Shown in pieces: positions 1 to 64,000 of a DNA stretch of 64,000 nt; positions within the stretch are counted from its first letter, which is position 1, and every line of letters starts with the position of its first letter. The notes beneath the pieces are model-generated. The model was not told the origin of the DNA. It saw only the letters and a program-made list of their open reading frames with translations, and ran no database searches. The stretch comes from Desulfurellaceae bacterium (lineage in GTDB: Bacteria > Desulfobacterota > Binatia > Bin18), in contig JAGWBB010000004.1 of NCBI GenBank assembly GCA_021296095.1, forward strand, positions 51,590-115,589, given 5' to 3'. A program made the translations under genes and the position numbers.

Positions 1-2
1 TC

Positions 3-549
3 GTGAAGTGCTCTAGCGGATGGGCTTTCGCGCGGTTGGGCGAAATCATCTATATTCAGTCAGGTGATGGCTTGACCACTGCGAACATGAAGGATGGGCC
101 GATCCCTGTTTTTGGGGGAAATGGTATCAACGGATACCACGCCCAGAACAACGTAGATCAGCCGACCGTCGTGATCGGGAGGGTTGGATATTATTGCGGA
201 TCAATTCATGTGACACCGGCGAACGCATGGGTAACAGACAACGCCTTCATCACACATTTTTCTCAGGATGAAATCTATCTACGGTTCTTAGTCCTCCTTC
301 TTAATGGAACAAACCTGAAGGAAGACGAGAACGCTACTGCACAGCCAGTTTATATCCGGTTCAAAGATTTATCCGATTGTCGTTGGACTCCCACCCCTCG
401 CCGAACAACACCGCATCGTCGCCAAAGTCGATGAACTGATGGCCCTCTGCGACCGACTAGAGGCGAGCCTTACCACGGGGGACGCAACGCGGGGACGGTT
501 GGTCGAAGCGATGTTGCATGAGACACTGGCACCGGACGAGAATCACTGA
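3..549 (+). pseudogene. hsdS: Type I restriction specificity subunit HsdS, 3' part, frameshifted
   Basis: HsdS sets the DNA target of type I restriction-modification complexes. The window opens inside the gene, in what looks like its second target-recognition domain (GEIIYIQSGDG, then PVFGGNGINGY, VVIGRVGYYCG and a closing YIRFKDLSDC). The conserved tail LPPLAEQHRIVAKVDELMAL, which starts the coiled-coil spacer, follows in another frame and runs to the stop at 547-549. An indel between about 361 and 385 therefore splits the frame. The 5' part and any hsdM/hsdR lie outside the window. It converges on the patatin gene 15 bases away. This may be a decaying gene or a sequencing indel. The family call is firm; the functional state is unknown. 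Confidence 0.85.
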
Positions 550-563
550 CAACGCAAACGAAC

Positions 564-1617
564 TTAGGAAAGAGGCTTTGCACCGACTGGTTCGTACCGG
601 CTTGCAGGTTCCGAAAGGAACGTTTTAGACACGCTCTCTCCCAGTTCGTCGAGCGTCGATTCTGCCGCACCGGGCAGTTCCGAGACGGCACGGCTCCAGT
701 CGTCCATTTGAATCTTATCCTCACTCGTCGGAGGGCTGGCCCGTATGATCTTGTCCGCACCGATCAAAAGTCCAGCTTGGCCTAAAGCATTGAGGGACTG
801 AAGGCGCATGGCTGCATAGATGCTGTCCCGCCACGCCCACATACCGCCGAGCCGTATCTTCGAGTGGTCAACGCTATACGGATCAGCTCAGAATTTGAAC
901 GCGCTCGCGAGGCACGGAAAAGCAGGACAACGCGTCAACAAGGGCTATCATAATCGGATTGTTCGCCCACACTCCGCCGTCAACGAACGTGTAGCCGCCG
1001 TCTTGGAGGGGCTTAAAAAACGTCGGAGCTGCTGCTGTAGCGGCAGCCACCTTTGTCATCCGCTCAGTGGCGTCTTTTCTGAAATCCGGGTGGTGAGGAG
1101 TCTTGAAGATATAGACCTCGCCATAGCGTCCCTCAAAAGAGGGGATACACAATCGCACCTGTGCCTCGCCAAATTTCCGAACGCCGAGAGTGTCGCACAG
1201 AATCCGCATCAACGCCTTACGGTCATAGCGGAACTTATAATATTGACAAGCGTTTCTCAGACGGTGCTTTACCGCCCCAACAACCCCGCCTCGAATGGGG
1301 GGGAAGATTTCGCACCCGCGATCAATATAAAGGTCGCGCAGGTACGCGGCCTTCAGACCGGCGGCAAGGCCAAGAGCAATGATCCCGCCAGTTGACGTTC
1401 CAGCAATGAGGTCAAAGTATTGTGCTATCGAAGTCCCCTTCAAGTAACGCTCCTCCAGTCCTGCCAGGAAAGCGGCCGGATAGATTCCCCGGATGCCGCC
1501 ACCATCAATGGAAAGGATGCGAAACTCTCGATCTTCCGGCCAGGGGAGAGGAACTCGCCGTCGTCTGAGCGACCCGGAGGATCGTTTCGGTGGAAGGTTT
1601 TCAGTATCGCTGGACAT
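564..1617 (-). pseudogene. capV: CBASS patatin-like phospholipase effector (CapV), frameshifted near the C-terminus
   Basis: CapV-type patatins are cyclic-nucleotide-activated phospholipases that destroy the membrane in CBASS anti-phage defence. The N-terminal part shows the oxyanion motif DGGGIRGI, the nucleophile elbow GTSTGG and the catalytic Asp in DGGVWANNP. After VQILS (about base 885) the frame stops. The expected continuation (PYSVDHSKIRLGGMWAWRD, then RLQSLNALGQAGLLIG) resumes in another frame at about 884 and runs to the stop at 564. The missing residues match a loss of about 11 bases encoding IGTG. Start: I chose the ATG 17 bases after the upstream stop, because the longer reading adds residues unlike the family. 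It is the last gene of the cdn-E2-capV operon. Both catalytic residues survive, but the C-terminal third is out of frame. Confidence 0.85.
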
Positions 1618-1634
1618 TGAGGAATACGCTTGAC

Positions 1635-2072
1635 TTAACCATGCCGTCCGCCGCCGGTCCATTCGCCTGTAGCCAGCCAGCCCTCGTAGCAGGCGAGCCA
1701 ATCTATTGTCCAAGGGATTGTGGTCTGGGCAGCCGCGAGGCCAGGATGCCACTCTCGGTCGGCTGGATCGTAAAGGCACAAAATGGGCAGCTCAGGATTG
1801 CTCCGATTCGGATAGTGATGCGGGATAGGGTCAGAGGGATCTCCTGACCGTCGGCGGAGCAGAGGATTGATCACCGTCACTTGTGGAGTCCGTGGGAGAT
1901 CAGATTTGCTGTGATTCTTCTCGCGCCACAACAAAACTTGGATTGTGTAGGGCTGACACAGGGGTCGTAGCGGCCCTTCCCAAAGGACCTCCCAACGGGT
2001 ACGGCGGAGAATCTTGAACATCGGCCACTTCTTCCGCATGAGTTCGGCCTGCTTCATTGTTGAAAGAATCAC
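1635..2072 (-). CDS. CBASS-associated E2-like protein (short type II CBASS)
   Basis: This is a 145-residue protein between CD-NTase and patatin. In short type II CBASS a stand-alone ubiquitin-E2-like protein occupies this place and regulates the cyclase, as known for the family. Visible here is an HPN-like element (HHYPN, residues 85-89) followed by ILCLYDP with a candidate active-site Cys99. Next come EWHP and a tryptophan-rich tail (IPWTIDWLACYEGWLATG, then GGGRH) that I recognise from these proteins. The GTG start overlaps the CD-NTase stop (GTGA) and has GAGAGGAG eight bases upstream; an ATG at 2057 is the alternative. Translational coupling to the cyclase is likely. No E1 or JAB protease gene is present. 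Confidence 0.8.
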   Translation of the reverse strand: MILSTMKQAELMRKKWPMFKILRRTRWEVLWEGPLRPLCQPYTIQVLLWREKNHSKSDLPRTPQVTVINPLLRRRSGDPSDPIPHHYPNRSNPELPILCLYDPADREWHPGLAAAQTTIPWTIDWLACYEGWLATGEWTGGGRHG

Positions 2073-3322
2073 CGTTTTCTCCTCTCAGTGCCGTAGAATT
2101 TATGTCTTGGTGTTGGTCGGGGCGCTGGTCGAGAGACGGGCGGGGTGATGAGAGCTGGAATGCTCAATCCTCCCTTCCCGGGATCGTGTCGGCTGCGTCC
2201 GTCACGAATATCTTTCCCAATTCTTTCGTTAAGTGCTTTGACAGCTTCTGTTGCCGGTACTTCGCCGAACAGGCTCGCCATGATTTCCTGCATTTCTTCC
2301 AGATCGCACCCTGCAACCAGCCGCTCGGCCTTGAGTACCAGGTTCTCAAGATCATGGATGAAGAGAGCTTGGCCCTGTAGTGATTCCGGCCAGCGATCTG
2401 TCAGCACGTCCTTTTCGCACACCGGATTGACGATGTGAACGAGCCGGCCTTGAGCGTGGGCTTCTTGGAAAACGGACAGCATACACCTTGCCTGTTGCAA
2501 CAACTCTTCCGATAGATGCTCCGTATGGTTAGCTGCATCGGCCACAAGCTTCGCAATCATAATTGACGGCGGTCTCCGCCCCTGTCGAGAGTCATACTGC
2601 ACGTTGCGCCAACGCTTCAGGAGTTGCAGCACGATGACGGCCTTCGACTTCCGAAATGGGGGTTGTTGCGGAGGAACGGGGTCACTGTCCGCCTCGGCTC
2701 GTATGCCCAGGCGTTCATACTCCTCGGCGCGTTTCTCGAAGATATCAGCAAAATCATAGTCCTGTGGCGTACTGACCTTGAACCATTCCGCGAATCCATA
2801 AGGGTTTGCGATAAACCGGTAACTTGGCTCCCGCGGCGCTTCCGGTCGGTGGTGAAATATCCAACTTTGACGTTCCAGCGTACCCCACATGCGTAGCATG
2901 GGCGTGACGTCGAGGTGCATGTCGCCGCTGTAGTCAATCGTGACGCACCGTGTTCTGCGTTTTGTCATTTCGTAGTATCTGGACCCTGGCTCTCCACGTA
3001 TCGCCTTGTACAGCAAGTCGAGGGCTTCCTGGGGCGATACGTGGTCCGGTAGATCAAGCTGAGCGACGACATCAATATCGAACTCATCAGTTCTCAATTT
3101 TGACGCTATGGTGGCCCCGATAGCCATTGACCCTTGCGGATAAAACAACTGGACGCGGTCCTTTAATGGGCTCTCGTCACGCTCAATCCATTTGTTGACT
3201 GTTTCATACCGGGACACAGCCTTATCGTAGTTCGTCCGGCTGAGTTGAACGCGGATTGCCACGTCAGCCAGCAGAATATCCGCTGAATTTGTGAGGTACG
3301 ATGGGATTGTTTTTTTCGTCAT
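2069..3322 (-). CDS. CD-NTase (cGAS/DncV-like nucleotidyltransferase) of CBASS
   Basis: The enzyme makes a cyclic oligonucleotide alarm signal on phage infection, which activates the effector. The nucleotidyltransferase core is clear in the 417-residue product: GSMAIGAT at 64-71, the metal-binding pair in DEFDIDV (Asp82, Asp84) and the third acidic residue in HLDVTP (Asp138). A helical C-terminal domain follows. The start at 3322 has AGGAGG seven bases upstream. A longer reading from a TTG would add 23 residues without family support. It heads the operon with the E2-like and patatin genes and is divergent from an Xre-ImmA gene. The product nucleotide and CD-NTase clade cannot be assigned from sight; patatin effectors often pair with cGAMP producers. 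Confidence 0.9.
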   Translation of the reverse strand: MTKKTIPSYLTNSADILLADVAIRVQLSRTNYDKAVSRYETVNKWIERDESPLKDRVQLFYPQGSMAIGATIASKLRTDEFDIDVVAQLDLPDHVSPQEALDLLYKAIRGEPGSRYYEMTKRRTRCVTIDYSGDMHLDVTPMLRMWGTLERQSWIFHHRPEAPREPSYRFIANPYGFAEWFKVSTPQDYDFADIFEKRAEEYERLGIRAEADSDPVPPQQPPFRKSKAVIVLQLLKRWRNVQYDSRQGRRPPSIMIAKLVADAANHTEHLSEELLQQARCMLSVFQEAHAQGRLVHIVNPVCEKDVLTDRWPESLQGQALFIHDLENLVLKAERLVAGCDLEEMQEIMASLFGEVPATEAVKALNERIGKDIRDGRSRHDPGKGGLSIPALITPPVSRPAPRPTPRHKFYGTERRKR

Positions 3323-3482
3323 TTGAGGCCTCCTAACTTCAATGACCAATGGCCGATTTGCGGCACGCGATCCTCTCTTGCATTCCTCCAAATTCTTAAT
3401 CTTGTCTCACTTGATGACTTTAGACATAATTTCCCCTCCACAAGTTCTCCCAAAAGGGTTCAGCCTTTCTCAGATTTTCTCT

Positions 3483-3536
3483 GGTTTACTTATCGACCAT
3501 AATAATTCATAATTGTAAACCGAAGTCAAGGAGGGG
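3483..3536 (+). promoter_or_regulatory. Promoter with candidate autorepressor operator upstream of the Xre-ImmA gene
   Basis: A sigma70-like promoter reads TTTACT (3485-3490), a 17-base spacer, then CATAAT (3508-3513). An inverted repeat GGTTTAC (3483-3489) / GTAAACC (3515-3521) brackets it. One arm covers the -35 and the other lies just past the -10, with centres 32 bases (three helical turns) apart. A strong ribosome site AAGGAGGGG (3528-3536) precedes the ATG. The layout suggests repression by the Xre domain encoded just downstream; that is inference. The neighbouring A+T-rich stretch also carries the leader of the divergent CBASS operon. Confidence 0.55.
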
Positions 3537-3542
3537 ATAGAC

Positions 3543-4628
3543 ATGATAGGGCAAAGACTTAAAGTATCACGTTCTGCAGCAGGCTTGTCTCTAAGAGGTT
3601 TGGAGGACAAAATTGGAAACCGCGTTACGGCACAGGCAATCGGGAAATATGAGCGCAACGAGTCCATGCCCGGCTCAGGCGTGCTGATCGCGCTTGCCGA
3701 TGCGCTCGGCGTCTCGGTGGATTATCTGGTCGGAGATCAGAAAATGGTCCTCGAAGCGGTGGAATTCAGGAAGAAGAAGATCACGAGCAAACGACAGGAA
3801 GCCCAGATTGAGGCCAAGGTGCTGCATCTTCTGGAGCGCTATCTTTTGGTTGAAGAGCTGCTTGGCCTTCACAGTGTCGAATGGCACCGCCCGCCCGAGG
3901 CCCCCTATCCTGTCGTGCGGGATATTTTCGAGGCCGACCGGGCGGCCCGAAGTTTGCGGGATCACTGGAGCCTTGGCAACGATCCGATACCGAATCTCAT
4001 CGAGTTGTTGGAGGAACAGGGAATTAAGGTGCTTGCCGTCGATTCTACAAAAATTGACGGTCTGACTGCGCGTGTCCGCCGCGCCGGAAAAGGCATGGCA
4101 CCGGTCATTGTCGTGAACCGCAAAGACTGGCGAGAGCGGCAGTACTTCACGCTGGCCCATGAGCTTGGGCACCTGATTATGGAGGTGGCCTCTGGTTTGG
4201 ACGAGGAGAAGGCTGCACATCGTTTCGCTGGGGCTTTCCTTATGCCTGCCAACGCCCTTTGGGCGAAAATCGGCAAGCACCGCACCTCAATCGGTTGGAG
4301 CGAGCTTTTCGAGTTGAAGCAACTCTTTGGTACGAGTGTTCAGGCGGTCACGTATCGCTGCAAAGACCTTGGCATTTTCAGTGAGGCCATGTTCCGGCGG
4401 CTATTCAACGACTTCAATCGTTTTGGGTGGCGCAGACCACCGTACGAGGAGCCGCATGCAATGAAAGGCGAAGAGCCGAAGCGTTTTGAACGCCTCACCT
4501 TCCGGGCGCTCGCCGAGGAGGCTATTTCCGAAGCCAAAGCCGCGGAGTTGCTCGGCGTGTCCGTGCGCGAACTGAACCGCCAGATGGAGGAACCACCGCC
4601 TGTTGAACACGAGGCGGCTGGGGTTTGA
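3543..4628 (+). CDS. Xre-family HTH and ImmA/IrrE zinc metallopeptidase fusion
   Basis: The 361-residue protein has an N-terminal Xre helix-turn-helix (about residues 5-66) and an ImmA/IrrE (COG2856) peptidase domain. The latter holds the zinc motif HELGH (206-210) and the downstream AHRFAGAFLMP segment. In this family the peptidase cleaves repressor-type proteins, or the protein acts as the antitoxin of a two-gene module. The start has an excellent AAGGAGGGG. The last bases overlap the following PIN gene region, so the two form a unit. The C-terminus (about 320-361) looks like a second small helical segment. It is divergent from the CBASS operon, and the shared A+T-rich region could couple their control (inference). 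Confidence 0.88.
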   Translation: MIGQRLKVSRSAAGLSLRGLEDKIGNRVTAQAIGKYERNESMPGSGVLIALADALGVSVDYLVGDQKMVLEAVEFRKKKITSKRQEAQIEAKVLHLLERYLLVEELLGLHSVEWHRPPEAPYPVVRDIFEADRAARSLRDHWSLGNDPIPNLIELLEEQGIKVLAVDSTKIDGLTARVRRAGKGMAPVIVVNRKDWRERQYFTLAHELGHLIMEVASGLDEEKAAHRFAGAFLMPANALWAKIGKHRTSIGWSELFELKQLFGTSVQAVTYRCKDLGIFSEAMFRRLFNDFNRFGWRRPPYEEPHAMKGEEPKRFERLTFRALAEEAISEAKAAELLGVSVRELNRQMEEPPPVEHEAAGV

Positions 4629-4633
4629 GTTCC

Positions 4634-5137
4634 ATGCGGCAGGTCCTGGTCTCCGATACCTCTGTTCTGGTTGATCTGGAACGCGGGTCCCTGCTGGAGG
4701 CCAGCTTCCGCCTGCCGTTCCGGTTCTCTGTCCCCGACCTGCTCTACGAACGCGAATTGAAGAACTGGGGCGGCGAGGAGTTGATACGACTCGGCCTCTC
4801 CGTCAAGGAGTTGGACGGTGACGGTGTACAACGCGCCCTTGCCTATCAGCAGCAAGCGCCTGCGCTTTCTCTTCCCGATTGCTTCGCCCTCGCGCTCGCG
4901 CAAACCCGATCCTGGGTTCTGCTGAGCGGCGACAGCGCACTTCGCCAACTCGCGGTTGCTGAGGCGGTCGAGTGTCACGGCGTACTCTGGCTTCTTGACC
5001 AATTGCGTGACGCCGCCGTAGTGAGCATCCGTGAACTGTACGACGGCTTGACCGCCATCTCTGAGCATCCGCGCTGTCGTCTTCCCAGGTCCGAAATCCG
5101 CCGCCGTTTAGCCAGCTACGCCGAACGTCTGCGTTAG
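4634..5137 (+). CDS. PIN-domain protein, probable toxin partner of Xre-ImmA
   Basis: PIN domains are Mg-dependent ribonucleases, common as toxins. The acidic residues are visible in SDTSVLVDLERG at the N-terminus, in the central LPDCFALALA and in LLSGDSALR. The ATG at 4634 lies five bases after the stop of the Xre-ImmA gene. A TTG at 4625 would overlap it and add three residues. The close spacing and shared strand support an antitoxin-toxin pair, with the Xre-COG2856 protein as antitoxin. It is more divergent than standard VapC, so the target is unknown. Confidence 0.75.
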   Translation: MRQVLVSDTSVLVDLERGSLLEASFRLPFRFSVPDLLYERELKNWGGEELIRLGLSVKELDGDGVQRALAYQQQAPALSLPDCFALALAQTRSWVLLSGDSALRQLAVAEAVECHGVLWLLDQLRDAAVVSIRELYDGLTAISEHPRCRLPRSEIRRRLASYAERLR

Positions 5138-5257
5138 CCAAGCGGGCGGATGAACAGAGCATCGTCCGCCCTGCGGTACTCCCTCAAAGATGAGAGAGGA
5201 TCAAACGGAGACAGAACCGCCGTTCGACCGTTTTTACGCCTCGCCCCCTGAGAACGG

Positions 5258-5590
5258 TCAGCCGCTGCGTGATGGCGTGGCCGAGGGGTCAGACGGTTCT
5301 GAAGCGACATGAACCGTTACCCGTATGCTGCTATCCAAGGCGGCAAGCATCTTGATGAGCCGATCCAGGGTGAAGCGGCCCAGGTTTATGTTACAGATTC
5401 TGGAGAAATCGGCGGCAGCAAACCCGGTCAGGGTAGCAGCCTTGCGCACAGTCAAAGAGCGCTCATCCAGCACGGTAATGATCCGGGCTGCAAGGGGGGC
5501 CTTGGTCTGCTTCAAATCGGCGTGAGGCTCGTTGCAATCGCGGAACACATTCCCGCTTCCTCGGACAAGCTCGAAATCATTCTCAGTCAT
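5258..5590 (-). CDS. HTH antitoxin-like protein (HigA2/HTH_37 type), orphan
   Basis: The 110-residue protein has a typical antitoxin core: DLKQTKAPLAARII, a helix-turn-helix around LTVRKAATLTGFAAADFSRI, and GRFTLDRLIKMLAAL. Proteins of this group normally follow a RelE/HigB-type toxin gene and repress their own operon. Here the position upstream holds a palindromic repeat and non-coding DNA, so the toxin gene is missing. The start at 5590 was preferred over an in-frame one 48 bases upstream because family similarity begins at MTENDFELV and GAGAAAGAAG precedes it. It may be a solitary antitoxin. Confidence 0.75.
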   Translation of the reverse strand: MTENDFELVRGSGNVFRDCNEPHADLKQTKAPLAARIITVLDERSLTVRKAATLTGFAAADFSRICNINLGRFTLDRLIKMLAALDSSIRVTVHVASEPSDPSATPSRSG

Positions 5591-5640
5591 GACAACAACT
5601 TCTTTCTCAATCGTCCCAGCCACGCCCGATGCAGACACCC

Positions 5641-5673
5641 CTCTCCCTAGCCCTCTCCCTCACGGGGAGAGGG
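5641..5673. repeat. Short palindromic repeat
   Basis: CCCTCTCCC (5651-5659) and GGGAGAGGG (5665-5673) form a nine-base-pair hairpin with a five-base loop. It is preceded by a second partial copy of the left arm. This looks like a REP/MITE-type intergenic palindrome rather than a terminator, as no T run follows. It sits where a toxin gene would be expected for the adjacent antitoxin. Confidence 0.6.
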
Positions 5674-6108
5674 AATAAGACAAAGACAGGCCTGAGGGAT
5701 GTCAGATTACGTCTCAGGCTTATCCGACCTTGGACTGATTCGGACTGAGGATGTGGCGGATGGCCTGATGCACCATCATCCGTGCTGGTCTCGGATTGAT
5801 ATCGTGGTCTGGAGCATTCTCAGCGATTTCCGATGCCCCTGAAGCTGAAGAGGCGGGCGGGACGCCCGCGCTCCCAGGTTGCCCGCCCGAAGCAGCCCCT
5901 GATGACGGCGCCCAGCCGGCCATGACTCAAGATAGCGTGAAAATCCTCTAGTTCTTCCGTGCCGTGCCCTGCTCTCCACTCTTCACTCCCCACTGCTCAC
6001 TCTTCACCAGGTCGTCAAGAGGACCTTGGGATGCACTTTCTCTTGGATGTAGAGCGGTGGGGCTTGGACGACCAGGTCCGACTAGTCCTGTTCGTCTTTT
6101 CCCTTTTC
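5674..6108. other. Gene-free stretch in the island
   Basis: No convincing gene is visible. A 47-residue reading frame on the + strand (5699-5842) is unrecognised. It is followed by a CGGGCGGGACGCCCGCGCTC stretch (about 5851-5875) of the kind found as interspersed repeats. A pyrimidine-rich tract of CACT units lies at about 5970-6010. The stretch is best read as repeat-laden spacer. Confidence 0.5.
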
Positions 6109-6543
6109 CTAACTGAATGGATCCCGTGTTCGCAGCTCCGGGAATAACGAGAAATCGCGGTCACGGGTAAGGAGCACTTCAGTACCGTGTGCCAGGCAGA
6201 GCGCGGCGATCCGGGCATCGTGGACGACCGCACCGCGCACCCGCGGTCGCTGCACGAGGCCACTCAATACCTTGAGAAAGTCATCGGTCTCGCCGAGCAG
6301 ACGATTACTTGGCGATGTCGTCCAGGCTTCGAGTTGTTGCCATGCACGCTCCGGCGATGTTGCCGCGTCTTTCCAAATACGGTGGTTTGTCACCACACTC
6401 AGGAATTCGTAGCAGCAGGGCCAGGGAATCGCCCATATTTGGCTTCCTTCGGCAAGTGTCCGCACAATCGCAAGGGCTGCTTCATGCACGCGGGATTCCT
6501 TGCGGTGGGCGTAGACGAGCAGGTTCGTATCGACCGCGATCAC
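6109..6543 (-). CDS. vapC: VapC-family PIN toxin
   Basis: This is a 144-residue PIN-domain ribonuclease toxin; members cleave tRNA or rRNA. Motifs: VDTNLLVYAHR at the N-terminus, a central acidic YEFLSVV, HDARIAALCLAHG, and the C-terminal TRDRDFSLF. Its ATG overlaps the stop of the upstream antitoxin gene (ATGA), the usual VapBC arrangement. Length is normal, no motif is missing, and the pair looks intact. Confidence 0.9.
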   Translation of the reverse strand: MIAVDTNLLVYAHRKESRVHEAALAIVRTLAEGSQIWAIPWPCCYEFLSVVTNHRIWKDAATSPERAWQQLEAWTTSPSNRLLGETDDFLKVLSGLVQRPRVRGAVVHDARIAALCLAHGTEVLLTRDRDFSLFPELRTRDPFS

Positions 6544-6788
6544 CGTGTTTCAGTCTCTCCGTAGATCAACCCGCGCAGGTCCTGCCATGAATAGGCCTCA
6601 AGAGGGTCCTCCGCGCCAGCATGGCCGGTACTCAAATCGGGCAGCCGGTAGCGGTTCTGAGAGGGAGACGTAGCAAGAACCTGACGGAGCCCGTCTTCAA
6701 CCACAGCGCGCAAGGGGCGGCCTGTCTTCTTGGCGTGACGTTTCGCCCGTGCCAGCAATTCGTCGTGGATATCAAGTGTCGTTTTCAT
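6540..6788 (-). CDS. vapB: VapB-type antitoxin
   Basis: The 82-residue antitoxin begins MKTTLDIHDELLARAKRHA, a ribbon-helix-helix DNA-binding segment. It ends in an acidic, tryptophan-containing tail (SWQDLRGLIYG) of the kind that binds the PIN toxin. I chose the start at this motif; an upstream in-frame extension has no family similarity. It overlaps vapC by four bases. Autoregulation of the operon is expected for the family. Confidence 0.88.
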   Translation of the reverse strand: MKTTLDIHDELLARAKRHAKKTGRPLRAVVEDGLRQVLATSPSQNRYRLPDLSTGHAGAEDPLEAYSWQDLRGLIYGETETR

Positions 6789-6865
6789 ATTTCCCATACT
6801 ACCCATATAAGAGAGTACGGCAAGGCCATAGTAGACAGATAGCCAGCGGCAATTGGCAACGCAGG

Positions 6866-7235
6866 TCACTCCTGGGGTCGATTGATAAGCCGGTCGAAGC
6901 GCGCTTCGAGCTTGGCCTGAAAGTCGGCCTCGGTCTGATAGACCTCCGTGAACTCGGCGAAGGCCCAGCGCCCATACTGCCCATGACGATTCACCCCAGG
7001 GACCCAGTAGGTCTCCATGGTCGCCTTCTTTTCCTTGGCGTCTTCACCCCGATAGCCTGTGATCTCAACAATCAGGTGTAACGGACCGTCGTGACCGCCA
7101 TCCAGCAGGACGATGAAGTCAGGCATAGATTCGGCTTTGATATTCAAGCCTCGTTCGTCAGCTTCTTTGAGGGCGGGGTGTTGGAGCGCTTCCCCAGGCT
7201 GAAACTGCTGTGCCTCGAAATCGGCGCCGGAAGGG
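6866..7235 (-). pseudogene. 3' fragment of a restriction endonuclease/helicase (BPTD_3080-like)
   Basis: About 120 codons match the C-terminal end of large type III-like restriction endonucleases: SMPDFIVLL, LIVEITGYRGEDAKEKKATM, WVPGVNRHGQYGRWAF. The rest of the roughly 900-residue protein is absent. Upstream of about 7235 the frame runs into antisense of the desaturase gene. The fragment therefore ends a few bases from the desaturase stop and marks the edge of the defence island. It is probably non-functional. Confidence 0.75.
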
Positions 7236-7247
7236 AGAGGCCAGGAC

Positions 7248-8216
7248 TCAGCCCACCAGCTTGCCCACGCCCTGGCCAAAGCGCTCGTAGTAGGCCTGCT
7301 CGTGCGGGTAGACCTCACGACGCAACAAACGGTGCAGCCGGGGCAGGTGATAAAACGGCACCGCCGGGTACAGATGGTGCTCAAGGTGGTAGTGGACCCG
7401 CTTGGGAGCCAAGAAAAACGCCGCAACGGGGTGCATGAAATACGTCCGCGTCCGCCGGTACGGATTATCGGGTTCGGGCACGTTGCCGTGCTCGATTGCT
7501 CCCCGGACGCGGAAGAAGATCTGCGTCAGGCTACAGTAGGGGATGAGCCAGTACAGGACAAAAGCGAGCAGCCAGGACGTTCCGCCCCAGTACCCGCCGC
7601 CGAGCAGGACCAGGCTCCAGAACACCCAGAAGGCCCGCATATCCGACACCTGACGGTAGCGCCGTTCGCGCGCTTCGCCCAGGAAACGCCGGTTGAAGTC
7701 GGCCGTGACACAGGGGAGGTCGATAAAATACTTCAGGGTCGAGACGAGGTTCAGCCCGCACACATCGCGCACCAGCAGACGCCACCAGGCCGAGGCGGCA
7801 AGCGGATAGCGGGCATAGATCGCCCGGTCCGGATCGTCCGCCGTATGGGTGTGCTGGTGATGGCACAGATGGATGAAACGCCACTTGGCCAGCGAGATGA
7901 ACACCGGGAAAAGGGCCAGGAAGCGCCCCAGCCAGTCGTTGACCCACAGGTGTGACGACCAGCGTTTGTGGATCGCTTCGTGGCCCAGGACCATCAGGGC
8001 GTGCTGACGGGAGGCAATCACCGCCAGCGCGGCCAGATACACCCCAAGGCCGGGCAGCCCTGAGGTGGGTGGCACCAGCATCGCGCTGGTGTAGATGGCG
8101 GCCGCAATCACGGTCCACACCTCGGCCAGATGATACACCCCAGCCAGGCTGTGCGGTCGGGACAGCCGCTTGATCGTGTCGCGCAAATCCACCGCGTCCG
8201 GTGCGAGCGTCTGCAT
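7248..8216 (-). CDS. Membrane fatty acid desaturase family protein
   Basis: The 322-residue integral membrane di-iron enzyme has the three histidine boxes of the fatty acid desaturase/beta-carotene hydroxylase superfamily: HEAIH (79-83), HLCHHQHTH (from 116) and HLEHH near the C-terminus. Hydrophobic stretches lie between them (for example around residues 35-65 and 185-215). The likely role is oxygen-dependent introduction of a double bond or hydroxyl group into membrane lipid; the substrate is unknown. The start at 8216 is the first ATG with family-like sequence, though its ribosome site is weak. It is divergent from an alpha/beta hydrolase gene. Confidence 0.85.
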   Translation of the reverse strand: MQTLAPDAVDLRDTIKRLSRPHSLAGVYHLAEVWTVIAAAIYTSAMLVPPTSGLPGLGVYLAALAVIASRQHALMVLGHEAIHKRWSSHLWVNDWLGRFLALFPVFISLAKWRFIHLCHHQHTHTADDPDRAIYARYPLAASAWWRLLVRDVCGLNLVSTLKYFIDLPCVTADFNRRFLGEARERRYRQVSDMRAFWVFWSLVLLGGGYWGGTSWLLAFVLYWLIPYCSLTQIFFRVRGAIEHGNVPEPDNPYRRTRTYFMHPVAAFFLAPKRVHYHLEHHLYPAVPFYHLPRLHRLLRREVYPHEQAYYERFGQGVGKLVG

Positions 8217-8309
8217 GCGCCCAGATGTACACCGCCCGCCCTGACCCGGCAAGACGGCTCTGGCGCTTTGTGGCCGGAGATTATAAGACCACACCACAAA
8301 GGAGGACTT

Positions 8310-9116
8310 ATGCCACACGCACACGTCAACGGGATTCAGCTGCACTACGACATCCAGGGCCAGGGCCAGCCGCTGCTGCTCATCATGGGCCTCGGCGCAC
8401 CGGCCGCGAACTGGGACCAGCCCTTTGTTGAGGCCATGACCCGGACCCACCAAGTCATCACCTACGATAACCGGGGCACCGGCCAGTCCGACAAACCCGA
8501 CGAAGACTACTCGATCGCCCTGTTTGCCAGCGATGCGGTCGGACTTCTCGACGAGCTGCAACTTCCCAAAGCCCATGTGTTCGGGATTTCCATGGGCGGC
8601 ATGATCGCCCAGGAGCTGGCGATTCATTATCCCCAACGCCTGGCCAGCCTGAGCCTGGGCTGTACCACGCCGGGCGGCAAACACTCCGTTCCGGCACCGC
8701 CGGAATCCATGGAAGCCCTCAAAGGCCGGGCCGGACAGACGCCGGAAGAGGCCGGGCGGGCGGCCTGGAAACTGGCCTATTCCGAGGACTATATCCGTGA
8801 GCATGGCGACGAACTCGAAGCCCACCTCCAGCAGTCGCTGACCCACGTCACGCCCCGCTTTGCCTACGAACGCCATATTCAGGCTACCATGACCCTGCGC
8901 GTGTTCAGGCAGCTCAAAGACATCAGCGCTCCGACCCTGGTGGCGACCGGTCGTGACGATGTCCTGATTCCGTCCGCCAACTCCGAAATCCTGGCGCGTG
9001 AGATTCCGAACGCCGAGCTGCGTATTTTTGACAATGCCGGCCACGGCTTTGTGACCTCCGCCCGCCAGCCCTTTCTGGACGTCTTTCAGGAGTTTCTTTC
9101 CCGCCAGAGCGTCTGA
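8310..9116 (+). CDS. Alpha/beta hydrolase
   Basis: The 268-residue esterase/hydrolase has oxyanion-region IMGLGAP, the strand motif YDNRGTGQSDKP, nucleophile elbow GISMGG, an Asp in TGRDDVLIP and the catalytic His in NAGHGF. This resembles the 3-oxoadipate enol-lactonase-like group, but the substrate is unknown. AAAGGAGG lies upstream of the ATG. It is followed at 68 bases by an ABC-F gene. Confidence 0.88.
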   Translation: MPHAHVNGIQLHYDIQGQGQPLLLIMGLGAPAANWDQPFVEAMTRTHQVITYDNRGTGQSDKPDEDYSIALFASDAVGLLDELQLPKAHVFGISMGGMIAQELAIHYPQRLASLSLGCTTPGGKHSVPAPPESMEALKGRAGQTPEEAGRAAWKLAYSEDYIREHGDELEAHLQQSLTHVTPRFAYERHIQATMTLRVFRQLKDISAPTLVATGRDDVLIPSANSEILAREIPNAELRIFDNAGHGFVTSARQPFLDVFQEFLSRQSV

Positions 9117-9184
9117 CCTGCGCAGAGCCAGGCAGGACGGGGCACACACCGCCGAAGCACGGCGCATGAGGTGAGGGAGGCAGC

Positions 9185-11077
<1,893 letters not shown>

Positions 11078-11325
11078 GGCGACGGCTGGCTGTTTCGCTA
11101 TGGAACGCTTCAGCGTATGTCATCGAAGGCGGAACTCTTCGGGGCATATTTTGCAATATCAGTAAGACTCACCCGCTCGATTCTGCTGTCGCGCTGAGCA
11201 ATCTCGGCCTGAAGCTTGGCAAGCTCCAGCCTCTTTCCCTCATCTTATACAAGATCAGGTCGTGTAGCCGTATTTGAGGAGCGGAACGAGTTCTCGCCGC
11301 TCTTTCCCTTATTCGGATTTATCCA
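11078..11325 (-). other. Intergenic region with a decayed coding remnant
   Basis: No intact gene is present. On the - strand, 11110-11245 reads as a plausible charged helical C-terminus (GKRLELAKLQAEIAQR, then LTDIAKYAPKSSAFDDI). It is cut off upstream by an in-frame stop at 11246-11248. It looks like the relic of a small gene of unknown family. Confidence 0.3.
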
Positions 11326-12525
11326 TCAGCCCTTGGGCAGCTTCAACACCCGCTCGCCAATGATGTTGTGCTGAATCTCGCTGGAGCCGGCCGCAATCGT
11401 CAGCCCGCGCGCCCGCAGCGCCCGGTAGCTCCAGCGACCATTTTCAATCGCGCCCAGCGAGCCCCGTTCGAGTTGGGCGTAGGGGCCGAGCAGCTCATCG
11501 GCAAACATGGCCGCCCGCAGATTCAGCTCGGTCGCGTGCAGCTTGCCGAACGAGCTTTCCGGACCGGGCACCTTGCCGTTCAGCTGGGCGGTCAGCGACC
11601 GGTAGCGGCTGAGACGCAGACACAGCGCCTCGGTGGACAGGCTGGCGAGCTTTTGGCGCACATAGGGATGTTGTGAGGCCGTCCGGCCCTCAAACTCGAC
11701 CGTCTTGGCCACACCGACCAGCTCGTTGACCGTCCGTTCAACCGGATGGCGCGTACCGCCCGACACCCGTTCATACATGAGGGTGGCAATCGACACCCGC
11801 CAGCCCTGGTTGAGTTCGCCGACCAGGTTTTCACGCGGCACACGGACGTTATCGTAAAACACTTCGTTGAAATCTGACTCGCCGGTAATCTGGACCAGGG
11901 GCCGAACCGTAATCCCGGGCGTCTTCATATCGACCAGCAGGTACGAAATGCCCCGGTGCTTGGGGGCGTCAGGATCAGTCCTGACCAGCAAGACCTGCAT
12001 ATCGGCACGATGGGCCAGGCTGGTCCACACCTTCTGGCCGTTAATGACAAAATCATCCCCGTCGATGACCGCCCGGGTTTGCAGCCCGGCCAGGTCAGAG
12101 CCGGCGTTGGGCTCCGAATAGCCCTGACACCAGATCTCTTCGGCGGTCAGCATCTTGGCCAGGTAACGCTGGCGCTGCTCGTCATTGCCCATGAACATCA
12201 GCGTCGGCCCGATCCGATCAATGGCCAGCTGGTTGGCCCCGTACAGCGGCAAGCCGCGTTTGAGCACCTCGTCCTGATAAATCGCCTGCTCGACCAGATC
12301 GGCCCCGCCCCCACCCCATTCCTTGGGCCAGTGCAGCGCCACATAGCCGGCCTCGTACAGGCGCCGGTGCCACTCCTTGGTGCGCTGCCAGCGTCTTTCG
12401 GCGTCTTCATCGGTCTGGGCCAGGGGATCGCGGGCATCGCCAAAGACCTCGGCCATATTGCGATCAAGCCAGGCGCTCAGCCGTTCCCGAAACGCTTCCT
12501 GTTCAGGGGTATATCGAAAATCCAT
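11326..12525 (-). CDS. Acyl-CoA dehydrogenase
   Basis: The 399-residue FAD enzyme oxidises an acyl-CoA to the enoyl-CoA. It has the N-terminal helical domain beginning MDFRYTPEQEAFRERL. The FAD/substrate segment CQGYSEPNAGSDLAGLQTRA and VINGQKVWTS follow, and the closing GSSEIQHNIIGERVLKLPKG. It belongs to the FadE17/IpdE-like bacterial group, whose members often act on bulky or unusual acyl-CoAs and may pair with a second subunit. Its closest relative in the window is at 49869-51053. It stands alone here, between an ABC-F gene and a HicAB module. Confidence 0.92.
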   Translation of the reverse strand: MDFRYTPEQEAFRERLSAWLDRNMAEVFGDARDPLAQTDEDAERRWQRTKEWHRRLYEAGYVALHWPKEWGGGGADLVEQAIYQDEVLKRGLPLYGANQLAIDRIGPTLMFMGNDEQRQRYLAKMLTAEEIWCQGYSEPNAGSDLAGLQTRAVIDGDDFVINGQKVWTSLAHRADMQVLLVRTDPDAPKHRGISYLLVDMKTPGITVRPLVQITGESDFNEVFYDNVRVPRENLVGELNQGWRVSIATLMYERVSGGTRHPVERTVNELVGVAKTVEFEGRTASQHPYVRQKLASLSTEALCLRLSRYRSLTAQLNGKVPGPESSFGKLHATELNLRAAMFADELLGPYAQLERGSLGAIENGRWSYRALRARGLTIAAGSSEIQHNIIGERVLKLPKG

Positions 12526-12551
12526 ACGTCCTCACCTTGGTCCTCTCCCAG

Positions 12552-12608
12552 AAATCCCCCTGCGCTATCGCGCTTCCCCCTTTGCCAAAGGGGGATTGAG
12601 GGGGATTT
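12552..12608. repeat. Nested palindromic repeat
   Basis: Outer arms AAATCCCCC (12552-12560) and GGGGGATTT (12600-12608) enclose an inner hairpin CCCCCTTT (12576-12583) / AAAGGGGG (12587-12594). Elements of this form are frequent in intergenic DNA of many bacteria and may be non-autonomous mobile elements. It lies between the acyl-CoA dehydrogenase and hicB and could act as a two-way terminator. Confidence 0.65.
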
Positions 12609-12609
12609 T

Positions 12610-12822
12610 CTAGGCACTGATCTCTACATAGGCCGATTTCGCGGACGGTTGAGGGACGGGCAGACCTTCCTGCTTGAGGCCATCGACATGAAACTCAATC
12701 GCCTCCTTCATGTTGGCCTCGGTCTCTTCCTCCGTCCGACCCGTGGACACGCAACCCGGCACGTCGGGGGAATATGCCGAGAAGCCGATTTCGGTTTTCT
12801 CTACAACAACAAGATACTTCAT
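12610..12822 (-). CDS. hicB: HicB-family antitoxin
   Basis: The 70-residue protein has the partial RNase H-like HicB fold: YLVVVEKTEIGFSAYSPDVP, GCVSTGRTEEE and NMKEAIEFHVDGL. It neutralises HicA. No C-terminal DNA-binding domain is present, so autoregulation would need another factor. It overlaps hicA by four bases, downstream of it. Its stop abuts the palindromic repeat. Confidence 0.9.
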   Translation of the reverse strand: MKYLVVVEKTEIGFSAYSPDVPGCVSTGRTEEETEANMKEAIEFHVDGLKQEGLPVPQPSAKSAYVEISA

Positions 12823-13007
12823 TTCTTCAGCTCCGCCTGTCTAAGAACGCTGTTGAGGGTGCCAATAGCAAGATCGTCGCTCGGATGTCCAGGCACTGTC
12901 ACCAAACCCCGTTTCGTCGGATGCTTGAATTGCCGATGGCTGCCGCGCACCCGCGCTTGGTACCAGCCATCAGTCTCAAGCAGTCGAATGACCTCCCTCA
13001 CCTTCAT
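12819..13007 (-). CDS. hicA: HicA-family mRNA interferase toxin
   Basis: The 62-residue toxin has the double-stranded RNA-binding fold. The motif RGSHRQFKHPTKRGLVTVP contains the essential histidine. It opens with KVREVIRLLETDGW, as usual. The order toxin then antitoxin, with a four-base overlap, is the standard hicAB layout. The pair sits between core genes, next to a repeat, and is probably a small horizontally acquired insertion. Confidence 0.92.
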   Translation of the reverse strand: MKVREVIRLLETDGWYQARVRGSHRQFKHPTKRGLVTVPGHPSDDLAIGTLNSVLRQAELKK

Positions 13008-13037
13008 ACAACGAATCGCGAGACGAGGAGGTAGCGC

Positions 13038-14087
13038 TTAGGTGCCCTGCAACTCCTGACGTACGATCCTGGCCCCGGCCACCAGGGCGTGCAGCTTGGC
13101 CCGGGCCAGCCCGCGCGACGAAGCCGAAAAGCCACAGTCGCAGGTCAGGTACAGTTTCTCGGGAGCGACGTGCTGCAACACAGTCCGAATCCGCTCGGCC
13201 ACGTCTTCGGGCGTCTCCAGATACATCGACTTCACGTCGATCACCCCTGCGGCCAGCTCCCGCTCGCCGCCAAACTCGCTCCACAGCTCGACTTCCGACA
13301 TTTCCCGATTCGAGAACTCCAGAGCGATCTGCTCGGCCTTGGCCTCAAGAATACCCGGAAAGAGCGGGCGGTAGGTGCGTTTCATGGCCGGTCGGCCCTG
13401 ATTATTGCCAAAGCAGATGTGCAACGCGATTTTGGCCTCCAGGCCTTCGACCGTCTTGTTGAACAGGGCGACCGTTTCCTCAACCGGCAGCACCGGCGTG
13501 CGGCCCACCGCCGAGGGCTCGTCAATCTGAATAAACGTCGCGCCCGCAGCCACCACCTGTTTGAGTTCGCGGTTCACCAGCTCGGCCAGATCGTACAGCA
13601 GCGGCAGGTAGTCGCCATCGTAGCCACCCTTGGGGGTGATCGGCATGACAATCGTCAGCGGTCCCGGGCAGCAGACCTTGATCGGCTTGTGGGTCAGCTT
13701 GCGGACATCCGTATACTCCTGGACCAGGCCGAAGCCTTGGGGTGCGCCGACCCGCTCAAGCGTCTCAAAACGCGGTGCGCTGTCATAGCTCATCACCCCC
13801 AGCTTGCGCTGGGCGGGCACTACGCTCAGGCCGGATAGCTTTTCAACCACATTCCACAGAAAACGCTGGCGGCGGATTTCCCCATCGCTCAGAATATCGA
13901 GCCCGGCGTCCTCCTGGTCACACACCGCAACCCTGACCGCGTCGAGAATGGCCTCTTCCAGGTCCGCCGGTCCGGCCGTCCCGGCCCGCAGCGCCCGGCG
14001 CATGGCGGTCAGCCAGCCCGGTGAGGCGTACGATCCTACCCCCATGGTGGGCAACAAACCAAGCTCAGTTCCGTTGAGAAGCGGCAT
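13038..14087 (-). CDS. Short MetE-like cobalamin-independent methyltransferase
   Basis: The 349-residue protein corresponds to the catalytic half of MetE only. All zinc ligands are visible: His223 and Cys225 in HICFGNNQG, Glu257 in ALEFSNRE, and Cys316/Cys318 in LTCDCGF. MetE moves a methyl group to homocysteine. Short core-MetE proteins lacking the N-terminal folate-binding half are reported to use other methyl donors, so the donor is open here. The start has AAGGAGGT upstream. It is divergent from an aminotransferase gene, with 179 bases between. Confidence 0.85.
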   Translation of the reverse strand: MPLLNGTELGLLPTMGVGSYASPGWLTAMRRALRAGTAGPADLEEAILDAVRVAVCDQEDAGLDILSDGEIRRQRFLWNVVEKLSGLSVVPAQRKLGVMSYDSAPRFETLERVGAPQGFGLVQEYTDVRKLTHKPIKVCCPGPLTIVMPITPKGGYDGDYLPLLYDLAELVNRELKQVVAAGATFIQIDEPSAVGRTPVLPVEETVALFNKTVEGLEAKIALHICFGNNQGRPAMKRTYRPLFPGILEAKAEQIALEFSNREMSEVELWSEFGGERELAAGVIDVKSMYLETPEDVAERIRTVLQHVAPEKLYLTCDCGFSASSRGLARAKLHALVAGARIVRQELQGT

Positions 14088-14266
14088 CGTTCGACCTCCT
14101 TCTCCTTGGCGGCTTCCTGTTGTCAGCTGCCCTTGTAGCAAAAAAGCGCGTTGGTGTCTGTAAAGACGAGCGCGGCTGTCTGCCGTTCGGCGGTGCGGCG
14201 GCTTTTCCCCCCCAGCCGTCCGTGCTAGGCTACCGAGTCTCACATTGAGCGACGAGGGGAGCATAC

Positions 14267-15451
14267 ATGGCAAGCGTTGGTGACCTGTCCATTCCGCACC
14301 GGGTCCTGCTCGGTCCGGGTCCGAGCAACGTCCATCCGCGCGTTCTGCAAGCAATGTCCACCCCCTTGGTCGGTCACCTCGATCCCACGTTTGTCGAGCT
14401 GATGGATCGGACCCAAGAGCTGCTGCGGTTTGTGTTCCAGACCCAGAACAAAATGACCCTGCCCATCTCCGGCACCGGCAGCGCGGGCATGGAAACCTGT
14501 CTGGCCAACCTGATTGAACCCGGAGACGAGGTCGTCATTGGGGTCAACGGCGTCTTTGGCACACGCATGGTCGAGGTGGCCAAGCGCTGTGGCGCCACCC
14601 CGGTCGAGATGCGCGCCGAGTGGGGCCGTGTCTTCACCCCCGAGCAGGTCCAAGAGACCCTGGGCCGGTGCCGGCGACCCAAGTTTGTCGCCCTGGTCCA
14701 CGCCGAAACCTCAACCGGCGCCTGGCAGCCGCTCGAAGACATGGCCGCTCCCATTCACCAGGCCGGCGCCCTGTTTGTGGTGGACGCCGTCACCTCGCTG
14801 GGCGGCTGTCCGCTTGAGATCGACAGCTGGAGTATTGACGCCTGCTATAGCGGCACCCAGAAGTGTCTGAGCTGTCCGCCGGGGCTGTCGCCGATTACCT
14901 TCGGTCAGGCTGCGCTGGATGTCATTGGTCGGCGCAGCTCGCGGGTCCAGAGCTGGTATCTGGACGTCAGCCTGCTGGGCAATTACTGGGACGAAGGCCA
15001 GGCCAAGCGGGTCTATCACCATACCGCCCCGATCTCGATGACCTATGCGCTGTGCGAAGCCCTGAGCCTGGTCAAAGAAGAGGGGTTGGCCGCCCGCCAC
15101 GCCCGCCACAAGCGTAACCACGAGGCCCTGGCGGCCGGCCTCAAAGCCCTGGGCATCGAACTCGTCGCCCAGCAGGGCCACCGCTTGTGGATGCTCAACA
15201 GCGTTAGCGTCCCCGACGGAATTGACGAGGCGGCGGTACGCAGCGCCCTGCTGAACGAGTATAATATCGAGATCGGCGCCGGGCTGGGCGAGTTTGCCGG
15301 CAAGGTGTGGCGGATTGGCCTGATGGGAGAGTCCAGTTCGCAGGAAAACGTCTTGCTTCTGTTGGAATCGCTGGAGGCGGTGTTGGCCCAACACGGCCAT
15401 CCGTGCCGACCCGGCACGGCGGTCCGGGCGGCACGCGCAGGCTATCAGTGA
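14267..15451 (+). CDS. Pyridoxal-phosphate aminotransferase (alanine-glyoxylate/serine-pyruvate type)
   Basis: The 394-residue class V aminotransferase has GPGPSNVHPRVL at the N-terminus, the cofactor-binding SGTGSAGMET and HAETSTG, Asp in FVVDAVTSLGG and the Schiff-base lysine Lys199 in SGTQKCLSCPPG. Family members transfer amino groups between alanine or serine and glyoxylate, as in C1/serine-cycle or photorespiration-like metabolism. GAGGGGAGC precedes the ATG. It is followed at 14 bases by mltA, likely in one transcript. Confidence 0.9.
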   Translation: MASVGDLSIPHRVLLGPGPSNVHPRVLQAMSTPLVGHLDPTFVELMDRTQELLRFVFQTQNKMTLPISGTGSAGMETCLANLIEPGDEVVIGVNGVFGTRMVEVAKRCGATPVEMRAEWGRVFTPEQVQETLGRCRRPKFVALVHAETSTGAWQPLEDMAAPIHQAGALFVVDAVTSLGGCPLEIDSWSIDACYSGTQKCLSCPPGLSPITFGQAALDVIGRRSSRVQSWYLDVSLLGNYWDEGQAKRVYHHTAPISMTYALCEALSLVKEEGLAARHARHKRNHEALAAGLKALGIELVAQQGHRLWMLNSVSVPDGIDEAAVRSALLNEYNIEIGAGLGEFAGKVWRIGLMGESSSQENVLLLLESLEAVLAQHGHPCRPGTAVRAARAGYQ

Positions 15452-15465
15452 AAGAGGGATGAACC

Positions 15466-16638
15466 ATGAGGATGCGGATGTGGAGCGGGTTGGGTGGGGT
15501 TTCCTTTTGCCATTTGCCATTTGCCTTTTGCCTTTTGCCTTGTCTTGTCTTCCTCCCCCCTCCCCTCCACGCCGCCTCGCCCACGCTCGTCCGCCTCACC
15601 CCCCACACCGCGCCAGCCCTGTACGACGACCTCAGCCGGACCTCTCTCAAGTATGCGGTCAGACGCAGCCTGACCGCCCTGCGTCCCAGACCTGACACCG
15701 AATCCGTGGTCTTCGGCTCCCAGCAGCTGAGCCTGGCCCATGTCCGTGACAGCCTGCAACACTTCTACACCCTGCTGGAAACCGAGGAAGATCTGGCGGC
15801 AGCGGTGTGGCGCGACTTTCACCTCTATCGCGCCACCGCGCCGGCCCTGTTTACCGGCTATCACGAGCCGCTGCTCAGGGGCAGTCGGGTCCGCACCCGG
15901 CGCTATCGCTATCCCCTCTACCGTCTGCCCGACGATCTGGTCGAACGCGCCCCCGCCTCGGATACGGGTGAGCGGCGGATCGGTCGCTGGGTCAGAGGCC
16001 GGTTCGTACCCTATTTCACCCGGGCCGAGATCGATGGGCAGGGCGCACTGGCCAAGCGGGGCTATGAGATTGCCTGGCTGGACGATCCGGTCGCCCTATT
16101 CTTTCTGCATATTCAGGGCTCTGGACAGATCGCGCTGACGGACGGCTCGCACCTGCGGGTCGGCTATGCCGGAACGAACGGACACCCCTATACCAGTATC
16201 GGCAAATGGCTGAAGCAACGAGGCAAGCTCCAACCCGGGCGGACCTCTTCGCCGGCGATCCAGCACTACCTGCATACCCACCCCGACGAACAGCGGACGA
16301 TCTTTTTTCAGAATCGGCGCTACGTGTTTTTTCGGCCCAGCCGGGGTGAGCCGCGCGGCAGCCTGGGCAGTCCGCTGACCGCCGGACGTTCGATTGCCAT
16401 CGACCCCAAGGTCTATCCGCTCGGCGCGCTCGGCTTTATCCGCACCAGGCGCCCCCGTGTCGGTCGGCACCAGACAGTTGCCTGGCAGCCCTTTTCCCGT
16501 TTCGTGCTGCTCCAGGATACCGGCGCCGCGATCAGCGGGCCGGGGCGGGTCGATATCTTCTGGGGCAGTGGCGCCCAGGTCGAGGCCGGCTACATGGCCG
16601 AGCAGGGCGAACTCTACCTGCTGCTAAAAAAACGCTGA
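15466..16638 (+). CDS. mltA: Membrane-bound lytic murein transglycosylase A (MltA), repeat-derived signal peptide
   Basis: MltA cleaves peptidoglycan glycan strands to anhydromuropeptides in the periplasm. The 390-residue protein has the family's double-psi barrel segments: FTGYHEPLLRGS, YFTRAEID, FFLHIQGSGQI, GYAGTNGHPY, GSPLTAGRSIAIDP, and the C-terminal LLQDTGAAI/GRVDIFWG region with the catalytic Asp. The hydrophobic core of the signal peptide (about residues 13-31) is encoded entirely by a copy of the TTGCC repeat found elsewhere in the window. No lipobox is apparent, unlike E. coli MltA, so it may be secreted or anchored by an uncleaved N-terminus. Confidence 0.9.
   Translation: MRMRMWSGLGGVSFCHLPFAFCLLPCLVFLPPPLHAASPTLVRLTPHTAPALYDDLSRTSLKYAVRRSLTALRPRPDTESVVFGSQQLSLAHVRDSLQHFYTLLETEEDLAAAVWRDFHLYRATAPALFTGYHEPLLRGSRVRTRRYRYPLYRLPDDLVERAPASDTGERRIGRWVRGRFVPYFTRAEIDGQGALAKRGYEIAWLDDPVALFFLHIQGSGQIALTDGSHLRVGYAGTNGHPYTSIGKWLKQRGKLQPGRTSSPAIQHYLHTHPDEQRTIFFQNRRYVFFRPSRGEPRGSLGSPLTAGRSIAIDPKVYPLGALGFIRTRRPRVGRHQTVAWQPFSRFVLLQDTGAAISGPGRVDIFWGSGAQVEAGYMAEQGELYLLLKKR
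15501..15552 (+). repeat. TTTTGCC-type interspersed repeat inside mltA
   Basis: Tandem units of CCATTTGCC and CCTTTTGCC end in CTTGTCTTGTCTT. The reverse complement closely matches the copy at 19945-19984. It lies wholly within the signal-peptide codons of mltA. Its base composition (T/C only, few G) is unlike the surrounding gene. Confidence 0.7.
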
Positions 16639-16659
16639 GCGGCAAGGGGAAGCAGGACG

Positions 16660-17067
16660 ATGTCAACGCCAGCCATTCCCACCACGGGGCTGCGCCATGT
16701 GGCCCTCAACGTTGCCGATGTGGCGACCTCGGTCGCCTTCTACACCGGGCTGTTCGGTATGCGGGTCGTCTGGCAGCCCGACGATCAGAACGCCTACCTG
16801 TCGTCCGGCTGCGACAATCTGGCCCTGCACCGGGCCGCGTCCGATCCGTCCGCCGCCGGCCAGCGGCTCGACCATGTCGGTTTTGTGGTAGTCCAGCCGA
16901 GCGATGTGGACCGGGCGGCCGAGGTGCTGAGCGCCCGGCAGATCCCTATCCTTGCCGCACCGCGAACCCACCGGGACGGCAGCCGGTCCCTGTATTGCGC
17001 CGACCCGGACGGCAACCGGATCCAGATTTTATATGAGCCAAGCCTCAGTCCCCAACGGCTCGGGTAA
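16660..17067 (+). CDS. VOC (glyoxalase/bleomycin resistance) family protein
   Basis: The 135-residue metalloenzyme-type protein has one full vicinal-oxygen-chelate module. It opens LRHVALNVADVATSVAFYTG, has a central LDHVGFVV and ends in SLYCADPDGNRIQILYEP. His and Glu metal ligands are plausible at the usual places. The function could be a lyase, isomerase or dioxygenase and is not predictable. Its 3' end overlaps the next gene by 35 bases, so the two are co-expressed. Confidence 0.85.
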   Translation: MSTPAIPTTGLRHVALNVADVATSVAFYTGLFGMRVVWQPDDQNAYLSSGCDNLALHRAASDPSAAGQRLDHVGFVVVQPSDVDRAAEVLSARQIPILAAPRTHRDGSRSLYCADPDGNRIQILYEPSLSPQRLG

Positions 17068-17809
17068 GGAGCCTGGGTTCTCGGCCCTCCAATACGCCGC
17101 GGTCTGGGCGGTCCACGCGTATACGGCCTTGGGCTTTGTGGCCGGCTTTCTGGCCCTGCGGGCGACCGTGGGCGGGCAGGCGCGGAGCGCCTTCGGGTGG
17201 ATGCTGGTCGCGGTGCTGATTGATGCGACAGACGGGACGCTGGCCCGGGCCGCACGGGTGAAACAGCTCGCGCCGTGGTTCGACGGGAGTAAACTCGACG
17301 ACCTGGTTGATTATGTCACCTTCGTCTTCGTGCCGGCCGTGTTTGTGTACCACTTCCAGCTCATGCCAGCCTCGACAAGCCTCCTGTTTCCCGGCCTCAT
17401 GCTCATGGCCAGCGGCTACGGCTTCTGTCAGGCCGAGGCCAAAACAGCCGATTTCTTCTTTACCGGGTTTCCGTCGTACTGGAATATCGTGGTCTTCTAC
17501 CTGTACGCCGCTCACACGCCGGCCTGGCTGAATGCCGGCCTAGTGGGCGTGTGCATCGTCCTCGTCTTTGTCCCCATCCGGTATGTATACCCCTCCCGTA
17601 CCGTCCCGTTCCGCCGCCTGAGCAACGGACTCGGGGTGGTGTGGACCGCCCTGGTAGTCGTCCTGATCTGGCAACTGCCAGCGCCACACCCCTGGCTCCT
17701 GGGAGGGTCGCTGCTCTACCCGGTCTACTATGCGGCCGTGTCCGTCTACCTGCATCTCACCCTGCCGCCAGGGCCTACGGCCGGCCAGACCGCGAGTTCT
17801 CCACGATGA
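17033..17809 (+). CDS. pcs: Phosphatidylcholine synthase (CDP-alcohol phosphatidyltransferase)
   Basis: Pcs condenses CDP-diacylglycerol with choline to make phosphatidylcholine in the inner membrane. The 258-residue protein has the CDP-alcohol signature: DATDGTLAR, eight residues, then WFDGSKLDDLVD. The YVTFVFVPAVFVYH segment that follows is typical of Pcs rather than PgsA/PssA. Several hydrophobic helices follow. The ATG lies inside the end of the VOC gene and is the first at which family similarity begins. It converges with and overlaps the rhomboid gene by 35 bases. Choline uptake or synthesis genes are not in the window. Confidence 0.8.
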   Translation: MSQASVPNGSGKEPGFSALQYAAVWAVHAYTALGFVAGFLALRATVGGQARSAFGWMLVAVLIDATDGTLARAARVKQLAPWFDGSKLDDLVDYVTFVFVPAVFVYHFQLMPASTSLLFPGLMLMASGYGFCQAEAKTADFFFTGFPSYWNIVVFYLYAAHTPAWLNAGLVGVCIVLVFVPIRYVYPSRTVPFRRLSNGLGVVWTALVVVLIWQLPAPHPWLLGGSLLYPVYYAAVSVYLHLTLPPGPTAGQTASSPR

Positions 17810-18518
17810 GAGGCGAGTCCGGCCGCCACATCCGTTTCTTACGCGTCCGCCGCCGCCGAATAGCCACAGACAGCGGGCCCAAGATGACCCCGGCCACAAA
17901 TCCGCCCAAATGTGCCCGCCACGTCATCAGCTGCTCGTTGCGGGCAGCGAGATACCATTCAGACACGAACAGCAAGACCAGCCAGACCAGCAGATAGCCA
18001 ACGGCCGGCACCCGAACAACCCGAAAGAAAAAAGGCAGCGGAATACAGGTCAGAATCCGAGCGGTCGGGTACAGGACACAGTGGGCGCCGGCCACGGCAG
18101 CGATGGCGCCACTGGCACCGATCATCGGGACGGTCGAAAAGGGCGCAACATAGGTCTGGACCAGCATCGCCGCTATCCCGCCGAAGCAGAAAAAGAGCCC
18201 GTAGCAGCTCGGGCCCAGACGATCCTCAACATGCCGGCCGAAGATGTACAGAAAAAACAGGTTGCCGATCAAATGGGTCCAGCTGCCGTGCAAGAAAATA
18301 CTGCTCAGGAGGGGCAACAGACGCGGCAGCCGGCCCTGCACGACGGCCTCAGAGAACTGGGCCGGCACCCAGCCATAGTGGACAAAAAACGCAGCCAGGT
18401 CACGGCCTGCGTACTGCTGGTATAATTCAAAGCCGAACAGACCGATGCAGACTGCTATCACGACGAAGGTGACCCACGGCGTGCGCTGCAAAGGAATCGT
18501 TGACCCAATCGGAATCAT
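17775..18518 (-). CDS. Rhomboid family intramembrane serine protease
   Basis: The 247-residue protein has six or more hydrophobic helices. The catalytic dyad is visible: Ser136 in MIGASGAIA and His203 in RAHLGGFVAG. HGSWTHLIGNLFFLYIFG (78-95) is the conserved loop-helix with the oxyanion-stabilising Asn. It cleaves membrane protein segments within the bilayer; the substrate is unknown. The basic C-terminal tail overlaps the 3' end of pcs on the opposite strand. Confidence 0.9.
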   Translation of the reverse strand: MIPIGSTIPLQRTPWVTFVVIAVCIGLFGFELYQQYAGRDLAAFFVHYGWVPAQFSEAVVQGRLPRLLPLLSSIFLHGSWTHLIGNLFFLYIFGRHVEDRLGPSCYGLFFCFGGIAAMLVQTYVAPFSTVPMIGASGAIAAVAGAHCVLYPTARILTCIPLPFFFRVVRVPAVGYLLVWLVLLFVSEWYLAARNEQLMTWRAHLGGFVAGVILGPLSVAIRRRRTRKKRMWRPDSPLIVENSRSGRP

Positions 18519-18549
18519 ATGGGCACCGACACCGGGCGGGGGTTTTTCG

Positions 18550-18578
18550 TTGACGGAACGTAACGGATTTCTTATAGC
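18550..18578 (+). promoter_or_regulatory. Sigma70-like promoter for the FmdB-type gene
   Basis: TTGACG (18550-18555) and TATAGC (18573-18578) are separated by exactly 17 bases. They lie between the divergent rhomboid start and the downstream ATG, giving a leader of about 27 bases that includes AGGGGAAAAG. The match is by eye only. Confidence 0.5.
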
Positions 18579-18611
18579 ACCGGCGTGTCAGGTATGATAG
18601 GGGAAAAGCCT

Positions 18612-18950
18612 ATGCCGATCTACGATTACCACTGTCAGGCGTGTCACAAAACCCAGAGTCTGCTCTTCCTCAGCCTGACCGAGGCCGAGATCGGAGAACG
18701 GACATGCCGGTGGTGTGGCGAGCCCCGGCTCAGGCGCATCCTGTCCCGTTTTGCCTACCACCAGAGCGAGGCCAGTCGCCTCCAAGATTTTGATACCGGC
18801 GCCCCGCGCGACGAATCCTTTTACCGCGACTCTCGCAATGTCGGCCTGTGGGCCAAGAAGCGGGCCAAAGAGATGGGGGCCGATCTCGGATCGCAGTTCG
18901 AGGAAACCGTCGAAAAAGCTCGGAGCGGGAAGATCGGCGATGATGTCTAA
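18612..18950 (+). CDS. FmdB-family zinc ribbon protein
   Basis: The 112-residue protein has the FmdB-type N-terminal zinc ribbon: MPIYDYHCQACH, then CRWCGEPRLRRILS (two CxxC pairs). The conserved MPIYDY start decides the initiation codon over one nine codons upstream. The family is of uncertain function, often called a regulatory protein. The C-terminal half is charged and helical. A small membrane-protein gene follows at 75 bases. Confidence 0.85.
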   Translation: MPIYDYHCQACHKTQSLLFLSLTEAEIGERTCRWCGEPRLRRILSRFAYHQSEASRLQDFDTGAPRDESFYRDSRNVGLWAKKRAKEMGADLGSQFEETVEKARSGKIGDDV

Positions 18951-19025
18951 GATGATCTCTAAATTGAGTGCTGAGCCCTCCCCCGTGTCTGCTCCGGCCT
19001 ACTCAGCCCGGTCCGGGTCGGTGCT

Positions 19026-19313
19026 ATGATCCGTCGGGCGCGCACTCTCCTGTGGCGGGCGTGTCGTGTGGTCGGCGGGGGGGCGCTCGTCGTGGCCGGC
19101 ATTTTTCTCAGTCTGCCGGGCATTCCGGGCCCCGGCATTGTCGTGCTCATCCTGGGGCTGGGGCTGCTGAGTTCGGAATTTCACTGGGCAGACCGGCTGT
19201 ACACCCGGATCAAGCAGACGGGCCGAGATCTTGTCCGGCGCGCCCAATCAAATCGCAAGGACACGCCCGGACGCCAAGGATCGCTCAGGGACACCCGTTC
19301 GCAACAACGCTAA
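19026..19313 (+). CDS. PGPGW-type small transmembrane protein
   Basis: The 95-residue protein has one hydrophobic hairpin (about residues 15-50) containing the motif LPGIPGPGIVVLILGLGLL, then SEFHWADRLY. This is the signature of the PGPGW transmembrane family (function unknown). A basic cytoplasmic tail follows. The GST gene starts 10 bases after its stop, so co-transcription is likely. Confidence 0.75.
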   Translation: MIRRARTLLWRACRVVGGGALVVAGIFLSLPGIPGPGIVVLILGLGLLSSEFHWADRLYTRIKQTGRDLVRRAQSNRKDTPGRQGSLRDTRSQQR

Positions 19314-19323
19314 GGAGGCGTCG

Positions 19324-19941
19324 ATGCCCAACACCATCAAGCTGTACGATTTTCCCATGTCTCCACGGGTCCGCAAGGTCCGCATCGTGCTGGCCGAAAA
19401 GGGTCTGGCATACGAAAAGGTGAACATCGATATTACCAAAGGCGAGCAAAAAACACCCGACTACCTGGCCATCAACCCCTACGGCAAGGTGCCGGCGCTC
19501 CAAGACAACGGGACCACGGTGTACGAATCGACGATTATCATGGAATACCTGAACGACACCTACCCGGACCCGCCCCTGCTGCCCTCTGCGCCGGGCCAGC
19601 GCGCCCGGGCGCGGGTTCTCATGCACTACGCCGACAATCCGTACGAAGGCGCCATTGCCCGCCTGGCCGGAGAACTCATCTTCAAGCCGATGCAGGGCGG
19701 CAGCCCGGACGAGGCGGCGGTCAGCCAAGCCACGACCGACCTCCAGGCCTGCTTTGACAAACTCGACCAGGAGTTGGGCGAGCAGGACTATCTGTTGGCC
19801 TCGGGCTTCAGCCTGGCCGATATCCCGTATGTGTCGTGGTCGCTGCTGTTTCCCCTGCTCAAGGTCACGGTCCCTCACCCCAGGGTCGAGGCGTGGCTTA
19901 AGCGAGTGCAAGAGCGACCGAGTATCCAGGCCGCGGGGTGA
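19324..19941 (+). CDS. Glutathione S-transferase family protein
   Basis: The 205-residue protein has an N-terminal thioredoxin-like domain (KLYDFPMSPRVRKVRIVLAE, INPYGKVPAL, and the glutathione-binding YESTIIMEYLND) and a C-terminal helical domain with YLLASGFSLADI. Typical reactions are conjugation or reduction using glutathione. TAAGGAGGCG precedes the ATG, which decides the start over an in-frame upstream codon inside the preceding gene. Confidence 0.9.
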   Translation: MPNTIKLYDFPMSPRVRKVRIVLAEKGLAYEKVNIDITKGEQKTPDYLAINPYGKVPALQDNGTTVYESTIIMEYLNDTYPDPPLLPSAPGQRARARVLMHYADNPYEGAIARLAGELIFKPMQGGSPDEAAVSQATTDLQACFDKLDQELGEQDYLLASGFSLADIPYVSWSLLFPLLKVTVPHPRVEAWLKRVQERPSIQAAG

Positions 19942-19944
19942 GCA

Positions 19945-19984
19945 GACAAGACAAGTCAAAAGGCAAATGTCAAAACTGAAAACA
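19945..19984 (-). repeat. CAAAAGGCAAATG-type interspersed repeat
   Basis: The sequence GACAAGACAAGTCAAAAGGC continues with AAATGTCAAAACTGAAAAC. The reverse complement of the mltA copy shares the AGACAAGACAAG run followed by CAAAAGG units, so the two are inverted relatives. It fills the gap between the GST stop and the riboflavin synthase ribosome-binding region. Confidence 0.65.
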
Positions 19985-20000
19985 TACACAGGGACGAGGT

Positions 20001-20675
20001 ATGTTCAGCGGCATTATTGAAACCAGCGGCACGATTACCCGGATTGACGACATCGCCGAGGGCGTTCGGCTCAGCCTGTCGAGCGAACTGCCCGTGGCTG
20101 AGGTCGGTCTTGGGGAAAGTATTTGTGTGAACGGCACCTGCTTGACGGTGACGGCCATCGGAGACGCGGAGCTGAGCTTTGAGGTCTCGGCCGAGTCGCT
20201 GCGGCGTACAAACCTGGGCGACCTCAGGCCGGGCTCAGCCGTCAATCTGGAGCGCTCGCTACGGCTGGAGGATCGTTTATCCGGCCATCTGGTCTTTGGC
20301 CATGTGGACGGTCTGGGCTCGGTCGGCTCGATTCAGGCCGAGGGGGATTCGTTTCTGTACACCTTTGAGATTCCCCGCGAGCTGAGCCGGTATCTGGTCG
20401 AAAAGGGCTCGGTTGCCGTGGACGGCATCAGCCTGACGGTGTTCGACTGTCAACCGACATCCTTCACCTGTGCGATCATTCCCCACACCCATCAGGTCAC
20501 GACCCTCAAACACCGCAAGCCCGGCGACCGGGTCAATATCGAGACCGACATGCAGGGCAAGTATATTGAAAATTTCGTCAAAGAGGCGGTCGAGGGCTCC
20601 CTGTCGGGTCCGCTGCAGGAGCTGCGCGACGAGCTGGCCCGGCTCAGACAGCAGCTCGGAGAGCTGAAACCCTGA
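20001..20675 (+). CDS. ribE: Riboflavin synthase alpha subunit
   Basis: The enzyme dismutates two lumazines to riboflavin. The 224-residue protein shows the tandem barrel duplication: MFSGIIETSGTI at the start of repeat 1 and HLVFGHVDGLG in repeat 2. GESICVNGTCLTV and GSVAVDGISLTV mark the two halves. A charged C-terminal tail of about 25 residues extends past the usual end. No FMN riboswitch fits in the 59 bases upstream. Riboflavin supply suits the many flavin enzymes around it. Confidence 0.95.
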   Translation: MFSGIIETSGTITRIDDIAEGVRLSLSSELPVAEVGLGESICVNGTCLTVTAIGDAELSFEVSAESLRRTNLGDLRPGSAVNLERSLRLEDRLSGHLVFGHVDGLGSVGSIQAEGDSFLYTFEIPRELSRYLVEKGSVAVDGISLTVFDCQPTSFTCAIIPHTHQVTTLKHRKPGDRVNIETDMQGKYIENFVKEAVEGSLSGPLQELRDELARLRQQLGELKP

Positions 20676-20689
20676 CCTGCCGGTCCAGT

Positions 20690-20723
20690 TCTGCCTGTTG
20701 CCCTTTGCCTGTTGCCTTTCCCA
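20690..20723 (+). repeat. TTGCC-type interspersed repeat
   Basis: CTGCCTGTTGCCCTTTGCCT is followed by GTTGCCTTTCCCAGG. This member of the window-wide TTTTGCC repeat family lies between ribE and the next gene and reaches into its ribosome-binding site (CCAGGAAG). Confidence 0.55.
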
Positions 20724-20735
20724 GGAAGCCCAGCC

Positions 20736-22907
20736 ATGACACAGCCCGACCCCACGACGATCATCCACACCGCCCAATCCCAGGACCGCCAGCTGCTGAC
20801 CGAAGTCGAGTCCAAAGCCCTGCTGCGCGCCGTCGGTCTTGATGTGGTGCGCACCGAGCTGGCCTCAAGCCGCGACCAGGCCGTCGGTCTGGCCGAGGAC
20901 CTCGGCTGGCCGGTCGCCCTCAAGGTTTGCTCCCCGGACATCATCCACAAGAGCGATATCGGCGGGGTGCGGCTCAAGCTCGGCTCGGCCGACGCCGTTG
21001 GCCAGGCGTTTGACGCCATCATGGACGCCGCCCGCACGGCCCAGCCCGACGCCCGGCTCGACGGCGTGTCCGTCCAGCCCATGGCCAAGCCCGGTGTTGA
21101 GGTTATTATCGGTCTGACGACCGACCCCCAGTTCGGCGCTCTGCTCATGTTCGGTTTGGGTGGGGTGGCGGTTGAAGTCCTCCAGGATGTAGCCTTTCGG
21201 CTGGCACCGCTCACCCCCAACGACGCGCGCGGCATGATTCGCGAGCTGCGCGGTCTGCCCCTGCTGACCGGTCATCGCGGTCAGGCTGCGGTCGATCTGA
21301 GCGCGCTTGAGCAGCTGCTGCTCGGGGTTTCCGGGCTGGCGACCAGCTATCCCCAGATCCAGGAACTCGACCTGAACCCCAGCCTCGCCTATCCCGACGG
21401 CTGTCTGGCGGTCGATGCCCGGATCGTCCTGCGGTCTGACGGCCCGCCACCTGTCCCGCGTCCGCTGTCCGAGCGCACCCGGGCAGCCCTGGAACGGGTG
21501 TTTCACCCCAAGGCGGTGGCGGTCATCGGCGATAAAAAAGCCATGAACTATATGTGGCTGCGCAGTCAAAACCGGTTCCAGGGCAAGGTCTACTCGGTCC
21601 AGATCGACGAGCGCGAACTCCCCGGCATCGAGGCCCTGGGGGTGCCCAACTATACCAGCCTGGCCGATATTCCGGACGAGATTGATTACGTCATGACCGC
21701 CGTGCCGCGTCAGGTCACGCCTAGGATTATTGCCGACTGCGCGGCCAACAGGGTCGGTGGGGTGATGCTGTTTACCTCGGGCTTCTCAGAGGTCGGCGAT
21801 GAGGAGGGCAAACAGCTGGAGCAGCGGCTGGTCGAGGCCGCCCAGGCATCCGAGCTGGCCCTGATCGGTCCGAACTGCATGGGCGTGTACAACCCCCAGA
21901 TCGGTCTGCGCAACTACACCGAGCTGCCGACCGGCGAGGCCGGCAGTGTCGGGTTCATCGGCCAGAGCGGAACCCACACCATCACCTTCAGCCTGGCCGC
22001 TCCCCAGCACGCCATTCGCATCAGCAAGGCGGTCAGCTTCGGCAATGCCGCAGTGCTGGACGCCAGCGACTATCTCAACTATCTGGCTGCGGACGAGCAG
22101 ACCCGGCGCATCGGCATGTATCTGGAAGGCGTGCGTGAAGGCCGGCGCTTCTTCTCCCTGCTCCGGGAGGTGAGCCCCCACAAGCCGGTAGTCATCTGGA
22201 AGGGCGGCCAGAGCGAGGCCGGCCAGCGGGCGACCTCATCGCATACCGGCTCGCTGGCCACGCCGGTGGCGATCTGGGATGCGGTGGTCAAACAGGCCGG
22301 CGCCATTCCGGTCGCGGACTTTGACACCCTGCTGGATGTCTTGCACCTCCTCGGCTTTGCCAAATCCACCACCGGCGACGGGGTTGGACTCGTCGCCATG
22401 ACCGGCGGGCCGTCGGTGGTCATTACCGATGCGTTTGAACAGGCGGGACTGCGGGTTCCGGAACTCAGCCAGGAATCGTACCAGGAGTTGGCGTCGTTTT
22501 TCACCGTCATAGGCGGCAGTTTCCGCAACCCGCTCGACTCGGGCTATACGATCGGCATGGGACAATCGACCGACAATCTGGCCCGGCTGTTGTCGATTCT
22601 GGAGCGTGACCCCAAGATTGACGCCATCGTCATGGATACCGGCGCCGGGCTGGTAGCCGGCCAATGGCAGGCCCGCCCGCAGCGCCTCGACAGCCTGCTC
22701 GACACCTTGTCGGCCTTTGCTGCACGTTCGGCCAAGCCCTTCCTGACCGTCCTTCAGCCGTTCAACCGCGAGGCCGAGCTGCTATCGGTCCGGGATAAGT
22801 TTCACGCCGCAGGGCTGCCCACCTTTGCCACCCACGCCCGGGCTGCCCGAGCGCTGGCTCTGGTCACCGGCTACCGTCGTTTTCACGCTCCAGCCTCGGC
22901 CTCCTAG
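20736..22907 (+). CDS. Fused ADP-forming acyl-CoA (acetate-CoA) synthetase
   Basis: The 723-residue enzyme interconverts acyl-CoA plus ADP plus phosphate with acid plus CoA plus ATP. The ATP-grasp half comes first (LLTEVESKALLRAVGLDV, PVALKVCSPDIIHKSDIGGV; about 10-235). The CoA-binding and ligase domains follow (VFHPKAVAVIGDKK, LIGPNCMGVYNP, SVGFIGQSGTH). The phospho-histidine segment SSHTGSLA is intact. The ATP-grasp-first order is less usual than the reverse. The acyl substrate is unknown; it may conserve energy from CoA thioesters made by the nearby catabolic genes. I chose the start at MTQPDP, with AGGAAG upstream. Confidence 0.88.
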   Translation: MTQPDPTTIIHTAQSQDRQLLTEVESKALLRAVGLDVVRTELASSRDQAVGLAEDLGWPVALKVCSPDIIHKSDIGGVRLKLGSADAVGQAFDAIMDAARTAQPDARLDGVSVQPMAKPGVEVIIGLTTDPQFGALLMFGLGGVAVEVLQDVAFRLAPLTPNDARGMIRELRGLPLLTGHRGQAAVDLSALEQLLLGVSGLATSYPQIQELDLNPSLAYPDGCLAVDARIVLRSDGPPPVPRPLSERTRAALERVFHPKAVAVIGDKKAMNYMWLRSQNRFQGKVYSVQIDERELPGIEALGVPNYTSLADIPDEIDYVMTAVPRQVTPRIIADCAANRVGGVMLFTSGFSEVGDEEGKQLEQRLVEAAQASELALIGPNCMGVYNPQIGLRNYTELPTGEAGSVGFIGQSGTHTITFSLAAPQHAIRISKAVSFGNAAVLDASDYLNYLAADEQTRRIGMYLEGVREGRRFFSLLREVSPHKPVVIWKGGQSEAGQRATSSHTGSLATPVAIWDAVVKQAGAIPVADFDTLLDVLHLLGFAKSTTGDGVGLVAMTGGPSVVITDAFEQAGLRVPELSQESYQELASFFTVIGGSFRNPLDSGYTIGMGQSTDNLARLLSILERDPKIDAIVMDTGAGLVAGQWQARPQRLDSLLDTLSAFAARSAKPFLTVLQPFNREAELLSVRDKFHAAGLPTFATHARAARALALVTGYRRFHAPASAS

Positions 22908-23087
22908 AGCCCGGGCACTCGCCCCGCCGGCCTTAGCCGCCGCCCGGGAGGAGTGCGCCGAGCCCCGCCTGGCGCTGCCCGGCGGCCGTAATTGACCCAC
23001 TGTCGGCGATACGATAGCAAATGCTACGAAAGCAGACACTTCAGACACGACTGCAAGAAAGCGGAGAGCACAGGAAGGAGAAAAACA

Positions 23088-23441
23088 ATGACCTATATCA
23101 TCACCCGGCTGTGTCGGGATTGTCTTGACACCGGCTGTGTCGCCGTCTGCCCGGTGGACTGCATCTATAAATACGTTGGTGATGACAACGAGCAGTTTCC
23201 GGCCCAGCTGTACATTCATCCCGACGAATGTATCGACTGTGGGGCGTGTGAGCCGGAATGTCCATGGCAGGCCATTTTTGAGGAAGTTGCCGTTCCCGAC
23301 GTTTTCGCCGAAGATACGCCTTTGAACTACGCTATGGTCGATCCGATCGACGACTTCGAGGTCGCCGTCCACGAGAAACCGGAGAACCCCTCGGCCGAGG
23401 AGATCCAGGCCAATAAAGAGAAATGGGGCTGGGACGGCTGA
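23088..23441 (+). CDS. Ferredoxin with two iron-sulfur clusters (7Fe/8Fe type)
   Basis: The 117-residue electron carrier has cysteines at 9, 12, 17 and 21 (first cluster, ending CPVDC) and at 48, 51, 54 and 58 ([12 protein letters not shown], a 4Fe-4S motif). This resembles FdxA-type ferredoxins with an extended acidic C-terminus ending in a KEKWGWDG motif. AGGAAGGAG precedes the ATG. The 180-base upstream region is G+C-rich with no clear promoter. Likely partners are flavin or radical enzymes, not identifiable here. Confidence 0.9.
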
Positions 23442-23447
23442 CGCTCT

Positions 23448-23475
23448 CAGGGCAAGAGCATCGCTCTTGCCCCTG
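23448..23475. terminator. Hairpin between convergent genes
   Basis: GGGCAAGAGC (23450-23459) and GCTCTTGCCC (23463-23472) form a perfect ten-base-pair stem with a three-base loop. It is midway between the ferredoxin stop and the convergent isomerase stop. No T run follows on either side, so it may be an intrinsic-like or factor-assisted terminator for both. Confidence 0.65.
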
Positions 23476-23487
23476 TCACGGATCTGC

Positions 23488-24099
23488 CTAGGTGCTACGC
23501 TTCAGCTCTTCTTCGACCAGGACCAGCCGGTCGTTACCAAAAAACATGGAGCCGTTGACAAACATGGTCGGGGTGCCATAGCCGCCGCGCCGCATGACCT
23601 CGTCCGTGTTGGCCCGCACGCGGTCCTTGTACTCCTGGCGGGCGATCTTTTCAAAATACTCCTGCGGGTCGAGCCCAACCTCCTCCACAATGGCGCGCAG
23701 CACCGCGTCCTGGCTGATGTCTTTGTCCTCGCCCCAGTAGGTCTCAAACACGCGGGAGCTATAGGCCAGGAAGCGGCCCGGCTGTTCCAGCGCGACCAGG
23801 GCGCCGCGCAGGGCCTTGACCGAGTTGACCGGAAACACGCTGGGCGGATTCTTGATCTTGAGCCCGTAATAGCGCGCCCAGTCCTGCATGTCCTTGGCCA
23901 TGTATTTCTGCTTGGCCGGGACGCCCTTCTCGCGAAACTCGTACACCGACGGATTGATCGAGTTGAAGATCCCGCCGACCAGAATGGGCCGCCACTCCAG
24001 GTCGGCCCCGTATTTCTGACACAGCCCGTCGATCCTGGTAAAGGCCAGATACGTCCAGGGGCTGGAATAGTCGTAAAAGAATTCTACCTGAGTGGCCAT
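23488..24099 (-). CDS. 2-hydroxychromene-2-carboxylate isomerase/DsbA-like family protein
   Basis: The 203-residue protein has a thioredoxin fold with a helical insert. The opening VEFFYDYSSPWTYLAF carries a Ser in place of the DsbA CxxC, as in glutathione S-transferase kappa and HCCA isomerases. GGYGTPTMFVNGSMFFGNDR is the cis-Pro and C-terminal region. Known members isomerise aromatic-degradation intermediates with glutathione. The 22-base spacing after the upstream hydrolase gene indicates an operon. Confidence 0.85.
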   Translation of the reverse strand: MATQVEFFYDYSSPWTYLAFTRIDGLCQKYGADLEWRPILVGGIFNSINPSVYEFREKGVPAKQKYMAKDMQDWARYYGLKIKNPPSVFPVNSVKALRGALVALEQPGRFLAYSSRVFETYWGEDKDISQDAVLRAIVEEVGLDPQEYFEKIARQEYKDRVRANTDEVMRRGGYGTPTMFVNGSMFFGNDRLVLVEEELKRST

Positions 24100-24121
24100 G
24101 GGTGTTCTCCTCTCTGAGCGG

Positions 24122-24871
24122 CTAGGCGGTCACAAAATCGGCAATCATCCGGTTCATGTCCTCGGCGTAGGCCAGGTGGATATTGTGTTTGCCGTCGGGA
24201 AAAAGATGCACCCGCGAGCCGGCAATGCCCCCGTGCAGGACATCGGCATGAAAACGCGGCACGAGCGGATCTTTCTCGCCGTGCAGGATAAACGTCGGAC
24301 AGCGAATCTCGGCCAAGCGCTGACGACACACATCGCCCCCGGCTTTATACAGGGCCTGCATGGCGTCGCACCAGTCCGTCCACAGCCCCTGGAGTTCCTG
24401 ACCGTATATGGCGCCCATCCCTTCGCGCATCCGGGGCGACCAGGACGACACGGCGCGGGTTTTTTCATAGCCGTCGATATCCTCCTGGCTGATATACGCG
24501 TTGCCGCCCCACACGACGAGTTTTTCCACCTGTTGGGGATGGGCCAGGGTCAGCAGCAGGCCGATGATCGCGCCGTCGCTCCAGCCCCCAACCGCGTAGG
24601 ACTCACAGCCCAACTGGTCCATCAGAGCCACGCAGTCTTCGGCGTCCTGGTGGTAGAAATCGATCGGGAATGCGCGCCGGGGCGGGCGTGAGCTGCCGTA
24701 ACCGCGCGGGTCAAAGCTGATCACCCGCACGCCCAGCGCGGGCAGCTGTTCGAGCTGCGGCCCAAAGTCCGACTGGGCGGTTCCGAGCGCACCGGGAACC
24801 AAGACCAGCGGCGGTCCGTGGCCATGGTCTTCGTAGTACAGCCTGGCTCCCCTGACCTGTGCATACGGCAT
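24122..24871 (-). CDS. Alpha/beta hydrolase (BPHL-like)
   Basis: The 249-residue hydrolase has the oxyanion motif LVPGALGT, FDPRGYGSSRPP, nucleophile elbow GWSDGA, an Asp in HGEKDPLVP and the catalytic His in GKHNIHLAY. The GWSDG elbow and His context resemble the valacyclovir hydrolase-like (BPHL) group. The natural substrate is unknown. It is the first gene of a two-gene unit with the isomerase and is divergent from coaE. Confidence 0.85.
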   Translation of the reverse strand: MPYAQVRGARLYYEDHGHGPPLVLVPGALGTAQSDFGPQLEQLPALGVRVISFDPRGYGSSRPPRRAFPIDFYHQDAEDCVALMDQLGCESYAVGGWSDGAIIGLLLTLAHPQQVEKLVVWGGNAYISQEDIDGYEKTRAVSSWSPRMREGMGAIYGQELQGLWTDWCDAMQALYKAGGDVCRQRLAEIRCPTFILHGEKDPLVPRFHADVLHGGIAGSRVHLFPDGKHNIHLAYAEDMNRMIADFVTA

Positions 24872-24999
24872 ATCTTCACCTCCTGTGCGTGACCCATCCT
24901 GGTACCACGATCACGGGCAGAAGAGAACATGGGCAGGAGAGAATCGGGCGGCCGCTCTCTTGCAGAACACGCCGATCTCTGCCACAACACACGGGGCAT

Positions 25000-25596
25000 A
25001 TGAAAACCATAGGACTGACCGGTGGCATAGGCTCGGGCAAGAGCACCGTCTCCCAACTGCTGGCGGAACGTGGCGCGTTCGTCATTGACGCCGATAAGGT
25101 CGGCCACGAGATCTACCTGCCGGGCAAAGAAGCCTGGAAGCAGGTCACGGCTGCCTTTGGTTCGGAGATTCTGGCTGCAGATCAGACTATTGACCGCAAG
25201 AAGCTCGGAGCAATCGTGTTCGGCAGCACCGCGGCCCGCCAGCGTCTGAACGCCATCGTCCATCCCCTGATGTTCGAGGATATCGCCGAGCGCATTCAGG
25301 CCAAGCGGGCGACCGGATTTTCCGAGCCCATCGTGGTTGAGGCGGCCATCCTGATTGAGGCCAACTGGATTCCCCTGGTCGACGAGGTGTGGCTGGTCGA
25401 GGCCAGCACCGGGGCCGTGGTCGAACGCGTCGCCGCCCAGCGCGGCCTGGCGGCCAGCGACACCGAGGCGCGCATCGCCAGCCAGCTGTCCAACGCCGAG
25501 CGGCGCAAACACGCCCAGCTCGTTATCCACAATGACGGCTCGCTGGCCGACCTCAAACAGCGCGTAGACCAGGCCTGGGAGCGGCTGTCTCGATGA
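25000..25596 (+). CDS. coaE: Dephospho-CoA kinase
   Basis: The last step of coenzyme A synthesis phosphorylates the 3'-hydroxyl of dephospho-CoA. The 198-residue protein has the P-loop GGIGSGKST (8-16), the conserved DADKVGHEIY and the KLGAIVF/IVHPLM segment. The start is at MKTIGLTGG, though its ribosome site is weak. It overlaps the HAD gene (ATGA), so the two are translationally coupled. Its place here is fitting among many CoA-dependent enzymes, though coaE is universal. Confidence 0.95.
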   Translation: MKTIGLTGGIGSGKSTVSQLLAERGAFVIDADKVGHEIYLPGKEAWKQVTAAFGSEILAADQTIDRKKLGAIVFGSTAARQRLNAIVHPLMFEDIAERIQAKRATGFSEPIVVEAAILIEANWIPLVDEVWLVEASTGAVVERVAAQRGLAASDTEARIASQLSNAERRKHAQLVIHNDGSLADLKQRVDQAWERLSR

Positions 25597-26258
25597 GCAA
25601 ACTGTCTGTCCGCGGTGTCATCTTCGATATGGACGGCACCCTGGCCGACTCGGTCGAGTACTTCTATCATGTTTCGCTCGAAGTCCTGGAGATCGCCGGC
25701 ATCCCCCTGCCGTCACGCGAGCGGGTGTATGAACTCATGCGGACCGGCCAGGACAATCCGCTGGCCAAACTCTTTCCGCCCGACCATCCCGACCCCGAGG
25801 CGACCCTCAAGCGCATTGTCGATACGCGGATGGACATGTGGATGGATCACTATCACCACAAGACCGAGGCGATTCCGGGCAGCCTGGACCTGCTCAAGAG
25901 CCTGCACACCCAGGGGCTGCGGCTCGGCATTGCCACCTCCTCGGGACGCGAGCTGCCGTTTCTGGACCACTGGGGCGTCCGCCATCTGTTCAGCAGTATC
26001 ATCGGCCGTGAGGATGTCACCCACAGAAAACCGCACCCCGAGCCGATTCTCAAATGTCTGGAGCGCCTGGCGCTTCAGCCCCACGAGGCGGTGTATATCG
26101 GCGACTCGCCCATCGACGTGCAGGCCAGCCGGGCGGCCGGCTCACATACCGTCGGCGTCCTGACCGGCACCAGCACCCGCGAAATCATGACCGACCACGC
26201 GCCGGACTACATCCTGGACAGCGTGGCCGAGCTGCCAGACATTCTGGCGCCCGCATAG
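25593..26258 (+). CDS. HAD-superfamily phosphatase (beta-phosphoglucomutase/PGP-like)
   Basis: The 221-residue protein has HAD motif I FDMDGTLADS (Asp12 nucleophile, Asp14), motif II IATSSG, the lysine in HRKPHPEP and motif IV IGDSPIDVQASRAAG. A helical cap lies between motifs I and II. The likely activity is a small-molecule phosphatase. It overlaps coaE by four bases and precedes a MOSC gene by 12. Confidence 0.88.
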   Translation: MSKLSVRGVIFDMDGTLADSVEYFYHVSLEVLEIAGIPLPSRERVYELMRTGQDNPLAKLFPPDHPDPEATLKRIVDTRMDMWMDHYHHKTEAIPGSLDLLKSLHTQGLRLGIATSSGRELPFLDHWGVRHLFSSIIGREDVTHRKPHPEPILKCLERLALQPHEAVYIGDSPIDVQASRAAGSHTVGVLTGTSTREIMTDHAPDYILDSVAELPDILAPA

Positions 26259-26270
26259 GAGGAGACAGGC

Positions 26271-26723
26271 ATGGGACGTCTGCTTGGTATTGCCGTTCGT
26301 GGCGCCTCGCGTGCGCCAATGGAGACCCGGGACACCGTCCACATCAGCCAAGACACGGGTCTTGAGGGCGACTATCGCGGCAGATACGGCCCCCGCCAGA
26401 TCACTGTCCTGTCCCAAGAGGCGTGGCAGGCCGCGTGTGACACCGTCCAGACCGAGCTGCCGTGGACGACCCGCCGGGCCAACCTGCTCGTCAGCGGAGT
26501 TGAGCTTGAGCGAACGACCCGCCAGGTGTTGCACATCGGCCCGGTCAGACTCGCCATTACGGGCGAAACCGACCCCTGCGAGCGGATGGACATGCAGCAC
26601 ATGGGCTTACGTCAGGCGCTCGTCCCGGCCTGGCGGGGCGGGGTCACGTGTTTTGTGCTGACCCCGGGCGACATCCGGCTTGGCGACGAGGTCCAGCTCC
26701 TGCCCAGCCCATCATCAGACTGA
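26271..26723 (+). CDS. MOSC-domain protein
   Basis: The 150-residue protein has the MOSC sulfur-carrier fold seen in molybdenum cofactor sulfurases and YiiM-type proteins. Motifs: GLEGDYRGRYGPRQITVL, RRANLLVSGVEL, ITGETDPCERM with the conserved Cys, and GDIRLGDEVQLL. Such stand-alone proteins are thought to transfer sulfur or act on N-hydroxylated compounds with Mo enzymes. It is third in the coaE-HAD-MOSC operon. Confidence 0.88.
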   Translation: MGRLLGIAVRGASRAPMETRDTVHISQDTGLEGDYRGRYGPRQITVLSQEAWQAACDTVQTELPWTTRRANLLVSGVELERTTRQVLHIGPVRLAITGETDPCERMDMQHMGLRQALVPAWRGGVTCFVLTPGDIRLGDEVQLLPSPSSD

Positions 26724-26726
26724 ACA

Positions 26727-26751
26727 CCGGACGGCCGCGACGGCGGTCCGG
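26727..26751. terminator. Hairpin between convergent MOSC and MFS genes
   Basis: CCGGAC (26727-26732) pairs with GTCCGG (26746-26751), continued by GCC/GGC after a mismatch. The hairpin lies between the two convergent stops. No clear T run follows. Confidence 0.55.
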
Positions 26752-26766
26752 CCTCGCATCCAGCTG

Positions 26767-28227
26767 TCACGCCTCGTCCGCTTCGGCATAGCCGAGGCTG
26801 CGGATATCCTGCTCGTGCCCGTGCCGGGTGATGGTGTATTTGCTGACCAGGTAGATCGAAATCCAGGGCAGGCTCAGGTTGAGGGCCAGATGGAAAGCGG
26901 CCAGATTACGGATCGGCTCCTGCATGGCCTCTACGCTCGGGTTGGCAACCGAAAAGCCGAAGACTGACAGCAGCTGTCCGACGATGAACACGCCGCCGGC
27001 ACTGATCATCTTCTGGGCCAGGGCCGAGCCCGAGGTCAGCAAGCCCTCACTCCGGCGCCCGGTCTGGCGCTGGCTCTCCTCGACGATATCCGCACCCATG
27101 GAGCCGACCAGGACGAAGCCGATGACCGCCACCGCCACCAGAAACGTACTGTGCGCCAAGAGCAGCCACCACAACAGGTCGGTGCCGTTGGCCGGAAACA
27201 GCGACACCGACACCATGGGGTCGAGCAGCCGCAGTCCCAGCGGCAGCGGCCCCAGCGCGGACGACAGCACAAACAGGCCGATTGCGGTCCGCTTCTTGTC
27301 CCGCCCGCGCGTCAGCGGATAGGCCAGCAGCCCGCAACTCATGGCCACGATCATGTGCACAACCGGAAAGATCTGGACGTGTTCCGGGGTCCACTGCCAG
27401 AAATACAGGTCGTAGTAGCGGTCGGTGTTGCTGTGCAGGCCGATATACAGGGCAAACACCAGCCCGGCGGCAAACAGCATCAGCCACGAACGGTTCGACA
27501 GCGTCTCAACAATGTCCCGGACCAGCCGGCGCGGGCTGAGGCGTTCCGCAGCGCTTTCATGCGGGACGTGGAGGGCGGGGATGTGTCCATGCAGGCTGAG
27601 CGTCGAGATCATGCCGGTAGCAAAAATGAGCATGCCGCCAATCCAGGCCATATCCCGATAACCGTCCGGGTTCAGGTAGGCTCGTGAGCCCTGATACTCG
27701 GCGGTCTCCGGCAACAAGAAGGCCAGCGTCAGCCAGGCAAAGCCAGCCCCGCCAAACCAGCCGTAGGAGGTGCTCCAGCCGACCAGCTGGGTGCGCTGGT
27801 CGTAGTCCTTGGTGAGTTCCGGGCCGAGCGCGCCGCGCGGAATTTCGTACAGGGTCATGGACACCCGCACGGCCACGGCCAGACACAACAGCCGCACGAA
27901 CAGACCGCTCTGGCTGGTATCGGTCGGCGGCTGGAGGAGGGCGTAGAACGAGACGGCAAACGGCAGAATGCCGGCATACATAAAGGGGTGGCGCCGGCCC
28001 CAGCGCGTCCGCACCCGGTCCGACCAGACGCCGACCAGCGGGTCGGTGACCGCATCAACCGCCAGGGCCAGAGCCAAGGCCAGTCCGGCCAGGGCCGGGT
28101 CGAGACCCAGGACCTGGTTGTAGTACACCAGCACCCAGCCGCCAAAGACGTTATTCTTCACCCCACTGGCGATAGCGCCAAAAGCAAACGCGTTCAGGGT
28201 GCGGCGACTGGCGCGCTGGGTTTTCAC
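26767..28227 (-). CDS. MFS transporter, GPH/MelB-type
   Basis: The 486-residue inner-membrane transporter has about 12 hydrophobic helices. The glycoside-pentoside-hexuronide signature is clear in loop 2-3: DAVTDPLVGVWSDRVRTRWG followed by RRHPFMYAGILPF. Family members couple sugar-like substrates to Na+ or H+, but many bacterial paralogs have unknown substrates. Its start overlaps the stop of the following hypothetical gene by four bases, so it belongs to the 28.2-30.3 kb operon. Confidence 0.88.
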   Translation of the reverse strand: MKTQRASRRTLNAFAFGAIASGVKNNVFGGWVLVYYNQVLGLDPALAGLALALALAVDAVTDPLVGVWSDRVRTRWGRRHPFMYAGILPFAVSFYALLQPPTDTSQSGLFVRLLCLAVAVRVSMTLYEIPRGALGPELTKDYDQRTQLVGWSTSYGWFGGAGFAWLTLAFLLPETAEYQGSRAYLNPDGYRDMAWIGGMLIFATGMISTLSLHGHIPALHVPHESAAERLSPRRLVRDIVETLSNRSWLMLFAAGLVFALYIGLHSNTDRYYDLYFWQWTPEHVQIFPVVHMIVAMSCGLLAYPLTRGRDKKRTAIGLFVLSSALGPLPLGLRLLDPMVSVSLFPANGTDLLWWLLLAHSTFLVAVAVIGFVLVGSMGADIVEESQRQTGRRSEGLLTSGSALAQKMISAGGVFIVGQLLSVFGFSVANPSVEAMQEPIRNLAAFHLALNLSLPWISIYLVSKYTITRHGHEQDIRSLGYAEADEA

Positions 28228-28757
28228 GAGCGCGGCCCGCCCTCAAGCGTCCACACGTCGCACCATACCCCAGCCGCGCGGTCCGGCCCCGGCAACGCCA
28301 GGAGGCGGATCGTGGCCGCCACGCCCAGGGGCACTGACTCGGCCGCCAGGTCTCTCAGCTGGGCAACCACCGGGCTGGGCAGAAAGCCCAGCCCAACGTC
28401 CTGGATGACATTCTCCGCGTCCTGCCAGTGTCCCTGTACCGCAATCGCGTCCTGGTCCCGATACTCGAGCGACAGCCGACGTTCCCGGCCGGTCATAAAG
28501 GCCAGAATACGCTCCGCCGCAGCCGACCGACCCGTTCCTTCCAAGCGCACGTTTTCGGCCAGCCGCGGTATGAGGTAGGCCGTCGAATACGGCGAGAGAC
28601 GCGAGCGGCTACCCGAGGTCTCAAACAGCGCGCCGGGGTCCTGGCGCAGGCGGATGATATGCGGCGCGTCCGTCACCAGACGGAACGCCCGTTCATACGG
28701 AAGCGTGACCGCAGCGTCGGCGCTGTCGAGCAGCACGACCTCTTCGGACTCAGGCAT
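28224..28757 (-). CDS. Conserved protein of unknown function
   Basis: I do not recognise the family. The 177-residue product is soluble and mixed alpha/beta, with no signal peptide or clear metal motif. VSLEYRDQDAIAVQGHWQDA-like segments (here RLSLEYRDQDAIAVQGHW) and a hydrophobic VPLGVAATIRLLAL near the C-terminus are visible. I chose the start at MPESEEVV. It lies just inside the 3' end of the enoyl-CoA hydratase gene and overlaps the transporter start, which ties it to this operon. Confidence 0.55.
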   Translation of the reverse strand: MPESEEVVLLDSADAAVTLPYERAFRLVTDAPHIIRLRQDPGALFETSGSRSRLSPYSTAYLIPRLAENVRLEGTGRSAAAERILAFMTGRERRLSLEYRDQDAIAVQGHWQDAENVIQDVGLGFLPSPVVAQLRDLAAESVPLGVAATIRLLALPGPDRAAGVWCDVWTLEGGPRS

Positions 28758-29553
28758 CTTCGTAGTGCGGCTCACGCCGCTCAAGGAAGGCGGCAATTCC
28801 CTCCCGCACGTCATTCGTCCGGGTGGTCAGAATCTGATTACGATCTTCCATCGCCACCGCCGCCTCAAGCGTCGGCGCGTCAACCGAGTAGCGCAGACAC
28901 TCCTTGGTCAGCCGCACGCCAAGCGGGGAGTTGCGGGTAATCCTGGCCGCCATCTCGGCAGCCGCCCGGTCAAGCTCGGCCTCGGGCACGACCCGCGACA
29001 CCAAGCCGGTCGCCAGGGCGCGCTGGGCGTCTATGAAATCGCCGGTCAGCAGCAGCTCTGAGGCGACCGAGCTGCCGACCAGCCGTGGCAGAAAGTAGCT
29101 CACCCCCACGTCGCAGGCCGACAGGCCGATCCGAATAAACGCGGCGTTCATCCGCGCCGACTCGGCCGCAATCCGAATATCGCTGGCCAGAGCCAGACCG
29201 AACCCGCCGCCTGCGGCCGCGCCGTGAACGGCGGCAATAAACGGCTGGGGCGCGCGGTGGATTTTAATCGCCAGCTCGGCGATGTGACGCTGGCCGCGCA
29301 GGCCGTCGGCCACCGATCCGCGCCCGTCGGCCTCACCCGCCTCCTTGAGATCGAGTCCGGCGCAAAACGCTCGCCCGGCGCCGCGCAGGATCACCACCCG
29401 GACGCTGTGGTCGGCCGCCAGCTCATCCAGGCAGGCGTGGAGTTCGTTGACCAGCAGGCTGTTCATCGCGTTCAGCGCCGCCGGACGGTTCAAGACCAGC
29501 CACAGCACGTCGTTGTCACGCCGCAGTTCCAGGGTGTCATAGCGCTCATTCAT
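28750..29553 (-). CDS. Enoyl-CoA hydratase/isomerase family protein
   Basis: The 267-residue crotonase-fold enzyme has NRPAALNAMNS, the oxyanion segment RAFCAGLDLKEAG and HGAAAGGGFGLALASDIRI. The two catalytic glutamates of true hydratases are not at their usual places (NAAFIRIGLSACDVGVSYFL). It may therefore be an isomerase, thioesterase or other crotonase. GGGGAGAGG precedes the ATG. The SDR gene lies 11 bases upstream, so the operon order is SDR, this gene, the hypothetical, then the MFS transporter. Confidence 0.9.
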   Translation of the reverse strand: MNERYDTLELRRDNDVLWLVLNRPAALNAMNSLLVNELHACLDELAADHSVRVVILRGAGRAFCAGLDLKEAGEADGRGSVADGLRGQRHIAELAIKIHRAPQPFIAAVHGAAAGGGFGLALASDIRIAAESARMNAAFIRIGLSACDVGVSYFLPRLVGSSVASELLLTGDFIDAQRALATGLVSRVVPEAELDRAAAEMAARITRNSPLGVRLTKECLRYSVDAPTLEAAVAMEDRNQILTTRTNDVREGIAAFLERREPHYEDA

Positions 29554-29564
29554 GGTCCTCTCCC

Positions 29565-30335
29565 CTAGATCAAGGACCGCGACTGACAGCCATCCACGGT
29601 AATACAGGCGCCGGAGACCCAGTTGGCCCGGCCCGAAGCCAGGAACACCACCACATCGGCCACCTCCTCGACCGTGCCGAAGCGGCCCGCCGGCAGCTCG
29701 GCCTTGATAAAGGCCGCAATGCCGTCCGGGTTCTCCTGCTGACGACGCTCCCACGAGCCGCCGGGAAACAGAATCGAGCCGGGCGCCACGCTGTTGACCC
29801 GCACGCCGTGCGGAGCCAGCTCGCGGGCCATTTCTTTCGACAGGCTGATCATGGCCGCCTTGGAGGCATTATACGTCATCGGCCCGCCCCACTCGCGCCC
29901 GTAGATCGAGCTGATGTTGATCACGCAGCCGCTCTGTTGCCCGCGCATGGCCGGCACGACCAGCCGGCACAGATCCAAGGCCGAAAAGAAGTTCAGGGCA
30001 AAACCTTTTTGCCAGTCCTCGGCCGAGGCGTCGAGATTGCCGCCCGGCCGCGAGCCGCCGACATTGTTGACCAGGATATCGACGGCGCCGCACTGCCGGC
30101 GGGTGTCCTCAACCCAGCCCCTGGCCTGGCTCTCGTCCGCCACATCCAGGGCGGTGACCAGGACCTCACCACCCCGGCTGCGGATGTCCTCGGCCGTCTG
30201 CTCCAGCGCTTCCCGGCCACGTGCGCAGATGCTGAGCCGGCAGCCTTCGGCGGCCAGGCCTAGCGCAATCGCCCTGCCGATTCCGCGGCTGGCCCCGCTG
30301 ACCATCGCGACCTTGCCTGTAAGTCCCAGATCCAT
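29565..30335 (-). CDS. Short-chain dehydrogenase/reductase
   Basis: The 256-residue NAD(P)-dependent oxidoreductase has the nucleotide motif GASRGIG (14-20), NNVGG, the Ser in INISSIYG and the catalytic YNASK. GACITVDGCQ closes the fold. It resembles 3-oxoacyl-ACP/acyl-CoA reductase-type SDRs. GGAGGGAG precedes the ATG. It is the first gene of the operon running leftwards to the transporter. Confidence 0.92.
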   Translation of the reverse strand: MDLGLTGKVAMVSGASRGIGRAIALGLAAEGCRLSICARGREALEQTAEDIRSRGGEVLVTALDVADESQARGWVEDTRRQCGAVDILVNNVGGSRPGGNLDASAEDWQKGFALNFFSALDLCRLVVPAMRGQQSGCVINISSIYGREWGGPMTYNASKAAMISLSKEMARELAPHGVRVNSVAPGSILFPGGSWERRQQENPDGIAAFIKAELPAGRFGTVEEVADVVVFLASGRANWVSGACITVDGCQSRSLI

Positions 30336-30474
30336 AGCTCCCTCCGCTTCTCGCAATATCAGGTCTACATAGCCTTTGTGCGGCTGGGCTGCCAGAGCCC
30401 GGCCAACCCTTGCCAGCATCCGGCCTGTCCAGATAGACTAGGCAGCCGCTCGAAACGCCGCAGGGAGGAAGACC

Positions 30475-31197
30475 ATGCCAGATCATTTTGTGCTGGACAA
30501 AGACGGCCGGATTGCCACACTGCGCTTCAACCGGCCCGAAAAACGCAATCCGCTGAACGAGGAGATCCTGCGCGAACTCGAGGGTCTGCTCCATCAGGTT
30601 CGCGACGACCCCGAGGTGCGGGTGATGATCCTGACCGGCACCGGCAACACCTTTTGTGCCGGCGCCGACCTGTCCCAGACCAAGGGCATCACCGACCGGC
30701 ACGAGCGGGAGCGCATCTTCGCCAGCTACCGACAGCGCCGGGGACGGCTGGTCGGCCGCATTCTGGACACCCTGGTCCACCTGGAGCCGATCACCATTGC
30801 TGCGATCAACGGCTATGCGGTCGGCGGCGGCTGGGCGCTGGCCCTGGGCTGTGATTTCCGGATCGCCGTCGAGGAAGCCCAGTTCTGGTTTCCCGAGGTC
30901 GATCTCGGGGTGCCGCTCAGCCCGGACTCGACCGCCCTGCTGACCGCCCATGTCGGCCCGACCCTGGCCAAGGAGATCATCATCACCTGCCGCCGCTACA
31001 TGGCCGAGGAACTCGTCCCCCTGGGGCTGCTCAACCGGGTTGTTCACAAAGACGCCCTGGCCACCACGGTAGGCGAGCTGGCCGACAGCCTGATCGACAA
31101 GAACCCCAAGGCCGTTCTGGTCTCCAAGGCCACGGTCAATGCCGCCGCCTTCGGGGGAGCGGTGGTCAGCCCGGACCTGATCCTGAGCCGAGACTGA
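30475..31197 (+). CDS. Enoyl-CoA hydratase/isomerase family protein
   Basis: The 240-residue crotonase-fold enzyme has FNRPEKRNPLNEE, NTFCAGADLSQTKG, INGYAVGGGWALALGCDFRI and FWFPEVDLGVPLSP. One glutamate (in FPEVDLG) is at the hydratase position and the second is replaced. AGGGAGGAAG precedes the ATG. It is the first of a four-gene + strand run with an acyl-CoA dehydrogenase, a thiolase-like gene and a DUF35 gene. Confidence 0.9.
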   Translation: MPDHFVLDKDGRIATLRFNRPEKRNPLNEEILRELEGLLHQVRDDPEVRVMILTGTGNTFCAGADLSQTKGITDRHERERIFASYRQRRGRLVGRILDTLVHLEPITIAAINGYAVGGGWALALGCDFRIAVEEAQFWFPEVDLGVPLSPDSTALLTAHVGPTLAKEIIITCRRYMAEELVPLGLLNRVVHKDALATTVGELADSLIDKNPKAVLVSKATVNAAAFGGAVVSPDLILSRD

Positions 31198-31264
31198 GCG
31201 GGCGGAAGGCGTAGCCCGTCCGTCAGCTCCACGCCCGTTGCTTCCGCTTGATAAGGAGAGCCGC

Positions 31265-32419
31265 ATGCCGTCCATGGAACAATGCCCCGAAATCCGCGAA
31301 GAGATTCGCAAGCTGTGTCGCAAGTATCCGGACGAATACTGGCGCAAGCTCGATAAAGACGACGAGTATCCCGAACACTTTGTGCAGGAGCTGACCGACG
31401 CCGGCTGGCTGGCCGCGCTGATCCCCGAGCAGTACGGCGGCTCGGGCCTGACGGTCCGGGAGGCCAGCGTGATCCTCGAAGAGGTCAACCGCTCGGGCGG
31501 CAACGCCGCCGCCTGCCACGCCCAGATGTACATCATGGGCGCCCTGCTGCGCCACGGCAGCGACGAACAGAAAGCACGCTATCTGCCCAAAATCGCCAGT
31601 GGCGATATCCGCCTCCAGGCTTTTGGCGTGACCGAGCCGAACGCCGGCTCGGACACCACCCAGCTCGAAACCTTCGCCCGCCGGGACGGGGACTACTACA
31701 TTGTCAACGGGGCCAAGATTTTCATCTCTCGCGTCCAGCATTCCGACATGATGCTGCTGCTGGCGCGCACCACCCCGGCGGCCGAGTGCCCCAAAAAAAC
31801 GCTGGGCCTGAGTGTGTTCCTGGTCGATCTGCAACAGGCCGGTGACGCGGTCGAGGTTCGCAAGATCGACGCCATGATCAACCACGAAACCAACCAGCTC
31901 TTTTTCCACGATCTGAAAATTCCCAAGGCCAACCTGATCGGCGAAGAAAACCGCGGCTTCTACTATATTCTGGACGGCATGAACGCTGAGCGCATTCTGG
32001 TCGCGGCCGAGTCGATTGGCGACGCCCGCTGGTTTATCGACCGGGCCGTCAAATACGGCAAGGAGCGCGTCATCTTCGGCCGACCGATCGCCCAGAACCA
32101 GGGCATCCAGTTTCCGCTCGCCCAGGCCTACGCCCAGACCGAGGCCGCCGACCTGATGCGCTTTCAGGCTGCCGAGCTGTTCGATACCAGCCAGGCGTGC
32201 GGTCCCGAGGCCAATATGGCCAAGCTGCTGTGTGCCCAGGCGGCCTGGGCGGCAGCCAACGCGGCCCTCGACACCCACGGTGGCTACGGCTTTGCCGCCG
32301 AGTACGACGTGGAACGCAAATTCCGCGAGTGCCGCCTGTTCAGCATCGCTCCGATCTCGAACAACATGGTCCTCAACTACGTGGCCGAGCACGTGCTGGG
32401 CATGCCCCGCTCGTATTAA
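31265..32419 (+). CDS. Acyl-CoA dehydrogenase
   Basis: The 384-residue flavoprotein oxidises acyl-CoA at the alpha-beta bond. It has AFGVTEPNAGSDTTQLET (FAD/substrate), YIVNGAKIFIS, KYGKERVIFGRPIAQNQGIQ and the C-terminal DTHGGYGFAAEYDVER. The start follows AAGGAGAG. It is second in a run with hydratase, thiolase-like and DUF35 genes, consistent with a beta-oxidation-like pathway for one substrate (inference). Confidence 0.93.
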   Translation: MPSMEQCPEIREEIRKLCRKYPDEYWRKLDKDDEYPEHFVQELTDAGWLAALIPEQYGGSGLTVREASVILEEVNRSGGNAAACHAQMYIMGALLRHGSDEQKARYLPKIASGDIRLQAFGVTEPNAGSDTTQLETFARRDGDYYIVNGAKIFISRVQHSDMMLLLARTTPAAECPKKTLGLSVFLVDLQQAGDAVEVRKIDAMINHETNQLFFHDLKIPKANLIGEENRGFYYILDGMNAERILVAAESIGDARWFIDRAVKYGKERVIFGRPIAQNQGIQFPLAQAYAQTEAADLMRFQAAELFDTSQACGPEANMAKLLCAQAAWAAANAALDTHGGYGFAAEYDVERKFRECRLFSIAPISNNMVLNYVAEHVLGMPRSY

Positions 32420-32444
32420 GCACCGTCAGCACACAGGAGGCAGC

Positions 32445-33674
32445 ATGGGAGCACTGACCGATAAGTACTGCATCGTTGGCGTGGGTGAGACACCGCACAT
32501 GCGGCCGTCGAACCGCACCACCCTGTCCATGGCCTGCGAGGCCGTCAAAAAGGCCATGGCCGACGCCGGTCTGGGACCGGGCGACATCGACGGCATGACC
32601 AGCTATCAGGCCGGCGACTCAACCACCTCAAACCATATTGCGACCTCGCTCGGCATGCGGCTCAACTATTCGGTCGATATCCTGGGCGGCGGTTCCAGCA
32701 CCGAGGCGCTGATCGGCAATACCATCGGCCTGCTCGAAGCCGGCTACTGCAAAACCATGGTCATCTTCCGCTCGATGAACGGCCGCTCGGGCCGCCGTAT
32801 GGGCGGACAGGCGCCCAGCGGCCCGGTCCCGCCGACCCGGGCGGCCGAGGACAACCAGTTCATGATGCACTGGGGCTGGACCTCGCCGGCCCAGCGCTTC
32901 GGCATGTCGGCCATGCGCTATCTGCGCGATACCGGCGCCACCACAAAGGCCCTGGCCGAGGTGGCGGTCGCCCACCGACGCCACGCCAGCCTCAACCCCA
33001 AGGCTGTCATGCGCAACCCGATCAGCATCGAAGACCATCAGAACTCGCGCTGGGTCGTCAAACCCTTCCGCCTGCTCGACTGCTGTCTGGAGACCGACGT
33101 GTCGGCCGCCCTGATCGTCACCTCGCGCGAGCGGGCCTACGACCTGCGCCAGCCGCCGGTCTTCATCATGGGCGGCACCGGCCGCACCATGGCGCCCAAC
33201 GCGGCCTGGAACTACTCCCGGCCGGAGATTCATTATGTGGCCGGCAACTATGGCCGCCAGCGCCTGTTCGGCATGGCCGGCATCAGCCAGAAGGACGTCA
33301 ACCTGATCTCGTGCTACGACGCCTTCACCTTCACCACCCTGATCCAGCTCGAAGCCTACGGCTTCTGCGGCAAGGGCGAGGCCGGCGAGTTTGTCAAAGG
33401 CGGGCGCTTGCAGATCGACCACGAGCTGCCCTCCAACCTGTCCGGCGGCCATCTGTCCGAGGGCTACACCCACGGCATCAGCATGGTGATCGAGAACGCC
33501 CGCCAGCTCCGCCACCGCGCCGACGACGCCTGTCCGGGCTGGGCCGAGGGCCGTCACAGTTACGACCGGCAGGCCGGCTGTCGGCAGGTCAAAGACGCCC
33601 GGATCGCGGCCTGTCTGGGCTGGGGCACGGAAACCATGTCAAGCTCGGCGATTCTGCGCGGGATTGCAGCCTAG
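32445..33674 (+). CDS. Thiolase-like lipid-transfer/aldolase protein lacking the nucleophilic Cys
   Basis: The 409-residue thiolase-fold protein has YCIVGVGETPHMRP at the N-terminus, DILGGGSSTEALIGN where thiolases carry the acylated Cys, and the C-terminal GGHLSEGYTHGISMVIENARQL. The missing Cys, together with the adjacent DUF35 gene, matches SCP2-type proteins such as Ltp2. Ltp2 with ChsH2-like partners performs retro-aldol cleavage of CoA thioesters. Claisen-type thiolysis is therefore unlikely. GGAGGCAGC precedes the ATG, and the DUF35 gene follows at 13 bases. Confidence 0.85.
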   Translation: MGALTDKYCIVGVGETPHMRPSNRTTLSMACEAVKKAMADAGLGPGDIDGMTSYQAGDSTTSNHIATSLGMRLNYSVDILGGGSSTEALIGNTIGLLEAGYCKTMVIFRSMNGRSGRRMGGQAPSGPVPPTRAAEDNQFMMHWGWTSPAQRFGMSAMRYLRDTGATTKALAEVAVAHRRHASLNPKAVMRNPISIEDHQNSRWVVKPFRLLDCCLETDVSAALIVTSRERAYDLRQPPVFIMGGTGRTMAPNAAWNYSRPEIHYVAGNYGRQRLFGMAGISQKDVNLISCYDAFTFTTLIQLEAYGFCGKGEAGEFVKGGRLQIDHELPSNLSGGHLSEGYTHGISMVIENARQLRHRADDACPGWAEGRHSYDRQAGCRQVKDARIAACLGWGTETMSSSAILRGIAA

Positions 33675-33687
33675 AGGAGGGCGGAGT

Positions 33688-34158
33688 ATGCCAGGCCCGA
33701 TTGATTACACCAAAATCACGATTGTCCCGGATTTTGACACGGCCGAATGGTGGATGGGCACCAAACAGGGCAAGTATCTGGTCCGCCAGTGCCAGGACTG
33801 CGGCCACAAGTGGTTCCCGCCCTTCCCGGCCTGCAACAAGTGCAACTCCATGGACCTGGGCTGGTTTGAAACGGCCGGCAGGGGCGTGCTGCACAGCTAT
33901 ATCGTAGTCACCCAGCCGATTCTGGGCGCCTTTGTCGAGGCTGTGCCGTATGTGGTGGGTCTGATTGAACTTGACGACTGCCACGAGGCCGACGGCTCAC
34001 TGGTCCGCGTCGGCGGCGTGCTGCTCGACGACGAAGACGCCGTCGCCATCGGTCTGCCGGTCGAGGTCGAGTTTGAGCAGACCAACGAGGCGGACATTGT
34101 CGTGCCGCGCTGGAAGATCTGCGGCAGCGCGGACAATACCTGGAAGTTCGACGAGTAG
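33688..34158 (+). CDS. DUF35/OB-fold zinc-ribbon acyl-CoA-associated protein
   Basis: The 156-residue protein has an N-terminal helix (about 15-30), a zinc ribbon CQDCGHKWFPPFPACNKC and an OB-fold (GRGVLHSYIVV to GLPVEVEFEQ). These proteins bind CoA thioesters and form obligate complexes with thiolase-like partners such as the one encoded just upstream. GAGGAGGGCGG precedes the ATG. It is last in the run, followed by a terminator-like hairpin. Confidence 0.9.
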   Translation: MPGPIDYTKITIVPDFDTAEWWMGTKQGKYLVRQCQDCGHKWFPPFPACNKCNSMDLGWFETAGRGVLHSYIVVTQPILGAFVEAVPYVVGLIELDDCHEADGSLVRVGGVLLDDEDAVAIGLPVEVEFEQTNEADIVVPRWKICGSADNTWKFDE

Positions 34159-34194
34159 AGCGGGCAGACGGAGACCTGCTCTCCGCCTCCCGCT
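34159..34194. terminator. Hairpin after the DUF35 gene
   Basis: AGCGGG (34159-34164) pairs with CCCGCT (34189-34194), and GGAGA/TCTCC pair inside it. It separates the DUF35 gene from the convergent small gene at 34201. There is no strong T run. Confidence 0.5.
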
Positions 34195-34200
34195 GTGTTG

Positions 34201-34461
34201 CTAGACGCCAGCCTGCCCGACTACCGCCTCAGCCTCCATCTCTACACGCGTCACCCGATAGCCAGCCGATTCGACATTGGCGATGGCAGAGCGGATGGCC
34301 GCCTCCAAAGAGTCGGCTTCGCGATGGAAGTCAATGGAAAAGACCCCATTACAGGTGCCAGGGGTCGCATCGTCGCAGCCCGCCTCGAACAGACTGTCGG
34401 CCAGGTCTTCGGTCAATTCCAGTGGGCCGGAAAGGATCAGGCTGAATTCGTACTTTGCCAT
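34201..34461 (-). CDS. Small conserved protein, antitoxin-like
   Basis: The 86-residue acidic protein reads EFSLILSGPLELTEDLADSL, EAGCDD, then VFSIDFHREADSLEAAIRSA and IANVESAGYRVTRVE. I recognise this as a recurrent small bacterial protein without an assigned function. Its size, acidity and place nine bases downstream of another small basic gene suggest the antitoxin half of a two-gene module (inference). It has no DNA-binding motif I can name. Confidence 0.6.
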   Translation of the reverse strand: MAKYEFSLILSGPLELTEDLADSLFEAGCDDATPGTCNGVFSIDFHREADSLEAAIRSAIANVESAGYRVTRVEMEAEAVVGQAGV

Positions 34462-34469
34462 AGTATTTC

Positions 34470-34691
34470 CTAATGCGGGCAGCGCTCCACCGCCCGACGA
34501 ATATCTTTTGCGTGGTCCTCTGGATGCCTGGGCGTCGAATAGACCGCTCGACTACACCCCATTCGATCTGTCTGGCGGCAGTACAATCGTCCCCAGATAT
34601 GCGCCCGCGGTCCAGACTTGCGTAATGTCCAGTGACGCAGCAAAGCATACTCCACAGCTTCGCGAATGTGTTTATTCGGGTGGTCGGCCAC
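34470..34691 (-). CDS. Small basic conserved protein, toxin-like partner
   Basis: The 73-residue basic protein reads HPNKHIREAVEYALLRHWTL, RKSGPRAHIWGRLYC and a conserved tail HPEDHAKDIRRAVERCPH. The HIREA/RAHxWGRLYC arrangement recurs in small proteins paired with the product of the next gene. The family function is unknown to me. A HicA-like RNA-binding role is possible given size and charge but is not shown. The two genes sit in a gap between two catabolic + strand runs, typical of a toxin-antitoxin insertion. Confidence 0.55.
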   Translation of the reverse strand: MADHPNKHIREAVEYALLRHWTLRKSGPRAHIWGRLYCRQTDRMGCSRAVYSTPRHPEDHAKDIRRAVERCPH

Positions 34692-34849
34692 ACTACTCCA
34701 GGTCCACGCTTATCCGAGCCCGTGCATTACAGGCCGAACTCTAGCAAGGGTGCGGGACATTGGTAAAGCACGAGTCCCGTTCTGTTCAGCTTGACCTCCG
34801 GTCAGAAACCCCTTATGTGAGCGGGCAGGATAAGAAGAGGAGACAGACT

Positions 34850-35620
34850 ATGGCTGACGAGATCCTGTGTTCCGTCCAAGACGGCATTGCCACCATCACC
34901 ATGAACCGGCCCGAGAAGCGCAACGCCATGAACAGCGCCCTGCTCGACGGTCTGGTCCAGAACTTCAGCGCGCTCGAAACCAACACCGCTGTGCGGGCCA
35001 TCGTCATCCGGGGCGAGGGCAAGGCGTTTTGCGCCGGGCTCGACCTGCGCGAACTCAGCGCCCGCCAGCAGGGCGCCGACGCCGAGATGGGCGTGGTCGA
35101 GATCCTGCAAATGATCGAGGGCTCGCGCCACCCGACCATCGCCATGGTCCAGGGCGACGCCCTGGCCGGCGGCTGCGAGCTGGCCCTGCACTGTGACCTG
35201 CGGGTGGTGTCGGACCGGGCCCGGTTCGGTATGCCGCTGGCCCGCCTGGGTTTGGTCATCCCCTTCCCGCTGTGCCAGAAACTGGTCGAGATTGTCGGCC
35301 CGGCCTTTACCAAACAGATTCTGCTCAGCGGCCAACCGGTCGAGGCTGCCCGCGCCTACGACATGGGCATGGTGCATCAGCTGGTCCCGGCCGCCGAACT
35401 CGAACAGGCCACCTATGACCTGGCCCGGACGATTGCCGGTAACGCGCCGCTGTCCCTGTCCGGCATGAAAACCACCATCCACCGGGCAATCTCGCTGTGT
35501 AAAACGATTGAGTACCACGACTTACAGGACATGGTGGCCACGGCCCGGACCAGTCAGGACGCCAAAGAGGGCGTCACGGCCATGCTGGAGAAGCGTAAGC
35601 CGCAGTTCCAAGGGGTATAA
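34850..35620 (+). CDS. Enoyl-CoA hydratase/isomerase family protein
   Basis: The 256-residue crotonase-fold enzyme has MNRPEKRNAMNSALL, KAFCAGLDLRELS, VQGDALAGGCELALHCDLRV and RFGMPLARLGLVIPFP. Neither hydratase glutamate is at its usual place, so another crotonase reaction is possible. AGAGGAGA precedes the ATG. An ICMT-like gene follows at 30 bases. Confidence 0.9.
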   Translation: MADEILCSVQDGIATITMNRPEKRNAMNSALLDGLVQNFSALETNTAVRAIVIRGEGKAFCAGLDLRELSARQQGADAEMGVVEILQMIEGSRHPTIAMVQGDALAGGCELALHCDLRVVSDRARFGMPLARLGLVIPFPLCQKLVEIVGPAFTKQILLSGQPVEAARAYDMGMVHQLVPAAELEQATYDLARTIAGNAPLSLSGMKTTIHRAISLCKTIEYHDLQDMVATARTSQDAKEGVTAMLEKRKPQFQGV

Positions 35621-35650
35621 GCCGGTCTCTCTCCGCGCGAGGAAGATTGT

Positions 35651-36064
35651 GTGGATCTGTTCGGTCTGGTCGGCGCGGTCGGTGGCACGCTGTTAGGTCT
35701 GGCTGGCGCCACGCTCTTCTTGTCCGCCGCCTACTACCTGAGCCGGCGGGGAGAGGCGCCGCCGGTGTCCCTGACGCCTCCGAAACGCCTGGTCGTCTCC
35801 GGCCCCTACGCTCATGTCCAACACCCCATGCTGCTGGGCGTCTTGTGCCTCGGGCTCGGTGCGGCGGGCGGGCTGCGCTGTACCGGCCTTGGTCTGGCGA
35901 GTGTCGGCTTCGCTCTGGTAGCGCATGTATTTGTAATCCTCAGGGAAGAGCCGGCGCTGAGACAACGCTTTGGCGACGACTACGCAGCCTACCAGGCGGC
36001 CACGCCGCGCTGGTTTCCTTGCCCGCTGACCCGGGCCGGGATATGTCTATGGCCACGACGCTGA
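35651..36064 (+). CDS. Isoprenylcysteine methyltransferase-like membrane protein
   Basis: The 137-residue protein has three to four hydrophobic segments. The ICMT/PEMT core is present: LVVSGPYAHVQHPMLLGVL and the C-terminal VILREEPALRQRFGDDYAAY. These bind S-adenosylmethionine in the membrane. Bacterial members are of mostly unknown substrate, but lipids or small molecules are candidates. It begins with GTG, preceded by GAGGAAG. It is followed at 13 bases by an LLM oxidoreductase gene. Confidence 0.8.
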   Translation: MDLFGLVGAVGGTLLGLAGATLFLSAAYYLSRRGEAPPVSLTPPKRLVVSGPYAHVQHPMLLGVLCLGLGAAGGLRCTGLGLASVGFALVAHVFVILREEPALRQRFGDDYAAYQAATPRWFPCPLTRAGICLWPRR

Positions 36065-36077
36065 AGGAGGATGTGCG

Positions 36078-36959
36078 ATGCGCTTTGGAGTCCACTTAGT
36101 TGCGGCTGGCCGCATGATTGAAGGCGAAAAAATTGCCCGGGTGGCGACCCGCGCCGAACAGCTCGGCTTTGACTCTCTGTGGGTCAGCGATCATATCGTG
36201 TTTCCAAGCCAGCTCACCTCGGCCTACCCGTATTCTCCCGACGGTAAATTGCCGCTCGACCCGTCCAATCCGTTGCTTGAACCGTTCACAGTCTTGAGCT
36301 ACGCCGCAGCGGTCACCAAGACGGTCAAGCTGGGCACCAGCGTGATCATCGTGCCGTACCGCGACCCGCTGGTCAGCGCCAAGATCATCGCTTCACTCGA
36401 TGTGTTGTCCGGCGGTCGGTTCATCTTTGGGGTGGGGGTGGGCTGGCTGGAAGAAGAGTTCCGCGCCCTGCGTCTGGACATGCGTAACCGGGCCGCCCAG
36501 ACCCGCGAAGCCCTGCTGGCCATGCAAGCCTGCTGGACCCAGGACGACCCGGAGTTTCACGGTGAGTTCTACGATTTTGCGGGCATCAAGTTCGCCCCCA
36601 AACCACGCCAGACACCCCATCCACCGATCTGGTTTGGCGGCAACTCCGGGCCCGCCCTCAGGCGGGCGGTCGAACTCGGCAGCGGCTGGCACGCGGTGTG
36701 GGAAACGCCGGACGAAGTGGCGCGCAAGGCCAAGCTACTGCGTGACCTGTGCGACCGGGCGGGCAAGAGCTTTGACGACTTCGCCATCACGATTAACGTC
36801 AACCACAAGGTCCCGATGACCGTCGAGAATGTCAGGAAGTACGAAGCCGCGGGCGTCGGCATGATGTTCATGCCGCGCTCGTTTCAGGCCGATGTCGATG
36901 GCATCATCGAGAATATGGAGACGTTTGCCAAAGAGGTGAAGGAACCCTCGGAACGCTAG
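36078..36959 (+). CDS. LLM-class flavin/F420-dependent oxidoreductase
   Basis: The 293-residue luciferase-like TIM barrel has ATRAEQLGFDSLWVSDHIV, KLGTSVIIVPYRDPL, GRFIFGVGVGWLEEEF and PPIWFGGNSGPALRR. The pattern matches the F420-dependent TIGR03619-like subgroup rather than bacterial luciferase. The substrate is unknown. AAGGAGGATG precedes the ATG. It forms a pair with the next LLM gene, on the same strand 41 bases on. Confidence 0.9.
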   Translation: MRFGVHLVAAGRMIEGEKIARVATRAEQLGFDSLWVSDHIVFPSQLTSAYPYSPDGKLPLDPSNPLLEPFTVLSYAAAVTKTVKLGTSVIIVPYRDPLVSAKIIASLDVLSGGRFIFGVGVGWLEEEFRALRLDMRNRAAQTREALLAMQACWTQDDPEFHGEFYDFAGIKFAPKPRQTPHPPIWFGGNSGPALRRAVELGSGWHAVWETPDEVARKAKLLRDLCDRAGKSFDDFAITINVNHKVPMTVENVRKYEAAGVGMMFMPRSFQADVDGIIENMETFAKEVKEPSER

Positions 36960-37000
36960 GGTCATTACCATGCACCGCTCAAAACACAGGGGGCTGGCGC

Positions 37001-38140
37001 ATGGCTGAGCGCCATCTTGAACTCGGCCTGTTTGCGCCGACCGTGGGCAGCATGCCGCCGGCCGGAAAACCGGGCGCCTTTCTGCTGTCGCACGCCGAGC
37101 AGCGCACCGAGCCGACCTTCGACTATAATCTGCGCCTGGCCCGGATGCTGGACCGGGCCGGCCTGGAACTCTTTTTCATGGCCCAGCGGGGCGGCAAGGG
37201 CTTTGGGCCGTCACGCTTCTGGGGCACCTCGCTGGATTCGTTCACCACGGCGTCGGCTCTGGCCATGGCGACCGAGCAGCTCCAGCTGGTCTCGACCGTG
37301 CATACAGCCTTTTTCCACCCCGGTCTGGTGGCCCGCATCGGAGCCACCCTGGACCAGATCAGCCACGGCCGCTGGCGCCTCAACATTGTCAGCGGCTGGG
37401 CCGAAAACGACTTTCGGATGCTCGACATTCCGCTGATTGAGCACGACGCCCGCTACCGCCGCTCGGCCGAGTTTGTCGAAGTGCTGGGCAAGTTCTGGAC
37501 CGAGGACGGGTTTGATTACGCGGGCGAGTATTACACCATCAGGCAGGGCACCTGCGCTCCCAAGCCGGAGTCGCCGCCCCTGCTGTACAACGCCGGCAGC
37601 TCGGCCGCCGGCCGAGAGTTCGCCGCCCGCTATTGCGACTGGTTCTTCACCGCCGCCCTTACCCCCGAAGCGGTCAAGGAGGAAGTCGCCGACGTGCAGG
37701 CCCGGGCGGCCACCTACGGCCGCCGGCTGCACATCGTCACCTATGCGCTGACGATGTGTCGGGAGACCGAGGCCACAGCCGAACAGGAGGTGGAGGACAT
37801 CCTGGCTCAGGGCGACTATGACGGCGCCAGAGAGTTTCTGGAGGGCATCAGCGGCCAAACCCTGGGCACGACAAAATCCGTCCTGGGCGAAGGCGGGGCG
37901 CTTGAGGACATGCTGAAGAGTCTGGTGCTCGGCATCGGCAGCAGCAAACTCATCGGTCCGCCCGAAAAAGTCGCCTACGATATCGCCCGTCTGCACGCGG
38001 CAGGGGTTGATGCCATTGGCCTGACCTTCCGCCATACCGAAGAAGAGCTGGCCGATTTCATCCAACGGGTCGTCCCGCTGCTGGAGCAACACGGCGTACG
38101 CCGCCCACGCCAAGCACCAGTCGCGCGAGTTGCGGATTAG
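37001..38140 (+). CDS. LLM-class flavin-dependent monooxygenase (NtaA/DszA/RutA-like)
   Basis: The 379-residue reduced-flavin-dependent oxygenase family protein has MLDRAGLELFFMAQRGGKGF, ALAMATEQLQLVSTVHTAFF, WRLNIVSGWAENDF and CAPKPESPPLLYNAGSSAAG. The family attacks C-N, C-S or ring bonds (nitrilotriacetate, dibenzothiophene sulfone, pyrimidines). The substrate here is unknown. A separate flavin reductase would be needed and is not in the window. AGGGGGCTGGCGC precedes the ATG. Confidence 0.88.
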   Translation: MAERHLELGLFAPTVGSMPPAGKPGAFLLSHAEQRTEPTFDYNLRLARMLDRAGLELFFMAQRGGKGFGPSRFWGTSLDSFTTASALAMATEQLQLVSTVHTAFFHPGLVARIGATLDQISHGRWRLNIVSGWAENDFRMLDIPLIEHDARYRRSAEFVEVLGKFWTEDGFDYAGEYYTIRQGTCAPKPESPPLLYNAGSSAAGREFAARYCDWFFTAALTPEAVKEEVADVQARAATYGRRLHIVTYALTMCRETEATAEQEVEDILAQGDYDGAREFLEGISGQTLGTTKSVLGEGGALEDMLKSLVLGIGSSKLIGPPEKVAYDIARLHAAGVDAIGLTFRHTEEELADFIQRVVPLLEQHGVRRPRQAPVARVAD

Positions 38141-38149
38141 GAGGAGGCC

Positions 38150-38707
38150 ATGGCCGTTCCAGCCCAGCAAGCCCTCATGACCGCCGAAGAGCTGTTCGAG
38201 CTGCCCAACGACGACTACAAGTATGAACTCGTCGCAGGAGAGCTGATTCGGATGGCACCGACTGGCGGAGAACACGGCGTTTTGACGGTCCGCGTGGCAT
38301 ATGTACTCCACGCCTATGTACAGGACAACGATCTTGGTATTGTCTGTGGCGCGGAAACGGGTTTTATCCTGCAACGCAACCCCGATATCGTTCGTGCCCC
38401 GGACGCCGCGTTTGTTGCCAAGGCGCGGATTCCCGAAACCGGCATTCCCAAAACCTACTGGCCGTTCGCGCCGGACCTGGCGATCGAGGTCACCTCTCCT
38501 TCAGACCGCTTCACCGCCGTGCAAACCAAAATCGGCGAGTATTTCTCGGCCGGAACGCGGCTGGTGTGGGGCGTCGAACCCGCGACGCGGACGGTCTACG
38601 TCTATCGCTCGCCGCACGACGTGCAGGCGCTCGGCGAAGACGCCGAGCTGACTGGGGAGGACGTATTGCCCGGTTTTCGGTGTGCGGTGAGGCGGCTGTT
38701 GCCGTAA
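38150..38707 (+). CDS. Uma2-family endonuclease-fold protein
   Basis: The 185-residue protein has a PD-(D/E)XK fold of the Uma2/DUF820 type: MTAEELFELPNDDYKYELVA, RAPDAAFVAKAR, PDLAIEVTSPSD with the catalytic Glu, and a TRLVWGVEPATRTVYVYRSP closing. Its function is unknown; genes of this family multiply in many genomes. AGGAGGCC precedes the ATG. A 35-base fragment nearly identical to part of this gene lies at 39115, beyond the small antitoxin gene, pointing to a lost or broken second copy. Confidence 0.88.
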   Translation: MAVPAQQALMTAEELFELPNDDYKYELVAGELIRMAPTGGEHGVLTVRVAYVLHAYVQDNDLGIVCGAETGFILQRNPDIVRAPDAAFVAKARIPETGIPKTYWPFAPDLAIEVTSPSDRFTAVQTKIGEYFSAGTRLVWGVEPATRTVYVYRSPHDVQALGEDAELTGEDVLPGFRCAVRRLLP

Positions 38708-38743
38708 GTTTCGTCAAAGAGGGCACGGGCGGCGTGCTCCGGA

Positions 38744-38854
38744 TCAGCGCCAAACGAACCTGAACCAGTCGTCGGCGCGGGACTGCTTCTCGGGCTGTCT
38801 GGTGTCGTAGCGGTAGACGAGGCATTTGGTATCACCGCAAAGCGGCACGGTCAT
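38744..38854 (-). pseudogene. Truncated PIN toxin remnant
   Basis: The reading frame begins MTVPLCGDTKCLVYRYDTRQ and ends after about 36 residues (PEKQSRADDWFRFVWR). It matches the first strand and helix of PIN toxins (usually DTNVLVYRYD), with the Asn changed to Lys. The remaining 100 residues are missing. It starts inside the end of the adjacent ribbon-helix-helix gene, as a toxin gene would. It is probably a decayed partner. Confidence 0.45.
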
Positions 38855-39074
38855 GCAGCTCTTCCCGCGTCGGCTTGCGCCCGTCAACCCACTCCATCTT
38901 GCGGGGTTTGATCGCCAGGAATCGCTTCATTGCGACCTCGTACTCGTCCTCCTGGCGTTGCATTCCTTCGAGTAACTCGGCCAGCCATTCGGACACGCTG
39001 CGCTCGTTCTCGGCAGCCTTGACCCGCAGCCAGCGGGCGACCTCATCCGACAGGGTGATGGTGATCTTCTTCAT
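38832..39074 (-). CDS. Ribbon-helix-helix (CopG-type) antitoxin, orphan
   Basis: The 80-residue protein begins MKKITITLSDEVARWLRVKA with SVSEWLAELLEGM, a ribbon-helix-helix DNA-binding domain. A basic and acidic tail follows (KPTREELHDRAALR). Such antitoxins accompany PIN toxins; here only a toxin stub follows. The start is at the conserved MKKITITL. It is likely a solitary DNA-binding remnant of a TA pair. Confidence 0.75.
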   Translation of the reverse strand: MKKITITLSDEVARWLRVKAAENERSVSEWLAELLEGMQRQEDEYEVAMKRFLAIKPRKMEWVDGRKPTREELHDRAALR

Positions 39075-39114
39075 GGCACGTAAATCGTGTCAATAATCGA
39101 GGGCGACCGACGAG

Positions 39115-39150
39115 AGTTGCCAAGACGCGGATTCCCGAGACCGGCACTCC
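39115..39150 (+). repeat. Fragment duplicating part of the Uma2 gene
   Basis: GTTGCCAAGACGCGGATTCC (continuing to 39150) matches 38414-38448 inside the Uma2 gene at all but three of 35 positions, in the same orientation. It has no reading frame of its own. The region between the two copies holds the orphan antitoxin, so a rearrangement or deletion of a duplicated Uma2 gene is likely. Confidence 0.6.
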
Positions 39151-39189
39151 TATTGATGAGCGTGCCGGCAACTCGGGTTTTACACCCCC

Positions 39190-39972
39190 CTACACCACCG
39201 CCGAGACGCCGCCGTCGATATTGATGGCCGTGCCGGTGATGAAAGCGGCCTGGTCCGACACCAGAAAGGCCACCAGCGCGCCGACCTCTTCGGGCTGGCC
39301 CAGGCGCTTGAGCGGCACGTTCTGGGCCATTTTGTCCTTGAACTCGTCGAGCGTGCCCGTGGACCCCATCCGCTGCCAGTAGCGCTCGGTCTGGGCGCTG
39401 ACGATATTGGTCAGACACACCGTGTTGACCAGGATATTCTCTCCGGCGTAGTCCAGCGACAGGGCTTTGGTCAGGGCAATCCCGGCCGCCCGGCTGACCG
39501 AGGTCGGCAAGGACCGCGCGCCCGGCGCCTTGCCGCCCGGGTGGGTGACGTTGATGATCCGCCCGCCGCCGGCCTTGCGCAGGTGGGGCAGTACGGCGCG
39601 GGTGCAGCGCACCGCAGCGGTGAACTTCAGGTCGATGTCCTCGGTCCACTCATCCTCGCTGATGTCCTCAAACTTCTTGGCCGCCGAGCGACCGGCGTTG
39701 TTGACCAGAATATCGACCCGCCCATAGTGCGCGGCCGCCTTGGCCACAAAGGCATCAATGTCTTCACTCTCGGTGACATCGGCCGGGATGGCCAAGACCT
39801 CGCCGCCGGTCTGCGCCCGCACGTCGGCTGCGGCCTGTTCCAGCACGTCCGGTCGCCGGGCGCAGATGGCTACCTTGGCGCCTTCCCGGGTGAGACACAC
39901 GGCGATTCCCTTGCCGATTCCTTCACTGCCACCGGTAATAAGAGCGACCTTGCCTTGTAATCCGAGTTCCAT
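39190..39972 (-). CDS. SDR-family protein lacking the YxxxK motif
   Basis: The 260-residue Rossmann-fold protein has GGSEGIGKG (cofactor), VDILVNNAGRSA and TGTAINIDGG, as in SDR oxidoreductases. At the catalytic position it reads SLPTSVSRAAGIAL, so the Tyr and Lys of YxxxK are absent. This occurs in a recognisable SDR subgroup and suggests altered chemistry or a non-catalytic role. AAGGAGGAG precedes the ATG. It lies downstream of the CaiB/BaiF gene in the same direction with 31 bases between, so the two form an operon. Confidence 0.85.
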   Translation of the reverse strand: MELGLQGKVALITGGSEGIGKGIAVCLTREGAKVAICARRPDVLEQAAADVRAQTGGEVLAIPADVTESEDIDAFVAKAAAHYGRVDILVNNAGRSAAKKFEDISEDEWTEDIDLKFTAAVRCTRAVLPHLRKAGGGRIINVTHPGGKAPGARSLPTSVSRAAGIALTKALSLDYAGENILVNTVCLTNIVSAQTERYWQRMGSTGTLDEFKDKMAQNVPLKRLGQPEEVGALVAFLVSDQAAFITGTAINIDGGVSAVV

Positions 39973-40003
39973 AGCGTTCTCCTCCTTACAAAATTTCGGG
40001 GTA

Positions 40004-41323
40004 CTAGGCCCCATCGGTCTCTGGTTCTGCCTGGACGACCACGCCGGCCGAACGCAGGCGCTCGACCTCGGCCTGGCTGTAGCCCAGACCGGCCAGCACG
40101 GCCTGGGTATGCTGGCCGAGGAGCGGCGCGGGCGCGCCGGTGTGGCCCGGCGTGCGGCTCAGCTTGACCGGGATGCCCAGCGTCCGAATCGACCCGGCCC
40201 GGGGATGCTGCTGGCTGATGATCATTTCGTTGTGCACGACCTGGGGGTCGCTGAACACCTCCGCATAGGTCTGGACCGGTGCGGCCAGGACATCGTACTC
40301 GGCAAAGCGGGCCAGCCAGTTGGCCGCCGACTTTTCTCGAAAGCGTTCTTCGAGCAGGGCGTGGAGGGCGTCGGCATGGCGGCCACGGGATTCGCGCGAG
40401 GCAAAGCGCGGGTCGGCGCAGATGTCGCGCAGCTCGGGGATTTTGCCCAGCCGCTGCCACCAGGCTTGCGAGGCCGCGACCAGAGCAAAGGCGCCGCCCT
40501 GGGCCTCGAAGATCCGATACGGGGCTGGGGCAATACCGTGTCCGGCGCCGGCTTTTTTGGGCGGAATGCCGGTGTTGAGGTAGGTCGTGGCTTCCATGGC
40601 TTGCAGGGCCAGCAGGCTGTCCAGCAGGGAAATCTCGATCTTCTGGCCGATGTCCAGCCGCTCCCGACCCAGCAGCGCAATGGCAATGCCGTAGGCACAG
40701 TGAAACGCCCCGACCATATCGGCCACCAGCGTGCCGACCGTGGTCGGCCGGCCGTCGTCCCAGCCGGTGATGCTGACCAGCCCGGAAAAGGCCTGAATCA
40801 GCAGATCCTGGCCGGGCCGCTCGCGCTCCGGCCCCTCCTGACCGTAGCCCGAGACCGCGCAGTAGATGAGCTGCGGGTTCTCGCGGCTGAGTCGCTCATA
40901 GCCCACCCCGAGCTTGTCCGCAGCGCCGGGCCGAAAATTTTCCACAAACACGTCGGCCGTCCTGACCAGACGGTATACAACCTCACGGCCGGCGTCCTGC
41001 CTGATGTCCACGGCCAGACTCTGCTTATTGCGGTTGCGGGCCAGAAAAAACAGGTTCTCGCCGCCCCAGTCTTTACTGCCCGCAGCCCGCATCGGGTCCC
41101 CGCCGGGCAGGGTTTCGATCTTGATCACCTCGGCACCCATATCGGCCAGCATCTGGGCGCAAAACGGTCCGACCAGAAAGCGCGACATATCCACAACCCG
41201 TATGCCCTGGAGCGGCCGGGTCAGGGTGGCGGCTGGTGGGCGCGAGCCTTGGGCCGCCCGGCGCTGCTTGAGTTCGGCCAGCTGACGTTCCAGGTCGGTA
41301 ATGCGTTGATCGAGATCGTCCAT
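40004..41323 (-). CDS. CaiB/BaiF family CoA-transferase
   Basis: The 439-residue type III CoA-transferase moves CoA between carboxylic acids via an aspartyl-CoA thioester. After a short N-terminal coiled coil (DLERQLAELKQRR) come PLQGIRVVDMSRFLVGPFCA, LADMGAEVIKIE, VFVENFRPGAADKLG and PALLYCAVSGYG-like IYCAVSGYGQEGP. The catalytic Asp is expected in the QDLLIQAFSG region. The N-terminal coiled coil is an addition of about 25 residues to the usual family length. GGGGAGGAAG precedes the ATG. Confidence 0.9.
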   Translation of the reverse strand: MDDLDQRITDLERQLAELKQRRAAQGSRPPAATLTRPLQGIRVVDMSRFLVGPFCAQMLADMGAEVIKIETLPGGDPMRAAGSKDWGGENLFFLARNRNKQSLAVDIRQDAGREVVYRLVRTADVFVENFRPGAADKLGVGYERLSRENPQLIYCAVSGYGQEGPERERPGQDLLIQAFSGLVSITGWDDGRPTTVGTLVADMVGAFHCAYGIAIALLGRERLDIGQKIEISLLDSLLALQAMEATTYLNTGIPPKKAGAGHGIAPAPYRIFEAQGGAFALVAASQAWWQRLGKIPELRDICADPRFASRESRGRHADALHALLEERFREKSAANWLARFAEYDVLAAPVQTYAEVFSDPQVVHNEMIISQQHPRAGSIRTLGIPVKLSRTPGHTGAPAPLLGQHTQAVLAGLGYSQAEVERLRSAGVVVQAEPETDGA

Positions 41324-41473
41324 GCTTCCTCCCCACGCTGTCGGCAATCGACCAAGACGGTATAGTGTATCCGGGGCGGGTTTGGCAATGCTGAGCTTTT
41401 TTGGTATGGCCCGAGAAAGCAGCGACACGCCCGCAGCTCAGGTTTCAGCGGTCCGCTCCCCAGGAGGTCAGCT

Positions 41474-42346
41474 ATGGCAACACTTCAAACCGGCAACGTC
41501 GAAGCCAACGGCATCTGTTTTCACTATCTCGAAGCCGGCCAGGGCCCGCTGGTCGTGTGTCTGCACGGCTTTCCCGACAACGCCTATTCCTATCGTGCGC
41601 TGCTGCCGGCTCTGGCCGAGGCCGGATTCCGGGCCGTGGCCCCGTTCATGCGCGGCTACGCGCCAACCGGCCCGGCTCCGGACGGACGCTACCAGTCGGT
41701 GCTGCTGGCCCAGGATGTGGTGGCCCTGCTCGACGCCCTGGGCGCCGAGCAGGCGTGTGTGGTCGGCCACGACTGGGGGGCACTGGCAACCTATGGCGCC
41801 GCAGCCCTGGCGGCCGACAGGGTCCAGAAGATCGTCACCATCGCGGTCGCCCATCCCGGAGCGCTGCTGGGCGCCATGGCCACGGACTATGACATGATTA
41901 AGGGCGGCTGGCACGCCTATTTTTTCCAGATGCCGTTCTCCGACCAGGCCGTCGCCGCCAATGACTACGAGTTCATCAGACGCTGGTGGCAGGACGCCTC
42001 ACCCGAATACGACATCCCCGACGAGGTCATGGACAGCGTCAAAAACACCTTCCGTCAGCCAGGGGTGGTCAAGGCAGCCCTCGACTACTACCGCCACACC
42101 TTCAACCCGGACAACCGCGACCCGGCCCTCCAAGACCTCCAGGAACGCCTGACCCAAGCGACCCAGGTTCCGACCCTGGCCCTGCACGGCACCAGAGACC
42201 GGCCCGGCCGGCTGGCCGCCTTTGAGGCCATGGACCATCTGTTTGCCAAGGGACTGGACAAGGAGATTTACCCCGGGACCGGACACTTCCTGCATCTGGA
42301 GCAGCCCCAGGCGGTGAATCAGCGCATCGTCGCGTTTCTGAGGTAG
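41474..42346 (+). CDS. Alpha/beta hydrolase (epoxide hydrolase/haloalkane dehalogenase-like)
   Basis: The 290-residue hydrolase has HGFPDN, MRGYAPTG, nucleophile region VVGHDWGA (Asp nucleophile after the His), and the catalytic His in GTGHFLHLEQP. GHDWGA places it with the Asp-nucleophile epoxide hydrolases/dehalogenases, not serine esterases. The substrate is unknown. CAGGAGGTC precedes the ATG. It is divergent from the CoA-transferase gene. Confidence 0.88.
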   Translation: MATLQTGNVEANGICFHYLEAGQGPLVVCLHGFPDNAYSYRALLPALAEAGFRAVAPFMRGYAPTGPAPDGRYQSVLLAQDVVALLDALGAEQACVVGHDWGALATYGAAALAADRVQKIVTIAVAHPGALLGAMATDYDMIKGGWHAYFFQMPFSDQAVAANDYEFIRRWWQDASPEYDIPDEVMDSVKNTFRQPGVVKAALDYYRHTFNPDNRDPALQDLQERLTQATQVPTLALHGTRDRPGRLAAFEAMDHLFAKGLDKEIYPGTGHFLHLEQPQAVNQRIVAFLR

Positions 42347-42360
42347 GGGCAACCCCCTGT

Positions 42361-42414
42361 GGCTGCCCTTCCGTAGTTTGGCTGCCCTTCCGTAGTTTGG
42401 CTGCCCTTCCGTAG
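42361..42414. repeat. Tandem repeat of a 19-base unit
   Basis: Three perfect head-to-tail copies of GGCTGCCCTTCCGTAGTTT are present, the last lacking its final three bases. They lie between two convergent genes. The function is unknown; slippage or recombination polymorphism is likely. Confidence 0.85.
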
Positions 42415-42426
42415 CCGCCCCCCAGC

Positions 42427-43557
42427 CTACCCGACCAGCCCATACAGCCGCACACAGTTGTCAGCCACAATAGACTGCATGTGGTCGGCCGGCACCCCGG
42501 CAAAGTGGCGGTCCAGAAACTGTTGCGACTCCGGCCAGCTGCTGTCCAGATGCGGAAAGTCTGACGACCACATCATGCGGTCAACGCCGATGAACTCGCG
42601 CAGCATGACCCCCGGCACATCGTCAATAAAGGTCAGGTAACAGTGCTCATGCCAGTACTCGCTGGGCAGCCGTCGGCAGCGCACCATGGGGTCCTTGGCC
42701 ATGGTGCGGCGATGGTATCCCCAATCCAGGCGGTGCAGAAAATTGGCCGCCCACGACAGCTCGTTCTCGGCCGAGATCAGGCGTAGGCCGGGATGACGGT
42801 CAAACACCCCTTCCAGGATAAAGGTGGCAAAGGCCCGGGCCATGCGAACCGGCAGCACAGCATAGCCGACGGCCGCGCTCTCCTCGCCGGTCTCATCCTG
42901 TGTCCAGTTCACATTGGCGTGCCCGGAGGCGATGATGTGCAGGCTGAGCGGCATATTCAGCTCGTCCAGCGTCGCCCACAGCCGGTCCCACTCGGGCGCC
43001 GAGTAGCGTGAGCCGTCCGGCGTATCCTGGGGCAACAGCACGCCGACCAGTCCCTTGGCCTTGGCCCGGCGGCACTCCTGGATCGCCCATTCAATGTCGA
43101 AGACCGGGACCACGCCAACGCCGAACAAGTCCTGGGGATGGCTGCGACAGAAATCGCTCAGCCAGTCGTTATACGCCTGACACACCGCCTGCTGGAGCTG
43201 CGGGTCGGGAATCCCGAACGCCCGCATGGTGTAATTCGGATACAAGACCTCGGCATCGACCCCGTCCATGCGCATATACTCGACTCGGGCGTCGGGCTGC
43301 CAGTCCGTGGCATCCGTGGCGTAGCGCTTATCGCCCTCGGCCGCTGCGGCATAGGCTTTGTCCCGATTTCTGGCCACCGCGCCCATCGGACGCCGGGCCA
43401 CGTGGGACGGCAGGCCCTCACACACCCAGCGGTCGCCCGAGTCAGTCGAGACGACCCGCGGACCGCGGTCTGTGTAGGCCCGGGGCAGATAGCGCTGCCA
43501 CAGGTCGGGCGGCTCGATGGCGTGCGAATCGGCCGAGATCACGCGATAGTGTTTCAT
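42427..43557 (-). CDS. Amidohydrolase 2 family protein (ACMSD-like)
   Basis: The 376-residue TIM-barrel metal-dependent hydrolase or decarboxylase opens with VISADSHAIEPPDLW. YMRMDGVDAEVLYPN, PLSLHIIASGHA, RLISAENELSWAANFLHRLD and the closing MWSSDFPHLDSSWPESQ follow. ACMSD-type relatives decarboxylate aromatic or amino-muconate acids. The opening motif reads DSHAIEP in place of the usual HxH, common in this subgroup. It lies 15 bases downstream of an LLM gene on the same strand, suggesting an operon. Confidence 0.9.
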   Translation of the reverse strand: MKHYRVISADSHAIEPPDLWQRYLPRAYTDRGPRVVSTDSGDRWVCEGLPSHVARRPMGAVARNRDKAYAAAAEGDKRYATDATDWQPDARVEYMRMDGVDAEVLYPNYTMRAFGIPDPQLQQAVCQAYNDWLSDFCRSHPQDLFGVGVVPVFDIEWAIQECRRAKAKGLVGVLLPQDTPDGSRYSAPEWDRLWATLDELNMPLSLHIIASGHANVNWTQDETGEESAAVGYAVLPVRMARAFATFILEGVFDRHPGLRLISAENELSWAANFLHRLDWGYHRRTMAKDPMVRCRRLPSEYWHEHCYLTFIDDVPGVMLREFIGVDRMMWSSDFPHLDSSWPESQQFLDRHFAGVPADHMQSIVADNCVRLYGLVG

Positions 43558-43572
43558 GGCTGACTCCTTTCT

Positions 43573-44484
43573 CTAGCGAAACGCCTCAATCGTTTCCTGG
43601 AGGGCAACCATCTGATTGCCGTTGGCCGACGAGGGCACCAGAATCGGTGTCTTCAGGCCGGTGTCATACCAGGCCTCGACGCCGTCTCGCACCTCGGCAA
43701 CGCCGCCGTACAGGGTCGTCTGTTGCAGCCAGCGGTCGGACATCAGGCTCGGAATCCTGTCGGGCTGCTTGTCGGCGACCGCCTGCTGGATATCCCGCAT
43801 CTCTTCTTCAAAGCCGGCCTCAATCCAGTACTGCTGGTAGTTGGGCAGGCCGACATACGAGCTGAGGATGCGGCGCAGCACCTTGGCGGCGGCGGCCTTA
43901 TCGTCGGTAATCACGGTCGGGATCATATTACCGACAAAGAAGTCGTCGTCCCGCATTTTTTCGGGCGGCAGAAAGCCGAGCGAGGTCGCCATATGCGAGC
44001 GCGCGGCGTTGGCCCACACCGCGCCCTGCGAAATCTCGGCCGACAGCTTGGCCATGGCCTTGCGCAGGGTGGCCAGAATGATCGGCGGCAGGCTGTCGTT
44101 TCTGGGCAGTCCGGCGCGCAGGTCGTGGATGAATTGGCGCACGTCGGCCAGGGGTTTTCCGACCTGGAGGTCCAGGCGTTTATGGACCGGGCCGTGGCTC
44201 ACCCCGATGCCGAAACGGAAACGGCCGCCCGAGAGTTCATGGATCAGGGCTGCGGTCTGGGCGTAATCGTAGGGGTGACGGGTGTACAAGTTGGCGATGC
44301 TGGTCCCGAACGGAATCTCGTTGGTCACCAGGGCCAGGGCTTGGCATAAGCCCAGGCCATCGCCCACGCTCTGGCAGTAGATGCCGCTAAAGCCTTCGCG
44401 TTCGAGCTGTTGGGCGACGTCCAGGGTTGCCCGGCGTCGGCTGGCAACCGCGACGAGCGCAACGGCGGGTTTGGGATGTGGCAT
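43573..44484 (-). CDS. LLM-class flavin/F420-dependent oxidoreductase
   Basis: The 303-residue luciferase-like protein has AQQLEREGFSGIYCQSVGDG, NEIPFGTSIANLYTRHPYD, GRFRFGIGVSHGPVHKRL and a C-terminal helical end. It resembles F420-dependent TIGR03620/TIGR03621-like groups. The substrate is unknown. AAAGGAGGA precedes the ATG. It is first in the pair with the amidohydrolase. Confidence 0.88.
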   Translation of the reverse strand: MPHPKPAVALVAVASRRRATLDVAQQLEREGFSGIYCQSVGDGLGLCQALALVTNEIPFGTSIANLYTRHPYDYAQTAALIHELSGGRFRFGIGVSHGPVHKRLDLQVGKPLADVRQFIHDLRAGLPRNDSLPPIILATLRKAMAKLSAEISQGAVWANAARSHMATSLGFLPPEKMRDDDFFVGNMIPTVITDDKAAAAKVLRRILSSYVGLPNYQQYWIEAGFEEEMRDIQQAVADKQPDRIPSLMSDRWLQQTTLYGGVAEVRDGVEAWYDTGLKTPILVPSSANGNQMVALQETIEAFR

Positions 44485-44641
44485 GACGATTATCCTCCTT
44501 TGTCAAGCTCGCCCGGATCATAGCTGGAGTTGACAGGCTTTTCTACGAGAGGAGATTCGGGGGGGATTGATCGGCCCGGCCCTTGCCCGGTCCGCCTGCC
44601 TCACGTATGAGCCACACTCAGTACACCGACAGGAGGATGCC

Positions 44642-45463
44642 ATGAGCATGTGGACGACCGAAACACGGGACGGCGTTGTCGTTGCCCGCTATCACAACCC
44701 GCCGATGAATTACTTCTGCGCCGAGGGAGCCCAAGAGCTGAGCCGCCTGATTGACACCTGGCGCGACCCGTCCTATCGCGCCGTGGTGTTAGGCGGCGGG
44801 CTGGAGGGCAAATTCATCACCCACTACAGCGTCGAAGAACTCGTCGAGCTGGCCCGCGACCGGGAAAAGATGCGCAGCCTGGGCACCTCGCTGACCGCCG
44901 GCTATCACGCCATGCTGCTGCGGCTGCGCAATCTGTCCAAGCCGGTCATCGTGGCCATGAACGGCGATACGATGGGCGGCGGCTTTGAGCTGAGTCTGGC
45001 CTGCGATATCCGCATCGGCCAGCGCGGCGACTATCGCTTTGGCCTGCCCGAGGTGAAGCTCGGCATTCTGCCGGGCGGCAGCGGCACCCAGCGCCTGTCG
45101 CGCCTGATTGGCGCCGGCCGGGCGATCGAGTTTGTGCTGCGTTCGCGGGTGGTCCGTCCCGAAGAAGCCCTGGACCTGGGCCTGGTCCACGAACTGGCCG
45201 ATGAGGCCCTGGTCCGCGCCCAGGAGATCGGCCACGAAGTCGCCGGCTTTCCGCCGCTGGCCGTGGCCCGGGCCAAGCACGCCGTCTACACCGGGAGTGA
45301 CACCCACCTGGACGCCGGCCTGGATATCGAGAGCGCCGACTTCCTGGAGACCATGCTGTCGGACGACGGCCTGCTGGCCATGCAGACCTATATCGACCTG
45401 CCCTACGACCAGCGCCGCGACTGGCTCGAACGACCGACCAATCCCGGCTATACGGGCAAATAA
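44642..45463 (+). CDS. Enoyl-CoA hydratase/isomerase family protein
   Basis: The 273-residue crotonase-fold protein has an altered N-terminus (YHNPPMNYFCAEGAQ), HYSVEELVELARD in the oxyanion region, MNGDTMGGGFELSLACDIRI, and RFGLPEVKLGILPGGSGTQR. One catalytic glutamate (LPEVKLG) is kept and the second is replaced. The oxyanion segment lacks the usual CAGxDL. AGGAGGATG precedes the ATG. It converges on the LRR gene. Confidence 0.88.
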   Translation: MSMWTTETRDGVVVARYHNPPMNYFCAEGAQELSRLIDTWRDPSYRAVVLGGGLEGKFITHYSVEELVELARDREKMRSLGTSLTAGYHAMLLRLRNLSKPVIVAMNGDTMGGGFELSLACDIRIGQRGDYRFGLPEVKLGILPGGSGTQRLSRLIGAGRAIEFVLRSRVVRPEEALDLGLVHELADEALVRAQEIGHEVAGFPPLAVARAKHAVYTGSDTHLDAGLDIESADFLETMLSDDGLLAMQTYIDLPYDQRRDWLERPTNPGYTGK

Positions 45464-45473
45464 CGGTCGGTAC

Positions 45474-46007
45474 TCAGTTCCAGGGTTGGCGGATCTCGCA
45501 ATGAGTGAGAAATTCCTGAAGCTGACGGATGCCGCCCTTGCTGACCAGGGTGCTGCGCAGGTTCAGCACCCGCAGGCTGCTCAGGCCCTGAAGCAGGGGC
45601 AGCCCGGCGTCGCTGATACGGGTGTCGTACAGCCACAACACGCGCAGGCCGCTCAGGTGCCTGATGTGCTCAAGCCCGGCATTCGCTACCCGGGTGCCGG
45701 ACAGCTGGAGGTATTGCAGGGCGTTGGCCGCCAGGCCGGCCAGCGGCGACAAGTCGGCCGACGCCTGAGGCGTGACGTTCAGACGCAGTTCCTTGCCGGC
45801 CGCGATCTCAACCTGCCCCTGGGCCCGGCCGGACTTCTCCCAAAAGGCGTACACCTCGGGCGCAAAGACCTTGCGGACGAACAGCTCGCCCATCGAACGG
45901 TCGGCCGGAAAGGCCACCGTCCGGTCCGGCAGCGAGGCGGCGACCTCGGGGTCGTCGTGCATGAACGGCAGCAGCGGGTCGTCAAGACGTTTGAATTGTT
46001 TCTTCAT
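45474..46007 (-). CDS. Leucine-rich repeat protein
   Basis: The 177-residue protein has no signal peptide. Its second half has four leucine-rich repeats of about 24 residues: LSPLAGLAANALQYLQLSGT, LEHIRHLSGLRVLWLYDTRI, LPLLQGLSSLRVLNLRST and the last, incomplete. Repeats of this internalin/bacterial type mediate protein binding. The N-terminal 75 residues are unrecognised. The chosen start, MKKQFKRLDDP, lies in a natural gap; an upstream extension would be antisense of the TPP-enzyme tail. Confidence 0.7.
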   Translation of the reverse strand: MKKQFKRLDDPLLPFMHDDPEVAASLPDRTVAFPADRSMGELFVRKVFAPEVYAFWEKSGRAQGQVEIAAGKELRLNVTPQASADLSPLAGLAANALQYLQLSGTRVANAGLEHIRHLSGLRVLWLYDTRISDAGLPLLQGLSSLRVLNLRSTLVSKGGIRQLQEFLTHCEIRQPWN

Positions 46008-46065
46008 CAGCGGTGATGTGGGAGTCGGGGGCCGGGCGAACCGGCCCCCAGGGGTCTGTGCGGGC

Positions 46066-47694
46066 TTAAATCGCCCGGTAGGCGGCAAACGACTGCGTTG
46101 ACGAGCGGGCCTTTGGATCGACGATGACGTTGACCACGGCCGGTTTTCCAGAGGCAGCCGCCCGTTCAAGCGCGGGCCGGATGTCCTCGGGTTTTTCCAC
46201 ATATTCACCGTGCGCGCCAAACACCTTGGCCATCTCGTCGTAGCGACTGAAGCCCAGGTCACGCCCGGCGTTCATCACTCCCGCGCCAGCCCAGCCACCA
46301 TTATTGCTGATCACAACGATGGCCGGGATGTTGTGACGCACCATGGTGTCGATTTCCATGCCGTTCATGCCGAACGAGCCGTCACCGCTGAGCACGATGA
46401 CCTGGGTATCCGGCTTGGCGACTTTGGCGCCGACGCCAAATGCGGCCGCAACGCCCATACAACCATTGGGACCAGCGTTGACCCGATGGCCGGGCGCGTG
46501 GGTCGGCACTGACTGACGGGCGAAATTCAAAATTTCGTGCCCGTCAACCACCACAATGGCGTCCCGATCCATGAATTCACGGACTTCTTTACACAGCTGC
46601 AACGGATGCATCGGCGAAGAAGGCGTATTCATGATCTCTTCGGATTTTGCCTGCGAGCGCTGGTCATAGCCGCGCAGCGCCTCAATCCAGTCGGCCGGCG
46701 TCTGGATGCTGTCGGCGCCTTCGTTGATCAACTGGCGCAAGACCGTTTTGGCGTCGCCCACGATGCCGACATCGACCGGGCGATTGCGACCGATCTCTTC
46801 GTCGGCAATATCGATCTGGATAAACTTCACATCCTCGGCAAAACGCGGCGGCTGGCCGAAACCGATGATGAAGTTAAAACGCGTACCAATCACGAGGACC
46901 ACATCGGCTTCCTTCCAGGCGCGGTTGCGGGCACCGGGGAAACTCAGGGCGTGATCTTCTTCAATCACCCCACGGCCCTGGGGAGTGGTAAAAAACGGAA
47001 TGCCGCTGGCTTCGACAAACTCCCTGAGTTCGGCCATGGCGTCTGACCAGAACAGCCCGGTGCCGGTCAGGACCAGCGGACGCTGGGCGCCTCTGAGCAG
47101 GCTAATGGCCTGGCTGACCAGATCCGGATCGGCGGAGATACGGGGAATCACGTGTGGCCGCTTGACAAACGGGGCTTCTTCTTCCTCAACCTCGCGATAC
47201 AGCACATCCCCCGGCAAATCGAGATACACCGGTCCCGGCTGGCCGCTGGTCGCAATGCGAAACGCCTTGTTCACCAGCTCTGGGATACGCCGGACATCTT
47301 TGACCCGCTCGGCCCACTTGGTGATGGGTTTGAACATGCCGACCTGATCCATTTCCTGGAAGGCACCCATGCCATCCTGCGAAATCGCGCTCGCCCCACC
47401 CAGGGCAACAACCGGGATCGCATCCAGAAAGGCGTTCCCCACCCCGGTGATCAGGTTCGTCACGCCCGGTCCTGAGGCGGCAAAACACACCCCCGGCTTG
47501 CCCAGCACACGACTGTAGGCATGCGCGGCCATTGATGCGGCCTGCTCGTGACGACAGTCAACGGAACGGAACCCAATCTCGATGCACTTCGAGGCCACAT
47601 CGACCATCGGGCCGCCGGTGATATAGAAGACCGTATCCACTCCTTCATCTTTGAGCGATCTTACGACAAGAGAATTTCCATCAACCTTGGCCAT
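46066..47694 (-). CDS. Thiamine-diphosphate enzyme (acetolactate synthase/oxalyl-CoA decarboxylase-like)
   Basis: The 542-residue protein has the three ThDP-enzyme domains. The catalytic Glu50 is in VDCRHEQAAS, PGVTNLITGVGNAFLDA lies in the N-domain, and the ThDP/Mg motif GDGSFGMNGMEIDTMVR and SNNGG is in the C-domain. It is of the acetolactate synthase-like large-subunit class, but no regulatory subunit gene is near. Among CoA-thioester genes, a 2-oxo acid or 2-hydroxyacyl-CoA lyase role is possible (inference). AAAGGAGGGAG precedes the ATG. Confidence 0.85.
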   Translation of the reverse strand: MAKVDGNSLVVRSLKDEGVDTVFYITGGPMVDVASKCIEIGFRSVDCRHEQAASMAAHAYSRVLGKPGVCFAASGPGVTNLITGVGNAFLDAIPVVALGGASAISQDGMGAFQEMDQVGMFKPITKWAERVKDVRRIPELVNKAFRIATSGQPGPVYLDLPGDVLYREVEEEEAPFVKRPHVIPRISADPDLVSQAISLLRGAQRPLVLTGTGLFWSDAMAELREFVEASGIPFFTTPQGRGVIEEDHALSFPGARNRAWKEADVVLVIGTRFNFIIGFGQPPRFAEDVKFIQIDIADEEIGRNRPVDVGIVGDAKTVLRQLINEGADSIQTPADWIEALRGYDQRSQAKSEEIMNTPSSPMHPLQLCKEVREFMDRDAIVVVDGHEILNFARQSVPTHAPGHRVNAGPNGCMGVAAAFGVGAKVAKPDTQVIVLSGDGSFGMNGMEIDTMVRHNIPAIVVISNNGGWAGAGVMNAGRDLGFSRYDEMAKVFGAHGEYVEKPEDIRPALERAAASGKPAVVNVIVDPKARSSTQSFAAYRAI

Positions 47695-47809
47695 ACTAGC
47701 TCCCTCCTTTCGAAAACCCTTCGCAGTCTAAAAACAGGAGATCAGCAGCGCGTCTGATCGGACGCATCATAGTCACACTCTGCACAAAAATGCCAGGGGC
47801 GACGGGCCG

Positions 47810-48676
47810 CTAGGCGACCCGAAGCTGCACCTGACGCTCGACCGACAGGGCCACGCTCATGGCCGGCGTGGTCTGCGCGTAGCCGATGCGGCCCAGCCCA
47901 TCAATCAGAATCAGCCCGGCCTCACCGCCCGTGCGGTGGTCGAGTTGCCGCAGCGCGGTCTGGGCCGCCCAGCTCGGCTCCCGGCCGTCGGCCAGCAGCT
48001 CGACTGCGATCCGGGCCAGGCCGACGCGCAGAATGGCCTCACCGTCGCCGGTGGCCGAGCAGCCGCCGAGTCCGTTGTCGGCATAGGTGCCGGCCCCGAT
48101 AATAGCCGAATCGCCGACCCGCCCGCTGCGTTTGTGCACCAGGCCGCCGGTCGAGGTGGCGGCGGCCAGATTGCCGGCCGCGTCCCGAGCTACCGCGCCG
48201 ACCGTTCCCGGCCTTGCCGCGCTCCGGCCGGCTCGCCAGCGCTGGTACTGCCGGGCGGTAATCAGGCTCTGGGCCGACAGCGTCGGCACCGCCCGCTCAC
48301 GGGCGAAGCGCCGGGCACCCGGACCGACCACAAAGGCGTGGCGACCGTCTTCTAGCACGGCCCGCGCCAGGCGAATCGGATTGCGCACCCCGGCCACCGC
48401 CCCGACCGCACCGACCCGCAAGGACGCCCCGTCCATGACCGAGGCGTCAAGTTCGACCGTGCCGTCCTGGGTCAGACAGGAGCCAAGACCGGCGTTAAAG
48501 ACCGGATCGTCTTCGAGCACGGCAACGGCGCTGATGACCGCGTCAAGCGCGCGGCCGGCGGGGTGCAGAACATTCCAGCCGGCCGCAAAGGCTGCGCGCA
48601 GTCCCCGCTCGCGCTGCCCGCGCGAATCCGGGTCTGCGGCGCCCGCCCCGCCGTGAAGAATCAGGGCTGCTGGCAT
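47810..48676 (-). CDS. Isoaspartyl peptidase/L-asparaginase (Ntn-hydrolase)
   Basis: The 288-residue precursor self-cleaves to expose the N-terminal nucleophile Thr158 in RPGTVGAVARD. Conserved features are LILHGGAG at the N-terminus, NAGLGSCLTQDG, ELDASVMDG, the downstream TSTGG and the SGRVGDSAIIGAGTYADN segment. It hydrolyses isoaspartyl dipeptides or asparagine. It is on the same strand as neighbouring acyl-CoA dehydrogenases, 28 bases downstream of one, but functional linkage is not obvious. Confidence 0.92.
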   Translation of the reverse strand: MPAALILHGGAGAADPDSRGQRERGLRAAFAAGWNVLHPAGRALDAVISAVAVLEDDPVFNAGLGSCLTQDGTVELDASVMDGASLRVGAVGAVAGVRNPIRLARAVLEDGRHAFVVGPGARRFARERAVPTLSAQSLITARQYQRWRAGRSAARPGTVGAVARDAAGNLAAATSTGGLVHKRSGRVGDSAIIGAGTYADNGLGGCSATGDGEAILRVGLARIAVELLADGREPSWAAQTALRQLDHRTGGEAGLILIDGLGRIGYAQTTPAMSVALSVERQVQLRVA

Positions 48677-48704
48677 GGAAGGAAAGTCGGGCGCTTGCCG
48701 GGCT

Positions 48705-49844
48705 TTACAGGTTCAGCTCCTGGGCCACCACCTCGCGGTGCACCGGCGCGCTGCCGAAGGCTGCCTCAGAGGCCAGCCCGCGACGGTAAAACAGGTGCAT
48801 ATCGTGCTCCCAGGTAAATCCGATGCCGCCGTGGACCTGAATGGCCTCGCTGGTCACGGTTTTGCACATGTCGCTGCAATACGCCTTGGCCATGGGTACA
48901 GCCTGACGGGCTTCGGGCACATTCTCATCAACCGTCCAGGCTGCATAATAGGTCAGCGAACGGGCGTTCTCGACCTGGACCATCATGTCCACGCACTTAT
49001 GCTTGACAGCCTGAAAACTGCCGATCGGCTTGCCGAACTGGACCCGCTCCTTGGCGTAGGCGACCGCCATATCGAGCGCCTGCTGGCCGGTGCCGACCAT
49101 CTCGGCACACAGACCGGCCATGGCCTGGTCGAGCGTGCGCTGGACAATCGGCCAGCCCGCGCCAACCTGGCCCAAGACCTGGCCGGCGGGTACAGCCACA
49201 TCCTGGAAGGCGACATGGCACTGGCGGCGGGTCATATCGACCGTCTTGAGCTGGGTGACCGTCACCCCGGGCGCCTTGGCATCGACCACAAACAGGCTGA
49301 TGCCGTCCTCGGCCGCCGCGCCCTGCCCGGTCCGCGCCACCACGACAATCTGATCCGCCACATGCGCGTCCGGCACGAAAAACTTCTCACCCGACAGCAA
49401 AAAATCCTCGCCCTTGGGCGTCGCCGCCAGCGCCACGCCGCCCGCGTCATAGCGGCCGCTCTTTTCGGCCACGGCCAGGCTCAGGGTCGTCTCGCCGGCC
49501 GCCACGCCGGGCAGAATGGCACTCTTCTGCTCGTCCGAGCCGCCGGCGAGAATGGCCGGCGTTCCCAACAGGGCGGTGGCCAGGAACGGCCCGGGCAGGA
49601 GCGAGCGGCCCATCTCCTCCAGGATCACCACCATGTCCAGAAAACTCCCCCCGACCCCGCCGTGAGCTTCGTCAATCAGGATGGCCGGCCAGCCCTGCTC
49701 GGCCACTTTTTTCCACATCTCGGTGGCGTGGGCGCTGTCGTCCTCCATCATCTTGCGGACGAAGCTGCTCGGACACTCGTTATCGAGAAACCGGCGGGTT
49801 GCGTCGCGCAGCATCTCTTGTTCTTCGCTGAAACCGAAATTCAT
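48705..49844 (-). CDS. Acyl-CoA dehydrogenase (second subunit type)
   Basis: The 379-residue member has MNFGFSEEQEMLRDATRRFL at the start, weak FAD motifs (AVAEKSGRYD replaces the usual TEPNAGSD) and the C-terminal IQVHGGIGFTWEHDMHLFYR. The degenerate first motif and the tandem gene at 49869 fit the alpha2-beta2 dehydrogenases (FadE/ChsE/IpdE type), in which each half supplies part of the active site (inference). It begins 24 bases after the stop of the partner. Confidence 0.9.
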   Translation of the reverse strand: MNFGFSEEQEMLRDATRRFLDNECPSSFVRKMMEDDSAHATEMWKKVAEQGWPAILIDEAHGGVGGSFLDMVVILEEMGRSLLPGPFLATALLGTPAILAGGSDEQKSAILPGVAAGETTLSLAVAEKSGRYDAGGVALAATPKGEDFLLSGEKFFVPDAHVADQIVVVARTGQGAAAEDGISLFVVDAKAPGVTVTQLKTVDMTRRQCHVAFQDVAVPAGQVLGQVGAGWPIVQRTLDQAMAGLCAEMVGTGQQALDMAVAYAKERVQFGKPIGSFQAVKHKCVDMMVQVENARSLTYYAAWTVDENVPEARQAVPMAKAYCSDMCKTVTSEAIQVHGGIGFTWEHDMHLFYRRGLASEAAFGSAPVHREVVAQELNL

Positions 49845-49868
49845 AGCTCCTCCTGCAACAGGCGCCGG

Positions 49869-51053
49869 CTAGCCCTTTGGCAATCCCAACACCCGCTCTC
49901 CGACAATATTGCGCATAATCTCCGAGGTCCCGCCGGCAATCGTGTACAGGCGCGAGCGCAGCGCGCAGCGCGACCAATAGCCGCCGTCCAGCCCGTGGCG
50001 GTCGCCCAGCTCGATCTGTCCGTACGGCCCGAGCAGGGCAGTCGCAAAATGGGCGAGCCGAACGTACAGCTCACTGCCGGCCAGCTTGGCAATCGAGCCC
50101 TCCGGCCCGGGCGGCTCGCCCTTGAGCTGGCGGGTCAGCATGCGGTAGCCGTTATACTTGAGCGCCTGGGTGGCCACATGGAAGGCCGCAATCTGCTGGC
50201 GCACGTCCGGGTCTTCCGCGGCTGGCCGGCCGTTGACGCGCAGCCGCCGGGCCAGCTCGGTCAGCTGTTCAAGCATGGGCTCCAGGTTGTAGACCATGCC
50301 GAAATTGGCCCGCTCAAACATGAGCGTGGTCACCGCCACCTGCCAACCCTGATTCTTTTCGCCGACGATATTGGCCTTGGGAACGCGCACGTCTTCAAAG
50401 AACACCTCGTTGAACTCGGCGTCGCCGGTCATCTGGGTCAGCGGCCGGACCGTTACCCCGGGTGTCTTCATATTGACCAGCAGGTAGGACAGGCCCTTGT
50501 GTTTGGGGGCGTCGGGATCTGTCCGTGTGACCAGAATGCAGTAGTCGGCCTTATGGGCGTAGCTGGTCCAGACCTTCTGGCCGTTGACCACAAACTCATC
50601 GCCGACCTCGACCGCCCGGGTCTGCAGGGACGCCAGGTCGGAGCCCGAACCCGGCTCCGAATAGCCCTGACACCACACCTCGTCGGCGTTCATGATCTTG
50701 GGGATGTAGCGCCGCTTTTGTTCTTCGGTTCCCCAGTGCATCAGGGTCGGACCGACCAGGGACAGGCCGAGCGGGTTGGCCAGACCGGGCGAGCCGGTCC
50801 GCGCCATCTCCTGCTGATAAATCGTCTGCTCAATAATGGTCGCCCCACGGCCACCGTACTCCTTGGGCCAGTGGATGCCAACCAGCCCGGCGGCGTGGAG
50901 CTTGCGCTGCCAGCGCAGCTTGACCTCAAAGCGCTCGTCGGGGTCAATCAACTCAAACCGGGCCGGATCGTAGCCCTCGGGCGAATTGGTCTCCAGCCAC
51001 GACCGGAGTTCCTGACGAAAGGTTTCTTCCTGGGGGGTGTAATCAAAATCCAC
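49869..51053 (-). CDS. Acyl-CoA dehydrogenase (first subunit type)
   Basis: The 394-residue flavoprotein begins with GTG. AGGAGAG precedes it, and family similarity starts at DFDYTPQEETFRQELRSW, which decides the start. It has CQGYSEPGSGSDLASLQTRA, FVVNGQKVWTS and the closing GTSEIMRNIVGERVLGLPKG. It is closely related to the single dehydrogenase at 11326. It forms a tandem with the 48705 gene, and the pair probably makes one heteromeric enzyme. Confidence 0.93.
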   Translation of the reverse strand: MDFDYTPQEETFRQELRSWLETNSPEGYDPARFELIDPDERFEVKLRWQRKLHAAGLVGIHWPKEYGGRGATIIEQTIYQQEMARTGSPGLANPLGLSLVGPTLMHWGTEEQKRRYIPKIMNADEVWCQGYSEPGSGSDLASLQTRAVEVGDEFVVNGQKVWTSYAHKADYCILVTRTDPDAPKHKGLSYLLVNMKTPGVTVRPLTQMTGDAEFNEVFFEDVRVPKANIVGEKNQGWQVAVTTLMFERANFGMVYNLEPMLEQLTELARRLRVNGRPAAEDPDVRQQIAAFHVATQALKYNGYRMLTRQLKGEPPGPEGSIAKLAGSELYVRLAHFATALLGPYGQIELGDRHGLDGGYWSRCALRSRLYTIAGGTSEIMRNIVGERVLGLPKG

Positions 51054-51129
51054 ACGACTCTCCTGCTCGGGGGCGGTTCGGGGGCGAATTATAGTTTTCA
51101 GCCGCCGGGAACACAAGATGACTCGGCCC

Positions 51130-51156
51130 TGTGACCTTTGACTTTTCCCTCTTCTC
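51130..51156 (+). repeat. CTTTGACTTTTCC-type interspersed repeat
   Basis: TGTGACCTTTGACTTTTCCC is followed by TCTTCTC, a degenerate member of the window-wide CAAAAGGC repeat family. It lies in the divergent region between the dehydrogenase and the carboxymuconolactone decarboxylase-like gene, and its TTGACT could serve as a -35 box. Confidence 0.4.
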
Positions 51157-51200
51157 ATATACTCTCTGCCCCGCAGCCACGAAAACGAAGGAGGAAACCC

Positions 51201-51530
51201 ATGAGCGACAGTTTCTACCCCAAAGACGGTATGGGTGGCCTGCGCAAGCTGCGCAACGCCCGCCCCGAGTTGTTCAAGGCCTTTGTCGAGTTCGATACCA
51301 AGGTGTTTGAAGACGGCGCCTTGAGCGTCAAGATGAAAGAGCTGATCGCCGTGGCCACCGCCCATGTCACCCAGTGTCCGTACTGCATCGACGTGCACAC
51401 CAAGCGGGCCGAGAAGGCCGGCGCGTCGCAGGAAGAAATCGCCGAAGCCATCTTTGTCACCATGGCCCTGCGAGCCGGGGGCGCTTTTGCCCACAGCACG
51501 GTGGCCTTCAGCGCACTGGAACACGGGTAG
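51201..51530 (+). CDS. Carboxymuconolactone decarboxylase/AhpD-family protein
   Basis: The 109-residue all-helical protein of the AhpD-like peroxidase/decarboxylase fold has LSVKMKELIAVATAHVTQCP followed by YCIDVHTKRAEKAG. The CxxC (CPYC) and the following His are kept, so a thiol peroxidase-type or redox role is likely. EIAEAIFVTMALRAGGAFAH completes the fold. AAGGAGGAAA precedes the ATG. pyrF follows at 59 bases. Confidence 0.9.
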   Translation: MSDSFYPKDGMGGLRKLRNARPELFKAFVEFDTKVFEDGALSVKMKELIAVATAHVTQCPYCIDVHTKRAEKAGASQEEIAEAIFVTMALRAGGAFAHSTVAFSALEHG

Positions 51531-51589
51531 CGCACCCAGCCCGGTCCTTCGGCCGCGCTTGTGGACCGGGTGACCCACGCCGAACGGAC

Positions 51590-52357
51590 ATGGCCCCTTC
51601 CCCCCCCAGCCCGGCCCGCTTGCGGGCCGCCAAAAAGCGCCTCATTTTTCCGCTGGATGTCGCAACGCTGGCCGAGGCTGAAGCGTATGTCGAACTGCTG
51701 GCCGACGAGGTCGGGGTGTTCAAGGTCGGCAAACAGCTCTTTGTGCATGCCGGCCCGGAGGCGGTCCGGCTCGTTCATAGCCGGGGCGGACAGGTGTTTC
51801 TGGATCTCAAATTCCACGATATTCCCCGCACCGTGGCTCAGGCCGGAATTGAGGCCGCCCGCCTGGGGGTGGCCATGTTCAACGTCCACGCCGCAGGCGG
51901 CCTGGACATGATGCGCACGACCCGAACCGAGGTCGCCACACGCTGTCGGGCCGAGGGCCTGCGGCGTCCGCTGATCCTGGCCGTCACCGTCCTGACCAGC
52001 CTGAACGCCGATGACCTGCGCCAGACCGGGGTTGCCGCCGGCCCGCAAACACAGGTCGTCCGCCTGGCCAGACTGGCCCAGGCGTCAGGCCTAGGCGGGG
52101 TGGTGACGTCTCCCCACGAACTCTCCCGCCTGCGCCGCGAGTGCGGCCCGCGACTGCGCCTGATCGTGCCCGGGGTGCGGCCGTCGGGGGCGGACTGGGA
52201 CGACCAGAAGCGGGTGCTCAGCCCGCAACAGGCGATGAGCCGGGGCGCAGACTATGTGGTGGTCGGAAAACCGATCCGAGACGCGGCCGACCCACGCCTG
52301 GCCGCCCGGCAGATCGTCAGCGATATGGCCCACGGGCTTGCCCGGCGAGCCGACTAG
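51590..52357 (+). CDS. pyrF: Orotidine 5'-phosphate decarboxylase
   Basis: This is the last step of UMP synthesis. The 255-residue TIM barrel has PLDVATLAEA, lysine in FKVGKQLF, the catalytic DLKFHDIP motif (Asp72, Lys74, Asp77), TVLTSL and the phosphate-binding VPGVRPSG and YVVVGKPIRDAADP. The start at MAPSPPSP is about nine residues longer than usual, with a Pro-rich lead. It converges with and overlaps ftsB by four bases. Confidence 0.93.
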   Translation: MAPSPPSPARLRAAKKRLIFPLDVATLAEAEAYVELLADEVGVFKVGKQLFVHAGPEAVRLVHSRGGQVFLDLKFHDIPRTVAQAGIEAARLGVAMFNVHAAGGLDMMRTTRTEVATRCRAEGLRRPLILAVTVLTSLNADDLRQTGVAAGPQTQVVRLARLAQASGLGGVVTSPHELSRLRRECGPRLRLIVPGVRPSGADWDDQKRVLSPQQAMSRGADYVVVGKPIRDAADPRLAARQIVSDMAHGLARRAD

Positions 52358-52773
52358 GGCGCGCGGGAAGCGGTGGAACCATGGCCACGGGGGACATCGT
52401 CGGCCGACACCGGGACGTTGGCCGGGAAACGGCTCAGACACATCCGCTGCCAGGGGGGCAGCGACTCGTCCAGCGGCGCGTCAAAGCGGTAGACAATATC
52501 ATCCGGCCGGACAAAACCGAACTCTTCACGGGCGAGCTGTTCCAGAAACGTGTCGTCGGTCTCCAGCCGCCGCATGCACACCCGCAGGGCCTCACTTTCA
52601 CGCAGCCGGGCAAACACCGCAGCCTCAAGGTCGGCCCGCTCCTGGGCCAAGCCCCGCAGGTGCAACAATCCCCAGCCACCGAACACGGTCGAGATGCCGA
52701 GCAACACATAGACGCCCAGAACCGCTGGCAGCCACACGACACGCAAGGAAAGAAAGCGACCCACGAGGTGCAT
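52354..52773 (-). CDS. ftsB: FtsB/DivIC-type septum formation initiator
   Basis: The 139-residue bitopic division protein has a hydrophobic helix near the N-terminus (about 12-32, LPAVLGVYVLLGISTVFGGW). A short coiled coil (LRGLAQERADLEAAVFARLR) and EEFGFVRPDDIVYRF follow, the last being the conserved C-terminal motif. It bridges FtsQ and FtsL at the division site. It is divergent from eno with 115 bases between, and the ftsB-eno neighbourhood is common in bacteria. The start at MHLVGRF lacks a strong ribosome site. Confidence 0.85.
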   Translation of the reverse strand: MHLVGRFLSLRVVWLPAVLGVYVLLGISTVFGGWGLLHLRGLAQERADLEAAVFARLRESEALRVCMRRLETDDTFLEQLAREEFGFVRPDDIVYRFDAPLDESLPPWQRMCLSRFPANVPVSADDVPRGHGSTASRAP

Positions 52774-52861
52774 TGTAGGTCCACCCGGCCCCCCACGCAA
52801 CGGTGGGCAGGCAGAACCGCAGGGGCAAGGCCCCGTACCTGCCCGCCCCCAGCCACTGTGA

Positions 52862-54172
<1,311 letters not shown>

Positions 54173-54175
54173 GCC

Positions 54176-55000
54176 ATGAAACAACGCCTGGCCGGCCTGT
54201 GCGCGGAAGTCAGCTTTCCCGAACGCAACAAGTTCACCGCCCCGCTGCTGCTGGTCCACGGCCTGTGGACGGGCAGCTGGATGTGGCGCACCATCGCCCC
54301 GGCCCTGGCCCTGCGCGGCTGGGAATGCTGGGCCCTGGACCTGCGGGGCCGCCCGGACAGCCGGCCGGCCGCGCGCATCGGTCGGGTGCGGCTGGAAGAC
54401 TATATCGAGGATGTGAATACCGCCGTGCGACAGCTGTGGGCGCCGCCGGTGGTCTGGGGCGCCGACCTGGGTGCTCTGCTGGCCCTTCAATCGGCCGCCC
54501 AGTTTCCTCCCCGGGCCATCGTGTGCAGCACCCCGCTCCTGCCCCGCTCGTGGCTGCCCGACGCCCGGCCGCCGCTACCCCTGGTCCGGCTGCCGGCCCT
54601 GCCAGCCCTGCTGTGGAGCCGGCCACTGTCGCCACCCCGACCCGGCATCGCCCGCACGTTTCTGTTCTCCGGCCTGAACGCCGACCTTCAGGCCGAGCTG
54701 GGACGGCAACTCAGCCCCGATTCCGGCCGCGTCGCCCGGACGCTGAGCCGCGAGGCTGTGGCCCACGCCCGGCCCAACTGTCCGACCCTGGTCGTTCACG
54801 GCGGGGCGGATCGCATGAGTACGCCGGCCGCCTGCCAGGCCCTGGTCCGAGAACTGGAGGCCGACCAGCACACCTATCCCGACCTCGGCCACTGGCTGTA
54901 CAGCGGCCCGCCGGCCATCAGCCTGGTCGGTGACGTCCATCGCTGGATTATTCGGACCCTGGGCGAGCCCCTGCTGGTTCCGCCCGAAGCGGAGGACTAG
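54176..55000 (+). CDS. Alpha/beta hydrolase
   Basis: The 274-residue protein has LLLVHGLWTGSWMWRTIAPA and LDLRGRPDS at the N-terminus and the acidic residue in VHGGADRMSTP. The catalytic His is in LGHWLYSG. The usual nucleophile elbow GxSxG reads WGADLGALLAL, with Asp in place of Ser, so it is an Asp-nucleophile enzyme or inactive. It is coupled to eno by three-base spacing, yet has no known glycolytic role. Confidence 0.8.
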   Translation: MKQRLAGLCAEVSFPERNKFTAPLLLVHGLWTGSWMWRTIAPALALRGWECWALDLRGRPDSRPAARIGRVRLEDYIEDVNTAVRQLWAPPVVWGADLGALLALQSAAQFPPRAIVCSTPLLPRSWLPDARPPLPLVRLPALPALLWSRPLSPPRPGIARTFLFSGLNADLQAELGRQLSPDSGRVARTLSREAVAHARPNCPTLVVHGGADRMSTPAACQALVRELEADQHTYPDLGHWLYSGPPAISLVGDVHRWIIRTLGEPLLVPPEAED

Positions 55001-55061
55001 GCTGGCCTGTGCCTGCGGCCTCCGCTAGACTGCCCCGGATTGGACACGGGCTCACGTCGTC

Positions 55062-57083
55062 ATGTTACAGCTGACCGATCTCTCTCTGGCCTTTGGCGGC
55101 CAGAAACTCTTTCACAAGCTCAACTGGCAGCTCAACAGGGGTGACCGGGTCGGTCTGGTCGGTCCCAACGGCGCCGGCAAAACAAGCCTGTTCCGGCTGA
55201 TGATGGGTCAGCTCGAACCGGACACTGGGCGGGTTCAGCATGGCCGCGAAATCAGCCTCGGCTACCTCCCCCAGGAGGGTGCGCCGATTGGCGGACGCAG
55301 CCTGTTTGAAGAAGCCCGCTCGGCCCTGCCGGAGTTGGGCGCCATCCAGCGCGAGCTGGCCCGTCTGCACGCCGTCCTTGAGACCGAGGATCAAACCCAA
55401 ACGACCGACAGCCTGGCCCGCTACGGCCAGCTCCAGCACCGTTTTGAGGAGCTGGGCGGCTGGTCCGCCGATGCCCAGGTGGCCAAGGTGTTAAGCGGGC
55501 TGGGCTTCCACCAGGAACAGTTCGGCTGGCCAAGCGAGGTCTTCAGCGGCGGCTGGCAGATGCGCATCGCCCTGGCCAAACTGCTGCTCCAAGGCCCGGA
55601 TATCCTGCTGTTGGACGAGCCGACCAACCATCTGGACCTCGACTCCGTGCTGTGGCTCGAAGGCTATCTGTGCGGCTATGCGGGCAGCGTGATCATCGTC
55701 TCCCACGACCGCCGGTTTCTCGACCGGACTGTGACCCGCATCGCCGCCATCCACCGCCACAGCCTGAGCGACTATACCGGGAATTACTCGGCCTTCGAGC
55801 GTCAGTTTGCCCAGACCCTGGAGGCCGACCGCAAAGCCTATGAGGAGCAGCAGGCCGAGATCGAACGCATCACCCGTTTCATCAACACCTTCCGCTATAA
55901 CGCGCGCAAGGCCACCCAGGTCCAGAGCCGCGTCAAGCAGCTGGAGAAAATGGCACGCCTGCCCGCCCCCCAGACCCCTCCCAGCGGCGTCCGCTTCCAC
56001 TTTCCGCGTGCCCCGCGCAGCGGCCGGGTCGTACTGGAGTTGAAAGGGGTCGGCAAGCACTACGACAAGGTGGCTGCTCCGAACCATTCCAGCGAGAAGA
56101 GCGGCGCATTCGCCTCGCAAGTCCAGGTTTTCAACAATCTCGATCTGACCATTGAGCGTGGCGACCGGATTGCCCTGCTGGGCGTGAACGGGGCGGGCAA
56201 ATCCACCCTGAGCCGGCTGCTGGCCGGGACCGAAGCGCCGAGCTGCGGGCAACGTGTGCTGGGCTATCAGGTGGTGCTCGATTTTTATGCCCAGCAACAG
56301 ACGGACAAACTCACCACCGACCGCAGCGTGTACCAAGAGATCGCCAGCCGGGCGGCCTTCGATGTCGTGCCCCAGCTGCGGACTTTACTGGGGGCGTTTT
56401 TGTTTTCCGGTGAGGCGGTTGACAAACCGGTGACGGTGCTGAGCGGCGGCGAAAAGAGCCGGCTGGTCCTGGCCAAGATGCTGCTCCAGGCCTCAAACTT
56501 TCTGATCCTGGACGAGCCGACCAACCATCTGGATCTGCGGACCAAGGAGGTGCTGAAACAGGCCCTCCAACAGTTCAGCGGCACCTTTGTGCTGGTCTCG
56601 CACGACCGCGATTTTCTGGACGGTCTGGTGACCAAGGTGATAGAGCTGCAGGACGGCCGGCTGGTGAGCTACCCGGGCTCGTTTGAAGCCTTTGTGGCCC
56701 GCAAGGAACGCGAGGCGGGCGGGGAGGGGGAAAGTCAAAAGTCAAAAGGCCAAGGGCAAATGGCAAAGACGGGCGGCGCCGAGGAGGTACTCAGCGCCGT
56801 TCGCCAGGCCAAGCGCGGCAAGGCGCTCCAGGTTCGGCAGAAAGCCGCCCGCGCCCAGCGCTCCAGGCAGGAGCGGCGCATGGCGGAAACCGAACGGCGG
56901 ATCGCCGAGCTGGAGGAACAGCAGCGGGCGGTCGAGGCGCTGATGGCAGACCGCAGTGTCTACACCGCTCCTCAGCGGGCCAGGGAAATCGCGACCGAGT
57001 ACGACACGCTCAAACGGGAACTGGAAGAACACTACGCGAGCTGGAGTGAGCTGGCCGAGGAACTGGACGGCGAAACCGGCTGA
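55062..57083 (+). CDS. ABC-F family ATPase with repeat-derived linker insertion
   Basis: The 673-residue tandem ATPase has no membrane segment. Domain 1 has GPNGAGKTSLF, FSGGWQMR and LLLDEPTNHLDLDS. Domain 2 has GVNGAGKST, LSGGEKSRLVLAKM and LILDEPTNHLDLRT. The signature and arm resemble the YheS (EttA/Uup-related) group, acting on translating ribosomes. A low-complexity ESQKSKGQGQMAKT segment (about residues 557-570) is encoded by the CAAAAGGC repeat and lies between the second ATPase domain and the C-terminal coiled coil (QKAARAQRSRQERRMAETER). The reading frame is kept. Confidence 0.92.
   Translation: MLQLTDLSLAFGGQKLFHKLNWQLNRGDRVGLVGPNGAGKTSLFRLMMGQLEPDTGRVQHGREISLGYLPQEGAPIGGRSLFEEARSALPELGAIQRELARLHAVLETEDQTQTTDSLARYGQLQHRFEELGGWSADAQVAKVLSGLGFHQEQFGWPSEVFSGGWQMRIALAKLLLQGPDILLLDEPTNHLDLDSVLWLEGYLCGYAGSVIIVSHDRRFLDRTVTRIAAIHRHSLSDYTGNYSAFERQFAQTLEADRKAYEEQQAEIERITRFINTFRYNARKATQVQSRVKQLEKMARLPAPQTPPSGVRFHFPRAPRSGRVVLELKGVGKHYDKVAAPNHSSEKSGAFASQVQVFNNLDLTIERGDRIALLGVNGAGKSTLSRLLAGTEAPSCGQRVLGYQVVLDFYAQQQTDKLTTDRSVYQEIASRAAFDVVPQLRTLLGAFLFSGEAVDKPVTVLSGGEKSRLVLAKMLLQASNFLILDEPTNHLDLRTKEVLKQALQQFSGTFVLVSHDRDFLDGLVTKVIELQDGRLVSYPGSFEAFVARKEREAGGEGESQKSKGQGQMAKTGGAEEVLSAVRQAKRGKALQVRQKAARAQRSRQERRMAETERRIAELEEQQRAVEALMADRSVYTAPQRAREIATEYDTLKRELEEHYASWSELAEELDGETG
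56727..56770 (+). repeat. CAAAAGGC-type interspersed repeat inside the ABC-F gene
   Basis: The sequence reads AAAGTCAAAAGTCAAAAGGC, then CAAGGGCAAATGGCAAAGAC. It is in-frame within the ABC-F gene and has an A-rich composition unlike the flanking codons. It is the same family as the copies at 15501 and 19945. Confidence 0.65.
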
Positions 57084-57096
57084 AAGGACACACGAG

Positions 57097-58080
57097 ATGC
57101 GCATAGGATTGGGGCTGCCGCCGCTGGGCATGGCGATGGACTTGTGCTCCGAGATCGTCCGGCGGGCGGAATCGGCCGGGTTTGACAGCGTATGGGTCGG
57201 CGAAGCCTGGGGCACCGAAACCTGTACCATGGTCGGGGCGCTGCTGGCCCGCAGCCAGCGCATTCACATCGGCACCGGCATTGTCTCGCTCTACCTCCGC
57301 CCGCCGACCCTGACCGCCATGCAGGCCGCCACCCTCGACCTGATCGCGCCGGGTCGAGCCCGGCTCGGCCTGGGGGTCAGCACCCGCAACATCAATACCT
57401 TCCACGGTCTGGACTGGGATTTTCCGCTGGCCCGGACGCGCGAGTACGTGAGCCTGCTGCGCCGGCTGCTGGCCGGAGAACGCGTCAGCCACGAGGGCCG
57501 CTTTTACCGGCCCCAAGGCTTTCAGCTGAGCGTCCCGGCGCCGCGCCAGATGCCGATTTATCTGGCGGCGGTCAATCCCAAGATGCTCCAGCTAGCCGGA
57601 GAGATTGCCGACGGCGTGCAGCTGGCCTGGCTGCCGGCCCGCCAGGTGCCGCACTCGCTGGCGGAAATCGCCAAGGGCGCCCAGCGCGCCGGACGGCGTG
57701 TGGAAGACCTCGATATCGGCTGTTACATCCATACCATGGTGACCGACGACCGGCAGCGGACGCTTGAGCAGCTGCGGCGCATTCTGGTCGGCTACTGCCA
57801 GGCCAACACCTATATTCAGGGCTTTCGGCGTTTTGGCTACGGCGAGATTCTCGACCAGGTCCACGCCTACTGGCGGGCCGGAGACCGGGCCCAGGCCCAG
57901 GCCGCCATCCCTGACGAGATGGTGGAAGACCTGTACATCTTTGGTACGGCCGAGGAGTGTCACGCCCGGCTTGAGACCTTCACCCGGGCCGGGCTGAACC
58001 TGGCCGTGGTTGCCGCCCCGCCGACCAGCCGGCTCACCCCGGACGACCTGCGCACCCTGGTCGACGCGTTTGCCCAGTGA
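57097..58080 (+). CDS. LLM-class flavin/F420-dependent oxidoreductase
   Basis: The 327-residue luciferase-like barrel has MRIGLGLPPLGM, AESAGFDSVWVGEAWGTETC, IHIGTGIVSLYLRPPTLTAM, RARLGLGVSTRNINTFHGLD and LAAVNPKMLQLAGEIADGVQ. The sequence resembles F420-dependent methylene-tetrahydromethanopterin reductase-like proteins. The substrate is unknown. It is between the ABC-F gene and the rhodanese-cyclase gene on the same strand. Confidence 0.9.
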   Translation: MRIGLGLPPLGMAMDLCSEIVRRAESAGFDSVWVGEAWGTETCTMVGALLARSQRIHIGTGIVSLYLRPPTLTAMQAATLDLIAPGRARLGLGVSTRNINTFHGLDWDFPLARTREYVSLLRRLLAGERVSHEGRFYRPQGFQLSVPAPRQMPIYLAAVNPKMLQLAGEIADGVQLAWLPARQVPHSLAEIAKGAQRAGRRVEDLDIGCYIHTMVTDDRQRTLEQLRRILVGYCQANTYIQGFRRFGYGEILDQVHAYWRAGDRAQAQAAIPDEMVEDLYIFGTAEECHARLETFTRAGLNLAVVAAPPTSRLTPDDLRTLVDAFAQ

Positions 58081-58137
58081 GTGCTTGCCACAGCCCCGCG
58101 AAGCGATCAGACTGGGCTCTGACACGGAGGAAGAGCG

Positions 58138-59151
58138 ATGGCCAGTCAAGCCAACCCAGCGGAGGTCTTACGGATCTGCCCCCAGGCGCTGCACGCCCGT
58201 ATGACCGACGGAGAAGCGGTCGTTCCAATTGACGTGCGGACCACCGACGCCCGCCTGTTCCTGCCCGTCCAGCTGCCGAACACGCGCTGGCTGCCCATCG
58301 CCGAGATCGTGCAACAGGCGCACACCTTGCCCCGGGAGATTCTGCTGGCGCTGTATTGAACCTGACCCGAGGATGCGAGCAGCGCCCGGGCGGCGCTATG
58401 GTTACAAGCCGAAGGGTTTCAGTCGGTTGTCGTTCTGGCCGGCGGTCTCACCGCCTGGCAGGCGGCCGGCTACCCGACCGTCTCGCTGGATCAGGCGCAG
58501 TCCCCGGCCCCGCATGCCGAACCCTCGCCCGCAGTCCGGACGCCGGGCCACGCCCATACGTTTTTGCCCGGTCTGGCCCAGAGCTATATGTCGCAGGACA
58601 GCGCGCCGATCAAAAAAGAACTCACCGTGGTCTTTGTTGACATTGCCAACTCGACCTCCACCATTGTCAACCAGTCGCCCGAGCGTGCCTTGGACCTGGT
58701 CCAGGGCTTCATGGCCATGGTGACCGAAATCGCCCTGGAAAATTGCGGCGACGTCAAAGACTACGAGGGCGACGGCGCTCTGCTGTATTTTGAGTCGGTG
58801 ACCGAAGCCGTGCGCGCCGCCCTGGCCATCCGCACAGCCCTGGCCGACAGCCGGTCCGAGAACGGCCAACCCGGCCTGCAAGCCCGCATCAGCCTCAACC
58901 TGGGCGATATCATCATCGGCGTGATCGGGGTGGCCATGCGTCGCTCGGTGGCCCTGATCGGCCCGAGCATCAATCTGGCCTCGCGGCTGCTCAAGCACGT
59001 CCCGCCCGGCGGGATCATCGCTACCCAGGCCGCGCTGGAGCGGCTGAGCCGCGAAACGCCGGCCCTGGCCGAGCGGTTTCAGCTCCTGGACCAGCGCCTG
59101 GAACTCAAAGGTTTTGAGAACGAGTATGTCAGCACCTTTCATATTCCCTAG
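58138..59151 (+). CDS. Probable selenoprotein: rhodanese domain with two in-frame UGA codons fused to a class III nucleotide cyclase
   Basis: GGAGGAAG precedes the ATG. The frame runs 73 codons, meets UGA (74, 58357-58359), Thr, and UGA (76, 58363-58365). It then stays open for 261 codons to 59151. Around the UGAs it reads LLALY-UGA-T-UGA-PEDASSARAALWLQ. Rhodanese relatives have YCxCPxExxSAR here, so both UGAs replace the two Cys. The rhodanese domain (about 20-130) continues with VVVLAGGLTAWQAAGYP. A Pro-rich linker joins it to a cyclase (about 161-337): FVDIANST (Asp168), YEGDGALLYF (Asp212) and LIGPSINLASRLL. A hairpin 15 bases after the second UGA could be a SECIS. I infer selenocysteine at both sites. 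The alternative is two coincident nonsense mutations. Confidence 0.75.
58381..58397 (+). promoter_or_regulatory. Candidate bacterial SECIS hairpin
   Basis: AGCGCC (58381-58386) and GGCGCT (58392-58397) form a perfect six-base-pair stem around the five-base loop CGGGC. The loop lies 22 bases after the second UGA and 28 after the first. Bacterial SECIS elements need an apical stem-loop at about that distance with a G in the first two loop positions; here it is the second. It overlaps codons of the conserved ASSARAAL segment. Confidence 0.55.
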
Positions 59152-59163
59152 AGGAGCAGCCCT

Positions 59164-59997
59164 ATGAGCACCCGTGTTGGTTTTATTGGTCTGGGCAATA
59201 TCGGCAAACCCATGGCCCTCAACGTCGCCAAGGCCGGCTTTGACCTGATGGTCTACGACCTGCGCGAAGAACCGCTGGCCGAGCTGGCTGCGGCCGGGGC
59301 CAAGACGGCCCGCTCGGCCCACGAGATCGGCGCCCACGGCGACATCATCGAACTCGTTGTGGTCGATGACGCCCAGGTCGAAGCCGTGACCCTGGAAGAG
59401 GGCGGCGTGCTGAGCGGCGCCCAGCCCGGCAGTGTGATCGCCGTCCACAGCACCGTCCATCCCCGCACCATCCGCAAACTGGCCGAGCTGGCCGGGGAAC
59501 GCGGGGTGAGCGTGATTGACGCCGAGGTCAGCGGTGGCGAGCGCGGCGCCCAGGCCCAGACCCTGTGCTACATGGTCGGCGGCGACGCGGCCGCGTTTGA
59601 AAAATGTCGGCCCGTGTTCGAGACCTCGGGAGCCAACATTTTCCATCTGGGCGAGCTGGGCATGGGCGCGATGGCCAAGCTGGCCCACAACCTGATCGTC
59701 TACGTCAACATGCTGTCGGCCTCCGAGGGCATGCGGCTGGCCGAAACCGCCGGGCTGGACCTCAACGCCTTCCAAGAAGTGGTCAAGGCAGGCGCCGGGC
59801 AGAGCCGGGTGGCCGGCAACTGGCTGGCCCAGCGCAACTTCAAAGACACCTATACCAGCGGCCCGGACGCCCTGGTGCAGCTGATGCACAAAGACCTGCG
59901 GCTGGCCCTGGAGCTGGGCCACGATGTGGGCGTCAGCCTGCCCGGCGCGGCCCTGGCCCAGCAGCTGATCGAACGCTTCCTGGGCATCAAGGAGTAG
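59164..59997 (+). CDS. 3-hydroxyisobutyrate dehydrogenase-family NAD(P) oxidoreductase
   Basis: The 277-residue beta-hydroxyacid dehydrogenase has VGFIGLGNIGKPMALNVAKA (cofactor), DAEVSGGERGAQ (substrate), and the catalytic Lys in GAMAKLAHNLIVY. KDLRLALELGHDVGVSLP closes the helical domain. The family oxidises 3-hydroxyisobutyrate, tartronate semialdehyde or similar. GAGGAGC precedes the ATG, and it lies 12 bases after the rhodanese-cyclase gene, so the two are probably co-transcribed. Confidence 0.9.
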   Translation: MSTRVGFIGLGNIGKPMALNVAKAGFDLMVYDLREEPLAELAAAGAKTARSAHEIGAHGDIIELVVVDDAQVEAVTLEEGGVLSGAQPGSVIAVHSTVHPRTIRKLAELAGERGVSVIDAEVSGGERGAQAQTLCYMVGGDAAAFEKCRPVFETSGANIFHLGELGMGAMAKLAHNLIVYVNMLSASEGMRLAETAGLDLNAFQEVVKAGAGQSRVAGNWLAQRNFKDTYTSGPDALVQLMHKDLRLALELGHDVGVSLPGAALAQQLIERFLGIKE

Positions 59998-60029
59998 CCG
60001 GGTAACCAGGTGTCGCGGGGGAGCTGAGC

Positions 60030-60380
60030 ATGGGATCAATCAGGATCGTTTATGACACACAGGGGGATATCCTCGACGTAGATTTCCGGCTCACCGGCAA
60101 AAGGCCCCAGAGAGGCATTGAATTGCATGACAACATCACCCTCTGGACCGACACCGCCCAGACAACCCCCATACGCCTCATGTTGCTTTCGTATTCCCGA
60201 TTGCTGGAACAATCTGGGCTCTGTCTGGACAAGCTCAAACAGCTTCCTGCTCGACAACGAGTCAAGGTCGTGAAGCTCCTGACACACGAGCCGCTCAAAC
60301 GTCTCCTGACATGCCTCAACGAGGAAGAGTGTCGTTTTCAGGTCATCGAACCAAAAGTGAAGGAGCTTGCCGCGGCATAG
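60030..60380 (+). CDS. DUF2283-like protein
   Basis: The 116-residue protein opens with a DUF2283-like strand pair (IRIVYDTQGDILDVDFRLTG, then RGIELHDNITLW). A C-terminal helical part (LDKLKQLPARQRVKVVKLLT) carries two Cys-containing segments. The function is unknown; DUF2283 proteins are often near toxin-like or mobile genes. GGGGAGC precedes the ATG. Base composition is slightly more A+T-rich than its neighbours. Confidence 0.6.
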   Translation: MGSIRIVYDTQGDILDVDFRLTGKRPQRGIELHDNITLWTDTAQTTPIRLMLLSYSRLLEQSGLCLDKLKQLPARQRVKVVKLLTHEPLKRLLTCLNEEECRFQVIEPKVKELAAA

Positions 60381-60620
60381 ACGGTGCGGCATGAAAGCCT
60401 CTTTCAGGACGGCTTGCAAGAGATGAGCTGCGGAGCTCCGTGGGATTGCGTAATCTCGGATTCCGATGCTTGGCAGGTCGCCAGCAGCACCTCGACTCGC
60501 CATGACGAAGGCTCGCTCGGAGAGGAGTGGGCTTTTTGAGCAGTTCGTCCTTCGTCATACGGACGCGGGATACCCAGCATCGACATCCTCGCCCCGAATC
60601 TAAGGGAGCAAACTTCTTCT

Positions 60621-61496
60621 TCATTCGGCCTCTTCGAAGGCGTCCGTCAGCCAGGCTTGCAGGCGATTCCAGCCGTCCGTGGCCTGGTCTTTGCGGTAGC
60701 TGGGCCGGTAGTCGGCGTGAAAGCCGTGCGGCGTGTCGGGATAGACAATAATCTGTGACTGATTGGCCGGCGCGTCTGCCGCTTGCAGCGCCGCCCGCAT
60801 GCGTTCCACCCCCTCAAGCGGGATACCGCTGTCGGCGCCGCCGTACAGACCGAGAACCGGCGCGTGCAGACCGGCCGCAAGGTCAATCGGCTGCTGCGGG
60901 CTCAGCTCGGTGGCGTCTCCGACCACCCGTCCGTACCAGGCGATACCGGCCTTGAGCTGCGGATTATGGGCCGCGTAGAGCCACACGATACGCCCGCCCC
61001 AGCAGAAGCCGGTCACCGCCGCCCGGTCGGCCCGGCCCTTGCCGGACTGCTCGGCCCAGCCCAGCGTGGCGTCCAAATCCTGCATGACCTGGGCGTCCGG
61101 CACCTGACGGACGATGGTCAGAATCTGCCCGATATCCGTCAACTGCGAGACATCGCCCTGACGGGCGTACAGTTCGGGCGCAACGGCCAGATAGCCCAGC
61201 TTGGCCAGCCGCCGGCACACATCCTTGATGTGTTCATGCACGCCAAAGATTTCCTGCACGACGAGCACGACCGGCAAGCCGCTTCCCTCCGCGGGAGAAG
61301 ACCAGTAGGCCGGGATGGCTCCGTCGGCAACCGGGATGTTCACCTCACCGGCCGCCAGACCGTCCAGGCCGGTCGTGATCGTCTGGGCTGAAACGGGCCG
61401 CACGGCCAGGGCAAAGCCGGTCGCCAGGCTGCCGACCAGAAAACGACGCCGCGTCACATGCGGCTGAGAGAAAAAGTTCGTTCTTTCGTCAGGCAT
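60621..61496 (-). CDS. Dienelactone hydrolase-family protein with Tat signal
   Basis: The 291-residue protein starts with a twin-arginine signal: [17 protein letters not shown] (16-32), ending VSAQ. It is therefore probably exported folded. The dienelactone hydrolase domain has [20 protein letters not shown], the nucleophile in GFCWGG, the Asp in YGGADSG and the His in PHGFHADY. The family opens lactones in chlorocatechol-type degradation, but periplasmic members are of unknown substrate. GGAGGATG precedes the ATG, and the usual hydrolase triad is complete. Confidence 0.9.
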
Positions 61497-61579
61497 GACA
61501 TCCTCCGTTTGCGTTGTGCCCCGCACACATAGCCTTGCCCGACGCACGATGATAGAGCCGCACGCAAGGAGGGTAGACT

Positions 61580-62041
61580 ATGTCTCGTCCATTCTCAGGC
61601 GGCTGTGCCTGCGCGGCAATTCGCTACGAGTGCCGGGCCGAGCCCGTTTTTTCCTGGCAGTGCCACTGCCGGGACTGCCAGCGGGCCAGCGGCGGCATGC
61701 TGTGCCCGGTCATGTACGTGCCCAAGACGGCGCTGACGATTTCGGGCCGGGCCACATATTACGAGGTCAAGGCCGACAGCGGCAACGCCGTCCGTCGGGG
61801 CTTCTGTGCCGAGTGCGGCTGCCCGGTCTTTATCGACGCCGAGCTTGTGCCGGAGCTGATGGGCGTGTGGGCCGCCAGCCTGGACGATCCCAACCGCTTC
61901 GCGCCCCAGGTCGAGGTGTGGACGGCCAGCGCTCCGACCTGGACGTGCATGCAGCCGGATTTACCGAAATATGAGCGGGCGCCAACCGAGGAGCAGATGC
62001 GGCATATTCTGGCACCGCAGGCCGAGGGGGAGACAGGATAA
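61580..62041 (+). CDS. GFA-family (CENP-V/glutathione-dependent formaldehyde-activating) zinc protein
   Basis: The 153-residue protein has the GFA zinc sites: GGCACAAIRYEC, QCHCRDCQRASGG and GFCAECGCPVF. The family includes S-hydroxymethylglutathione synthase, but many members are of unknown role. AAGGAGGG precedes the ATG. It is followed by a palindromic element. Confidence 0.9.
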   Translation: MSRPFSGGCACAAIRYECRAEPVFSWQCHCRDCQRASGGMLCPVMYVPKTALTISGRATYYEVKADSGNAVRRGFCAECGCPVFIDAELVPELMGVWAASLDDPNRFAPQVEVWTASAPTWTCMQPDLPKYERAPTEEQMRHILAPQAEGETG

Positions 62042-62054
62042 GGCTCATGAGATA

Positions 62055-62149
62055 ACCCACCCCCCGGCTTCGCCGGACCCCTCCAAGGAGGGGAGAACCG
62101 CTGCCCCCATCCCCTCCTTGGAGGGGTGGCCCGAAGGGCCGGGGTGGGT
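62055..62149. repeat. Large nested palindromic element
   Basis: Outer arms ACCCACCCC (62055-62063) and GGGGTGGGT (62141-62149) enclose two near-identical 16-base palindromes, CCCCTCCAAGGAGGGG (62078-62093) and CCCCTCCTTGGAGGGG (62111-62126). Elements of this form are widespread and often interpreted as MITE-like. It lies between the GFA gene and hyuA, which converge, and can act as a strong two-way terminator. Confidence 0.75.
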
Positions 62150-62152
62150 GCC

Positions 62153-64000
62153 TTAAGAGTCCGCGTCCGGCTCGGGCGTGCACACGTACATGCCGGGATC
62201 TTGCAGCTCGGCCCGCCAGCCCGGAAACACCACTAGCGTTGTGGTCTCTTCTTCGATAATGGCCGGGCCGTGGACCACGTTGTTGACCAGCAGTTGGCCA
62301 CCGTCAAACACCGGGGTGGGGGCAAAACGGCCAATGTCTTCAAACAGGGCCTGACGCTGGCCGGTCAGCGCCTGGCCGGGGTCGGCCGTACCGCGGGCCA
62401 GGGCCGGCAGCTGGGGCCGCGGCACCTGGCCGGTGCAGGTCGATTCCAGGTTGATCATCTCAATCAGGTTATCGCGCTCACAATAGGTGTACAGCTCTTC
62501 GTGGCGCTGGTGAAACGCCTCGGCGATACGCTCCACGCCGGCCGGCTCAAAACTCGCCTCAGGCATGGCCACCTGGCACTCGTGGATCTGGTCCACGTAG
62601 CGCAGATCCAGGCTGCGGCTGACCGCGATGCGTTCGGCCGCCACGCCCGCCTCGGCCAGCTCGCGCCGGCCGCGGGCTTCCAGCTCGGCCAGCAGCCGGT
62701 TGGCCCGCTCATAGTCCATCTGGCCCAGCCGCATGACGCACGAGGACAGATAGGTGTGCTTCATATCCGACAGAATTTCACCAAAGGCGCACAGGGCCGA
62801 AGAGACTTTGGGAATCACGATTGTGCGGATATCGAGTTCGCGGGCCAGCAGGCCGGCGTGGGCCGGACCCGCCCCGCCGCCGACGACCAGGGCGAAATCG
62901 CGTGGATCGTAGCCCTTTTCAATCGACACGCGACGGATGCCGTTGACCATATTGGCGGTCACGACCCGAAAAATCCCCAGCGCGGCCTGCTCGACCGACA
63001 GCTTGAGTCCGGCGGCCAGCTCGGACGCAATCGCTCGCCGGGCGGCGTCGCGGTCGAGCCGCAGCCGGCCGCCGAGCAGGGCGGCCGGATTGAGATAGCC
63101 CAGCACGACCAGGGCGTCGGTCACCGTCGGGCGCTGACCGCCCCGGTCGTAGGCGGCCGGACCCGGCTGCGCCCCGGCGCTCTCCGGCCCGACCTGCAAC
63201 AGCCCCATCGCGTTCACCCCGGCAATACTTCCGCCCCCGGCGCCCAGCGTCTCGACCTGCAACATCGGAATCCCGATGCGGTAGCGCAGAAAGTCAAAGT
63301 CTTTGGCCACCGCCGTCTTGCCGTCCCGGCTCAGGCTGACATCAAAACTGGTGCCGCCCATATCGACCGTAATGATGTCGCGGCGACCCAGAGCCTGGCC
63401 GAAAAACAGGCCGGCGTTGGGGCCGGCGGCCGGCCGCGATATCCCTCAGAAAACGCCCTGAGGTCAGGCCGCCGTTGCTCTGCATGTAGCGGATCTCGCG
63501 CTCGTAGCCGAGGCTGCGCAACACACCCTCCATCTGCTCGACGTAACGCCTCATGATCGGCCCGATATAGGCGTTCAGGACCGTTGTGCTGGTCCGGGTG
63601 TACTCCCGAATCTGGGGCAGGACATCGACCGACAGGCTCAGATAGGCGTCGGGAAACTCCTCGCGGACGATCTCGGCCGCCCGCCGTTCGTGCTCGGGGT
63701 GGAGAAACGACCATACGAAAGAGACGGCAATCGCCTCCACCCCGGCCGCCTTGAGTTGGCGTACCCCGTGGCGCACGTCCGCCTCATTGAGCGGCAGCCG
63801 CACCTCGCCGGTACTCACCACCCGCTCTGCAACCGGCATCCGCCGGGCGCGCGGGACCAGCATCTCGGCCTGCGGAAAATCGGCGTCATAGCGATGGCCG
63901 TCCTCCTTGTGGCCGAGCCGAATCTCGAGCGAATCCTCATGCCCGCGCGTGCACAGCAGGCCGGTCCTGGCGCCGGTCTTCTCGATCACGGCATTCACGC
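62153..64000 (-). pseudogene. hyuA: Hydantoinase A/5-oxoprolinase, frameshifted and cut by the window end
   Basis: HyuA-type enzymes use ATP to open hydantoins or 5-oxoproline. The N-terminal part (from the window edge) contains NAVIEKTGARTGLLCTRGHE, VEAIAVSFVWSFLHP and EREIRYMQSNGGLTSGRF. The C-terminal part reads RPAAGPNAGLFFG and then DMGGTSFDVSLSRDG in another frame, followed by VVGGGAGPAHAGLLARELDI. The frame changes near 63431-63450. An indel there splits one gene, leaving 402 and 218 codons readable separately. Whether decay or a sequence error cannot be told. The start is outside the window. The partner hyuB is expected downstream but is not seen here. Confidence 0.85.

Follow-up and report, generated by a model that had tools for sequence, protein, structure and literature searches.

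Introduction

The closest described counterpart of the protein considered here is the rhodanese subtype NF041203 (rhodanese_LYCAU), a rhodanese-related (seleno)protein listed as "rhodanese form 3, CxU, 1 Sec" (PMC13188914). The forms of rhodanese distinguished in the same 2026 review are UxxS, UxxG, CxU and UxxxxU, with no UxU form and no cyclase among them (PMC13188914). The UxxxxU form is that of TsoB (NF045694, rhodanese/DsbD fusion-like), which is likewise a rhodanese fusion with two Sec residues (PMC13188914). For bacterial SECIS elements, the published limits are an apical loop of 3-9 nt, a stem of 4-16 bp, a G in the first two loop positions, a distance of 16-37 nt between the UGA and the loop, and a minimum free energy of at most -7.5 (PMC13188914).

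Here we describe a gene from a window of 64,000 nucleotides (the whole stretch of DNA that was analysed) which, judging from its sequence and that of its homologs, very probably encodes one protein with two Sec residues, U74 and U76, in a rhodanese domain joined to a cyclase-like domain. In the open-access literature, the combination of UXU and selenoprotein yielded only a mention of metal binding in SELENOP, and nothing relevant was found for a rhodanese-cyclase fusion.

Results

Reading frame and homologs in the family

The preliminary description placed two in-frame UGA codons in the rhodanese part, followed by an open frame, and predicted that an annotation pipeline would report a fragment of 73 residues and a lone cyclase. 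Both statements are borne out by the sequence: there is a single frame of 337 codons running from an ATG to a TAG (59149-59151), codons 74 and 76 being TGA (Table 1), and ordinary ORF calling splits it into a 73-aa fragment and a 195-aa cyclase. Annotation that stops at UGA conceals proteins of this kind. In the read-through frame, the Pfam Rhodanese match (PF00581; 2.3e-7, 31.6 bits against a gathering cut-off of 22.2) covers both UGAs, and the C-terminal part matches Guanylate_cyc (PF00211; 2.7e-10, 40.6 bits against a gathering cut-off of 21.9). The active-site motif reads Y-U-T-U-P-E-D-A-S-S-A-R.

Table 1. Features of the locus, in window coordinates, with the evidence for each assignment.
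Feature	Coordinates	Strand	Basis
ABC-F ATPase, conserved farther upstream, normal TGA stop	55062..57083	+	named from two-ATPase layout
LLM-class (luciferase-like, F420/FMN) oxidoreductase, conserved upstream neighbour	57097..58080	+	
Shine-Dalgarno-like GGAGGAAG before ATG 58138	58126..58133	+	sequence
Predicted UxU rhodanese-cyclase gene	58138..59151	+	sequence, domain matches on read-through frame, homologs
Rhodanese domain, residues 16-110	58183..58467	+	Pfam; model and PDB fold matches
UGA 1, predicted Sec74, canonical rhodanese catalytic-Cys position	58357..58359	+	sequence, homologs; Cys in G005
UGA 2, predicted Sec76, Sec position common to single-Sec CxU relatives	58363..58365	+	sequence, homologs
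SECIS-like hairpin with a stem of 6 bp (AGCGCC/GGCGCU) and the apical loop CGGGC (58387-58391)	58381..58397	+	comparison; constraints of PMC13188914
Class III cyclase-like domain, residues 159-312 (Pfam; model covers 156-337)	58612..59073	+	Pfam; PDB match to CyaC; residues
3-hydroxyisobutyrate / 2-hydroxy-3-oxopropionate dehydrogenase-like, conserved downstream neighbour	59164..59997	+	

Sixteen genomes of the window's bacterial family were examined. The fusion was observed in the window's own genome (G000) and in G001, G004, G005 and G006; G003 has a truncated copy, the contig ending within the gene. The motif is UTU in five of these copies (G000, G001, G003, G004, G006) and CTU in G005, that is, the first position is occupied by Sec or Cys and the second one by Sec. 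Identity of the full-length fusions to the window protein is 95% for the copy from the same genus, 61% for G005, and 60% and 55% for the other two. An alignment of homologs had been suggested as a check on the Sec reading, and in this subtype it reveals Cys or UGA at both positions and no unrelated residues. Sequencing error is excluded, since an independent MAG of the same genus has both UGAs at the same codons of its gene, whose product is 95% identical.

The genes for ABC-F, the LLM oxidoreductase, the fusion and the dehydrogenase follow one another in this order in five genomes, the last gene lying beyond the contig end in G003. Among 395 genomes sampled from the phylum, no rhodanese-cyclase fusion was found beyond those of the window's family.

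The cyclase-like domain

Both folds are present in an AlphaFold model based on 36 sequences (mean pLDDT 87.7), which replaced an earlier model from five sequences (pLDDT 53.6). In that earlier model, the rhodanese half matches PDB rhodaneses, and the best PDB fold match of the C-terminal half is CyaC (1wc0, E 1.5e-15).

Class III cyclases recognize the purine by Lys and Asp/Thr in the adenylyl type, and by Glu and Cys in the guanylyl type. Compared with CyaC, the window domain retains the metal Asps (D168, D212) and the transition-state residues (N279, R283), all of them invariant in the five full-length fusions, whereas the purine-site Lys and Thr are replaced by Asp (D208) and Ala (A272), which corresponds to neither type; the input domain is also different, being a predicted Sec-rhodanese. 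Hence the earlier claim of a complete class III cyclase holds for the fold and the metal residues, but not for the canonical purine-recognition residues. In rhodanese-less sister cyclases from the same family the catalytic Asn is replaced by His or Ser. Given this loss and the atypical purine residues, the C-terminal domain may be inactive as a cyclase.

The sister cyclase of G003 (L015:695-3173) is flanked by genes for an enzyme of the ArsI/CadI type and for the arsenite exporter ACR3, and those of G009 and G011 (L090:5254-8054 and L089:7839-9961) are in a run with genes for the ECF sigma factor SigZ and for DUF2703, a relative of the "DF family (seleno)protein". This suggests, by association only, that the cyclase clade is tied to thiol, selenol or metalloid stress. 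The metalloid link comes from the sisters, and the neighbors of the fusion gene itself encode ordinary oxidoreductases.

If the two halves of the protein act together, the rhodanese would be a sensor coupled to the cyclase, a reading that is quite conceivable, if tentative. Alternatively, the rhodanese with its two Sec residues could be a catalyst or a metalloid- or selenium-binding site, and the cyclase-like domain could be dead or serve as a non-signalling nucleotide-binding partner. The latter variant is possible and agrees with the atypical purine site and with the position of the Asn-less sisters next to arsenic and DUF2703 genes; the invariance of D168, D212, N279 and R283 in the full-length fusions speaks against it.

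Selenocysteine machinery of the genome

In the genome to which the window belongs (4.3 Mb in 185 contigs; completeness 96.9%), we searched for the machinery required by the Sec reading, and this machinery proved to be complete: selA (517 bits), selB (C-terminal SelB domain, 74 bits), selC and selD are all present. The tRNA-Sec gene, with the anticodon UCA (ARAGORN), directly adjoins selA, and selD (L049 / G000:C46:5964-6899) directly follows selB. The selD gene has an in-frame TGA of its own, and the SelD of this genome likely contains Sec itself. Reassignment of UGA in the genetic code is ruled out, as the adjacent ABC-F and LLM oxidoreductase genes stop at TGA.

Rhodaneses with UxU and CxU motifs elsewhere in the phylum

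The Cys of the YC motif in classical rhodaneses is the catalytic one, and the first Sec of the window protein aligns with this Cys of the ordinary rhodaneses of the class. Most relatives have the CxU motif, with the second position being a constant Sec. NF041203, the best NCBIfam match of the window protein, is the same rhodanese subtype with the same second Sec position, but in the window protein the first Cys is also replaced by Sec, and the rhodanese is fused to a cyclase-like domain. Against the NF041203 cut-off of 115 bits the window protein scores 58.8, and its homologs from G005 and G006 score 83.5 and 66.4, respectively; the Cys/Sec-x-Sec loop of NF041203 is represented by UTU in the window protein and by CTU in G005.

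A UxU pattern matched the window's own gene and rhodaneses of the families f18, f24 and f26, whose four UxU proteins score above the NF041203 cut-off. Altogether, outside the window's family, UxU rhodaneses were observed in f18, f24, f26 and f72 (L110, L103, L098, L108, L115). Like the window gene, they have Sec codons at both positions and the same hairpin, but none is joined to a cyclase: those of f24, f26 and f72 are stand-alone, and in f18 (L103:1228-2835 and L110:201-1805 from two genomes) the fusion partner is a multihaem cytochrome c region. The f18 cytochrome regions have weak matches to hydrazine dehydrogenase and to the DmsE family. Two other candidates, L053 and L054, were rejected as off-frame chance matches.

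The Sec pair in a rhodanese tied to a cyclase had been presented as having no known described example. In the open-access literature this stands for the fusion, but the pair itself is not unique to it, given the UxU proteins of the four families. In a tree of 25 domains the UxU label changes three times, at least two of these changes being forced by well supported branches, and from these sequences the first UGA is seen to be kept or regained in separate clades.

Two side observations concern the single-Sec proteins (L061, L062 and other loci of the class). CxU rhodaneses with one Sec are widespread in the class, and in G057 a membrane protein frame, DedA-like as judged by eye, ends in a CSUP Sec-rhodanese.

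A common SECIS-like hairpin

The Ser-Ala-Arg-Ala-Ala codons after the second UGA form a hairpin (Table 1) that begins 15 nt past this UGA, its loop starting 21 nt after UGA 2 and 27 nt after UGA 1. With a 5-nt loop, a stem of 6 bp, these two distances and -11.3 kcal/mol (58374-58404), it lies within the published limits for bacterial SECIS elements. When folded freely, the 48-nt stretch of the window prefers a competing structure and is no more stable than shuffled sequences (z about 0); therefore, the case for a SECIS is a comparative one.

In all 19 copies compared, the second position of the loop is G and the third one is G or U. Among 17 Sec rhodaneses 93% of the pair cells are standard, and in six of them the third pair from the outside is changed from C-G to U-A, the substitution being two-sided, synonymous and compensatory. 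At least five Watson-Crick pairs are formed in 18 of 19 Sec genes; in 4000 sets with randomized synonymous codons this number averages 0.71 and never exceeds 5, although no strict P value can be assigned, as the genes are related. No such stem was found in the one Cys/Cys homolog examined. Five more Sec copies were considered: three (L067, L115, L119) have 6-7 pairs, and inspection of the sequences showed that the stem of L063 includes a G-U pair and that L120 needs a shift of register to form one. The SECIS expected by the preliminary description is thus represented by a hairpin that fits the published bacterial model and is kept by synonymous codons. We predict that it is a bacterial SECIS serving both UGAs, with SelB binding.

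If only the second UGA were efficiently decoded as Sec and the first one mostly terminated translation, selenium would gate the amount of the cyclase, and little of the two-Sec protein would be made. The second position is indeed the one common to single-Sec relatives, at the usual 21-nt spacing, and two UGAs multiply the losses. On the other hand, the 27 nt to the first UGA are within the published 16-37 nt (PMC13188914), and retention or regain of this UGA in separate clades would not be favored if it were a pure cost. We consider predominant termination at the first UGA unlikely. That both UGAs encode Sec is highly probable.

Selection across the UGAs

In the comparison with the same-genus copy, the part preceding the UGAs has a dN/dS of 0.20 and the rhodanese part that follows them one of 0.065; the linker is at 0.43 and the cyclase at 0.092 (Nei-Gojobori; the values are approximate, as there are few changes per region). 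Purifying selection persists downstream of both UGAs. Since dN/dS is low after the UGAs, translation must go on through both of them. A pseudogene is ruled out by these values together with the synonymous constraint. It is very improbable that the gene is broken, or is in fact two genes, a 73-aa peptide ending at the first UGA and a cyclase translated from an internal start, even though ORF calling gives exactly such a split and lone cyclase relatives exist in the same family, as the stretch between the UGAs and the internal starts is among the best conserved ones (dN/dS 0.065, with an invariant ASSARAALWLQAEG-type block), both UGAs are retained across several genera, and synonymous codons maintain the hairpin.

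Discussion

For a single protein with two Sec residues, the following scheme may be proposed. SelB and tRNA-Sec would decode both UGAs via one SECIS hairpin, placing U74 at the site of the rhodanese catalytic Cys and U76 two residues further, in the same active-site loop. With the substrate, the loop would likely form a selenenyl-sulfide or persulfide, or a Se-Se or Se-S pair, or bind a soft metal(loid). The class III cyclase-like domain, which needs dimerization to work, would be the output, and the redox, persulfide or metalloid state of the loop would set its activity. The protein could then be a selenium switch, where the two-Sec loop reads the status of persulfide, selenium or metalloids and exerts direct control over an output domain of the cyclase family, and synthesis is gated twice by selenium via two UGAs and one SECIS; we put this forward as a tentative possibility.

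Of the described rhodanese fusions with two Sec residues, TsoB differs from the window protein in the Sec spacing and the partner domain, and the window protein has no match to NF045694. The gene adds a doubly Sec-containing, as predicted, rhodanese active site and a fusion of a selenoprotein with a cyclase domain to the prokaryotic selenoproteome. As Sec recurs at the catalytic position of rhodaneses, the reason why a second Sec is favored there can be put to the test, and so can the use of one SECIS for two UGAs six nucleotides apart. With such a fusion, a cell could couple its signalling to the chemistry of sulfur, selenium or metalloids.
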